From Closterium sp. NIES-65 (taxonomy: Eukaryota; Streptophyta; Zygnematophyceae; Desmidiales; Closteriaceae), in NCBI GenBank assembly GCA_948144175.1, contig CANXME010002565.1, positions 122,778 to 186,777 of the forward strand: a stretch of DNA of 64,000 nt. Direction: 5' to 3'. The position numbers and the translations under genes were made by a program. This document shows, one piece after another, positions 1 to 64,000 of this stretch. How positions within the stretch are numbered: position 1 is the first letter of the stretch; the number at the start of each line of letters is the position of its first letter. The notes beneath the pieces were generated by a model, which was not told the origin of the DNA, searched no databases, and saw nothing but the letters and a program-made list of their open reading frames with translations.

Positions 1-172
1 ACTGGTCTTGTGACCTCTTGTTCTCCCCCACTTTGCCTATGGGGGTGTGTCAAACTCATATGCTATAGTCTGTGTAGGGTGTAGTGGGGTAGACTATATG
101 GGGTACAACATTTCTAGGTTTTCCTAGTTGTACCCACCTGCTTGCTAGTTCATTCATTCCTCATTCTTCACA
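1..172 (+). mobile_element. 3' end of a copia-group LTR element (I), cut by the window edge
   Basis: The 3' LTR runs from 48 (TGTCAAACTC) to 172 (CTTCACA). It is preceded by the CCCCCA...TGGGGG hairpin segment that borders the 3' LTR of copia B, C, F and H. The short LTR of about 125 bp with the shared words GTAGTGGGGTAG and GGGGTACAACA puts it in the same group. The body lies upstream of the window. It appears to sit inside copia D, whose coding sequence resumes at 173. Integrity cannot be judged from this end alone. Confidence 0.75.
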
Positions 173-3100
173 ACAAGGCCTTGTGGTCCTGCAAACACGA
201 GACAGTAACACCCACATCTCATTCAACGACGTGCTCTACGTCTCGAACCTCCGCTTCAATCTACTCTCGACTGGACAGCTCCGCGACTGTGGCGTCATAA
301 TTCACACAGATCTTGCTACACGCGACCTCATCCTTACCTACGCTCCCCCGGACACTCCTCCTGAGACGTTCAAATACATCGGACGAGCCCGCTCAATCAA
401 CGGGATCTACATCCTGGACTTTGACATACCTCCTTGTCAAGCATCATCGGACGAGCTCGTGGATCTTGTTCCCCTCGAGTTCGCCTTCATGAGCCAGGAG
501 TCATGGGAGCATCTGGACGGACGACCGTGGGTTCGCCGCAGCCCTCAACCCCGCGAGATCGACCTGCACGAGCCAGACATCAACGGGCTGTGCACAACAT
601 GCCACACACCCGCTGTGAGAGTACGACGGCTTATGCCAGCTATGCTTGCTTGCCTTACTTTATTATGCTATTTCTAGCATAGGATAATTATATGCATGCA
701 TGAATTGCTTGATTTCCTAGGCTAGGTGCTTTCCTATATGTTATTATAGTTATAGCACCGAGCTAGGTTGCGTGCACCGAATTCTGGCTTTTCGGTTGCC
801 ACCGAATTGCCTTCTACCGAATTCGGTAAGGATCTGTTCGGGACGCACGCGACCCGCGGAACCTTCGTGTAACACCTGGTTACTGGGCTTTGTGTCGAGC
901 CTATATATAGCCTCGCGTTGTACCCAGGTGATCATTCAATTCATATTCTCTTTTCTGAGCTCGATCCTAGATCTTCACACTTGGTAATCAGAGTGGGTTT
1001 ACACGCGAGGTCTTCAACCGCTTAGTTCTGGCCTTTAAAAACCGCGGGGGCGACGACGAAAGCGCCGATACGGATATGTAAAACCAGTTCCGCGCAATTT
1101 TTCTAAGTTGCCCTCGATTCGGTTTTCGAAAACCCCTCAGATTTTCTGGTGGAAAGGTTGGAGTTTCGACCGTTCGATCGAGTTTCATCTCAACGGCCCA
1201 TAGAATTTCTCCCAAAAAATTTGGAATTTGGAGCGTCGGATTGATTTTCTCCTCAACGGCCAAGATCGGACGCGAATTTCGCCCAAGGGAGATTTACGCG
1301 ACCTACAGAGTTCGCGCTCGTCGATCCTATAGTCAGCTTGACTCGCAGTAAGTCGACCAGCACCTAGAAATCGAATATTTTCGTCGCGTATCTTCTTGTA
1401 AATAGCCAAATGGAGGGAAAAGGAGATATTTCAGTACAGAGAATCGCGGAGTTACGTGCTGAGCATAAGCAAATACATGCGGCGCTCCCACGACTCGAAA
1501 AACTCCTTGCGAACCAGACGGCAACCGCCACAGCAGCAGCGACAACAGTAGCAGCAGCAGCAGCGGCAACAACGACAATTCTACATGCGACAATGGCAGC
1601 TGCTACAGTTAACCTCGAAGCAGTGAAGCCGAGGCTACCGGAGGCGTTCGATCCTACAGTAAAAAGGAACGACGTTCATCGATTTGTAGCTGAACTCGAA
1701 ATTTACTTCGAAGCTGTTGGATGCACGAACCCGACAAAAGACGCAATGCGCATACGGCTCGCAGCAACACTGTTACGAGGCCCAGCTCTAGAGTGGATCA
1801 ACAACAGAAAAGTCCAAGGCGAGGGGACGTGGGCGCAGTTTCCGGCAGCACTGATCGAACAGTTCGACACGTTGAACAGTAGCTACTACGGAACACAACG
1901 CAACAAGCCAACTAGTGGCATGGGGCGATTGGCACCACCCACGACTGCCGACCCGATGGAGAACGACGAGGGCGATGTGGAGCAGCGGCTAGCAAATAAT
2001 GAGACGTGCAAATTTTGCGGCGCTACAGGACATCGTATCTTGGCGTGTTGGAAAATGAAGAGAAGGTGTGCGGAGCTGAAGGACAAGAACAGTGCGGCAC
2101 CCCCGAAGCAGAAAACGTATAACGTGGCAACTTCGGAGAGGGCGAAAAAAGGAGAATATGGTGGCGCAAATTTAAAACGTCACGACCAGCCGGCATCAGG
2201 GGAAATCGCCGAGACTGATGGAGGATCCGCGAAACAAGACCCTGCACCGACCGGGAAACTCCAGCCGTATACCCCGACAAGTAAGAATATTAATTCTCGT
2301 GGGTTTCAAGCCTTTATTAAGGGAGAGCCAGAAATTAAACCGGTACCGGGTATTATGGGGACCTTACTCCAGAGCGCTAACACGGGTCGAGCGTTCCGAG
2401 GAGTTAATATTCTCTCCCAGCAGCACTGTTTAAAGGCTCCCTGTTCCCCACAGATGAAGCCTACACAGCTTCAAAGGCTTAGTGGAAGGTTCCAAGCCCA
2501 AGAGAAGCCGAATCGGCCTCGGATAAATCCTTCTAACCTTTCTCAGTTGAAAACTGATACTGAAGCTGCATCTTCGAGCGCAGGACCTAGGGATAACATA
2601 TTCGTCGTACCCTACGATCCTATAAGCGATACCATCTACGGATACTCGGAGCAGCAGCAACCACTAGTACTCGAGGTGATCTGCAACGGGCGTCGCCTCC
2701 AGGCCCTGGTGGACAGTGGTGCATCCCACTCGGTGTGCGACCGCGGGACGTTGGAGAAAATTGGAGAATCCTCAGAAGAAACCCAGTTTACAGCAACGAG
2801 GGTGGACGGTACGAAGCTTCCCATCCACGGCAAGTCAACACTGCAGCTGCAGATAGGGGCGTTGAGGTGGAAGCCGACGTTGCCGATCACGAACATCAAG
2901 GGCTTAGATTTCATCTTGGGGCGAGATTTCTTGAAGCGGTTCAACCCCGAGATCGATTGGGTCAACAGGAAGGCGTGCATCTACAACAACGGGAAACGAG
3001 TGGAGCTGCGAAGCTGGACGGATACAGGGAACGTTCCTGAAACGACACTGGCACGATTCGAACGGACACTGAACGAGAGTAACACGGGTTACTTAGCACT

Positions 3101-3345
3101 CGTTATGGCAGCAGCAGAGGAGGAGGTCTTGAAGCAGTACAAGGATATAATGCCCGACGACCTACCCGCAGGCGTACCTCCAGCACGCACCCACGAGCAC
3201 GAGATCGTGGAGGAACCAGGTGCGAAACCCGTCTCACGTGCACCATACCAACAGAGTCCGACTGAACTGATAGACATGAAAAAACAGATAGAGTATCTAC
3301 TGGACCGACAACTGATCCGCCTATCCACCTCTCCCTACGGTGCAC

Positions 3346-4829
3346 TGTGATAATTTAGAAGAGAGAAGAGGACTGCACTAGCAAGAATGGGGATACAAAT
3401 AGGAAACCCTAGAAGGGTTCTACTCACTATAGAGCACCCCACTACAGGCTAGAGCATAAGATAACATTCTGACACACCCCCATAGCCAAAGTGGGGTGTA
3501 ATCAGCAGAGCAAGCAAAGCAGTACAAGCTCAGGGTGGATCACAATGTCACCACACATTCTGAGCACAAGTTCAAGAAGCAATAGTTTAAAGTTCACAAT
3601 TATGAGCAAAGCTAGTGGTAGTCACAACAGGCAAGTGAGGAGGAGGAGAGAGAGTGAGAGGAGAGGAGATAGGAGGCGACGGATGAAGCTGCAGACACAC
3701 GGGCAACAGGAGGCACACTGGCACAGCGGCTACCGGAACAACGCTCCGGAATACTGGAGTAACTGGCCCCGCGGCTAAAGTAGCAGCAGACGAGCAATGG
3801 ACCCACGGGCGGCTGGCACAGCTGGCTACGACTGGGCTACCGGAGCAACTCCCCGGAATACAGGTGCTCCTGGCGACACGACGGCAACCTCCATTCAGCT
3901 TCCCCAAACTATCCCACTCCCCCCTGGCACACACCCGCTGCTACACCGCTAGCTCCACTCCCCCTTCACCCCCCCCTTAGTACCACTCCACCAGCTCCAA
4001 CACGTCCACCCCCCCTCAGCGTCAGCTGCAGCACAGGGAGACGGAGGAGGAGGAGGAGAAGGGGAGACCACACACCCGCCACCCCCCAGGTCGCCCCTCA
4101 GGTCGCCTCGATAGGCGACGGGAAAAGGGGGGGGGGGGGGGGGGGGGGCGGTGCACGTGCCGTAGGTAGGGCGACGGGGCCGGGCCGTAGGTAGGGCGAC
4201 GAGGCCGGTACGCAGGTAGGGCGGTGGGGCCGGGGCGCAGGTAGGGCGACGGGGCCGGGGTCGGAGGTGGGGCGACGGGGCCGGGGTCGCAGGTAGGGCG
4301 ACGGGGCCGGGGCCGGGGCGCAGGTAGGGCGACGGGGCCGGGGCCGTAGGTAGGGCGACGGGGTGCGACGCGCGGGTCCCCGTCGCCCGTCGCAGCGCCT
4401 CCTGGGGGCGACGCGCCGAGTGACGGGGCAGAAACCCGTCGCGCGCCTCAGGGCGCACGGCGGGCAGAAAACCGCCGCGAGCCTAGGGGCGCACGGCGGG
4501 CAGAAAACCGCCGCGCGCCTCGGGATGCACGGCGGGCAGAAAACCGCCGCGCGCCTCGGGGCGCACGGCGGGCAGAAAAAACTGCCGCACGCCACGGGGC
4601 GTGCGGCACATAGAGTAGCAGTAGCAGTTGCAACGTAAGCAACGAGGTGGTGAGCCCACCCACAGGATCGATCCAAGGGGATCGACCTGCTCTGATAGCA
4701 TGTGATAATTTAGAAGAGAGAAGAGGACTGCACTAGCAAGAATGGGGATACAAATAGGAAACCCTAGAAGGGTTGTACTCGCTATAGAGCACCCCACTAC
4801 AGGCTAGAGCATAAGATAACATTCTGACA
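3346..4829 (-). mobile_element. Non-autonomous LTR element N1, inserted in gypsy A
   Basis: It is 1484 bp with LTRs 3346-3474 and 4701-4829 (129 bp, 2 differences) and a perfect target duplication TGCAC at 3341-3345 and 4830-4834. Read on the minus strand, the primer site TGCTATCAGAGC follows the 5' LTR. A GC-rich interior comes next, with tandem units of about 36 bp (CCGTGCGCCCCGAGGCGCG core), then a 32-base homopolymer run (G on plus, 4117-4148). The last ~170 bp resemble the 3' end of copia B, C and F. There is no gag or pol. Open frames over the repeats are compositional. Few LTR differences imply a recent insertion. Confidence 0.9.
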
Positions 4830-6417
4830 TGCACCAGTTCTCCTCACTCCAAAGCCAGACGGTAGTTTATGGATGTGCATCGACTACCGCGCACTGAACA
4901 AACAGACAGTCAAAAACAAATATCCCATACCGCGCATAGACGACCCACTCGATCAACTGCGTGGTGCAACAGTCTTCTCGAAGCTGGACCTACGGTCGGG
5001 ATACTGGCAGATCAAGATGGCGGACAACTCGATCCACAAGACGGCGTTCCGTACTCAATACGGCTCCTGCGAATACTTGGTGATGCCGTTCGGACTCTAC
5101 AACGCACCAGCAACGTTCCAGGCGGAAATGAACCATATTCTACGGCCCCTGTTGGACAAGTGCGTAGTGGTGTACTTGGACGATATCCTCATCTACTCCA
5201 AGAACATGAAGGAGCACGTGTAGCATCTACGGAAGGTGTTTGAGATCTTGCGGAAAAACAAGTTCTACGTGAAGCTGTCGAAGAGCGACTTCGCCCCGAA
5301 GAAGGTGCAGTTTCTCGGGCACATGGTGAGTGCCGAGGGCGTACACGTGGACCCGCGGAAGATCGAAGCCGTAAAAAAGTGGAAAGTACCGGAGAACGTG
5401 AAGGAGTTGCAGCAGTTCCTAGGCTTCGCCAACTACTACAACAGGTTCGTGCCGCAGTACGCTAAGATAGCAGCGCCATTGACCGACCTAGTGGAAAAGG
5501 ATACGCCCTACAAATGGGATACCCCTCATCAGCAAGCCATGGAGCAGCTACTGACCGCACTGACTCAGTAAGAAGTTACACGGAGCAGAACTAAACTACC
5601 CCATCCATGACAAGGAAGCCCTAGCGATAGTCATAGCCTTCAAGGTGTGGAGGTGTTACCTAGAGGGAGCCAAGACTACAGTCTGTACTGACCACTGCAG
5701 TTTCAAATACCTGAAGTCGCAGCCGACGCTCTCACGACGACAGGTGCGGTGGGTGGACTTCCTGGAAACTCACTTCCACTACGACATCGTCTACAAGCCC
5801 GGGCTACACAACAAGGCAGACGCGTTGAGCCGCCCCGGACATGTAGCAGGCATCCAGCTCGACGGGATGAACCCTCTGCTCAAGGGTCTATTCCAACATG
5901 GGTACTCCGTGGACGCAGAAATCGCTACAGCATAGACCAAGAAGTTGTTACAGTAGGAGAAAGACTTAGCTATAAGGAAAGGTTCAGGAAAGATTTGGGT
6001 ACCGAATTACGCCCCGCTACGGCAGATCCTATTGGAGGAGTTTCACGACGTACCTTACGCGGGACATTTTGGGAGCAACAAGACGTTAGCAGGGATAGCA
6101 AAGTATTACTACTGGCCCGGGATGGCAGCAGACGTGCAGCAGTTCGTCACCTCATGCGACACGTGCCAGTGGATAAAGAGCAGCAAGCAGTAAAAAGCAG
6201 GGTTACTTCAGCCTCTACCCGTACCGGAGCAGCCATGGCAGGTCGTTAGCCTCGACTTTATCACAGGACTTCCCTCGACCTCACGGGGGCACAATTCCAT
6301 CCACGTAGTCATCGGTAAGTTCTCCAAAATGGGTCACTTCATACCGACCAACGCCACAGCTACAGCGGAAGCAACTGCTCGCCTCTTCTTCGACCACATC
6401 ATCACCATCCACGGCAT

Positions 6418-6765
6418 TCTCAGAATCCCAACCACTAGACCATTGGGATAAAAGGGCTTGTTTTAGTAGCGGGTCAGTGCGCCCATAACCCCCCAGGCAA
6501 CCGTGCCTGTAACCCTTCCCTAGGATCAATCGGGGATCACCAGTGGACCTCTGACACCCCCCCTCACTGGGATGCTCGAAGTGCACACACCGGGATTCGA
6601 ACCCGAGACCTTCGCTCTGGATACCATCTCAGAATCCCAACTACTAGACCATTGGGATAAAAGGGCTTGTTTCAGTAGCGGGTCAGTGCGCCCATAACCC
6701 CCCAGGCAACCGTGCCTGTAACCCTTCCTTAGGATCAATCGGGGATCACCAGTGGACCTCTGACA
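6418..6765 (-). mobile_element. TRIM T1, a 348-bp mini LTR element, inserted in gypsy A
   Basis: Two 139-bp LTRs (6418-6556 and 6627-6765, 3 differences) enclose a 70-bp interior. The target duplication GGCAT is perfect (6413-6417 and 6766-6770). On the minus strand the 5' LTR ends in TGGTCTAGTAGTTGGGATTC, followed by a near-canonical primer site (TGGTATCCAGAGC) and a B-box-like GGTTCGAATCC. There is no coding capacity. This is the same family as T2, T3 and T4. Confidence 0.92.
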
Positions 6766-8054
6766 GGCATCCCCGCTACACTCATCTCAGACACAGACCC
6801 AAAATTCACCAGTAAGTTCTGGAAGGAGCTCATGGGACTATTGGGGACAAAACTTGCGATGTCCTCAGCATACCACCCACAGACTGACGGACAGACCCAG
6901 CGACTCAATCAAGTTGTCGAACAGTTACTGCGCACAGCTTGCAAGGACGACGTCAGCCACTGGGACACACAGTTACAGACCCTAGAGTTCGCTTACAGCA
7001 ACGCATCACATGCGGCCACAGGGAAAACTCCTTTCTTCCTGTGCTATGGATGGGAACCACTTACACCACAGCAGCCAACTACACCGGCATACGTCCAAGC
7101 CGCACATGACTTCGTCATCACCATGCAGCAGCTATGGGAGAAGACTCAGCGATGACTCATCACGATGCAGACCTCCCAGAAGCAGTATGCCGATCGTCAG
7201 CGACGTGATCACTCATTAGCAGTCGGAGATCAGGTGCTTCTTGACACGCGCAACTTGAACCTGTCTCACCTCCCATCCAAACTACGGCCTCGCTTCTGTG
7301 GTCCTTTACTCATTGAGGCACAGGTGACACCAGTTACATTCCGCTTGCGCTTACCAGATACATGGAAGCTTCACAACGCTTTCCATGGTCACCTACTGAA
7401 GCCCTACAAGGACCCCAACCAACAGTTCCAGGGACGGCAGCTACCGGCGCCACCACCGGTTCTCGTACAGGATGAACCAGAGTACGAAGTGGAGCGCGTT
7501 CTCTCTCATCGGCGCCGCGGTGGCAAGACCCTCGAGTTCCTGATCCGCTGGAAGGGATACGACCCCACTGAGGACAGTTGGGTTGCAGAAGCTGATATGG
7601 GCAACGCACGCCGTGCTCTCAATGACTATCTTGTCAAGCAGGGTGTATCTCACGCCACCCAGCTTTGAGGGGGGGACGTGTGAGAGTACGACGGCTTATG
7701 CCAGCTATGCTTGCTTGCCTTACTTTATTATGCTATTTCTAGCATAGGATAATTATATGCATGCATGAATTGCTTGATTTCCTAGGCTAGGTGCTTTCCT
7801 ATATTTTATTATAGTTCTAGCACCGAGCTAGGTTGCATGCACCGAATTCTGGCGTTTCGGTTGCCACCGAATTGCCTTCTACCGAATTCGGTAAGGATCT
7901 GTTCTGGACGTTTCGCGACCCGCGGAACCTTCGCGTAACACCTGGTTTCTGGGCCTTGTGTCGAGCCTATATATAGCCTCGCGTTGTACCCAGGTGATCA
8001 TTCAATTCATTCAATTCACATTCTCTTTTCTGAGCTCGATCCTAGATCCTCACA

Positions 8055-8790
8055 CCCACGGCAAGCCGCACGGAGCAAGTTGAGCGGGAGTACGCAGCAA
8101 TTCAGGAGGCGGAGAGCGCTGAGGCAGAACCTACAGGCATGACACGTGAAGAACTCGCCGTGTCACCTCACCGTATCTTCGGTGAGCCGAACAAGCAATT
8201 CGGGCAGCAGAGGGTGAGCAGACCAAGGCCCTATTCGGAAACCCTCCTCTTCGTTCTAGAAGCCAACACCACCACCTTCAACGAAGATGGAGAACCGCGC
8301 CCATACACCCACGAATACTACCGTCACGAGATTAATCCAACTTGGAAAGACCCTGACGCACCAGAGGAGCTGAGTGTTCAGGAAGAACGAGACAAGGTAC
8401 GAGCGGAAAAGAAGCAAAAGCTGTATGAGGAGCGCATCGCGGCAGGATGGGACGAACAATCAGCACACGGAGGATGGGGCGACGAGGATACCAACGCAGA
8501 ACACGACGCAACCTGGGCATCCGCCACTGGAGCATGGGGAGCCAGCGCCAGCGGAACGGTTACCACAGGAGGATGGGGACCAGCCAAACCCGATGAAGGG
8601 GAGCTTATCCAAGAAGAACTGGAGGAAGCTGAACGCGAAATGAAAGTTGAGCGCGGCGAAGCACCACCTCGAGTCGCCATTCCCCTCGGGTGGACCCCCC
8701 GCACTGGTGAACCACCTCGCTCACCTCATCGCTGGACCGATCCCTGGTCGGAGATTGAGGAGGGAAATATACCACCAACTCCTCCTCGGG
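8055..8790 (+). other. Hydrophilic acidic segment of copia D
   Basis: An open region of about 240 residues continues from the copia D side of the gypsy A insertion. It is rich in Glu, Asp, Lys, Arg and Trp (for example the spaced words GGWGDED and GGWGPAKP) and has no recognised domain. A second acidic stretch lies at about 11.1-11.25 kb, just before the integrase zinc region. Together they form a long insertion between the protease and integrase parts that I do not know from ordinary copia elements. It could be a captured host segment or a lineage-specific spacer. Confidence 0.4.
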
Positions 8791-11015
8791 ACGGGGCCGC
8801 GACAGGGTCGGGGCAGGGCCGGGGTCGGGGTCGAGGCAGGGCCGAAAGGGGCAGCGACGAGGCCGCAAGGGGCGGCGACGGGGCCGCTGGAGGCGGCGAC
8901 GGGGCCGATAGGGGCGGCGACGGGGCCGCTGGAGGCGGCGACGGGGCCGCTTGAGGCGGCGACGGGGCCGATAGGGGCGGCGACGGGGCCGGGAAGGGGC
9001 CGCGAGGGGCCTGAAAGGTCGGCGACGGGGCTGGTAGGGGCGGCGACGGGGCCGCTGGAGGCGGCGACGGGGCCGCGAAGGGGCCGCGAGGGGCCTGAAA
9101 GGTCGGCGACGGGGCCGGTAGGGGTGGCGACGGGGCCGTAAAAGGCGGCGACGGGGACGATAAGGGCGGCGACGGGGCCGCGAAGGGGCCTAGCGAGGGG
9201 CACGCCACGGGGCGTGCAGTAGACAGAGTAGCAGCGGAAGCAACAGGCCAGGAACGTAGTTTGCTCTGATAGCATGTCAAAATGAACGAGAATAGGAGGC
9301 TATGTAAAGCCTAGGGTTGAGGCTTAGGAAAGTACCGAGAGGAAATGCAAGCCAAAAGAGGGGTTCACTAATGAGAATAGCAAGTACAAATAGGTAAACA
9401 GCAACACAAGGAGGTGCACCACCAAACATGATGCAATATCTATACTACAACTTGTCAGAATGTTATCTTATGCTCTAGCCTGTAGTGGGGTGCTCTATAG
9501 CGAGTACAACCCTTCTAGGGTTTGCTATTTGTATCCCCATTCTTGCTAGTGCAATCCCTCTTCTTTCTTCTAAACTTTCACATGCTATCAGAGCAGGTCG
9601 ATCCCCTTGGATCGATCATGTGGGTGGGTTACCACCTCCTCGCTTCCGCTGCAACTACCTTTCACTACTGTCTGAGCCGCACGCCCCCTAGCGTGCGGCA
9701 CTTTTTCTTCCCGCCGTGCGCCCCGAGGCGCGCGGCGGTTTTCTGCACGCCGTGCGCCCCGAGGCGCGCGGCGGTTTTCTGCCCGCCGTGTGCCCCGAGG
9801 CGCGCGGCGGTTTTCTGCCCGCCGTGCGCCCCGAGGCGCGCGGCGGTTCTCTGCCCGCTGTGCGCCCCGAGGCGCGCGGCGGGCTTCTGCCCCGTCGTTC
9901 GCCACGTCGCCCTCTGGAGGCGCCGCGACGGGCGACGGGGACCCGTCGCGGCGCACCGAGGGCGCGCGCCTCGGCCCCGTCGCCCTACCTGCGCCCCGGC
10001 CCCGGCCCCGCCTGCGGCCCCTTTTCCCGTCGCCCGTCGCGGCTCCCTCGGGGGCCGCTTACCTGGGGGAGGGGGGCGAGCGCCGCCCCTTCTGCTGCCT
10101 CTCTTGGCGCCCTGGGAGGCCGCGCGTCGGTTCCCCCCCCCCCCCCCCCCCCTCCCTCGTAACCTCCCTACCCGCCATCCCGCCCTGCCTGTATTAGGGT
10201 TTGGGGAGTGGCGAGTAGGGGGTGGCGAGTATGGGGGTGGCACTTCTGCATTCCTCCCTTTGCTCCTCCTCCTCCTTTGTCTCCCACTGCTGCAGCTGTC
10301 GCTGAGGGGGGTGGATGTGTGGGAGACTGGGGTTTAGGGTTTAAGGGGGGTGCGTGGGAGTGGAGCTAGCGGTGTAGCAGCGGGTGTGTGCCAGGGGGAG
10401 TGGGATAGTTTTGGGAAGCTGTTTGGAGGTTGTCGTCGTGTCGCCAGCAGCACCTGTATTCCGGGGACTTCGTCCGGTAGCCCAGTCGTAGCCAGCTGTG
10501 CCAGCCGCCCGTGGGTCCGTTGCTCGTCTGCCGCTACTTTAGCCGCGGGGCCTGTTACTCTTGTATTCCGGGGACTTCGTCCGGTAGCCGCTGTGCTAGT
10601 CTGCCTCCTGTTGCCCGTGTGTCTGCAGCTTCAGCCGTCGCCTCCTATCTCCTCTCCTCTCACTCTCTCTCCTCCTCCTCGCTTGCCCGTTGTGACTACC
10701 ACTAGCTTTGCTCATAATTGTACCCTTTAAACTATTGCTTCTTGAACTTGTGCTCAGAATGTGTGGTGACATTGTGATCCACCCTGAGCTTGTACTGCTT
10801 TGCTTGCTCTGCTGATTACACCCCACTTTGGCTATGGGGGTGTGTCAGAATGTTATCTTATGCTCTAGCCTGTAGTGGGGTGCTCTATAGCGAGTACAAC
10901 CCTTCTAGGGTTTGCTATTTGTATCCCCATTCTTGCTAGTGCAATCCCTCTTCTCTCTTCTTAACTTTCACACAACTGCAAACGATTATATAAAATATGT
11001 AAACATATTTTGACA
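8790..11015 (-). mobile_element. GC-rich LTR element Q, minus strand, split by N2; 3' LTR not found
   Basis: Its 5' LTR lies at the right in two pieces: 9275-9452 and 10978-11015, with N2 between them. Read on minus it runs TGTCAAAATATG to CATTTTGACA, about 216 bp, followed at 9274-9263 by the primer site TGCTATCAGAGC. The interior (about 8790-9230) is tandem GC-rich units (GGCGGCGACGGGGCCG core). I see no matching 3' LTR, so the left limit is approximate. It has no coding domain. Leader structure and primer site match the N elements, but the LTR differs, so it is a separate small family. Confidence 0.6.
9453..10972 (+). mobile_element. Non-autonomous LTR element N2, inserted in the LTR of Q
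   Basis: It is 1520 bp with LTRs 9453-9582 and 10843-10972 (130 bp, 2 differences) and a perfect target duplication CAACT (9448-9452 and 10973-10977). The primer site TGCTATCAGAGC is at 9583. The interior has 5-6 units of about 36 bp at 9712-9890, a C-run of about 20 near 10133-10152, a telomere-like GGGTTTAGGGTTTAAGG near 10330, and a 3' block shared with copia B. There is no gag or pol. It looks structurally complete and recent. Confidence 0.92.
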
Positions 11016-14000
11016 GGACTCTCTTGGTCCAATCTCCCGCCCAGATCCGTTTGCACGATTCATCGAAGGCACCACGACCCCGCTCACCATCATCCCCGAC
11101 CGCGAATTTCTCGCGCTCTACCTCACAACGGCACCTGCAGAAGGGGAGGCAACGATAGAAGCAGAAACAGAGGAGCAGGACAACGAAGCAGAACCAGGAG
11201 AAGAGGAAGAACCTCCACTCCAGATCCCGCAACTCACGGCGGAGGAGGCATCAGAACATCACACCCGCTACAAGCGTACCTCCGGCATTCGCGCCGAGGA
11301 CGATCTCTGGCACCAGCGGATGGGACACCCCTCGCGCCAGACTCTCGCCAACTGCCTCCGCGCTAAAGTATTCCTGCCAGGAGCACTGCTGCGCCCCGAC
11401 GGAACGGAATTACAACACACCACCCCTCATCCAACCACTTGCACTGTCTGTCCCACAGCTGCACTCTCCCACACCGCTTATCCCTCTCTGGAGCCGAGTA
11501 CCAACCGCTACAAAAATTTGGAGAAGGTGTACAGTAACTTCATCGTGCTCACCTGCGACGGACTCAACGGCGAAAAATACACACTGACCTTCATCGATGC
11601 CTACTCACGCCACGTGTGGGTCGCCAACGTCGACGCCCGCTCCAAGGCTCCGGAGCAAGGTGTCGCCAAAAGGGTCAACCGCACGCTCATGACCAAAGTC
11701 CGCGCCATCATGAACCAGACCGGCCTGCCAAAGAAATTTTGGCCCTACGCCATGAATCACGCGGTGCGCCTGCACAACCTCCTCTCCACCACCGCCAACA
11801 AGGATAACCTGTCCCCTCACATGAAGTGGACCGGCTCAAGGGGAGACCCCTCCATGCTGAGAGTTTGGGGGTGCATGGTGCAATATCGGCCGACTTCAGC
11901 AACAATCAGCAAGTTCGTTCATCGTGCGCGCTGGGGAGTTCATTTGGGGCTCAGTCACGAGCATAAAGGTTGGCTCATTCTTGACATCGACAGCAAGGAG
12001 ATCGTTCCTGCGCGTGACATCCTCTTCTATGAACGACTCACCATGAAGCTGTGGATCGAGGACGAGCGCCGAAACCAGGCACGCGACTATGTCAACAGCG
12101 GCCGCAGCTTCGCGACTCCAGAAGATGCAGCAGCAGCGACAGTACTGGACCGTGATGACACCGACGAACAGCCCGGCATTCCTCCTCACCTGCGCGACGA
12201 CGACGACAATGACATCGATGACGACCCCGCGCCAGGACCATCACGGCGCCAAGCACAGCCAAGCACCGCAGCACCTGGCTATGAGAGCGGAGATGACGAC
12301 GTGGTGGAAGTCCCCACCAACACAGACACCACCAATGTATCAAGCCTTCAACTTCTCGGCCTGCACACATCTGTCTCTACCCTTGCACGGGCCGTGGAGC
12401 CAAAGAATCCTCGCCAGGCCCTAACCGGTCCTCACTCCAAGGAGTGGCGTGCTGGGATGGATGCGGAGCTAAAGGCGCTGGAATCGCGTGACACCTGGGT
12501 CCTAGTCGACGTGCAGCAGTGAAGGGGAGGAGGGTGCTCAGCGGGAAGTGAGTTTTTCGCCTGAAAACTAACGCTGACGGCACTATCGACCGTTTCAAGG
12601 CACGCTGGGTCATACGCGGGTACGATCAGCACCATGGCATCGACTTCGATCAAACCTTCGCTCCCGTCAGTCGCCACACCTCAGTCCGGATTCTACTCGC
12701 CATTGCCGCCGCGAAGCACCTGCCACTGCGACAGATCGACGTAAAGAACGCGTTTTTGTACGCGTTGGTGGACGCCACCATCTTTGTGGAGCACCCGCAC
12801 ACCTACGGGGAAGGTGATCCCAGGGTCTGTCAACTGAAGAAGTCCCTCTACGGGATCAAGCAGGCGCATCGCCTCTGGCAGCAGCACCTGCACAAAATTC
12901 TCCTCGAAATCGGCTTCAAGCAACTCCCACACGACCCGGGAATGTATCGCCTTCACTTCAGTGGAGACTACATCCTCCTGACAGTCTACATCGACGACCT
13001 GCTGTACACGGGCACCTTGAACAAACTCCTGGATCAGTTTCAGGAGAACCTGGCGCAGCGCGTAGACATCACGATCAACCTCGAAGTGAAGCAGTTTTTG
13101 GGGTTAAACATCACTTACGCGCCAGAAGCAATCCATCTGTCAGCCTCCAAGTATGCAGAGCAGCTGGGAGAACGCTTCAACATCTCTCCCGCACCACTCT
13201 CAACTCCCTACCGCAACCCCAGCACCAACTACAAACCGGATAACAAACCACTGTCACCCGCAGGACTCCAACTGTACCAGCAGCAACTGGGTTGTCTGCT
13301 GTTCGCCTCTGTCACCTGTCGACCCGACATTTCGTACATCGCTAGCCAACTGGCGCAGTATTCTCGCAAGCCAGTAGCTGAGAACCAGCTGGACCTGGAA
13401 CGCGCCTTACAGTACTTCATCTCCACGCCTGACATTGGGCTCTCCTATGTCACGCTGACGACGACCTCCTTCAACTTCAACGGCAACGTGGACGCAGATC
13501 ACGCCGCTAACCCTGACAATCGACGGTCCCGAACCGGCTTTGTTTTTCGCCTGGAACCAACTGGGCCAATCTCCTGGAACTCACAAAAGCAGGAGCTGGT
13601 TGCCCTGTCGACGGCTGAAGCAGAAAACATCGCCGCGACAGCAGCAGTTCGCGAAGGCCTGTACCTGCAAGAGCTGTTACAGGAAGCGAAAATTCCAACC
13701 TCGCCTACCTTTCGCCTTCACTGCGACAACCAGAGTGCCATCAGGATTGCGAACAAGCCTGGTTTCGTGAACCGCACGAAGCACATCGCACTTCGGTATT
13801 TTTTCGTCAAGGACGAAATTGACCAAGGCAAAGTTGACCTCGCCTACTGCCCGACTACTGAGATGGCAGCAGACTTCCTCACCAAGCGCCTGCCACGTCA
13901 GCAGTACAAGCACTGCTCTGACCTCACCGGAGTAGTCAAGCGAGTCAGCTCCTCCTGCGCCCAGGAATGAAGGGGAGTGTTACGATATGAATTTTTATGA

Positions 14001-14378
14001 GTAAGGCATTCTTGTATGCTGCAGGAGCCGACTCTACCAAGTACGAAGTCGAGGAGTCAGAAGAGTCGAAGCGACGCAGCAACCGTCTGACCAAGACCGA
14101 TGCAGGCAGAAACACTTGAAATGAAAAGAGCGGGAACATGTTCAAAACGGGATCCCGCGCCGCACGGTTTGAATTTGCGAATGTACCCTTTAGAGTACAT
14201 GGCTAGTCTAGGTCTTTTCGTATTCCCCAGTACTCTTATATAAACTCGATGTATGCATGCTTTTATCAACTCAGTCATTTACATTCACTTTGACCTGAGA
14301 TTCAAAACTTCCGCTGCAACACTACTCTGCGATCAACCCTGAGCGATCCTTCACTAATTTCCACTTGGGATTGTAACA

Positions 14379-14511
14379 CTGCTTGCCCTAGCAGTAACCG
14401 GTAGAAATATATTTGGTGCAATACATTGTTACGAAAAAGACCCCGTTAACTTCCAATCTAACGGATTTTCCTGTTAAAATTATCGTGCAAAATAGTTGCC
14501 CGCAGGAATCT
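14379..14511. other. Unique AT-richer flank between copia D and TRIM T2
   Basis: These 133 bp have no repeat end or coding signal. The composition is AT-richer than the surrounding elements, consistent with pre-insertion host DNA. Confidence 0.4.
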
Positions 14512-14886
14512 TGTCAGAATCCAAACCACTAGACCATTGGGATAAAATGGCTTATTTCAGTAGCGCGTCAGTGCGCCCATAACCCCACAGGCGAACGCGC
14601 CTGTAACCCTCTCCAGGATCAATCGGGCATCCACAGGGCAGATCTACTGACACCCCCCCACACTGGGAGGCCCAGGACTAAGCACAGTGGTACCGGCCTA
14701 CATGTGCATACACTGGAATTCGAACCTGAGACCGCTCTGATACCATATCAGAATCCCAACCACTAGACCATTGGGATAAAAGGGCTTATTTCAGTAGCGG
14801 GTCAGTGCGCCCATAACCCCCCAGGCGAACGCGTCTGTAACCCTCTCCAGGATCAATCGGGCATCCACAGTGCAGATCTACTGACA
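14512..14886 (-). mobile_element. TRIM T2, 375 bp, in unique DNA
   Basis: It is flanked by the perfect target duplication AATCT (14507-14511 and 14887-14891). The LTRs are about 140 bp and start and end TGTCAG...CTGACA. On the minus strand the 5' LTR ends TGGTCTAGTGGTTGGGATTC, followed by TGGTATCAGAGC (exact initiator-Met primer-site match) and a slightly altered B-box-like GGTTCGAATTCC. The interior of about 95 bp ends in a G-run purine tract. Confidence 0.92.
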
Positions 14887-15426
14887 AATCTTTGTCAGGC
14901 GCCAAACAGAGCGCGGTAAAATACGAATGAAACGAAATCGAAAACACATTTGATTGTTGCACCCATTGCACACTTTTTGTGCTGCGTCAGCTGTTACAGA
15001 GTGTTTTTAGTGGCACTTCCAGACAAATTTGCAAAGCAGAACTGGGGTATCGATGGTTTTGCATACCATCAGATAGGGTTACCAGACTAATTTGCATGTC
15101 TATAATGTTGGCCCATTACGATTGGGTTTTAGTATTTTTGAAATTAGCTAATTGGTTGGGTGCAAGCGGTAATTTTGTTGAGTTTCAAGATTTTTTTGCG
15201 GGAGTTACATGTGTGACCATTCATGTGATCTTTTACCAGTTGTTAGTGACTGAATCCGTGACCCCACTTACCAAACCCGTCAGCAAACCCGATACGGTAA
15301 CCGTACGCTTTACTTTTTAACCGTTCACGTTATCGAGTCCAATGATGGTTACTTGTGACATATTTTTTCTTTATGAGAAACTCCGACCGCACGACCACAT
15401 GTTCGATGACAAAACGGCAGGACTTG
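14887..15426. other. Unique intergenic DNA
   Basis: About 540 bp of mixed composition between TRIM T2 and copia C. No homology, repeat end or splice-supported coding region was recognised. The only long plus-strand frame (14979-15320) has no recognisable motif and is not called a gene. Confidence 0.4.
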
Positions 15427-18400
15427 TGAGGAAATTAGAACGAGAATGAAATGACTATGGAATGAAAGTGATACAAATATGCAACCCTAGAAATGTGTAC
15501 CCCATATGGGCTACCCCAATAAAGCCTAGACCACATTATAATTTGACACACCCCCATAGGCAAAGTGGGGGAGAACAAGGGGTCACAAGACCAGTCAAGC
15601 AAAGCAAAGCAAAGCTCAGGGTGGATCACAAAGTCACCACACATTCCGAGCACAAGTTCAAGGCCAGAAGGCTAGTTCACATGCAGGAGCACATATATAT
15701 GTATATAAGAGGCTAAGCAAATAAGAGCAGGTGTATATATATGTGACAGTACAAGCAAGGTCAAGTAGTGAGCAAGTGAGGCAAGACAGGCACAAGACCA
15801 AGCTGAGTACAGAAGCGCTGATGATCACAAGGCGCAAGTGCCTTGGTGAAAACATCAGCAGTGTTGGCCTCAGAGGCCACGTACGCAAGCCGCAACTGAC
15901 CACGCTGGTGTAGCTCACGAGCAAGGAAGTAGTGAAGAGGAATGTGCTTTATTCTGTGCTCCAGTCGCTGCTCTCGACACAAGGCCAGCATGGCCTTGTG
16001 GTCTACGTACAGGACTGGAGGAGAACGAGGCGGCTCTCCAAGGTCGTCAGCAGGTAGGTGAGCCAGCGAAGCTCCTGTGCAGCCATGGCCCCGGCGTAGA
16101 TCTCGGCCTCACAACTGGAGCCGAGAACAGAAGACGAGCGAGTAGCCCGCCACGAAACAGAGCCGGAACCAAGGCTGCAGGTGTAACCCTGTGACGACCG
16201 CTGCGTAGCCTGGTCGTCAGCCCAAGAAGCGTCCGCGTGTCCAGTGAGGACCACTGGACTCCGCCCTCCAAGCACTAGCCCCATGCCCGACGTACTGCAC
16301 AAGTAGCGCAACACCCTCTTCGCTGCAGCCATGTGCTCTGGTCGGTGTCTCCCAGGAGCAACATAGCGTGCAAGAATGCTAAGAGGGTATGCAAGGTCAG
16401 GTCGTGTGCAGGTCATCAGGTACATGAGGCAGCCAACAAGCTCTGGGTACGGGCCACTCGACTCTACGGACTCATCCGAAGGCAGAGCTGAGAGCGAGTG
16501 GCGAGTAGGCAGAGGAGTGGCCTGAGGCGAGGAGTACGTGAAGCCGAAGCGCTGAAGGACCTGCTGCACCATGTGTGACTGAGTCAGGGTAATGGTGTGG
16601 CGTGCTCTGTCCCGGGTGATCTGCAAGCCAAGGTAGCTGCGCAGTTCACCCAGGTCTGTGCACGTGTGTCTCTTCTGCAGCTCGGACTTCACGTGGGCGA
16701 GTCCAGCAGTGTCAGCAGTGGCAAAGACCAAGTCGTCGACGTACACGAGGATGTAGAACGGCGGCAAAGAGGTGTCGGTGCGTAGAAACAGCGACGGGTC
16801 AGCAGTAGAGGGAGCAAACCCAAGAGCCGCAAGCGTAGTCCTCAGTGTGTCGTGCCACTCGCGCGGTGCCTGGCGGAGACCGTAGACTGGCCGTTGGAGT
16901 CTCCACTGGGTGCCAGGAGGGAAAGTCCCAGTGAAGCCAGGTGGACGGCGCAGCCAGATCTCCTCGTGCAGGCTACCCTGCAGGAAAGCAGTGCTGAAGT
17001 CAAGGGAGTGAAGCTCGTAGTCACGCTGAGCGGCTATGTGTAGCAGCACCCGAAGAGTGGTCATCTTCGGGGTGGGAGAGAAGGTCTGAAAGTAGTCAAC
17101 TCCCTGCCGCTGACTCAAGCCACGAGCCACGTACCGCGCCTTGAAGAAAGGCGGGGAGCCCGGCGGCCGCTTCACCCTGAAGATCCACATGCCACTAACG
17201 ATGTTCGCCCCAGGTGGGGGAACAGCGTCAACGTAGGTGCCTGTGGACTTCCAGGAAGCCATCTCTACATCCATACCTGCCTGCCACTGAGAGGAGTAGG
17301 GACCCTCTACGGCCTCCGCGTAAGAGCGCGGAGTCGGGATGTCAAGTGCATCCGGGTCTCCCTCAGGGGTAAGCAGTACGGACACGAGATGAGGTGAAGC
17401 AGCAGCCAGACACTGGAACTCCTCCTGCCTGTCCACAAGGACGTCCGTGCCAAGAGCACACTCACCCCCGACGGACGGAGGACAGACAGATGCAGACTCA
17501 GCAACGAGACTAGCAGCGTAGTCTAGACGACAGCGAGCAGCAAAGTCGACGAGCTCAGCAACAAGAGCAGACGCAGCAGTGGACTCAAAAGAGGGGTCAG
17601 TGACGACAGTAGCGAGGAGACGCGTGACAGTAGGACTGGCAGCACGAAGAGAGTCCGACTCCGGGTCGGCAAGGGCAGGAAGAGAGGACTCAGGAGGAGA
17701 AGGCAAAGGGGCACGCAGAGGAGCAGTGGACGGACGCAGAGACATCCGGTGCGTGCCAGGGACAGGAGGAGGACGCTGACGCGAACCGCGACCACTAGCG
17801 CGAGCAGCACGAACCGGCGACGCAGGGCGAGACGCAGGCTCACGATGCTCAGCAAGACCTCCAGTAGGACCAGTGTAGGGAGAAGGAGCAGGCAGTGGGG
17901 AGGCCGGCGGTAACTGTGACTGTGACTGGACAGGCGGTGGACACTCTAAGGGAGGAGGAAGACCAAGAACCTGCTGAAGGAGCGGAACAAAGTACGGCCG
18001 AGGCCGCGCGGCGACTCCAGACACAGCAGGGACAGCACCAGCACCCCCAGTGGCAGCACCAGCGCCAACAGCACCTCCAGCTCCAGTACCTCCAGCAGCA
18101 CCAGCAGCACCCGCAGCAGGACAACCGCTAGGACTGACAGCAGTAGCCTCAGCGCCAACACCCTCAGCAGCTCCGACTCCAGTCGCACGCGCAGGCCCAG
18201 CAGCTCCAGCACTCCCAGGGTTAGCACCTCCGAGACCGGCGGCACCAGCACCCTCAGCAGCCGAAGAAGCACCAGCTCCAGCAGTACGCCTCCAGCGCCG
18301 GGCAAACCACTCGCGCAGCTCCTGTGGTGAGATTGGCTCCCACCGAGACGAAGCACCCGGAGAACCACCAGGCCCAGCACTGCCAGACGCCACACGAGCA

Positions 18401-20679
18401 GGTCCAGCGGCCGCGGGCTCCGCACCCCCAGGCTCAGCAGCTCCAGACTCACTACCCCCAGGCTTAGTAGCTCCAGACGCAGCACCCCCAGGCTCAGCAG
18501 CTCCAGACGCAGCACCCCCAGGTGAAGGACCCCCAGGCTCAGCACCCTCAGTCGTAGCACCCCCAGGCTCAGTACCCCTAGGCTCAGCACCCATTCGCGC
18601 AGCACCCCCAGAGTCAGCACCCCCAGGCTCAGCACCCGCAGCAGTACCAGAGTCACCAGCAACCTCGACCGGCTCAACTGCGTCTACCTGGGACACACCT
18701 GAAGGGGCAGGACCCTGAGGGGGGAGGGGGTCTACCTGGGGGGACCTGGCACATGGAAGTGCGGCGGCGGGGGGAGGGAAGGAGTGCGGTAGGGGAAGAG
18801 ACGGTAGTAGGGGACCGACTCGTCAAACGTGACGTCCTGGGAGGACAGAACACGACGAGAGGAGGGGTGGTAGAACTGCCACCCTAGTGCGTCAGGGGGG
18901 AAGCTAAGGAAGACACAAGGAGCAGCACGAGGGGACAGTTTGTCCGCAGACAAGTCGCGGACAAACGCCCAAGATCCCCAGACACGGAACGCAGACGCAT
19001 CGCCTACCTTCCCCGTCCACAGCAGAGCTGGGGAGGTCTCCGGCATGGAGACCCTGGGGTGAAGGTTGATCTGATGCGCCGCGTACCGAACCGCAAACGG
19101 CCACAGAAAATGGGGGGCAGCCGCATGCATCATGGACGTACGAGCGACGTCCATGACCATGTCAATGCGGCGCTCAGCAATCCCATTTTGCTGTGGAGAG
19201 TCCGGAAGCGTAAAGGTCTGGCGGATGCCTCGCGCACGGCAGTAGGCTCGCAGAAGGCCAGAGGAGAACTCTCCACCTCGGTCAGAGTGCAGACGCAGAA
19301 CAGGAAAGTCCGAGCCGAAGCTCCTCCTGAGCTGGAGACGAGCTGCGCGGATCCAGTCGATCAACACCTCAGTGACATCACCCTTGCTGCGCAAGGGGAA
19401 GACTGAGGTGTAACGCGAGTAGTCGTCAACCACCAGTAGGAAGTAGCGCTCGTGACCCTGTCCACGGACGCGGGCCGGGCCCCACACGTCCATGTGAAGC
19501 GTTTGCAGCGGGGCCTCTGTCGGGGGAAACTGAGAGGAGTGAGGGGCAGCCCGGAGCCGCCCCTCGACACAGGGAACACAGGAAGGACTAGGCCCTGGAG
19601 GAAGGGGAGGGAGGGACCGGGGGAGACCAGAGACAAGGACACGGGAAGCCATGCCTCGGAGACGAGGCAGGGAGGGGTGACCAAGACGGTGGTGCCACAG
19701 GAGAGTCTCGTGAGACAGGAGGCGACACGAGCAGGGGGCAGACTCAGGACCAGACCTGGACGCTGCAGCAAACACCTGACCCGACGCAGCTACCTGGCTA
19801 GACGCAGGGACAAGAGGAGACCCAGTGGTCAGGGTGTAGAGGCTCGACCCTGGCCGACGTGTAAACGTGGCCAGGTTACCGGCCTGTGCGAGCGTCCGAG
19901 CAGTGGGTCACCCGCTGACTCGCAGGAGTAAACTGGTGAACCCCCCCATCCTGCAGGTCAGCACCACTCACCAAGTTCGTAGAGAACGAGGGGAGGTAAA
20001 GACCAGACAAGGTGCCAGAGGGGGCAGCCGGACACGGGAGGACAGTGGAGAAGTGAGAGAGGACAGGACCCCCAGAGGGGTCTGCCAGGGAGACTGCAAC
20101 CGGCCGACCAAGCGGCGTGAGTGTGGTGCGGTCTCGAAAGAAGGAGCGAGAAGCCCCTGAGTCAAGTGTGAAGGTGAGGGAGGCCGAAGCCGACGTGGTA
20201 CCTGAGAGCGCAGACTCACCAGCACCTGAGGGCGCAGACGCACTGGCACCTAGAGCTGCAGCCTTACCAGCACCTAGAGCAGCAGTACCAATGCCCGGGT
20301 CGGGCAGGAAACACCGGTAACAGTCACCCTCATCACTAATAGTCACAGCATACATGGCAGCAAGGATAGCATCAAAGTCAAGATCCTAGATAGCTACGCG
20401 TGCCCTAGAAAGCTCTCCCCAGCGGGGGATCTCACTGGCCTCCGGGAACTGGTGACGCCAAGCGTCCGTCAGGCGGCCAAAGCAGCGCTGGGTGGGGTGG
20501 GCACCCCCACACTGCTCACCCGCGCGGTCGCCGGAGCGAAGGACGTAGGTGCACGGACCAAAACCCCCACCACGCTGACGCTGCGCGTACCACTCACACA
20601 GCTGCTGAGGGGGGGGAATGTCCCGAGAACGCTGCTGCTGCTGCTGGCGCTGACCACCACCAGGGCTGCTCTGCTGCGA

Positions 20680-20900
20680 AGCGCCACCCCGACCACCGCC
20701 ACCTCCTCCACCACCGCCTCCTCCACCTCCGCCACCACCGCCGCCTCCGCTAGCACCGCCGCCGCCTCCGCCGCCTCCGCCTCCACTGCTGCCACCGACA
20801 CCTCCACCCCCGCCACCACTCCCAACGCCACCCCCACTCCCTCCGCCGCCTCCACCGCCACCTCCACCGCCCCCGCTAGCTCCACCCGCGCCCTTTCCCC
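20680..20900 (-). repeat. Gly-codon simple repeat in the Gag tail of copia C
   Basis: GGNGGN trinucleotide repeats encode about 70-90 almost pure glycines at the C-terminal part of Gag. The same block occurs in copia B (about 46.92-47.15 kb) and F (about 62.44-62.63 kb). It replaces the CCHC knuckle region, where I see only a CxxxHxxxxC-like remnant. Length varies between the three copies, as expected for slippage. Confidence 0.7.
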
Positions 20901-21839
20901 CCTTGCCCTTGCCAGAGCGGCGTCTCCCGCTAGGGGCAGACGCCGCACCGACCGACTCAAGACCAACGAGGTCGGCCGCAGCGGCAGAGGCGACAGAGGG
21001 CAAAAGGGGGGAAGGAGAACACCCCTCAAAGATGGGGGTGCGAGGGTCACCACGAGAGGCTCCTACTGCGACTATGCTCTTCTCCGCTGCTAGGAGGGCC
21101 TTCTCTAAGAGGTCAACAGTGAGAGTGGTGGGACAGACTGAGAGGAAGTGGTCCCTGACTACACGAAGGGAGTCAGGGAGGCGGGTGACTATATAATAGA
21201 GAGTGATGTACATGGGGGGGGGGTTCTTGGCGCAGAACTCAGCAGGAAGCGCGGCGCGGTAGCGAGTGTCAGTAGTGCGGAGGTGCGTAATGAGGTCAGC
21301 GACTGTGGGAAAGGCAGCAAGGTCAAGGAAGAGGTACGGTAGCATGAGGCGGCTCAGTGCAGCAGTGGCAGGGGAAGAGTAGCGCGCAACTACAGCGTCG
21401 TACAAGGTCTGAGCACTCTTGTACTGACTAAAGTGCGCGCGCTCAGTGGTAGGCAGGTGGCGACGCACAGCAAGACGTGCAGCATCATCGCGCGTGGCCC
21501 ACTGGGAGCGAACAGTGGGGTCAGCATCAGCAGCAGGGGCAGGAGAGGCGCCAGAGGTGAGGTCAAAGAGAGAGAGACCGTCTGCCCTATCGCACTGTAA
21601 GAACAGCTGCAGGTCGTCGACCCAGACCTCAAAGTCAATGGCTCGACCCTCAGCGTCAAACGCGAGGACACTAGGGGTAGCCATGACAACAGTAGACTAG
21701 CAGGACCAGCTGTAGGACAGGGGCAGTGCAGTGACAGAAGCGCTGCTCTCACCAGACAGGGCAGTTCGGGCAGCTCAGTAGCACAGCAACACGGCAACAC
21801 GGCTGCTCGGACGGCTCAGCAGCAACTGCGGCTCCGCGG

Positions 21840-22640
21840 CACCAGCGGTTCGGCTCCTCAGGCGGCTCGGGCGGCTCGGGCGGCTCGGGCGGGTCGAGCG
21901 GCTCGGGCGGCTCGGCTCCTCAGGCGGCTCGGGCGGCTCGGGCGGCTCGGGCGGGTCGGGCGGCTCAGGCGGCTCGGCTCCTCAGCGGCTCAGGCGGCTC
22001 GGGCGGCTCGGGCAGGTCGGGTGGCTCGGGCTGCTCGGGCGGCTCGGCTCCTCAGCGGCTCAGGCGGCTCGGGCGGCTCGGGCGGCTCGGGCGGCTCGGG
22101 CGGCGCGGGCGGTGTAGGGCGGTAGGGCCGATAGTAGGGCGGCGGGGCCGCAAGGTAGGTGGCGGGGCCGCAGTGGGAGGGGCGGCAGGGCCGAAGTGAA
22201 GGGCGGCGGGGCCGCCGTGAAGGGCGGCGGGGCCACTGAGAAGGGTGGCGGGGCCGCAGTGAGAGAGGCGGCGGGGCCGCAGAGAAGGGCGGCGGGGCCG
22301 CTGAGAAGCGCAGCGGGGCCGCAGCGAGAGAGGCGGCGGGGCCGCTGAGACGGGCGGCGGGGCTGCAGCGAAGGGCGGCGGGGCCTCAGTGTGAGGCGGC
22401 GGGGCCGCAGGGAAGGGCGGCGGGGCTGCAATGTGAGGCGGCGGGGCCGCTGAGACGGGCGGCGGGGCCGCAGTGAAGGGCGGCGGGGCCGCAGTGAAGG
22501 GCTGCGGGGCCGCAGCGAAGGGCGGCGGAGCCGCAGCGAAGGGCGGCGGGGCCGCAGCGAAGGGCGGCGGGGCCGAATCGACGGGATGCGGGGCCGCTAG
22601 GGCGTTTGGGGCCGCTAGGGCGGCTCGACGAAGTGAGAGC
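21840..22640 (-). repeat. GC-rich tandem repeats in the leader of copia C
   Basis: Two repeat types lie between the LTR and gag. Units of GGCGGCTCGG (about 21.85-22.10 kb) are followed by units close to GGGCGGCGGGGCCGCAG (about 22.12-22.6 kb). Copia B (about 44.87-45.68 kb) and F (63.5-64.0 kb) carry the same two types in the same order. Open frames across them are compositional. Confidence 0.75.
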
Positions 22641-22752
22641 CCGGAGCGCGACTCGGGCTGAGCGTGCTTCGGGCAGGAAAAAAAAAACTCGATGTGGTGG
22701 GCCCTAGGCACAGTTCCCACGGGGGAACCTGCTCGATACCATGAGGAAATTA

Positions 22753-24116
22753 TGTCAGAATGTTATGTTATCTAGCCTGCAGTGGGGTGCTCCATAGCGA
22801 GTACAACCCAGTTAGGGTTTGCTATTTGTATCCAACTGCTTGCTAGTGAACCTCCTCTTTCTTCTAATTTTGTCATGCTATCAGAGCAGGTCGATCCCCT
22901 TGGATCGATCCTGTGGGTGGGTTACCACCTCCTCGCTTCCGCTGCTACTTTTTCTTCCCGCCGTGCGCCCCGAGGCGCGCGGCGGGCTTCTGCCCCGTCG
23001 TTCGCCGCGTCGCCCTCTGAAGGCGCCGCGACGGGCGACGGGGACCAGTCGCGGCCCCGCCGCCCCACTTCGCGGCCCCGCCGCCTCACGTCGCGGCCCC
23101 GCCGCCTTACGGTGCGGCCCCGCTGCCACATTTCGCGGCCCCGCCGCCCCACTTCGCGGCCCCGCCGCCCTTCTGTCGCGGCCCCGCCGCCCCACCTTCG
23201 CGGCCCCGCCGCCCTACACCTGTGGCCCCGCCGCCCTCCTTGCGCCCCGACCCCATTTCCCGTCGCCTGTCGAGGCGACCCTCGGGGGCCGCTTGCGGGC
23301 GGGCGAGCGCCGTCATCCCACCCTTCCTACCCGCCATCCCACCCTGTCTGTGTTAGGGTTTGGGGGTGGCAAGCAGGGGGTGGCGAGTATGGGGGTGTCA
23401 CTTCCTCATTCCTCCCTTTGCTCCTCCTCCTTTGTCTCCCACTGCTGCAGCTGTCGCTGAGGGGGGTGGATGAGTGGGAGACTGGGGTTTAGGGTTTAAG
23501 GGGGGGTGCCTTGGGAGTGGAGCTAGGGGTGAAACTGGGGGTGTGTGTGGGGGGTGTGGGACTGCTTGGGGAGGCTGAGAGGAGGCTGCCGTCTTGTCGT
23601 CCGCAGCACCTGTAGTCCGGGGCGCTGTCCTGGTAGCTCAGAGAGCCTGCTGCGCCTGTCGCCCGTGGGTCCGTTGCTCCTGTAGCTCGTCGTAGCCCGT
23701 GAGCCAGTTACTCCAGTAGTCCGGGGCGCTGTCCCGGTAGCCACTGTGCCAGCCGCTCCTGTAGCCCGTGTATCTGCAGCTTCAGCCGTCGTCTCCCATC
23801 TTCTCTCCTCTCACAGTCCCTCCTCCTCCTCACTTGCCCGCTGTGACTACCACTAGCTTTGCTCATAATTGTGAACTTTAAACTGTTGCTTCTTGTAATT
23901 GTGCTCAGAATGCGTGGTGACATTGTGATCCACCCTGAGCTTGTTCTGGTTTGCTTACTGTGCTGATTACACCCCACTTTGGCTATGGGGGTGTGTCAGA
24001 ATGTTATGTTATCTAGCCTGCAGTGGGGTGCTCCATAGCGAGTACAACCCAGTTAGGGTTTGCTATTTGTATCCAACTGCTTGCTAGTGAACCTCCTCTT
24101 TCTTCTAATTTTGTCA
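22753..24116 (+). mobile_element. Non-autonomous LTR element N3, inserted in the LTR of copia C
   Basis: It is 1364 bp with LTRs 22753-22875 and 23994-24116, which read identically over 123 bp. The target duplication AATTA is perfect (22748-22752 and 24117-24121). The primer site TGCTATCAGAGC is at 22876. The interior has GC-rich units (GCGGCCCCGCCGCC core), a telomere-like GGGTTTAGGGTTTAAGG near 23490, and the shared 3' block before the hairpin and LTR. There are no genes. Identical LTRs make this one of the most recent events in the window. It is a divergent subfamily relative to N1, N2 and N4. Confidence 0.93.
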
Positions 24117-24288
24117 AATTAGAACGAGAATGAAATGACTATGGAATGAAAGTGATACAAATATGCAACCCTAGAAATGTGTACCCCATATGGGCTACCC
24201 CACTAAAGCCTAGACAACATTATAATTTGACAACTTGTGCACCAACCGAACCCAGTCTAGATGAAAGGAAAGTCGGGGAAAGTGCTTG

Positions 24289-24619
24289 TACACCTAACCA
24301 CCGCTATTTTCAAAGGGAAACCCAACCCACTAATCTCGCGTTTCAAAGTTATCCTGCACATTTTCGACTATTTCAGTTCGACACTTAAAAGACTGGGGCT
24401 ATGAATGACGCCTAATGCTCGAAGTTTAAACTCATTATGCGAATCTGAATCCATAGCGCCACTTCTACGGTACTCTCTTCGGGGATCTGGAACAGACTTT
24501 CGCTAAAATTTAATGATGCCCCACACAACCTTCGGTCAAAGATTTAGAAAAGGTTCATACCCCACTTGTGCAAGTGGGGTTGAAAATAGACTGAAAGAAA
24601 ATAGCGGTGGTTAGGTGTA
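24289..24619. mobile_element. MITE-like inverted-repeat unit (candidate)
   Basis: A perfect 23-bp inverted repeat (24289-24311 against 24597-24619, core CCTAACCACCGCTATTTTC) brackets 331 bp of AT-rich, non-coding DNA. A second palindrome of 10-bp arms (ACCCCACTTG-TG-CAAGTGGGGT) lies at 24559-24580. No clear target duplication flanks it. It could be a non-autonomous DNA transposon or a foldback transcript source. Confidence 0.45.
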
Positions 24620-24871
24620 CCAAGTCTGCTTCCACATGGCTTCACGCGTTAAGGTGTACGCATCTCCACCAACCGTCTCAGAATTCATCGGATTGCACCA
24701 CACCATACAAATGTTCTTGCTTAGAGTCCCAGTAAAAAACACACGCGGTGCGGGCCTTTGTGGAAAAACCTTCAAACCACAGGCAAACGGGACCCTATAC
24801 TCCCATATTCAGTAAAATTGCATGGAAATCGGTTTTGCTTCGCTAATGGTTGGTGTTTCATGTCATATACG

Positions 24872-25013
24872 TGTCAGTAGAGCTACACTGTGAGATCCCC
24901 GATCGATCCTTGGGGGGGTTACAGGCGCGGTTGCCTGGGGGGTTATGGGCGCACTGACCCGCTACTGAAACAAGCCCTTTTATCCCAATGGTCTAGTGGT
25001 TGGGATTCTGACA
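24872..25013 (+). mobile_element. TRIM T3: solo LTR, 142 bp
   Basis: A single LTR (TGTCAGTAG...TTCTGACA) is flanked by the perfect target duplication ATACG (24867-24871 and 25014-25018). It matches the T1, T2 and T4 LTRs, including the terminal TGGTCTAGTGGTTGGGATTC and the CAGGCG-CGGT-TGCCTG hairpin. This is the expected product of LTR-LTR recombination. Confidence 0.93.
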
Positions 25014-25018
25014 ATACG

Positions 25019-25963
25019 TACCAGTTCGGAATGCGCTTGATTCAACTTCTTGTCGCAAGATTCTCCACGGTCATCAGTGTTGCATGACTGACGGGCAGAA
25101 AAAACAAAATCGTTTATGTTTGCGGAATTAATGAAAGGAAATATGATTTGTTTTTCCCTGTCATCGTCGAGCGCGCAGAGAAACGCTCGACGGGATTGAG
25201 AAGTAAGCGCAGTCAAGAGAAATAATCAGAAATAGTTTCACATTTAAATATCAAAACGAAATTTCCTTCCCTCGCATTTTCCGGGGCTGGTTCGATTTGG
25301 GCCCTCTGATTGGCTGCGGAACTGATCCTCAGTCAAGCTGCATAATTTCCCGCCAAAAAGGGGACTGTAGAGGAGGGGCTTTACGCAGGAAATATATGAA
25401 AAATCTACAAGACGGGGAAAATGGGCTCTCTTAGGAAGGGCTTCTAAGCCAGAACATCTGTACTGAAAAAACAGCTTTTTTCAGCCATCCCAAAAGTCCT
25501 GCCAAGCCTGCCCTCACCACCAACCGCATCCGTCGCGTCGCATGTCCTACAACCGAATCTATGAGGTTCGGGTGCAAACCCTCCGCCCTCCTGCAGAAAC
25601 CCGAACCAGAATAACCATACCTTGCTTCCTTCCTAGTTAGAAACGCTATCACACAACAGCTCGTCAGCTTGTGTCACACACACTAACGTGCTACTGAATT
25701 AGCGACTCGTACGGTGTAGGACGACTCGCGATAGTACGGCGTGGAATCACGAGTACGACGTCGTTTGTAATTAGTTTTTTTGTCGCTAACGTAATGATGG
25801 GATCCTTTCCAGAGTCTTTCTACATGTAGCGAGCATGTGTCCAAATTATTATATTTCGCAAATAGGTGACTCCACCGCCTCCAACATGTATCGCTAGAAC
25901 CACGAGCACGCACCCGTGGACCAATCGTGCTATTAATAGCGATAGAGAATTCTCCGCGCAGCG
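25019..25963. promoter_or_regulatory. Upstream region of the GT14 gene
   Basis: About 950 bp without recognisable coding or repeat content lie between solo LTR T3 and the GT14 start codon. The promoter and 5' UTR are expected here, but no TATA box or other motif could be placed with confidence. Confidence 0.35.
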
Positions 25964-28900
25964 ATGCACGAGCGGGAAGCGGAGCGGCTGCTGAAGGCGG
26001 AGAGGAGGGCGGCGAGCAGCGCTCGCCAAGTCGCGCCCCCCGCTAGCCCTGCTCAACGCGGCACACAAACACCGCCCTTCTCCGGCAGTGTTGTGTCGCC
26101 ATCCGTCATCGCGCTATCGACCCCCCTCTCGCCCCCGCACGCGCCCTCACACGAACCACCGCCGCCAGCGCGCCACCTTGCTCCCTTGCACAGCCCCACT
26201 CCCGCGCACGCCGCCGCTGACGCCAGCCCGTCGCCTCGTGGCCCGCCTCATGGCGCGTCGCCCCTCGCGCCTCTCGCACAGCAGGGTGCCGGCGGAGACT
26301 CCAAATCATCGCCGTCGCGCCACGTGCAGCGCGTGTTCGTGTCGCTCATCGTGGTCTTCGCCGCGTCGCTGCTGCTCCTCTCGCAGCTCCCCTTCATCAT
26401 CTCCGTGCTGTCCCCCTTTTTGTCGCCGTTCGATATAAGCGTGGAGGAGGCGGAGCAGGTGGAGCAGGCGGGGGCGGCGCAGGTGGGCGGCGTGTGGTCG
26501 CAGCTGCGGGAGCACCGCGGCAGCCTCGCGCTGCTCTTCCTCACGCGCGGCCCCATCCCCCTCGCTCCGCTCTGGGAGAAATTCCTCCGGGTGCGTCGCT
26601 GCCTCATGCGACTCCCCCCTGCGGCCCCCCTCTTCGTGCCTCCCCCTCGTGCCTCCCCCCTCGTGCCTCCCCCCTCGTGCCTCCCCCCTCGTGCCTCCCC
26701 CCTCGTGCCTCCCCCCTCGTGCCTCCCCCCTCGTGCCTCCCCCCTCGTGCCTCCCCAATCGTGCGTCCCCCCATGCCACATGCGCCATGCCCCATGCCAC
26801 ATGCGCCATGCCCCATGCCTCATGCGCCATGCCCCATGCGCGACGCAAAAAGTGGCATGTCGATTGCATGAGCGGTACTAGGTATTCTCTTGGGATTTAT
26901 GGACGCCTTTTCCTGTCTTGCCACTCACATCACATGCATATCGCCCTCTATCGCACCGTGTCGAACCCCCTTCCCCCCCCAGCCTCCTGTACACACTCTC
27001 CCTCCCCCTCCCCCCCAAACGTCCCTTTTCACTTCCTCCCCTCCCCCTCTTCCCCTCTCCCCCCTCCACCGACCTGCTTCCCGTCCCCCTCCTTCCCCCC
27101 TTCTCCCCGCTCCCCCTCCTCCCCGCATCCCCCCCCAGGGCCACGAGGGGCGCTATGCCATATACGTGCATGCGTCCAACACGTCCTTCTCCTTCCCGCC
27201 CGGCTCCTCGCCCCTCTTCCGCGGCCGCCTCGTGCCGGGTGGAGAGGTGAGCCTTGTGCGCCATGGGATGATGGGCATGTGGGGTGATGGGCATGGGGGG
27301 TGATGGGCATGGGGGGTGATGGGCATGTGGGGTGATGGGCATGGGGGGTGATGGGCATGTGGGGTGATGGGCATGGGGGGTGATGGGCATGGGGGGTGAT
27401 GGGCATGTGGGGTGATGGGCATGTGGGGTGATGGGCATGGGGGGTGATGGGCATGGGGGGTGATGGGCATGTGGGGTGATGGGCATGGGGGGTGATGGGC
27501 ATGTGGGGTGATGGGCATGGGGGGTGATGGGCATGGGGGGTGATGGGCATGTGGGGTGATGGGCATGTGGGGTGATGGGCATGGGGGGTGATGGGCATGG
27601 GGGGTGATGGGCATGTGGGGTGATGGGCATGGGGGGTGATGGGCATGTGGGGTGATGGGCATGGGGGGTGATGGGCATGGGGGGTGATGGGCATGTGGGG
27701 TGATGGGCATGGGGGGTGATGGGCATGGGGGGTGATGGGCATGGGGGGTGGTATCAGATCAATCGGACATCAACAAGTAGCTGCCTTTCGTTGCTCTCCT
27801 CTGCGTGCCTCTGCCTGTATTCCTCTGCCTGTGTGCCTCTGCCTTTGTGCCTCTGCCTGTGTGGCTCCCGTGTGCAACCCATGCACTCTCCTGCTCGCAA
27901 CACTGCCATGCCATCTGCTCTCACGTGCACCAGGTGCGGTGGGGCAAGATGTCAATGGTGGACGCGGAGAGGTGCCTGCTGGAGGCTTTTTTTTAGGTGC
28001 CTCGAAACTAGACTCATGCCACGTGTGACTGTCCATGCGTTGCACGCGTGGCAGGTGCGGTGGGGCGAGATGTCGATGGTGGATGCGGAGAGGCGCCTGC
28101 TGGAGGCGGCGGTGCAGGACGAGGCCAACAGCTTCTTCGCGCTGCTCAGTGAGAGGTGGGGAGCGAGGTGAGAGGTGGGGGAGCGAGGTGAGAGGTGGGG
28201 AGCGAGGTGAGAGGTTGGGGAGCGAGGTGAGAGGTGGGGAGCGAGGTGGGGAGCGAGGGTGAGAGGTGGGGAGCGAGGTGAGAGGTGGGGAGCGAGGTGA
28301 GAGGTGGGGAGCGAGGTGAGAGGTGGGGAGCGAGGTGAGAGGTGGGGAGCGAGGTGAGAGGTGGGGAGCGAGGTGAGAGGTGGGGAGCGAGGTGAGAGGT
28401 GGGGAGCGAGGTGAGAGGTGGGGAGCGAGGTGAGAGGTGGGGAGCGAGGTGAGAGGTGGGGAGCGAGGTGAGAGGTGGGGAGCGAGGTGAGAGGTGGGGA
28501 GCGAGGTGAGAGGTGGGGAGCGAGGTGAGAGGTGGGGAGCGAGGTGAGAGGTGGGGAGCGAGGTGAGAGGTGGGGAGCGAGGTGAGAGGTGGGGAGCGAG
28601 GTGAGAGGTGGGGAGCGAGGTGAGAGGTGGGGAGCGAGGTGAGAGGTGGGGAGCGAGGTGAGAGGTGGGGAGCGAGGTGAGAGGTGGGGAGCGAGGTGAG
28701 AGGTGGGGAGCGAGGTGAGAGGTGGGGAGCGAGGTGAGAGGTGGGGAGCGAGGTGAGAGGTGGGGAGCGAGGTGAGAGGTGGGGAGCGAGGTGAGAGGTG
28801 GGGAGCGAGGTGAGAGGTGGGGAGCGAGGTGAGAGGTGGGGAGCGAGGTGAGAGGTGGGAGCGAGGTGAGAGGTGGGGAGCGAGGTGAGAGGTGGGGAGC

Positions 28901-31900
28901 GAGGTGAGAGGTGGGAGCGAGGTGAGAGGTGGGGAGCGAGGTGAGAGGTGGGGAGCGAGGTGAGAGGTGGGGAGCGAGGTGAGAGGTGGGGAGCGAGGTG
29001 AGAGGTGGGGAGCGAGGGTGAGAGGTGGGGAGCGAGGTGAGAGGTGTGCCCACGTGACGGGCCAGGGGGCAGGGGCGAGGGAGGGGCAATGGGTGAGGGG
29101 TGAGTTGTGGTGGGGAGGCACGATGTGTTGCTGAGGTGCATGAGTAGAGGCTTGTGTCTGTGAGGGGCGCCTTTCCTCTCATGCCAGGCATGCCTGCTGC
29201 ACCTCTCACTCCCTTGGCGTGCTTGCTTCACACTCCTGCCATCCACCCATGCACGTGCCACGTTCCAACACCAACCACCCTTGTGTTGCTCAACCGTGGC
29301 CTCTATCCCGGGGCGCAATCCCCCATTCCCGACTCTCATTCATAACGTGTTTCCCTTATATCCCACGCACTTGTGCCAGAACCCTCCCTGGGCTTACACC
29401 CAAAGCCCCCCATTTCTCTCCTGCCCCGTTCGCTGCATGCCATTTCTCTCCTGCCCTGTTCGCTGCATGCCATTTCTCTCCTGCCCCGTTCGCTGCATGC
29501 CATTTCCCCCCAAGCCCATTCCCCTGTGGCGGGCATCACCTGCATCCCTCAGTGGCCCTTTTCTCCATGCCCTCTCTAATACCCTTTCCCCCCTGCTCTT
29601 CCCGCGTGCCCATTCCCCCCACACGCCTCATACCTGGCTGGGCGGGCAACAGCTGCATACCCTTGTGGCCGTTTGACTATGTGTACAGCTACATCGCCTC
29701 CTCCTCCGCCAGCTTCGTTGACGCGTCAGTGCCGCTCCGCCCCTCCAGCCCTCTCCTCCTCCTCTTCCCTTCTGCCACCCCCTGCTGCTCTTCCTTCTCT
29801 TTTCGGCGATGTTGTGTGTATGTGTGCACATCCACTCCACTGTGAGTGTCACATGGTACGGATGTGCCTGCAAGGATGCCACATGGTTGCCCAACGGCTT
29901 GATCATGAAGCATGACGCCGCCCGCTTGTGCTGCTTCCCTGATCCGGATTCACCGCTTGTGCTGCTTCCCTGATCCGGATTCACCGCTTGTGCTGCTTCC
30001 CTGATCCGGATTCACCGCTTGTGCTGCTTCCCTGATCCGGATTCACCGCTTGTGCTGCTTCCCTGATCCGGATTCACCGCTTGTGCTGCTTCCCTGATCC
30101 GGATTCACCACTGTGTGCTCCCCCACTCCCTGTCCACCGCTGGCAGGTACGCGGACCCCTACAGCACGTCGTTCGGGCGGTACATCCCGCATATCTTCAT
30201 GCCCGTCATCCGCCGCCACCAGTTCCTCAAAGGCAACCAGGTGCGGTGCTGTGCGGCTCACAGGCAACCAGGTGCGGTGCAGTGTGGCTCACAGGCAACC
30301 AGGTGCGGTGCCACTCAAGCCAGGTTTGATAGAATGCTTATTGTCTTGTTCTACATGTACTTAGTGTACCTGTTTTCGTGTTAGGCGCAATGCACACTCA
30401 TGTATTATATTGTTGCTGTTCTTATGTGTATATCTGCGCCATGACTCCAAAGTTTTGACATTTAAAGAACTGTGTGTGCTCCTGTCATTGCCTTGCCTTG
30501 CATATCTTTCACACTCTGATTTCATTCGCATCAATGCGCATGCATGGCACGTGTTGGATGCACATCACCGAATGAACTCCCATCCCATCCCACCACATCA
30601 CACCGCGTGGCACCGCATGGAGGCAGTGGTTCATCTTGCAGCGGCGGCATGCGGAGGCGGTGGTGGGGGACACGCTGCACTACGCCAAGCACAACCTCAG
30701 CTGCGCCGTCAGTCCACCCCCTTTTTCCCTGCCCCCCTTCGTCTCTGCGTGTTACAGCCTCCTCCGTTCCGCTGCTATTCTAGATCATGCGGGCCGTGAC
30801 AACCTCTCCCTCACATGCATCTTCTGTCGCTGTCCCGTGACCAGCCCTCTTTCATGACCCTCGCATGCCCCATGCACACCTCGTCTCTCATTTTCCGTCT
30901 CCCATCCGTGTGACCCCTGCACCTGTGTGCGTGTGTGCAGTTTCGGTTGCAGTGGGGCAAGCTGTGCTGTGCGGATGAGCATTACATTCAAACCTTCTTG
31001 CATGTGGGTGTCACGCTCCACACCCCCGCTCACTTGATTCGCTCGCACCACCCATGTGCACTCTTGCAGTTGGAAAGGGAAAATCGCTCTTCTAAGAGGC
31101 CCTTTCATGCATGCATCGACCCGCTCATGCATCAACCCCCTCATGCCATCTCACCCACGCCCCACATACCATGGCCCCCCTCCCCCTGCAATGTCTCCCC
31201 TGCCACGCTCCTCCCTGCATTCTCCCCCCCACACCACGCCATGGCCTTCCCTGCCATGCTGCTGCGCAGATGACAGACCCTCGCGGCATATCGCGCTACC
31301 CCACCACGTTCACGGACTGGAGTGCCAACGACTGGCACCCCTCACTCTACCTGGGCGCCAACATGACAGACCAAGTCATCACCACCATCAAGGTCCCCTC
31401 ACTCTCTGCCTGCCGCCTGTCACGGACACGCCTCCTGTGCTCTCTGCTGCTTACATGTCCACCCCCTCTCGCAGCCTGCAGTAAATGCTATGTGTCGCTT
31501 GCCATCTGCTGTGTCATCGATCCATCTCCCTGGAATTCCAATGCCCTCAACGTGCCATCTCCCTGGAATTCCAATGCCCTCAACGTGCCATCTCCCCTCG
31601 CCACTGCCCTGCGTCCTCCTCTCTCCCGGCACGCCTGCGGCAGACGGCAAGGCAGTTCATCACCTATCGCTCTTTCTGGCAGGACTTCAAGTCCAACTAC
31701 TCCCATGTGCGTGCCGTTCCCTTGTATGCGTGTGCGTGTGTTGCCTTTGTATGTATGTGCGTGTGTGTGTGTGCCGTTCCTTTGTTGGCATCATGCATGT
31801 CTTGTTGGCATCATGCATGTCTTGTTGGCATCATGCATGTCTTGTTGGCATCATGCATGTCTTGTTGGCATCATGCATGTGCGTGCAGTGCACCAATGGT

Positions 31901-32366
31901 TGGGTGCACCCGCCATGTATGCATCTCAACTCGATCCACACAATATGCGTCTTCCTTCCCCACCCATCCCACATCTCCTCTCCACTCCCCCGCCTCCTGT
32001 TATGCGCCACCCCCCACCATTGGCCCCTTCCCTCCCATGTGCGCAGATAACCAACCCCTCTGCACCGCAGCCTCCTCTGGTGAGTCCTCCGCCACCCATC
32101 CACACACTGCATGCTCCTCCCTCCGCGCCTCTCCTTCTCCTCGCCCGCACGTAATTCTCCCTTTCCCAAACGGCCCATGAGTCGACTCAAAGCTCGCCTC
32201 TCCCGCTCCCCGTCCACCCGTGAGTGGCTCTCCCCACCAGGCGGTGGGCAACGGGCATTGTGTGCTGGGGGGGGAGCCGCGCAACTGCTTCCTCTTTGCG
32301 CGCAAGTTCCACCCCTCCACACTACCCTTCCTCATGCGCAAGTCCCAGCAGCTCCTCGGCTTCTAG
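25964..32366 (+). CDS. GT14 / DUF266 (Branch domain) glycosyltransferase-like protein, about 11 exons
   Basis: Predicted exons: 25964-26590, 27139-27246, 28055-28155, 29653-29724, 30147-30240, 30627-30707, 30941-31003, 31270-31392, 31644-31706, 32047-32079 (weak) and 32241-32366. All have GT-AG borders and phases agree, giving about 496 residues. The N-terminal 120 residues are Pro/Ala/Ser-rich. A hydrophobic segment at about 124-150 suggests a type II Golgi membrane anchor. The luminal part shows family landmarks: LLFLTRGPIPLAPLWEKF (about 190-207), YAIYVHAS, WGEMSMVDAERRLL, FALLSES-CIPL across the exon 3/4 join, FGRYIPHIF, CCADEHY, and the C-terminal CFLFARKFHP. The family is related to core-2/I-branching N-acetylglucosaminyltransferases; the plant substrate is generally unproven. 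Exons 9 and 10 are less certain. Introns are stuffed with minisatellites. The ATG is the first in frame after upstream non-coding DNA. Confidence 0.85.
26646..26841. repeat. Two minisatellites in GT14 intron 1
   Basis: A 14-bp unit (TCGTGCCTCCCCCC) repeats about 8 times to near 26755. It is followed by about three 24-bp units with the core CATGCGCCATGCCCCATG (about 26774-26841). Both lie in the intron after exon 1. Confidence 0.85.
27267..27752. repeat. 16-bp minisatellite in GT14 intron 2, about 30 copies
   Basis: The unit is TGATGGGCATGTGGGG, alternating with TGATGGGCATGGGGGG. The two variants are interleaved in a higher-order pattern rather than at random. Long minus-strand frames across it (His/Pro-rich) are artefacts. 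Confidence 0.95.
27934..27988 (+). pseudogene. Partial duplicate of GT14 exon 3 inside intron 2
   Basis: About 55 bp copy the start of exon 3 together with its CAG acceptor (true exon at 28055), at roughly 90% identity. The copy breaks off in a T-run and a TAG. It is 121 bp upstream of the real exon in the same orientation, so this is a local tandem duplication. If spliced in, it would truncate the protein; it is probably a decoy or dead exon. Confidence 0.75.
28149..29045. repeat. 19-bp minisatellite starting within exon 3 and copying its splice donor, about 47 units
   Basis: The unit GTGAGAGGTGGGGAGCGAG begins seven bases before the end of GT14 exon 3 (exon end ...AGTGAGAG then GTGGGG). 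Every unit therefore repeats the exon-end/donor context GAG-GT, plus a second GAG-GTGAGA at the unit join. Most units are identical; a few differ by one G. Confidence 0.95.
29411..29500. repeat. 30-bp tandem repeat, 3 units, GT14 intron 3
   Basis: Three near-identical units with the core CTCTCCTGCCCCGTTCGCTG lie in the intron before exon 4. Confidence 0.9.
29923..30108. repeat. 31-bp tandem repeat, 6 units, GT14 intron 4
   Basis: Six head-to-tail, essentially identical units with the core GCTTCCCTGATCCGGATTCA end 38 bp before exon 5. There are no spacers, so this is not CRISPR-like. Confidence 0.95.
30232..30318. repeat. 31-bp repeat copying the exon 5 splice donor, 3 copies (the last partial)
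   Basis: The words GGCAACCAG-GTGCGGTG, which are the end of exon 5 plus its donor, recur three times with a period of 31 bp. A CTCACAG acceptor-like word lies between copies. Confidence 0.9.
31528..31600. repeat. 33-bp direct repeat, about 2.2 copies, GT14 intron 8
   Basis: The block with the core CTCCCTGGAATTCCAATGCC is repeated in tandem, with the start of a third copy. Confidence 0.85.
31781..31880. repeat. 20-bp tandem repeat, 5 units, GT14 intron 9
   Basis: The unit CTTGTTGGCATCATGCATGT is repeated five times with one variant base in the first unit. Confidence 0.95.
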
Positions 32367-33069
32367 GGCTGCCCCACCCAGGCACCTCTCATTCTGAGTC
32401 GGCTAAGAGCATCGGCTGCCTAGTCGGACAGGCACCTCTCGTGCCTAGAGAGTAGCCTGGAGCATTGGAGTCATCACCATTTCCTGGTTGTATGTCGTGT
32501 AATGATCTAAAATGCTTGGTGCTGCGATGCAATGTCTGACAAAGCACCTGTTTTCATGTGTAAAAGTAGCATCGCCTGCGTTTAATGGCCCATTTTCAAA
32601 TTGGCTGCCAATGGTGGACACCTCATGATATAGCTCAACCGACAAGCGAATCCGCCCGGCGGATCCTGCTGCCCACGGGCAGAAGAAATACCCATTCGGG
32701 CTTTTATCCGGTTAGGGAGGCATCAACCCTAAACACAGGGAGGCATGTGTTTAGGGTTGATGCCTCCCTCGGATGGCAATAGGGTTTTAGGCCTTTTCTA
32801 TCCGCCGGTCAGGTCGACGGTGGTTGACGGCGTCGACTGCCGTGGGAGCCTGTCTGGTTGAGACACTCCTCTGGATGACAGGGTGAACCATCCTCAGGAC
32901 ACAGCGCACAAGGCATGCACATCTCCAGAGTCTTGTTGGGTGCTATGATCCATTCATTCCTTGCAATAACGAGCAAACCTCAGTGTACAAGATACAGTCT
33001 CCCAGCAACTAATCAAAACATTACAGAGACCCTAGTCCCCTTGCAAATCTCATGGCACCCACATCTATG
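32367..33069. other. Intergenic region between convergent GT14 and DAHP synthase genes
   Basis: About 700 bp separate the two stop codons and must hold both 3' UTRs and polyadenylation sites. Besides the hairpin at 32715-32768 I recognise nothing else. Confidence 0.5.
32715..32768. repeat. Perfect 23-bp hairpin with 8-base loop
   Basis: Arms 32715-32737 and 32746-32768 are exact reverse complements; the loop is GGGAGGCA. The arms contain CCCTAAAC and GTTTAGGG, the plant telomere/telo-box word. The loop repeats the first bases of the left arm, so the structure may have arisen by local template switching. Confidence 0.85.
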
Positions 33070-37710
<4,641 letters not shown>

Positions 37711-39534
37711 TGCGCGCCGCGGTACAGTACACCTGACAGCTCGATGGAAGTTATGGCGCGACAAGCCAAGGTTGGATGAAGGGAAGGTACGGTACGGATG
37801 TGAGTACGTCTATTCAGGCGGATGGGCTTGCCTCCGCATGAAAGAGTGATGAGGGGATATGGAAAGTGAAAAGCCCGAGGCGAGGACAGAACAGTTATTA
37901 CAGACCTGGCGTGGAATCGAGAGGGCTTTACGGAGGTGAATGGGGGGTTGGATGGGAGGGGGAATTCCCCCAGTTATTCGTGACAGGGGCTTCGACTGGA
38001 ATTGGCCTCTCAACCCAAACTGCAGCGCCGCTGCCTGCGCGCCCAAGGGCGCACCACCTCTGGCGGAACGCGCTCGAGGTTGGCAGCATGGGCGGGTTTC
38101 CTCCGCACCTCGGTGCTACACCCGCACCCTTCCCCCCACACCCTCAAGCATTGGGTTGGGAAGGGAAAGGTGTCTTGTACAGCAGCATCACACCCGCAGA
38201 ACTCCCTCCCGTCCCAGATCTTTCCGCAGCAGATTGTTTGTCGGGGAAGCTCAAAGATGCCAGTCCGACGTGGACGCCTGCAGCCTCGATGTTGGGCCAA
38301 GGGTGGGGGAAACGACTGCCAACGAGCCAGCTAGTCACGATCCCGTCTCCACGTGTAGGCGCCGGAGCTGCTTTCCTCCAGAAAAGCGCCGCCGAGGCTG
38401 TCCCTCCTGGGACTTGGGATACATAAGAGCTCTCCCTAATTTCGGTATGGGAACATTCCTTCCTTCGCGTCACACTTCCTACCGCGTACAAGTCTAATCC
38501 CTCCACTAAACACACAACAGTAGTCTGTTACCCACCTCGCGACATTCGCATCTACATTGCCCGCCATCGCACCCAAACCACCCGGCTCGGATGGTAACAC
38601 GCGGCCGGCCCTGCGCCTCGACATTTTCCGCACCGCAGCGCGAGTGTCAAATCATATTTACGTATATGCTAGACAAGTTAGGCCACCGTGAGGTACATAG
38701 TATAGTGTATAGTATTTATCTCGACATTCTTACTTGCACCCTTTTTCAACCATTATAATCATTTCGCTAAGTGCTACTTTGAGCTATTAACATCGCTAGT
38801 TAGTATTTAGGAACCTAACCCACCGCTCGGTCCGCCTTACTGTCCTTAGCGCGCATGTCGGCAGCCTCTCAAATTACCCCAGTGGGTCCCCCGGTTTGCC
38901 CCTTTTACGACCCCCAGGGGTCCCCTTGTCGCCCTGTAGACGACCCTCGAAGGCCCCTTGATTCGCGCCCCGAAGGCCCCCTCCTTTTCGCGCCTCGAAG
39001 GCCCCCTTTCGCGTCCCGTAGGGCCCTCGATGTGCGCCCCGCACGTCCTCTGCGGCCCCTTGATTCGAGCCTCGCATAGCCATCGCCGTGCCGTTTGTCG
39101 CGCTCCTGCCATCTGTCAAGTTTGCGTTCGCTCGTCGCGCTACTACTGCCTAATGCATCGCTGCCTTAGGTCGCTGCCAGCGGCTAGTTTGCACATACGC
39201 CAGCTATGCGCGCAGCCGTTGTGATGCGCCAGTATCTAAGTTAGGCCACCGCTAGCGCGCACGCAGCTGCAGCAGCACGCTGTAATACGCCAATAGCAAG
39301 TTAGGTTTCCGCCAGCGCGCTAGCAACTGCAGTGGCCGTTGCCCCTACTTACGCTGCCCCTACTACTGCCTCACCTCGCGCGCCAGCACCAACTCCCGAC
39401 GCATAGCAGCAGCTAGCGCGCGGCCTCCGTAGCCACTGCATACCAGTGCAACCAGCAGCAGCAGCAGCAGCAGAAGCTAGCGGCAACGCACTAGAGCCGT
39501 CAACAGCCACCTACTACCACCCACAGCTGCATAC
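37711..39534. other. Intergenic region upstream of DAHP synthase
   Basis: About 1.8 kb holding the DAHP synthase promoter and then unannotated DNA. Frames at 37866-38497 show no recognisable protein motif or splice support. From about 38.88 to 39.08 kb there is an imperfect repeat of about 30 bp around CGAAGGCCCC. At 39220-39340 two imperfect 61-bp copies share AAGTTAGG; the same word appears near 38670. A CAG run (about 8 units) lies at about 39452-39474. The repeats may be decayed mobile DNA. Confidence 0.4.
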
Positions 39535-39722
39535 TGTCACAGACTAATGAGCAGGAATGACTGCATTGAATGAATCGTGGGTACAAGTACTAACCCTAAC
39601 ATTGGGTTGTATCCCATATGGGCTACCCCACTATAGCCTACACAGAGCTAGCACAAATATAGTTTGACACACCCCCATAGGCAAAGTGGGGGAGAAGAAG
39701 GGGTCACAAGGCCAGTAAAAAA
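39535..39722 (-). mobile_element. 3' LTR end of copia-group element H, interrupted by copia G
   Basis: The LTR is 39535-39669 (135 bp, minus-strand TGTCAAAC...TGTGACA). It is followed on plus by the CCCCCATAGGCAAAGTGGGGG hairpin segment seen at the 3' end of B, C, F and I. The element is cut at 39723 by the insertion of copia G (A-rich 5-mer AAAAA at 39718-39722). The rest of H would lie past the window end. Confidence 0.75.
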
Positions 39723-41622
39723 TGTTGGGCTGAGGAAAAGCCCTTAGGATCTTTCAAGGCTAGAACTCTCCGTAGGAATATTGTAACTGCGGAAACGTTT
39801 AATGACAAATGTTGAACCACCTTGCGCTAGTATGTGAGGGCAAAATAGATTGATTATAGAAAAGTAATACAAGCTTTCATAGGATTACAAGGAATATGAA
39901 GGGATGCAATAACCGCTTTACTGTTGCTGTTGCGGTTCGATACAGTGACGACTCAGGCAACTGCTCAATAACGAGTCAGTTGTTTGTCCTTGCTGTCGTG
40001 CTGTATTTGTCGCTTGACCTTTGACCTTCGCGTAACCTCTAGCAGTTACGTTCTGTCAACCTCTTTGGTTGACTCACCGTTGCTTCGTTGTAGTTCGCTT
40101 CGTTTTCAGTTCGATGTTCCGACCCATCAGGAGCGTTTAAGTTACTTGCTTCCAACACTCCCCTTCGCTTCTGGAGTGTCGTTGTTGGTGACGTGGCCTT
40201 GTCCGGTCAGCAGCATGCAGTACTTGAACTTCTGCTTTCCGAGCTTCTTGGTCAAGTAACCGGCTGCCATCTCAGACGTGGGGCAGTAGGACAGCTCGAG
40301 TCTCCCCTTCTCGATCTCGTCTTTCACGAAGAAGTATCGCAGGGCGATGTGCTTCGTCCTGTTCACGAATCCGTTATTGTTCGCTATGCGAATTGCTGAC
40401 TGGTTGTCGCAGAACAGGGAGAAGCTGGGTAACTGGGCTAGCTTCGCTTCTTCCAGCAGTTCGCGAAGGTACAATCCTTCTTTGGTGGCTGAGCAGAGTG
40501 CGATATATTCTGCTTCAGCTGAGGAGAGAGCGATTAGTTCATGTTTGTTCAACTGCCACGAGATAGGTCCGATAGGCTCGAGTCGGTAGATGTAGCCGGT
40601 GCTGTGAGCGCCTGTTGTCAGAATCGCCAGCATGATCAGCATCGACGTAGCCGATTAGCTTGGGCGTCATGGTTCCGGTCTTGTGGTAGGTTAGGCCGAT
40701 TGTTGGGGTGCTGACGAGGTAGTGGAGTGCGCGGTCGAGCTCCGCCATGTGCTCTACTTCAGGTTTCTTGAGGTAGGTGGTGAGTTGGCTTGGTGAGTAC
40801 GATAGACCCGGTCGGCAGGTGACGGCTGCGAAGAGGAGGCATCCCAGCTTTCGCTGGTAGTCGCGTATGCCGGCGGGCTTGAGCGGAGCAGAGGTTTCCT
40901 TGTGATTTCCGGCGGTGTAGCGATATGGCGTGGAGATATCGGCGGGGTTAGTCCGAAGCGCTTGACGATGGTGTTAGCGTATTTCGCGGCGCTGAGGTAG
41001 ATCGCGTTCTCCTCTTCTTGTATGTTGAGCCCGAGGTATTGCGTCATGGTAGAGGAGACGGTGAGTGTGAGATCCTGCTGCAGCTCCCCTTCGAACCAGG
41101 TTGTGATGCTGTCGGTTAAGCCGATGTAGAGCAGATCGTCCACATAGACGATGAGCAGAATGTAGTCGCTGCCTTTAGTGAGTCGGTACATACCCTGGTC
41201 GTGCGGTAGTTGGCGGAATCCGATCCGGATTAGTCGGATGTGTAGGTACTGCTGCCACAACCTCGGAGCTTGCTTGATGCCGTACAGAGACTTTAGCAGC
41301 TGACAGACTTGGTTGGGGCCTGCGTTGGAAGCCGTGCAGTTGCTTGACGAAAATCTCAGCATCGACGTCGATTTGTCGGAGCTTCTTCCGCTTCATGGCG
41401 GCTATCGTGAGGAGAATCCGCAGTGAGGTGTGCCGGCTGACCGGTGCGAACGTCTCGGTTAAGTCTCGTCCGCGCTTTAAACTTGTCGATGGTTCCATCT
41501 GCCTTTGTTTTCACGCGGAAAAAACCATTTTCCGGTGAGAATGGTCTTAACCTGTGCCACTTTGATAGGTACGACCTTCCAGGTGTTGCGTTCTTCCTGT
41601 GCCTTGAACTCCTTATCCATGG
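39723..41622 (-). mobile_element. Copia element G, 3' part, split by gypsy E
   Basis: The 3' LTR is 39723-40157 (435 bp, minus-strand TGTTGGAAG...CAGCCCAACA), preceded by the purine tract GAAGGGGAG. Upstream are RNase H (about 40.15-40.7 kb, TKHIALRYFFVKDEI signature) and reverse transcriptase (about 40.75-41.55 kb, YVDDLLY and LYGIKQAPRLWQQ). Sequence and LTR-end type link it to copia D. The coding region continues beyond gypsy E at 56929-57171. It is broken, with a few breaks besides the insertions. Confidence 0.85.
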
Positions 41623-44600
41623 TGTGAGGATCTAGGATCGAGCTCAGAAAAGAGAATGAGAATTGAGTCGAATTGAATGATCACCTGGGTACAACACGAG
41701 GCTATATATAGGCTCGACACAAGGCCCCGTAACCAGGTGTTACGCGAAGGTTCCGCGGGTCGCGTAGCGTCCCGAACAGATCCTTACCGAATTCGGTAGA
41801 AGGCAATTCGGTGGCAACCGAAAAGGCCAGAATTCGGTGCACGTAACCTAGCTCGATGCTATAACTATAATAAAATATAGGAAAGCACCTAGCCTAGGAA
41901 ATCAAGCAATTCATGCATGCATATGATTATCCTATGCTAGAAATAGCATGATAAAGTAAAGGCAAGCAAATATAGCTGGCAATAAGCCGTCGTACTCTCA
42001 CACGTCCCCCCCTCAAAGCTGGGTGGCGTGAGAAACACCCTGCTTGACAAGATAGTCCTTGAGAGCACGGCGTGCGTTGCCCATATCAGCTTCTGCAACC
42101 CAACTGTCCTCAGTGGGGTCGTATCCCTTCCAGCGTATCAGGAACTCGAGGGTCTTGCCGCCGCGGCGCCGATGAGAGAGAACGCACTCGATCTCGTACT
42201 CGGGTTCATCCTGCACAAGAACAGGCGGAGGTGGCGGGTAGCTGCCGTCCCTGGAACTGTTGGTTGGGGTCCTTGTAGGGTTTCAGTAGCTTCACATGGA
42301 AAGCATTGTGAAGCTTCCAAGTAGTAGGTAAGCGCAAGTGGAATGTAACTGGTGTCACCTGTGCCTCTACGAGAAAAGGACCACAGAAGCGAGGCCGGAG
42401 TTTGGGTGGGAGGTGAGACAGGTTCAAGTTGCGCGTGTCAAGAAGCACCTGATCTCCGACTGCTACTGAGTGATCACGTCGCTGACGATCGGCATACTGC
42501 TTCTGGGAGGTCTGCATCGTGGTGAGTCGTCGCCGAGTCTTTTCCCATAGCTGCTGCATGGTGGTGACGAAGTCATGTGCGGCTTGGACGTGTGCCGGTG
42601 TGGTTGGCTTCTGTGGTGTAAGTGGAACCCGTCCGTAACACAGGAAGAAAGGAGTTTTCCCTGTGGCCGCATGTGATGCGTTATTGTAAGTGAACTCTAG
42701 GGTCGGTAACTGTGTGTCCCAGTGGTTGACGTCGTCCTTGCAAGCTGTGCGCAGTAACTGTTCAACCACTTGATTGAGTCGCTCGGTCTGTCCGTTAGTC
42801 TGTGGGTGGTATGCTGAGGACATCGCAAGTTTGGTCCCTAATAATCCCATGAGCTCCTTCCAGAACTTACTCATGAATTTGGGGTCTTTGTCTGAGATGA
42901 GTGTAGCGGGGATGCCGTGGATGGTGATGATGCGGTCGAAGAAGAGGCGAGCAGTTGCTTCAGCTGTACCTGTGGCGTTGGTCGGTATGAAGTGACCCAT
43001 TTTGGAGAACTTATCGATGACTACGAGGATGGAATCGTGCCCCCGTGAGGTCGAAGGAAGTCCTGTGATAAAGTCGAGGCTAACGACCTGCCATGGCTGC
43101 TCCGGTACGGGTAGAGGCTGAAGTAACCCTGCTTTTTTTTGCTTGCTAGTCTTCATCCGCTGGCACGTGTCGCAAGAGGTGACTAACTGCTGCACGTCTA
43201 CTGCCATCCCGGGCCAGTAGTAATACTTTGCTATCCCTGCTAACGTCTTGTTGCTCCCGAAATGTCCCGCGTATGGTACATCGTGAAACTCCTCCAATAG
43301 GATCTGCCGTAGCGGGGCGTAATTCGGTACCCAAATCTTTCCTAAACCCTTCCTTATAGCTAAGTCTTTCTCCCACTGTAACAACTTCTTGGTCTGTGCT
43401 GTAGCGATCTCTGCGTCCACGGAGTACCCATGTTGGAATAGACCCTTGAGCAGAGGGTTCATCCCGTCGAGCTGGATGCCTGCTACATGTCCGGGGCGGC
43501 TCAATGCGTCTGCTTTGATGTGTAGCCCGGGCTTGTAAACGATGTCGTAGTGGAAGTGAGTTTCCAGGAAGTCCACCCACCGCACCTGTCGTCGTGAGAG
43601 CGTCGGCTGCGACCTCAGGTATTTGAGACTGCAGTGGTCAGTATAGACTGTAGTCTTGGCTCCCTCTAGGTAACACCTCCACGCCTTGAAGGCTATGACT
43701 ATCGCTAAGGCTTCCTTGTCGTGAATGGGGTAGCTTAGTTCTGCTCCGGGTAGTTTCTTACTGAGGTAGGCGATAGGCTGTAAACCGCGTCCGTGATCCT
43801 GCATCAGTACTGCTCCGACTGCTTGGTCACTAGCCTCTACTTCCACCACGTAGTCCTTGTCTGGATCCAGCAAGATGAGTACTGGCGCTATAGTCAGTGC
43901 TGTCTGTAGCTGCTCCATGGCTTGCTGATGAGGGGTATCCCATTTGTAGGGCGTATCCTTTTCAGTAGTTCGGTCAGTGGCGCTGCTATCTTAGCGTACT
44001 GCGGCACGAACCTGTTGTAGTAGTTGGCAAAGCCTAGGAACTACTGCAACTCCTTCACGTTCTCCGGTACTTTCCACTTCTTGACGACTTCGATTTTCCG
44101 CGGGTCCACGTGTACGCCCTCGGCACTCACCATGTGCCTGAGAAACTGCACCTTCTTCAGGGCGAAGTCGCTCTTCGACAGCTTCACGTAGAACTTGTTT
44201 TTCCGCAGGATCTCGAACACCTTCCGTAGATGCTCCACGTGCTCCTTCATGTTCTTGGAGTAGATGAGAATGTCGTCCAGGTACACCACCACGCATTCGT
44301 CCAGCAGGGGTCGTAAGATGTGATTCATCTCCGCCTGAAACGTTGCTGGTGCGTTGCAGAGTCCGAACGGCATCACCAAGTATTCGTAGGAGCCGTATCT
44401 GGTACGGAACGCCATCTTGTGGATCGAGTTGTCCGCCATCTTGATCTGCCAGTAACCCGACCGTAGGTGCAGCTTCGAGAAGACTGTTGTCAGAACATTA
44501 TAGCTTGTGCTTTTGTGTAGGTTGTAGTGGGGTAGCCCACATGGGGTACAACCCAATTAGGGTTAGTACTTGTACCCAACAGTTTCATAGTTGATTCATT

Positions 44601-44869
44601 CTCGTTTCTTCTCATGGTATCGAGCAGTTTCCCTCGTGGGAACTGTTCCTAGGGCCCACCAAAACGATATTTTATTTTTCCTGCCCGGGAGCGCACTTTG
44701 CTTAGGCCCGAGTCGCGCCTCGTGTGCCCTCTCTACCGTCGCGCCCGTCCTAGGCCTCCTTCGGCCCCGTCGTGTCGCCCCTAGCGGCCTCCCTCGCGCC
44801 GCCCTTACTCGGCCCGTCGCCGCCCCTTCGCGGCCTGACGCCGCCCTACGCGGCCCGTCGCCACCCTCA

Positions 44870-45680
44870 GCGGCCCGTCGCCGCCCTTCCGCCGCCCTTC
44901 GCTGCGGCCCCGCCACCTTACCTGCGGCCCCGCTGCCCTTACCTGCGGCCCCGTCGCCCTCACCTGCGGCCCCGCCGCCCTTACATGCGGCCGCGTCGCC
45001 TGCTGCTTGCGGCCCCGCCACCTTACCTGCGGCCCCGCTGCCCTTACCTGCAGCCCCGCCACCTTAACCTGCGGCCCCGCCACCTTACCTGCAGCCCCGC
45101 CGCCCTTACCTGCGGCCCCGTCGCCCTTACCTGCGGCCCCGTCGCCTGCTGCTGCGGCCCCGCCACCTTACCCGCGGCCCCGCCGCCCTTACCTGCGGCC
45201 GCGCCACCTTACCTGCGGCCCCGCCCCCTTACCTGCGGCCCCGTCGCCCTCACCTAAGGCCCTGCCGCCCTTACCTGTGGCCCCGACGCCTGCTGCTGCG
45301 GCCCCGCCACCTTACCCGCGGCCCCGCCGCCCTTACCTGCGGCCCCGCCACCTTACCTGCAGCCCCGCCGCCCTTACCTGCGGCCCCGCCACCTTACCTG
45401 CGGCCCCCGCCACCTTACCTGCGGCCCCGTCACCTTCACTGCGGCCCCGTCGCCTGCTGCACCGCCGCACCGCCCTGCAGCCGAGCCGCCGAGCAGCCCA
45501 GCTGCCCAGCAGCCGAGCTGCAGAGCCGCCCAGCCGCCGAGCCGCCCAGAAGTCGAGCCGCCCGGCAGCCGAGCCGCCCAGCAGCCAAGCCGCCCAGCAG
45601 CCAAGCCGCCCAGCAGCCGAGCCGCCCAGCGGCCGAGCCGCCCAGCAGCCGAGCCGCCCAGCAGCCGAGCCGCCCGCACC
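44870..45680 (+). repeat. GC-rich tandem repeats in the leader of copia B
   Basis: Units near CTTACCTGCGGCCCCGCC (about 44.9-45.45 kb) are followed by CCCAGCAGCCGAGCCG units (about 45.48-45.68 kb). The order mirrors the leaders of C and F. The composition would support stable RNA structure. Confidence 0.8.
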
Positions 45681-45708
45681 GCCGAGTCGCTCGACCCGCC
45701 CTGTCCGG

Positions 45709-46324
45709 TAAGAGCAGCGCCTCTGTCACTGCACTGCCCTCACCCTACTGTTCGTGCTGCTAGTCTACTACTGTTATGGCTACCCTTAGTGTCCTCGCTT
45801 TTGACGCTGAGGGTCGGGCCATTGACTTTGACGTCTGGATAGATGACCTGCAGCTTTTCTTACAGTGCGATAGGGCGGACGGTCTCTCTCTCTTTTTGAC
45901 CTCACCTCTGGTGCCTCTCCTGCCCCTGCTGCTGATGCTGACGCCACTGTTCTCTCACAGTGGGCCGCCGAGTCGCCGAGCCGCAGTTGCTGCCGACCCG
46001 CCGTACCGCTGAGCCACCCGAGCCGCCCGAGCCGCCGAGTTGCCGGGCCGCCCGAGCCGCCCTGTCCGGTAAGAGCAGCGCCTCTGTCACTGCACTGCCC
46101 TTACCCTACTGTTCGCGCTGCTGGTCTACTACTGTCATGGCTACCCTAGTGTCCTCGCTTTTGACGCTGAGGGTCGGGCCATTGACTTTGACGTCTGGGT
46201 AGATGACCTGCGGCTTTTCCTACATTGCGATAGGGCAGACGGTCTCTCCCTCTTTGACCTCACCTCTGGTGCCTCTCCTGCCCCTGCTGCTGATGCCGAC
46301 GCCACTGTTCGCTCACAGTGGGCC
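45709..46324 (+). repeat. Internal direct repeat around the gag start of copia B
   Basis: A segment of about 255 bp beginning with CCGGTAAGAGCAGCGCCTCT is present twice (about 45709-45962 and 46068-46324) at high identity, with about 100 bp of leader-like sequence between the copies. I see no such duplication in C or F. Confidence 0.8.
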
Positions 46325-49300
46325 ACGCGCGATGCTGCTGCACGTCTTGCTGTGCGTCGCCACCTGCCTACCTCTGAGCGTGCGCACTTTAGTCAGTACA
46401 AGAGTGCTCAGACCTTGTACGACGCTGTAGTTGCACGCTACTCCTCCCCTGCCATTGCTGCACTGAGCCGCCTCATGCTACCGTACCTCTTCCTTGACCT
46501 TACTGCCTTTCCCACAGTCGCTGCCCTCATTACGCACCTCCGCACTAGTGACACTCGCTACCGCCGCTGCGCTTCCTGCTGAGTTCTGCGCCAAGAACCC
46601 CCCCCCCCCCCATGTACATCACTCTCTACTACTTAGTCACCCGCCTCCCTGACTCCCTTCGCGTAGTCAGGGACCACTTTCTCTCAGTCTGTCCCACCAC
46701 TCTCACTGTTGACCTCCTCGAGAAGGCCCTTCAAGCAGCGGAGAAGAGCATAGTCGCTGTGGGGGCCTCTCGTGGTGACCCGCGCACCCCCATCTTTGAG
46801 GGGTGTTCCCCCTCCCCTCTTTTGCCCTCTGTTGCCTCTGTTGCTGCGGCCGACCTTGTTGGTCTGGAGTCGGTCGGTGCGGCGTCTACCCCTAGTGGGA
46901 AGCGTCGCTCTGGCAAGGGAAAGGGGGGCAGGGGCGCTGGAGGAGCTAGCGGGGGCGGTGGAGGCGGCAGTGGAGGCAGTGGAGGGGGTGGGGGTGGTGC
47001 AGGGAGTGGTGGCGGTGGTGGAGGTGTCGGCGGCGGCAGTGGAGGCGGAGGCGGCGGAGGAGGTGGCAGTGAGAGCGGAGGTGGTGGAGGTGGCGGAGGT
47101 GGAGGAGGCGGTGGCGGAGGAGGAGGAGGAGGAGGTCGTGGCTCTTTGCAGAGGAGTGGCTCCGGTGGTGGTCAGCGCCAGCAGCAGCAGCGCAGTCGGG
47201 AGACCCTGTCCCCTCAGCAGCTCCGTGAGTGGTACGCTGCACGCCAGCGGGGTGGGGGTACTGGTCCGTGCACCTACGTCCTGCGCACCGGCGACCGTGC
47301 GGGTGAGCAGTGTGGGGGTGCGCACCCCACCCAGCGCTGCTTTGGCCGCCTGACGGACGCTTTGCGTCACCAGTTCCCGGAGGCCACTGAGATCCCTCGC
47401 TGGGACGAGCTGTCTAGGGCAGGGGTTAGCTATCTTTGACCTTGACTTCGATGCTATTCTTGCTGCTATGTATACTGTGTCTATTAATGAGGAGAGTGAC
47501 TGTTACCGGTGTTTCCCCGCCCGACCCGGGCATTGCGACTGCTGCTCTAGGTGCTGGTGAGGCTGCTGCTCTTGGTGCTAGGCGAGGCTGCTGCTGTAGG
47601 TGCTAGTGCGTCTGCTTACTCCGGTACTGGTGAGTCTGCTCTCAGGTACTGCGTCGGCATCGGCCTCCCACACCTTCACACTTGACTCGGGGGCTTCTCC
47701 TCCTTCTTTCGAGACCGCACCACACTCACGCCGCTTAGTCGGCCAGTTGCAGTCTCCCTGGCAGACCCCTCTGGGGGGTCCTGTCCTTGCTCACTTCTCC
47801 ACTGTCCTCCCGTGTCCGACGGCCCCCTCTGGCACCCTGTCTGGTCTTTACCTCCCCTCGTTCTCTACGAACTTGGTGAGTGGTGCTGACCTACAGGATG
47901 CGGGGGTTCACCAGTTCACTCCTGCGAGTCAGCGGGTGACCCACTGCACGGACGCTCGGACAGGCCTTCACCTGGCCACGTTTACACGTCGGCCGGGGTC
48001 GAGCCTGTACACACTGACCACTGCGTCTCCTCCAGTCCCTGCGTCTTGTCAGGTAGCTGCGTCGAGTCAGGTGTTAGCTGCAGCGTCCAGGTCTGGTCCT
48101 GAGTCTGCCCCCTGCTCGTGTCGCCTCCTGTCTCACGAGACTCTCCTCTGGCACCACCGCCTTGGTCACCCCTCCCTGCTTTGTCTCCGAAGCATGGCCT
48201 CCCGTGTCCTTGTCTCTGGTCTTCCCCGGTCCCTCCCTCCCCTTCCTCCGGGCCCTGGCCCTACCTGCGTCCCCTGTGTCGAGGGGCGGCAGCGGGCTGC
48301 CCCTCACTCCTCCCAGTTTCCCCCGACAGAGGCCCCGCTGCAGACACTTCACATGGACGTGTGGGGCCCAGCCCGCGTCCGTGGACAGGGTCACAAGTGC
48401 TACTTCCTGCTAGTGGTTGACGATTACTCGCGTTACACCACAGTCTTCCCCTTGCGCAGCAAGGGTGATGTCACTGAGGTGTTGATCGACTCGATCCGCG
48501 CAGCTCGTCTCCACCTCAGGCGGAGCTTTGGCTCGGACTTTCCTGTCCTGCGTCTGCACTCTGACAGAGGCGAAGAGTTCTCCTCTGGCCTTCTGCGAGC
48601 CTACTGTCGTGCGCGAGGCATCCGCCAGACCTTCACAGCTTCCGGACTCTCCACAGCAAAATGGGATTGCTGAGCGCCGCATTGGCATGGTCATGGACGT
48701 CGCTCGTACATCCATGATGCATGCGGCTGCCCCCCATTTCGTGTGGCCGTTTGCGGTCCGATACGCGGCGCATCAGATCAACCTTCATCACAGGGTCTCC
48801 ATGCCGGAGACCTCCCCAGCTTTGCTGTGGACGGGGAAGGTTGGCGATGCGTCTGCGTTCCGTGTCTGGGGGATCTCGGGCGTTTGTCTGCGACTTGTCT
48901 GCGGACAAGCTGTCCCCTCGTGCTGCTTCTTGCGTCTTCCTGGGTTTCCCCCCTGACGCGCCAGGGTGGCAGTTCTACCACCCCACCTCTCGCCGTGTTC
49001 TATCCTCCCAGGACGTCACGTTCGACGAGTCGGTCCCCTACTACCGCCTCTTCCCCTAGCGCACTCCGTCCCTCCCCCCGCCACCGCTCTTCCTTGTGCC
49101 AGGTCACCCCCTGGTAGACCCCCTCCCCCCCTCAGGGTCCTGCCCCTTCAGGTGTGTCCCAGGTAGACGCTGTTGAGCCTGTCGAGGTCACTGGTGACTC
49201 TGGTGCAGCTGAAGGTGCTGAGCCTGGGGGTGCTGACTCTGGGGGTGCTGAGCGTGTGGGTGTATGTTTGGGGGTACTGAGCCTGAGGGTACTACGACTG

Positions 49301-52300
49301 GGGGTGCTGAGCCTGGGGGGTGCTAAGTCTGGGGGTGCTGAGCTTGGGGGTGCGGAGCCTGGGGGTGCTGAGCCTGGGGGTGCTGAGCCTGGGGGTGCTA
49401 CGCCTGGAGGTGCTGAGCCTGGGGGTGCTACGCCTGGAGGTGCTGAGCCTGGGGGTGCTACGCCTGGAGGTGCTGAGCCTGGGGGTGCGGAGCCTGAGGG
49501 AGCTCGGCCTGCTGGTGCTGTGCCTGGCGGTTCTCCGGGTGCTTTATATCGCCGGGAGCCACTCTCTCCACAGGAGCTGCGTGAGTGGTTTGCCCGGCGC
49601 TGGAGGCGAGGTGCTGGAGCTCGAGGTGCTGCGGGTATTGGAGGTTCTGTTGCTGCTGAGGGAGCTGGTGCCACGGGTCCCGGAGGTGCTCGTACTGGGA
49701 GTACTGGAGCTGCTGGGCCTGCGGGTACTTCTGGAGCTGGAGCTGCTGCGGGTGTTGGCCTGGCTACTGCTGTCGGTCCTGGAGGCGGTCCTACTGGAGG
49801 TACTACTGGTACTGCTGGAGGTACTGGAGCTGGAGCTGCTACTGGTGCTGGTGCTGCCATTGGGGGTGCTGGTGCTGTCCCTGCTGTGTCTGGAGTCGTC
49901 GCGCGGCCTCGGCCGTACTTTGTTCCGCTCCTTCAGCAGGTTCTTGGTCTCCCGTCTTCTACTGGTCCTCCTCCTCCCTTAGAGTGTCCACAGCCTGTCC
50001 CGTCGCAGTTACAGTTACAGCCGGCCTCCCCACTGCCTGCTCCGTCTCCCTACACCCGGTCCTACTAGAGGTCTTGCTAAGCGTCGTGAGCCTGCGTCTC
50101 GCCCTGCGTCGCCTGTGCGTGCTGCTCGCACCAGTGGTCGCGGTTCGCGTCAGCGTCCTCCTCCTGTCCCTCGCACGCACCGGATGTCCTCTGCGTCCTT
50201 CCACTGCTCCTCTTCGTGCCCCTTTGCCTTCTCCTCCTGAGTCTTCTCTTCCTGCTCTTGCCGACCCGGAGTCGGACTCTCTTTCGTGCTGCCAGTCCTA
50301 CTGTCACGCATCTCCTTGCTACTGTTTTCACAGACCCTTCCTTTGAGTCCACTGCTGCGTCTGCCCTAGTTGCTGAGCTCGTCGACTTTGCTGCTCACTG
50401 TCGTCTAGACTACGCTGCTAGTCTTGTTGCTGAGTCTGCGTCTGTCTGTCGTCCGTACCGTCGGGGGTGAGTGTGCCCTTGGCACGGGACGTCCTTGAGG
50501 ACAGGCAGGAGGAAGTTCCAGTGTCTAGCTGCTGCTTCACCTCATCTTGTGTCCGTACTGCTTACCCCTGAGGGAGACCTGGATGCAGTTGACATCCCGA
50601 CTCCGCGTTCTTACGCGGAGGCGATAGAGGGTCCCTACTCCTCTCAGTGGCAGGCAGCTATGGACGCAGAGATGGCTTCCTGGAAGTCCACAGGCACCTA
50701 TGTTGACGAGGTTCCCCCGCCTGGGGCGAACATCGTAAGTGGCATGTGGATTTTCAGGGTGAAGCGGCCGCCATGCTCTCCGCCTGTCTTCAAGGCGCGG
50801 TACGTCGCTCGTGGCTTCAGTCAGCGGCAGGGAGTTGACTACTTTCAGACCTTCTCTCCCACCGCGAAGATGACCACTCTTCGGGTGCTACTGCACATAG
50901 CCGCTCAGCGCGACTACGAGCTTCACTCTCTTGACTTCAGCACTGCTTTCTTGCAGGGTAGCCTGCACGAGGAGATCTGGCTGCGCCGCCCACCTGGCTT
51001 CACTGAGAATTTTCCTCCTGGCATCCAGTGGAGCCTCCGGCGGCCAGTCTACGGTCTCCGCCAGGCACCGCGTGAGTGGCACGACACACTGAGGACTACG
51101 CTTGCGGCTCTTGGGTTTGCTCCCTCTACCTGCTGACCCGTCGCTATTTCTGCGCACCGACACTTCTTTGCCGCCGTTCTACATCCTCGTGTACGTCGAC
51201 GACTTGGTCTTTGCCACAGCTTACACTACTAGACTCGCCCACGTGAAGTCCGAGCTGCAGAAGAGACACACGTGCACAGACCTGGGTGAACTGCGCAGCT
51301 ACGTTGGCTTGCAGATCACCCGGGACAGAGCACAGCGCACCATTACCCTGACTCAGTCACACATGGTGCAGCAGGTCCTTCAGCGCTTCGGCTTCACGTA
51401 CTCCTCGCCTCAGGCCACTCCTCTGCCTACCCGTCACTCGCTCTCAGCTCTGCCTTCGGATGAGTCCGTAGAGTCGAGTGGCCCGTACCCAGAGCTTGTT
51501 GGCTGCCTTATGTACCTGATGACCTGCACTCGACCTGACCTTGCATACCCTCTTAGCATTCTCGCACGCTATGTTGCTCCTGGGAGACACAGACCGAAGC
51601 ACATGGCTGCAGCGAAGAGGGTGTTGCGCTACTTGTGCAGTACGTCTGGGCATGGGGCTTGTGCTTGGAGGGCGGAGTCCAGTGGTCCTCACTGGGCACG
51701 CAGACGCTTCTTGGGCGGACGACCAGGCCACACAGCGGTCGACACAGGGTTACACCTTCAGCCTCAGTTCCGGCTCTGTTTCGTGGCGGGCTACCCGCTC
51801 GTCTTCTGTTCTCGGCTCCAGTTGTGAGGCTGAGATCTACGCTGGGGCCATGGCTGGACAGGAGCTTCGCTGGCTCACCTACCTGCTGACTGACCTCGGA
51901 GAGGTGCCTCGTTCTCCTCCAGTGCTGTACGTAGACAACAAGGCCATGCTGGCCTTGTGTCGAGAGCAGAGACTGGAGCACAGAACGAAGCACATTGCTC
52001 TCCGCTACTTCCTTGCTCGTGAGCTGCAGCAGCATGGTCAGCTGCGTCTTGCGTACGTGGCCTCTGAGGCCAACACTGCTGATATCTTCACCAAGGCACT
52101 TGCGCCTTGTGATCATCAGCGCTTCTGTACTCAGCTTGGTCTTGTGCCTGTCTTGCCTCACTTGCTCACCTCTTGACCTTGCTTGTACTGTTACATATAT
52201 ATACACCTGCTCTTGCTTGTTTAGCTTTCTATATATATGTACTCCTGCATGTGAACTGGCCTTGTGGCCTTGAACTTGTGCTTAGAATGTGTGGTGACTT

Positions 52301-53498
52301 TGTGATCCACCCAGAGCTTGCTCTGCTTTGCTTTGCTTGACTGGTCTTGTGACGGCTTGTTCTCCCCCACTTTGCCTATGGGGGTGTGTCAGAACATTAT
52401 AGCTTGTGCTTTTGTCTAGGCTGTAGTGGGGTAGCCCACATGGGGTACAACCCAATTAGGGTTAGTACCTGTACCCAACTGTTTCATAGTTGATTCATTC
52501 CCGTTTCTTCTCAACTGTTGCACCACGTAGTTGGTCTAGTACGTCGTCGATGCGCGGAATGGGGTATTTGTTTTTAACTCTCTGTTGTTCAGTGCGCGGT
52601 CGTCGATGCTTATCCGTAGACTGCCGTCTGGTTTTGGAGTGAAGAGAACTGGTGCACCGTAGGGAGAGGTGGATGGGCGGATCAGTTGTCTGTCCAGTAG
52701 ATACTCTATCTGTTTTTTCATGTCTGTCAGTTCAGTCGGACTCAGTCGGTATGGTGCATGTGAGACGGGTTTCGCACCTGGTTCCTCCACGATCTCGTGC
52801 TCGTGGGTGCGTGCTGGAGGTATGCCTGCAGGTAGGATCGTCGGGCATTATATCCTCGTATTGCTCCAAGACCTCCTTTACTACTGCAAGTAGCTCGGAA
52901 CTCAGCTTCTCCTCCTCTGCTGCTGCCATAACCAGTGCTAGGTAACCCGTGTTACTCTCGTTCACCGTCTGTTCGAACCGTGCCAGTGTCGTTTCAGGTA
53001 CGTCCCCTGTATCCGTCCAGCTTTGCAGTGCTATCCGCTTCCCGCTGTTGTAGATGCACACCTTGCTGTTGACCCAATCGATCTCGGGGTTGAAACCGCT
53101 TCAGGAAATCTCGCCCCAAGATAAAATCTAATCCTTTGATGTTGGTGACTGGTAGCTTCGGCTTCCACCTCAATGCACCTATATGCAGTTGCAGTGATGC
53201 TTTGCCGTGGATAGGAAGCTTCGTATTGTCCACCATGGTTGCTGAAAACTGGGTCTCTTCGCCTTCTCTCCAATTTTCTCCAATGCTCCGCGGTCACACA
53301 CCGAGTGAGATGCACCGCTGTCCACCAGTGCCTGGAGGCGTCGCCCATTGCATAACACCTCGAGGAGTAGTGATTTCTGCTGCGCTGAGTAGCCAAAGAG
53401 GGTCTCGTTAATAGGATCATAGGGTACATCAAACTTAATACCTTCCCTTTTTCCTATACCCGACTCAGCGCTTTCCAATTTCACCTGAGGGTAGGAGG

Positions 53499-53874
53499 TG
53501 TCAGTAGATCTGCACTGTGGATGCCCGATTGATCCTGGAGAGGGTTACAGGCGCGTTCGCCTGGGGGGTTATGGGCGCACTGACCCGCTACTGAAACAAG
53601 CCCTTGTTATCCCAATGGTCTAGTGGTTGGGATTCTGAGATGGTATCAGAGCGGTCTCGGGTTCGATTCCCGGTGCATGCACATGTAGGCCGTTGCCGCT
53701 GTGCTTAGTGCTGGGCCTCCCAGTGTGGGGGGGTGTCAGTAGATCTGCACTGTGGATGCCCGATTGATCCTGGAGAGGGTTACAGGCGCGTTCGCTTGGG
53801 GGGTTATGGGCGCACTGACCCGCTACTGAAACAAGCCCTTGTATCCCAATGGTCTAGTGGTTGGGATTCTGACA
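53499..53874 (+). mobile_element. TRIM T4, 376 bp, inserted in gypsy E
   Basis: LTRs are 53499-53640 and 53734-53874 with a 93-bp interior. The target duplication GGAGG is perfect (53494-53498 and 53875-53879). The primer site TGGTATCAGAGC at 53641 is an exact initiator-Met match, and a G-run precedes the 3' LTR. There are no genes. It is the best-preserved copy for the tRNA-like junction described at 53612-53677. Confidence 0.95.
53612..53677 (+). promoter_or_regulatory. tRNA-Glu-like Pol III promoter candidate across the TRIM LTR/primer-site junction
   Basis: The A-box-like TGGTCTAGTGGTTGGGATTC (53616-53635) ends the 5' LTR. B-box GGTTCGATTCC (53660-53670), within CTCGGGTTCGATTCCCGG, follows the primer site. 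The order and spacing match the D-arm and T-arm of a eukaryotic tRNA-Glu gene as I recall it, with the anticodon arm replaced by the primer site. Acceptor-stem pairing is not kept, so it is not a functional tRNA. Promoter activity is an inference. Confidence 0.6.
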
Positions 53875-55439
53875 GGAGGATTTTTCCGAGGCTTGTATAA
53901 TTTCTCCTGAGCCTGGATGTCTCCTCTAAGCCTTGGCAGCTATGTAGGCTTCACCTGTGGGCAACGGGGAGCCTTCAGACTGTGCTGCGGGGAGAGAATA
54001 TTTACGCCACGGAACGCACGACCCTTTTCTACGCTCCGTAGTACTTTGCCCAATTTCCAGGTACCTGAATAATTTCTAAAGGCTTTTTCTTGGCCTCTAA
54101 ACCTCCCCTGAATTTTTTGAAGGCTTGAAAACCACGAGAAGCAATATTCTTCGTTAGAGTATCTTTATAGGATACTTTTAAACGAATTCTTACTTTCGTG
54201 GGTGTTAAGCTGGAGTTTCGCGGGTCTGGGCAGAGTCTTTTTTCGCGGAGCCTCCATTCGCCTCGGCGATTTCCCCTGATGCCGGGCCGGTCATGACGTT
54301 TTAGATTCGCGCCATCATTTTCTCCTTTTTTCACCCGCTCCGAAGTCGCCACGTCGTCGCCTTTTCCTACTTTTCGGATCTTTACGCGATCGCCAGGTCG
54401 ATCCGCGGCTACTGGCGATTCCCGTTTTTTTACTTTGGGGGTGCTCCACTGTTTCCGTCCCGGAGTGCCGCACGTGCTTCTTCATTTTGTAGCACGACAA
54501 AAACTGATGTCCTGCTGCGCCGCAAATTCGCATTTTGTCGGCTGCTGCTTCGCGTCGTATTTGTCGATATCCATCGGTTCGGCGAACGTGGGGGGTGCCG
54601 ATCGCTCCGTGCCGAATGTACGGTTCAGCGTGAAACGTCGTGTTTCGGGTTGACCTCGAGTCAGCGCGTCGTATCGCTCGGCAGCAACGCACGATGTCTC
54701 TGTAGCTGTTGTAATTCGCCGCAATCACCTGCCACCGAATCTCCATTTTTAACCCTTCGGTGTACGCCTGGAGTTTTCGCCTTCGGTCAGGTCGGTGATG
54801 CGGTTGAACAGTAACTCCATCTGCTGCGTGTACTGTGTTACACTACTGTATTGCTTGTGTCGGTGTATCTGTTGTCGCGCCATGTAGGTTGTATTAATTG
54901 GTTCGAAACGCTCGATTAAAATCTGACCGAAACTGCTGCCACGTTTTCTCACCGCGGGCTACGTCGGTGTAGTAAATCCATTCGAGAGCCGGACCACGTA
55001 ACAGTGTCGCTGTGAGCCGAATCCTTGCTGCGTCGTGTTGCGGGGTCGAACAGCCAATGGCCTCGAAGTAAATTTCGAGGGTGGCCACGAATGACCGGAC
55101 ATCGGATCCCTTCGCACTTGGATCGAACGCCTCCGGGAGCCTCGGTCGTGCTGCTTCGAGGTTCGGCGACAGTGGTGCCATTTGTCCGTGAAATGTCGGT
55201 GTCGCCACTGCTGCTGGAGTTGTCGGTGCTGCAGTCGCTGCGGTTGCTGCTGCTGCGGGTGGCGAACCCTGGTTGGCTTGTCAGAAAAGCCTCGAGTCGA
55301 CGAAGCGTCGCCTGCGTCTGCTCCATGTCGGTGCGGAGGCTCGCGATGTCGCTCGTAGTCGCGTAGTTGTTGCCTTGGCTCTCCATGCCTGACATCAACG
55401 CGTCCGAAAAAACCGAATCGAGGGGGAACGAAAAACACG

Positions 55440-55601
55440 GAACCAGCCCCCGGCCCCGTCGCGCCACCTGCGACCCTTGTCCCGTCGCCATACCTGCGGC
55501 CACCGGCCCTAGCCCCGTCGCCCTACCAGCGCCCCGGCCCCGGCCCCCGTCGGCCCTAACCCTGTTGACCCCGCCCCCGTCGCCCTACCTACGGCATGTG
55601 C

Positions 55602-55641
<40 letters not shown>

Positions 55642-56454
55642 TTTTCCCGTCGCCTGTCGAGGCGACCTGAGGGGCACCTGGGGGGTGGCGAGTAGGGGTT
55701 GGCGAGTATGGGGGTGGCAGCTGTGCATTCCTCCCTTTGCTCCTCCTCCTCCTTCGTCTCCCACTGCTGCAGCTGACGCAAAGGGGGGTGGATGAGTGGG
55801 AGACTGGGGTTTAGGGTTTAAGGGGGGTGCGTGGGAGTGGAGCTAGCGGTGTAGCAGTGGGTGTGTGCCAGGGGGAGTGGGATAGTTTGGGGAAGCTGAA
55901 TGGAGGTTGCCGTCGTGTCGCCAGCAGCACCTGTATTCCGGGGACTTCGTCCGGTAGCCCAGTCGTAGCCAGCTGTGCCAGCCGCCCGTGGGTCCGTTGC
56001 TCGTCTGCCGCTACTTTAGCCGCGGGGCCAGTTACTCCAGTATTCCGGAGCATTGTTCCGGTAGCCGCTGTGCCAGTGTGCCTCTTGTTGCCCGTGTGTC
56101 TGCAGCTTCATCCGTCGCCTCCTATCTCCTCTCCTCTCACTCTCTCTCCTCCTCCTCACTTGCCCGTTGTGACTACCACTAGCTTTGCTCATAATTGTTA
56201 ACTTTAAACTATTGCTTCTTGAACTTGTGCTCAGAATGTGTGGTGACATTGTGATCCACCCTGAGCTTGTACTGCTTTGCTTGCTCTGCTGATTACACCC
56301 CACTTTGGCTATGGGGGTGTGTCAGAATGTTATCTTATGCTCTAGCCTGTAGTGGGGTGCTCTATAGCGAGTACAACCCTTCTAGGGTTTCCTATTTGTA
56401 TCCCCATTCTTGCTAGTGCAGTTCTCTTCTCTCAAATTCATTCTAATTTTCACA
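55440..56454 (+). mobile_element. Non-autonomous LTR element N4, only 3' LTR present, in gypsy E
   Basis: The 3' LTR is 56320-56454 (TGTCAGAATG...TTTTCACA). The interior matches the 3' half of N1 and N2, including the telomere-like GGGTTTAGGGTTTAAGG near 55808 and the shared terminal block. It carries a 36-base C-run at 55603-55638. No 5' LTR is found; the left limit near 55440 is where sequence resembling the gypsy leader stops. It is a partial copy. Confidence 0.8.
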
Positions 56455-56928
56455 TTTTACGTACCCGAAATCGATGTTTGACTGCGTCGCCCCCGCGGTT
56501 TTTGAAGACTGGTTTTTAGCGGTCGAAAGAACTTCGCGTGTAAACGGGCTCTGATTACCAAGTGTGCGGATCTAGGATCGAGCTCAGAAAAGAGAATGAG
56601 AATTGAGTCGAATTGAATGATCACCTATATATAGGCTCGACACAAGGCCCGTAACCAGGTGTTACGCGAAGGTTCCGCGGGTCGCGTAGCGTCCCGAACA
56701 GATCCTTACCGAATTCGGTAGAAGGCAATTCGGTGGCAACCGAAAAGGCCAGAATTCGGTGCACGTAACCTAGCTTGGTGCTATAACTATAATAAAATAT
56801 AGGAAAGCACCTAGCCTAGGAAATCAAGCAATTCATGCATGCATATGATTATCCTATGCTAGAAATAGCATGATAAAGTGAAGGCAAGCAAGCATAGCTG
56901 GCATAAGCCATCGTACTCTCACACATGG

Positions 56929-57171
56929 CTTCGCGCCATTTTTCCCTGTGCTCCTCCCCCCAAGAGCCTGGTGGATCGTGGCAGGCTCCTTAGGCGGCGC
57001 TGAACCGTGGACTGCGGTGAAGAGGCCAAGTATTTGCAGTCCGCTCTGTGTGTAGCGAGGAGAGTTGTATCCTCGGGATAGACTGCTTCGTCTCCCGCTT
57101 TTGGATAAGGTATGAAATTAGGTCCTACGTGTTCTGCTTCGTCGGTGTTGACTTTGCGTGGGTGTAACGTA
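56929..57171 (-). mobile_element. Copia G fragment between gypsy E and copia F
   Basis: Beyond gypsy E's target duplication the sequence continues copia G: on the minus strand the pol frame upstream of the reverse transcriptase approaches CATGG here. It is cut at 57172 by the insertion of copia F. Only 243 bp of G are visible on this side. Confidence 0.6.
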
Positions 57172-60100
57172 TGTGAAAATAGTGAACGCGAATGAATGAA
57201 CTATGAGTGAAGAGGGTACAAGTACTAACCCTAATTGGGTTGTACCCCCTATGGGATACCCCACTATAGCCTACACAAAACATAAGCAATAATGTTCTGA
57301 CACACCCCCATAGGCAAAGTGGGGGAGAACAAGGGGTCACAAGACCAGTCAAGCAAAGCAAAGCAAAGCAAGCTCAAGGTGGATCACAACGTCACCACAC
57401 AGTCTGAGCACAAGGTCAAGGCCACAAGGTCAGTTCACATGCAGGAGGAGACATATATATATAAGTCTAAACAAGCAAGAGCAGGTATATATATATGCAA
57501 GAGTACAAGTAAGGTCAAGAGGTGAGCAAGTGAGGCAAGACTGGGACAAGTCCTTGCTGAGTGCAGAAACGCTGATGATCACAAGGCGGAAGTGCCTTGG
57601 TGAAAACATCAGCAGTGTTGGCCTCAGAGGCCACGTACGCAAGTCGCAACTGACCACGCTGCTGCAGCTCACGAGCAAGAAAGTAGCGGAGAGCAATGTG
57701 CTTCGTTCTGTGCTCCAGGCGCTGCTCTTGACACAAGGCCAGCATGGCCTTGTTGTCTACGTACAACACTGGGGGAGAACGAGGCGGCTCTCCAAGGTCA
57801 GTCAGCAGGTAGGTGAGCCAGCAAAGCTCCTGAGCAGCCATGGCCCGGCGTAGATCTCAGCCTCACAACTGGAGCCGAGAACAGAAGACGAGCGAGTAGC
57901 CCGCCACGAAACAGAGCCGGAACCAAGACTGAAGGTGTAACCCTGCAACGACCGCTGAGTAGCCTGGTCGTCAGCCCAAGAAGCGTCCGCGTGCCCAGTG
58001 AGGACCACTGGACTCCGCCCTCCAAGCACTAGCCCCATGCCCGACGTACTGCACAAGTAGCGCAACACCCTCTTTGCTGCAGCCATGTGCTCTGGTCGGT
58101 GTCTCCCAGGAGCAACATAGCGTGCCAAGATGCTAAGAGGGTATGCAGGTCAGGTCGTGTGCAGGTCATCAGGTACATGAGGCAGCCAACAAGCTCTGGG
58201 TACGGGCCACTCGACTCTACGGACTCATCCGAAGGCAGAGCTGAGAGCGAGTGGCGAGTAGACAGAGGAGTGGCCTGAGGCGAGGAGTACGTGAAGCCGA
58301 AGCGCTGAAGGACCTGCTGCACCATGTGTGACTGAGTCAAGGTAATGGTGCGGCGTGCTCTGTCCCGAGTGATCTGCAAGCCAAGGTAGCTGCGCAGTTC
58401 ACCCAGGTCTGTGCACGTGTGTCTCTTCTGCAGCTCGGACTTCACGTAGGCGAGTCCAGCAGTGTCCGCTGTGCAAAGACCAAGTCGTCGACGTACACGA
58501 GGATGTAGAACGGCAGCAGAGAAGTGTCGGTGCGCAGAAACAACGACGGGTCAGCAGTAGAGGGAGCAAACCCAAGAGCCGCAAGCGTAGTCCTCAGTGT
58601 GTCGTGCCACTCACGCGGTGCCTGGCGGAGACCGTAGACTGGCCGTCGGAGGCTTCAGTGGGTGCCAGGAGGGAAAGTCCCAGTGAAGCCAGGTGGACGG
58701 CGCAGCCAGATCTCCTCGTGCAGGCTACCCTGCAAGAAAGCAGTGCTGAAGTCAAGAGAGTGGAGCTCGTAGTCGCGCTGAGCGGCTATGTGCAGCAGCA
58801 CCCGAAGAGTGGTCATCTTTGGGGTGGGAGAGAAGGTCTGAAAGTAGTCAACTCCCTGCCGCTGACTGAAGCCACGAGCCACGTACCGCGCCTTGAAGAC
58901 AGGTGGAGAGCCCGGCGGCCGCTTCACCCTGAAGATCCACATCCCACTTACGATGTTCGCCCCAGGAGGGGGGACCGCGTCAACGTAGGTGCCTGTGGAC
59001 TTCCAGGAAGCCATCTCTGCATCCATAGCTGCCTGCCACTGAGAGGAGTAGGGACCCTCTACGGCCTCCGCGTAAGAGCGCGGAGTCGGGATGTCTAGTG
59101 CATCCGGGTCTCCCTCAGGGGCAAGCAGTACAGACGCGAGATGATGAGTGAAGCAGCAGCCAGACACTGAAACTCCTCCTGCCTGTCCTCAAGGACGTCC
59201 GTGCCAAGAGCACACTCACCTCCGACGGAATGAGGACAGACAGACGCAGACTCAGCAACAAGACTAGCAGCGTAGTCCAGACGACAGCGAGCAGCAAAGT
59301 GGGCGAGCTCAGCAACAAGAGCAGACGCAGCAGTGGACTCAAAAGAGGGGTCTGTGACGACAGTAGCAAGGAGACGCGTGACAGTAGGACTGGCAGCACG
59401 AAGGGAGTCCGACGCCGGGTCGGCAAGCGCAGGAAGAGAGGATTCAGGAGGAGAAGGCAAAGGGGCACGCAGAGGAGCAGTGGAGAGACGCAGAGACATC
59501 CGCTGTGTGCCAGGGACAGGAGGAGGATGCTGACGCGAACCACGACCACTAGCGCGAGCCATACGGACAGGCGACGCGGGACGAGACTGAGGGTCACGAC
59601 GCTCAGTAAGACCTCCAGTAGGACCAGTGTAAGGAGAGGGAGCAAGCAGTGGGGAGGCAGACTCTAACTGTGACTGTGACAGGACAGGTGGTGGACACTC
59701 TACAGGAGGAGAAGGACCAAGAACCTGCTGCAGGAGCGGAACGAAGTACGGCCGAGGCCGCGCGGCGGCACCAGACACAGCAGGGACAGCACCAGCACCC
59801 TCAGCACCTCCGGCAGCACCAGCACCAACAGCACCTCCAGCGGCACGACCTCCAGCAGCACCAGCAGCACCTGCAGCACGACCACCACCAGGACTGAACA
59901 GTAGTAGTCTCAGAACCAACACCCTCAGCTGCTCCTGCTCCAGGCGGACCCGCAGGCCCAGCAGCTCCGGGACCGGCGGCACCAGCAGTACGCCTCCAGC
60001 GGCCAGCAAACCACTCACGCAGCTCCTGTGGGGAGAGTGGCTCCCGCCGAGACGAAACACCCGGAGAACCTCCAGGCCCAGCACCGCCAGACGCCACAAG

Positions 60101-63100
60101 GGGAGGTCCAGAGGTCGCAGGCTCCACACCTCCAGGCTCAGCAGCTCCAGACGCAGCACCCCCAGGCTCAGCACCCCCGCGCGCAGCACCCCCAGACTCA
60201 GCACCCCCAGAGTCAGCACCCCCAGGCTCAGAACCCCCAGAGGCAGCACCCTCAGGCTCAGCACCCCCAGGCACAGCACCCCCAGACTCAGCACCCCCAG
60301 AGTCAGCACCCCCAGGCTCAGCACCCCAGGCTCAGCACCCCCAGACTCAGCACCCCCAGAGTCAGCACCCCCAGGCTCAGCACCCCCAGGCTCAGCATCC
60401 CCAGCAGTACCTGAGTTACCAGCAACCTCGACCGGCTCGACTGCATCTACCTGGGACACACCTGAAGGGGCAGGACCCTGAGGGGGAAGGGGGTCTACCG
60501 GGGGGGACCTGGCACAAGGAAGTGCGGTGGCGGGGGGAGGGAAGGAGTGCGGTAGGGGAAGAGGCGGTAGAAGGGGACGGAACACGACGAGAGGAGGGGT
60601 GGTAGAACTGCCACCCTGGCGCGTCAGGGGGGAAGCCTAGGAAGACACAGGGAGCAGCACGAGGGGACAGCTTGTCCGCAGACAAGTCGCGGACAAACGC
60701 CCAAGATCCCCAGACACGGAACGCAGACGCATCGCCGACCTTCCCCGTCCACAGCAGAGCTGGGGAGGTCTCCGGCCAGGAGACCCTGGGGTGAAGGTTG
60801 AGCTGATGCGCCGCATACTGAACCGCAAACGGCCACAGAAAGTGGGGGGCAGCCGCATGCATCATGGACGTACGAGCGACGTCCATGACCAAGCCAATGC
60901 GGCGCTCAGCAATCCCATTTTGCTGTGGAGAGTCCGGAAGCGTGAAGGTCTGGCGGATGCCTCGTGCACGACAGTAGGCTCGCAGAAGGCCAGAGGAGAA
61001 CTCTCCGCCTCGGTCAGAGTGCAGACGCAGAACAGGAAAGTCCGAGCCGAAGCTCCTCCTGAGCTGGAGACGAGCTGCGCGGATCCAATCGATCAACACC
61101 CCAGTGACATCACCCTTGCTGCGCAAGGGGAAGACCGTGTGTAACGCGAGTAGTCGTCAACCACCAGCAGGAAGTAGCGCTCGTGACCCTATCTACGGAC
61201 GCGGGCCGGGCCCCACACGTCCATGTGAAGCGTCTGCAGAGGAGCCTCTGTCGGGGGAAATGGGAGGAGAGAGGGGCAGCCCGGAGCCGCCCCTCGACAC
61301 AGGGGACACAGGAAGGTCCCTGGCCCCGAAGGAAGGGGAGGGAGAGACCGGGGGAGACCAGAGACAAGGACACGGGAAGCCATGCCCCGAAGACGAGGCA
61401 AGGAGGGGTGGCCAAGACGGTGGTGCCACAAGAGAGTCTCGTGAGACAGGAGGCGACACGAGCAGGGGGCAGACTCAGGACCAGATCTGAACGCAACAGC
61501 AAACACCTGACCCGGCGCAGCTACCTGGCCAGACGTAGGACTGGAGGAGACTCAGTGGTCAGGGTGTAGAGACTCGACCCGGGCCGACGCGAAAAACGTG
61601 GCTAGGGTCGGCCTATGCGGGCGTCCGAGCAGTGGGTCCCCCGCTGACTCGCAGGAGTAAACTGGTGAACCCCCGCATCCTGCAGGTCAGCACCACTCAC
61701 CAAGTTCGTCGAGAACGAGGGGAGGTACAAACCGACAGGGTGCCCGAGGGGGCAGCCGGACACGGGAGGACAGTGGAGAAGTGAGCGAGGACAGGACCCT
61801 AGAGGGGTCAGCCAGGGAGACTGCAACCGGCCGACCAAGCGGCGTGAGTGAGTGTGTGCGGTCTCGAAAGAAGGAGCGAGAAGCCCCTGAGTCAAGTGTG
61901 AAGGTGAGGGAGGCCGAAGCCGACGCAGTAGACCTGAGAGCGCAGCCTCACCAGTACCTGAGAGTGCAGACGCACTGGCACCTAGAGCAGTAGCCTCACA
62001 AGCACCTAGCGCAGCAGTACCAATGCCCGGGTCGGGCGGGAAACACCGGTAACAGTCACCCTCATCACTAATAGTCACAGCATACATGGCAGCAAGGATA
62101 GCATCAAAGACAAGATCAAAGATCGCTACGCCAGCCCTAGACAGGTCTCCCCAGCGGGGAATCTCACTAGCCTCGGGGAAGTGCTGACGCCAAGCGTCCG
62201 TCAGGCGGCCAAAGCAGTGCTGGGTGGAGTGGGCACCCCCAGACTGCTCACACCCGCGCGGTCGCCGGAACGAAGAACGTAGGTGCACGGGCCAAGACCC
62301 CCACCACGCTAACGCTGCGTGTACCACTCACGGAGTTGTTGAGGCGGGGGGATGTCCCGAGAACGCTGCTGCTGCTGCTGCTGCTGGCGCTGACCACCAC
62401 CAGAGCCGCTCCGCTGCGGGGCACTACCCCGACCGGCTCCACCTCCTCCACCACCGCCGCCTCCACCTCCGCCACCACCGCCGCCTCCGCTCCCACCGCC
62501 GCCGCCGCCACCGCCGCCGCCTCCGCTGCCGCCACCACCACCACCACCCCCACCACCACTCCCACCGCCACCCCCACTCCCTCCGCCACCGCCACTGCCA
62601 CCTCCACCGCCCCCGCCAGCTCCACCCGCGCCCTTGCCCCCCTTGCCCTTGCCAGGGCGGCGTCTCCCGCTAGGGGCAGACGCCGCACCGACCGACTCAA
62701 GACCAAGCAGGTCGGCAGCAGCAGCAGAGGCAACAGAGGGCAGCAGGGGGGAAGGAAGGAGAACACCCCTCAAAGATGGGGGTGCGCGGGTCACCACGAG
62801 AGGCTCCTACAGCGACTATGCTCTTCTCCGCCGCTAGGAGGGCCTTCTCGAGGAGGTCGACAGTGAGGGTGGTGGGACAGACTGAGAGGAAGTGGTCCCT
62901 GACAACGCGAAGGGAGTCAGGGAGGCGAGTGACTATGTAATAGAGAGCGATGTACATGGGGGGGGGGGTTCTTGGCGCAGAACTCAGCAGGAAGTGCGGC
63001 GCGGTAGCGAGTGTCAGAAGTGCGGAGGTGCGTGATGAGGTCGGCGACTGTAGGAAAGGCAGCAAGGTCAGGAAAGAGGTACGGTAGCATGAGGTGGCTC

Positions 63101-64000
63101 AGTGCAGCAGTGGCAGGGGAAGAGTAGCGCGCAACTACAGCGTCGTACAAGGTCTGAGCACTCTTGTACTGACTAAAGTGCGCGCGCTCAGTGGTAGGCA
63201 GGTGGCGACGCACAGCAAGACGTGCAGCAGCATCGCGGGTGGCCCACTGAGAGCGAACAGTGGGGGCAGCATCAGCAGTAGGAGCAGGGGAGGCGCCAGA
63301 GGTGAGGTCAAAGAGAGAGAAAGACCGTCCGCCCTATCGCACTGTAAAAACAGCTGCAGGTCGTCGACCCAGACCTCAAAGTCAATGGCTCGACCCTTAG
63401 CGTCAAAAGCGAGGACACTAGGGGTAGCCATGACGACAGACTAGCAGTGCAAGCAGTGGGGGAAGGGCACGCAGTAGCAGTGGGGCTGTGCTCACCAGAC
63501 AGGGCAGGTCGGGCGGCTCGGCAGTAGTGCGGCTCGGCTGCGGGGCGGCTCGGCGGTCGGTACTGCGGCTCGGCGGCCCGGCGGCTCGGCGGCGGCTGCT
63601 GGGCGGCTCGGCTGTACTGCGGCTCGGCGGCCCGGCGGTCGGCGGCTGGTGCTGGGCGGCTCGGCTGAACTGCGGCTCGGCGGCCAGACGGCTCGGCGGC
63701 TGCTGCTGGGCGGCTCGGCTGCTCCGGTACCGGGCGGCGTGGCGGGCGGCTGCTCGGGCGGCTCGGCAGGAGGGGAGACCGGCGGGGCCGCGAAGGTGTG
63801 GGCGGCGGGGCCGTGACGTGAGGGCGCGGCGGGGCCGCGTAGGAGAAGGCGGCGGGGCCGCGTAGGCACGGGCGGCGAGGCCCGCGAAGGTCAGGGCGGC
63901 GGGGCCGCCGCATAGGTGAGGGCGGCGGGGCCGCGAAGGTGAGGCGGCGGGGCCGCTACGTGAGGGCGGCGGGCCGCGAAGGTGAGGCGGCGGGGCCCGC
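57172..64000 (-). mobile_element. Copia LTR retrotransposon F, minus strand, runs off the window
   Basis: The 3' LTR is 57172-57302 (131 bp, minus-strand TGTCAGAACA...TTTTCACA), bordered by the CCCCCATAGGCAAAGTGGGGG segment. Reading leftward from the window end: GC-rich leader 63.5-64.0 kb, Gag about 62.1-63.43 kb with Gly tail, protease and GAG-pre-integrase about 61.2-62.1 kb, integrase about 60.5-61.2 kb (HSDRGGEF), Pro/Gln/Gly-rich linker about 59.1-60.5 kb, reverse transcriptase about 58.3-59.1 kb, and RNase H about 57.5-58.1 kb. The 5' LTR is outside the window. It belongs to the B/C family and is broken by several breaks. Confidence 0.9.

Follow-up and report, generated by a model that had tools for sequence, protein, structure and literature searches.

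The stretch of Closterium sp. NIES-65 DNA analysed here (the window; 64,000 nucleotides (nt)) contains an intact TRIM of 376 nt, T4, at 53499–53874 on the forward strand. Its 5′ LTR (53499–53640; TGTCAG...TTCTGAGA) and 3′ LTR (53734–53874; TGTCAG...TTCTGACA) are 98.6% identical and are flanked by a 5-nt target duplication, GGAGG, at 53494–53498 upstream and 53875–53879 downstream. Between them lie a primer-binding site, TGGTATCAGAGC (53641–53652), which is the complement of an initiator-Met (iMet)-type tRNA 3′ end plus CCA, and a polypurine tract, GTGGGGGGG (53725–53733). Only three open reading frames of at least 30 amino acids overlap the element, each 34–55 amino acids long. T4 therefore has what defines a TRIM: two LTRs, a length below 1 kb, a primer site, a polypurine tract and no coding region for mobilization. 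The element and its flanks recur in three contigs (C2267, C396 and C57; loci L001, L002 and L003) at 99.4–99.97% identity, which places T4 within a duplicated or allelic segment (a segmental duplication or haplotype copies).

The junction between the 5′ LTR and the internal region has an unusual composition. Near its end, the LTR forms a hairpin (53609–53633), supported by folding and by covariation across the genome, in which a perfect 7-bp stem, ATCCCAA/TTGGGAT, encloses the loop TGGTCTAGTGG (53616–53626), an exact match to the A-box consensus. Beyond the primer site, a spacer, GGTCTCG (53653–53659), which reads GGTTTCG in the iMet complement and may lengthen the primer site by pairing with iMet, leads to a B box, GGTTCGATTCC (53660–53670). 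This box starts 44 nt after the start of the A box, lies outside the LTR and is part of a T-arm-like sequence, CGGGTTCGATTCCCGG (53658–53673). An earlier note on this DNA had put TGGTCTAGTGGTTGGGATTC at the LTR end and CTCGGGTTCGATTCCCGG after an iMet-type primer site, 58 nt in total from the A-box start; a sequence check confirmed this arrangement, with TGGTCTAGTGGTTGGGATTC at 53616–53635 and CTCGGGTTCGATTCCCGG ending at 53673. The 3′ LTR carries a second A box (53850–53860) with no B box downstream, and hence no complete promoter.

Further copies of the family are present in the window. T1 (6418–6765, reverse strand; target duplication ATGCC) belongs to a GAA-spacer subfamily and has the B box GGTTCGAATCC, one change in its 5′ A box and one extra base in the primer site. 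T2 (14512–14886, reverse strand; target duplication AGATT) has a changed B box, GGTTCGAATTC, and a solo LTR (24872–25013, forward strand; target duplication ATACG) carries the A box and hairpin and no B box. All three have the LTR end of T4, and T1 and T2 share its whole layout, as the earlier note had described for both, including the altered B box of T2. A systematic difference between 5′ and 3′ LTR ends (GAGA/GACA, as in T4) was considered and dropped, because both GA and CA are found at either end.

We next asked how often such a pair of boxes would arise by chance, using the consensus sequences TRGYNNANNNG (A box) and GGTTCGANTCC (B box). T4 has only two exact A boxes, at 53616 and 53850, one per LTR, and one exact B box, at 53660. 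The B box follows the first A box at a distance of 44 nt, the spacing of tRNA genes; in the GAA-spacer subfamily the spacing is 47, as counted from the genome match rows. An exact A box and an exact B box 30–80 nt apart were found in none of 5,000 dinucleotide-shuffled versions of T4, in 3 when one B-box mismatch was allowed and in 47 when two were. In the rest of the window, with TRIM copies masked and both strands searched, there was no A/B pair with zero or one B-box mismatch, and one pair with two. At up to three mismatches the LTR motif matched the window seven times (0.01 expected), and the B box alone five times, which is chance level (5.5 expected). Across the genome (874 Mb), TGGTATCAGAGC with GGTTCGANTCC no more than 20 nt downstream has 3,258 exact matches and the reversed control has none, and there are 8,126 LTR A-box/hairpin cores (7,680 plus 446). 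The central observation of the earlier note, a TRIM family with A and B boxes placed at tRNA-gene spacing over the LTR/primer-site junction, is thus far above chance and holds across subfamilies.

A reading of the junction as a tRNA gene with a cloverleaf and anticodon arm was rejected: ARAGORN predicted no tRNA genes in the window, and Rfam at gathering scores gave no tRNA or 5S rRNA match there. In a permissive Rfam scan of 53560–53760, the only tRNA-clan match listed was a tmRNA piece at 53658–53672 (9.7 bits, E 0.031; the tool did not list two weaker matches of the same clan), which on its sequence is a T-arm-like piece and not a tRNA. For annotators this is a warning that a match to the A and B boxes at the border of an LTR does not have to mark a tRNA gene or a SINE. 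A genome-wide Rfam search for tRNAs, in which 63 of 18,457 candidates were scored and contigs recurred, was not used in our conclusions.

The earlier note had proposed that the junction mimics tRNA-Glu. Six host tRNA-Glu(CTC) genes have the A-box region TAGTCTAGTCGGTTAGG and the B box GGTTCAAGTCC, or near variants, whereas a host tRNA-Gly(GCC) gene contains TGGTCTAGTGGT and CGGGTTCGATTCCCGG letter for letter, so that its T-arm agrees with T4 at 16 of 16 positions. The alignment to tRNA-Glu(CTC) that the note had suggested scored 17.0, above the best of 2,000 mononucleotide shuffles (14.0), and that to tRNA-Gly(GCC) scored 23.5 (best shuffle, 13.0). tRNA-Glu was accordingly discarded as the template in favour of tRNA-Gly(GCC), the better of the two species compared out of a genomic set that also includes Glu(TTC), Asp and others. 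The near-identity to tRNA-Glu stated in the note is explained in part by the pairing of TTGGGAT with ATCCCAA in the hairpin, and this stem pairing also makes TTGGGAT unlike a tRNA D-arm. Outside the boxes and the T-arm the similarity to tRNA is weak, with nothing clear between the boxes, which makes descent from a tRNA gene no more than a possibility. The iMet-type 3′ ends of the host read GCTCTGATA, and the iMet-type and tRNA-Glu genes of this genome are presumably of plant type, judging by their appearance.

Conservation was assessed in copies picked without reference to the boxes, using the polypurine tract plus the LTR start as an anchor (3,216 matches, of which the first 20 of 100 listed were used). 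These 20 loci were aligned to T4 together with T1 and T2, giving a set of 23 rows in which two are neighbouring units (L094 and L095) and four with a foreign 5′ LTR (L093, L097, L098 and L110) were retained. A change was counted as recurrent when one alternative letter appeared in at least four rows. No recurrent change was found in the A box (0/11 positions), primer site (0/12), spacer (0/7) or 3′ stem (0/7); the 5′ stem had one (1/7), caused by the four foreign-LTR rows, and the LTR end (1/7) and B box (1/11) had one each. Between the B box and the polypurine tract, 35 of 50 positions changed recurrently, gaps counted, as did 3 of 20 in the tract region, two of the latter lying where the compared stretch ends. 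In the B box, position 53667 alone changes recurrently (19 A, 3 T, 1 G); it corresponds to the degenerate N of GGTTCGANTCC. All other B-box changes are non-recurrent. An intact B box is present in 16 of the 23 rows, in 13 of 23 copies of a broader set that includes truncated ones and in 12 of 19 of the best-matching set; better retention in single inserted copies was not seen in the first two of these sets. Neighbouring TRIM units with shared LTRs were observed at L094/L095 (C10:175877–176538), L018 and L012, and the primer site of L094 is shortened to GGTATCAGCGAAGG.

Variation within the LTR was followed in 74 LTRs: 53 from loci picked by primer site and B box (L062–L091), 13 from L092–L111, 5 from the window and 3 from L031, a locus found through its A box. 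Recurrently variable columns made up 16 of 54 in columns 7–60, 4 of 34 in 61–94, 4 of 11 in 95–105 and 2 of 34 in 106–139. The last segment runs from the T run to TTCTGA, and its two variable columns, 116 and 128, pair with each other. Columns 61–94 (GCCTGGGGGGTTATGGGCGCACTGACCCGCTACT; 53559–53592 in T4), upstream of the T run, are nearly as conserved and contain no known motif. The conservation argument for a promoter is slightly weaker because these motif-free columns are nearly as quiet as the A-box segment, and it is with this limit that the boxes are taken to be kept in source elements, with decay confined to single copies after insertion.

The hairpin at the LTR end shows compensatory change. 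Where stem position 116 is G, its partner was C in 68 and T (a G–U pair) in 32 of the 100 listed of 446 copies, and where it is A, the partner was C in 1 of the 100 listed of 7,680, both counted by eye. The corresponding Fisher test (P = 5e-27) treats rows as independent and is overstated, as the copies are related. Compensated copies occur in both length classes (LTR spacings of 208–209 and 234 nt); L083 has two compensated pairs, CCTAG/CTAGG, and L031 has one uncompensated pair. The pattern suggests that the hairpin is probably a real structure. As the covarying hairpin has the A box for its loop, conservation of the box alone is no proof of Pol III use.

A run of T residues precedes the hairpin in most copies. 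TTTT lies directly before it (1 nt off in one case) in 71 of the 74 LTRs, a set not picked by whole-element similarity, and in 53 of 62 LTRs of the set best matching T4, the run being broken in the other 9. Among 66 hairpin-to-hairpin units, TTTT falls within the 9 nt that precede the 3′ hairpin in 58 and elsewhere downstream of the A box in 2. When a 225-nt stretch of T2, ending within the T run of that copy, was shuffled 20,000 times by mononucleotides, 190 shuffles gave a single T run so placed. T4 itself reads TTGT at this site in both LTRs, so that the proposed terminator in its 3′ LTR (53839–53842) is broken. Some insertions closely related to T4 also carry TTGT in both LTRs, which indicates that sources without the T run have moved. 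Judged from these copies, TTGT in T4 and its kin would count against a strict need for a T-run terminator.

Several described elements resemble this family. Helenus is a TRIM with tRNA-derived sequence, including boxes A and B, in its LTR (Kojima 2024, PMC10886601). It is described as having conserved boxes, up to thousands of copies and 5-nt duplications in fungi and plants; in fungi it is said to be mobilized by Copia, and a Selaginella family has an LTR of 120 nt and an internal region of 85 nt (PMC10886601). The T4 family is likewise a TRIM with a short LTR pair, a primer site, a polypurine tract, 5-nt duplications and A and B boxes. Compared by description only, it differs in having its A box within the LTR and its B box internally, 19 nt past the LTR end. 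Both boxes of Helenus are described as lying inside the LTR; the sole exact B box of T4 is at 53660, and because it is internal, the LTR alone is no promoter. The same paper proposes the class TRIMp3 for tRNA-promoter TRIMs such as Helenus, with a tRNA-like sequence inside the LTR (PMC10886601). T4 shares with TRIMp3 a Pol III-type promoter, predicted here from sequence, and has A and B boxes at tRNA-gene spacing (44 nt), but its promoter would be split across the LTR border. Cassandra is described as carrying a 5S-type promoter inside the LTR and a Met primer site, and its transcript is said to run from the 5′ LTR to the 3′ LTR, giving a repeat of 18 bp (PMC10853983; PMC10886601). The T4 family is also a TRIM with a Met primer site and a putative small-RNA-gene promoter, with a shorter terminal repeat proposed, but its LTR contains no 5S rRNA sequence, and Rfam gave no such match at gathering score in the window. 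The earlier note was therefore right to call this a different solution from that of Cassandra, although tRNA-promoter TRIMs (Helenus) had already been published in 2024. tRNA-derived SINEs (SINE2) have tRNA-type A and B boxes as T4 does, whereas T4 has LTRs and a primer site; SINEs are described as having neither LTRs nor an LTR primer site and as depending on non-LTR retrotransposons (PMC10886601). The main text of Gao 2016 (PMC4717578) makes no mention of Pol III, polymerase III or tRNA, and no promoter split across an LTR and an internal region was found in the literature searched, supplements and subscription papers excluded.

Taken together, these observations lead us to favour, with somewhat better than even confidence, a model in which the TRIM is driven by a type 2, tRNA-gene-like Pol III promoter split across the LTR border. 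The two halves would be the A box at the LTR 3′ end and the B box just beyond the primer site, both bound by TFIIIC, so that the whole promoter would exist only in the 5′ LTR plus internal region, and the 3′ LTR and solo LTRs would have the A box alone. Pol III starts roughly 8–18 nt upstream of the A box. Here, transcription would begin near ...AAGCCCTTTTATCCC, pass through the primer site, internal region and U3, and stop at the equivalent site, CCCTTTT, of the 3′ LTR. A short R repeat at both transcript ends would permit strand transfer, and reverse transcription would be primed by tRNA-iMet at the observed primer site. The A box would double as the loop of an RNA hairpin beside the primer site, the hairpin itself being conserved. 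We hold the model in its full detail, with a promoter at the 5′ end only, 3′ and solo LTRs silent by design, a T run 8–11 nt upstream of the A box that doubles as start region and, within the 3′ LTR, terminator, an R of ~4–12 nt and an A-box-loop U5 hairpin, at slightly less than even confidence.

In LTR elements both repeats carry the same promoter. If the split is true, only the upstream copy would be active, solo LTRs would be promoterless, and the family would be a tRNA-promoter TRIM with an architecture unlike that described for Helenus. A split promoter, as a variant of tRNA-promoter TRIMs (TRIMp3), appears the most likely mechanism, and with similar copies in the thousands, use of Pol III is open to direct testing.

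A serious rival to the split promoter is that the junction is kept for RNA structure and priming, with transcription by Pol II. The LTR-end hairpin would then be a U5 stem, and the sequence after the primer site would pair further into the T-arm of the primer tRNA, the complement of which resembles a B box. The strong covariation of the stem, with L083 doubly compensated, is what such a role would predict. In addition, host iMet-like 3′ ends read GATCGAAACCTCGCTCTGATA, with a complement that continues as GAGGTTTCGATC, close to the spacer GAAGGTCTCG, and in another LTR family of the window AGGTCGATCC follows the primer site at three of the four TGCTATCAGAGC places shown. However, inspection by eye showed no evident partner in iMet for the A-box loop, the B box matches the tRNA T-arm itself (16/16, tRNA-Gly), and its sole recurrent change, at a position that is degenerate for Pol III, would alter the pairing. 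A stem alone would also leave the 44-nt spacing and the exact A-box loop unexplained, and no B box was seen by eye at this place in six other LTR elements with similar primer sites (the four TGCTATCAGAGC places, one Copia element of the window and one long element). We consider this explanation unlikely on present evidence.

Two further explanations concern the origin of the boxes. They might be unused fossils, left by the capture of a tRNA gene or a tRNA-derived SINE at the border of the LTR, as the identity of TGGTCTAGTGGT and CGGGTTCGATTCCCGG to a host tRNA-Gly(GCC) gene and the loss of the B box from inserted copies (16/23 intact) would suggest. Yet the B box is kept save for its N and single changes while 35 of 50 mid-internal positions vary recurrently, and there is no clear tRNA similarity between the boxes; we regard a fossil as improbable. 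A chance resemblance in an ordinary Pol II TRIM gains some weight from the post hoc nature of the observation, the loose A-box consensus, the nearly equal conservation of a motif-free LTR segment and the chance-level count of the B box alone at three mismatches in the window. With the exact pair absent from all 5,000 shuffles and the boxes kept across subfamilies, coincidence seems very improbable.

The proteins that would mobilize a split-promoter TRIM would act in trans and are probably of Copia type, as suggested by the 5-nt duplications and by chimeras joined at the primer site. Such chimeras were found at 5 of the 30 loci picked by primer site and B box (L063, L067, L068, L077 and L086), in each of which a 5′ LTR or LTR end of foreign origin meets the TRIM interior at the primer site; some run on into a second primer site and internal sequence like that of a long element. 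One of the chimeric ends, CATTCCTCATTTCTTCACA, also terminates the LTRs of a long element, as shown by several pairs ~7 kb apart; the primer site of this element, TGGTATAGAGC, has no B box after it. This long element shares GGGCCCACC after the primer site with the Copia element of the window (LTRs at 44488–44614 and 52387–52513, with RVT_2 and rve domains between them). The exact end of the chimeric LTR without an A box occurs four times, on two contigs. This count speaks for the split promoter, and a thriving lineage of A-box-less LTRs was rejected on it. Among the 100 listed of 208 LTR-end matches, most of the others read ATCATTCC..., and several are paired ~6.5–8.5 kb apart, identifying the LTR end of the long element. 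The primer-site junctions would fit intermolecular second-strand transfer in mixed particles, and template switching has been described in plant LTR elements (PMC1950507).

Another LTR family of the window (9453–9594, 22750–22887 and 4689–4829) has the primer site TGCTATCAGAGC followed by a palindrome, AGGTCGATCCCCTTGGATCGATC. The window also contains minisatellites at 27152–27855 and 28087–28935, with units of 16 nt and 19 nt.
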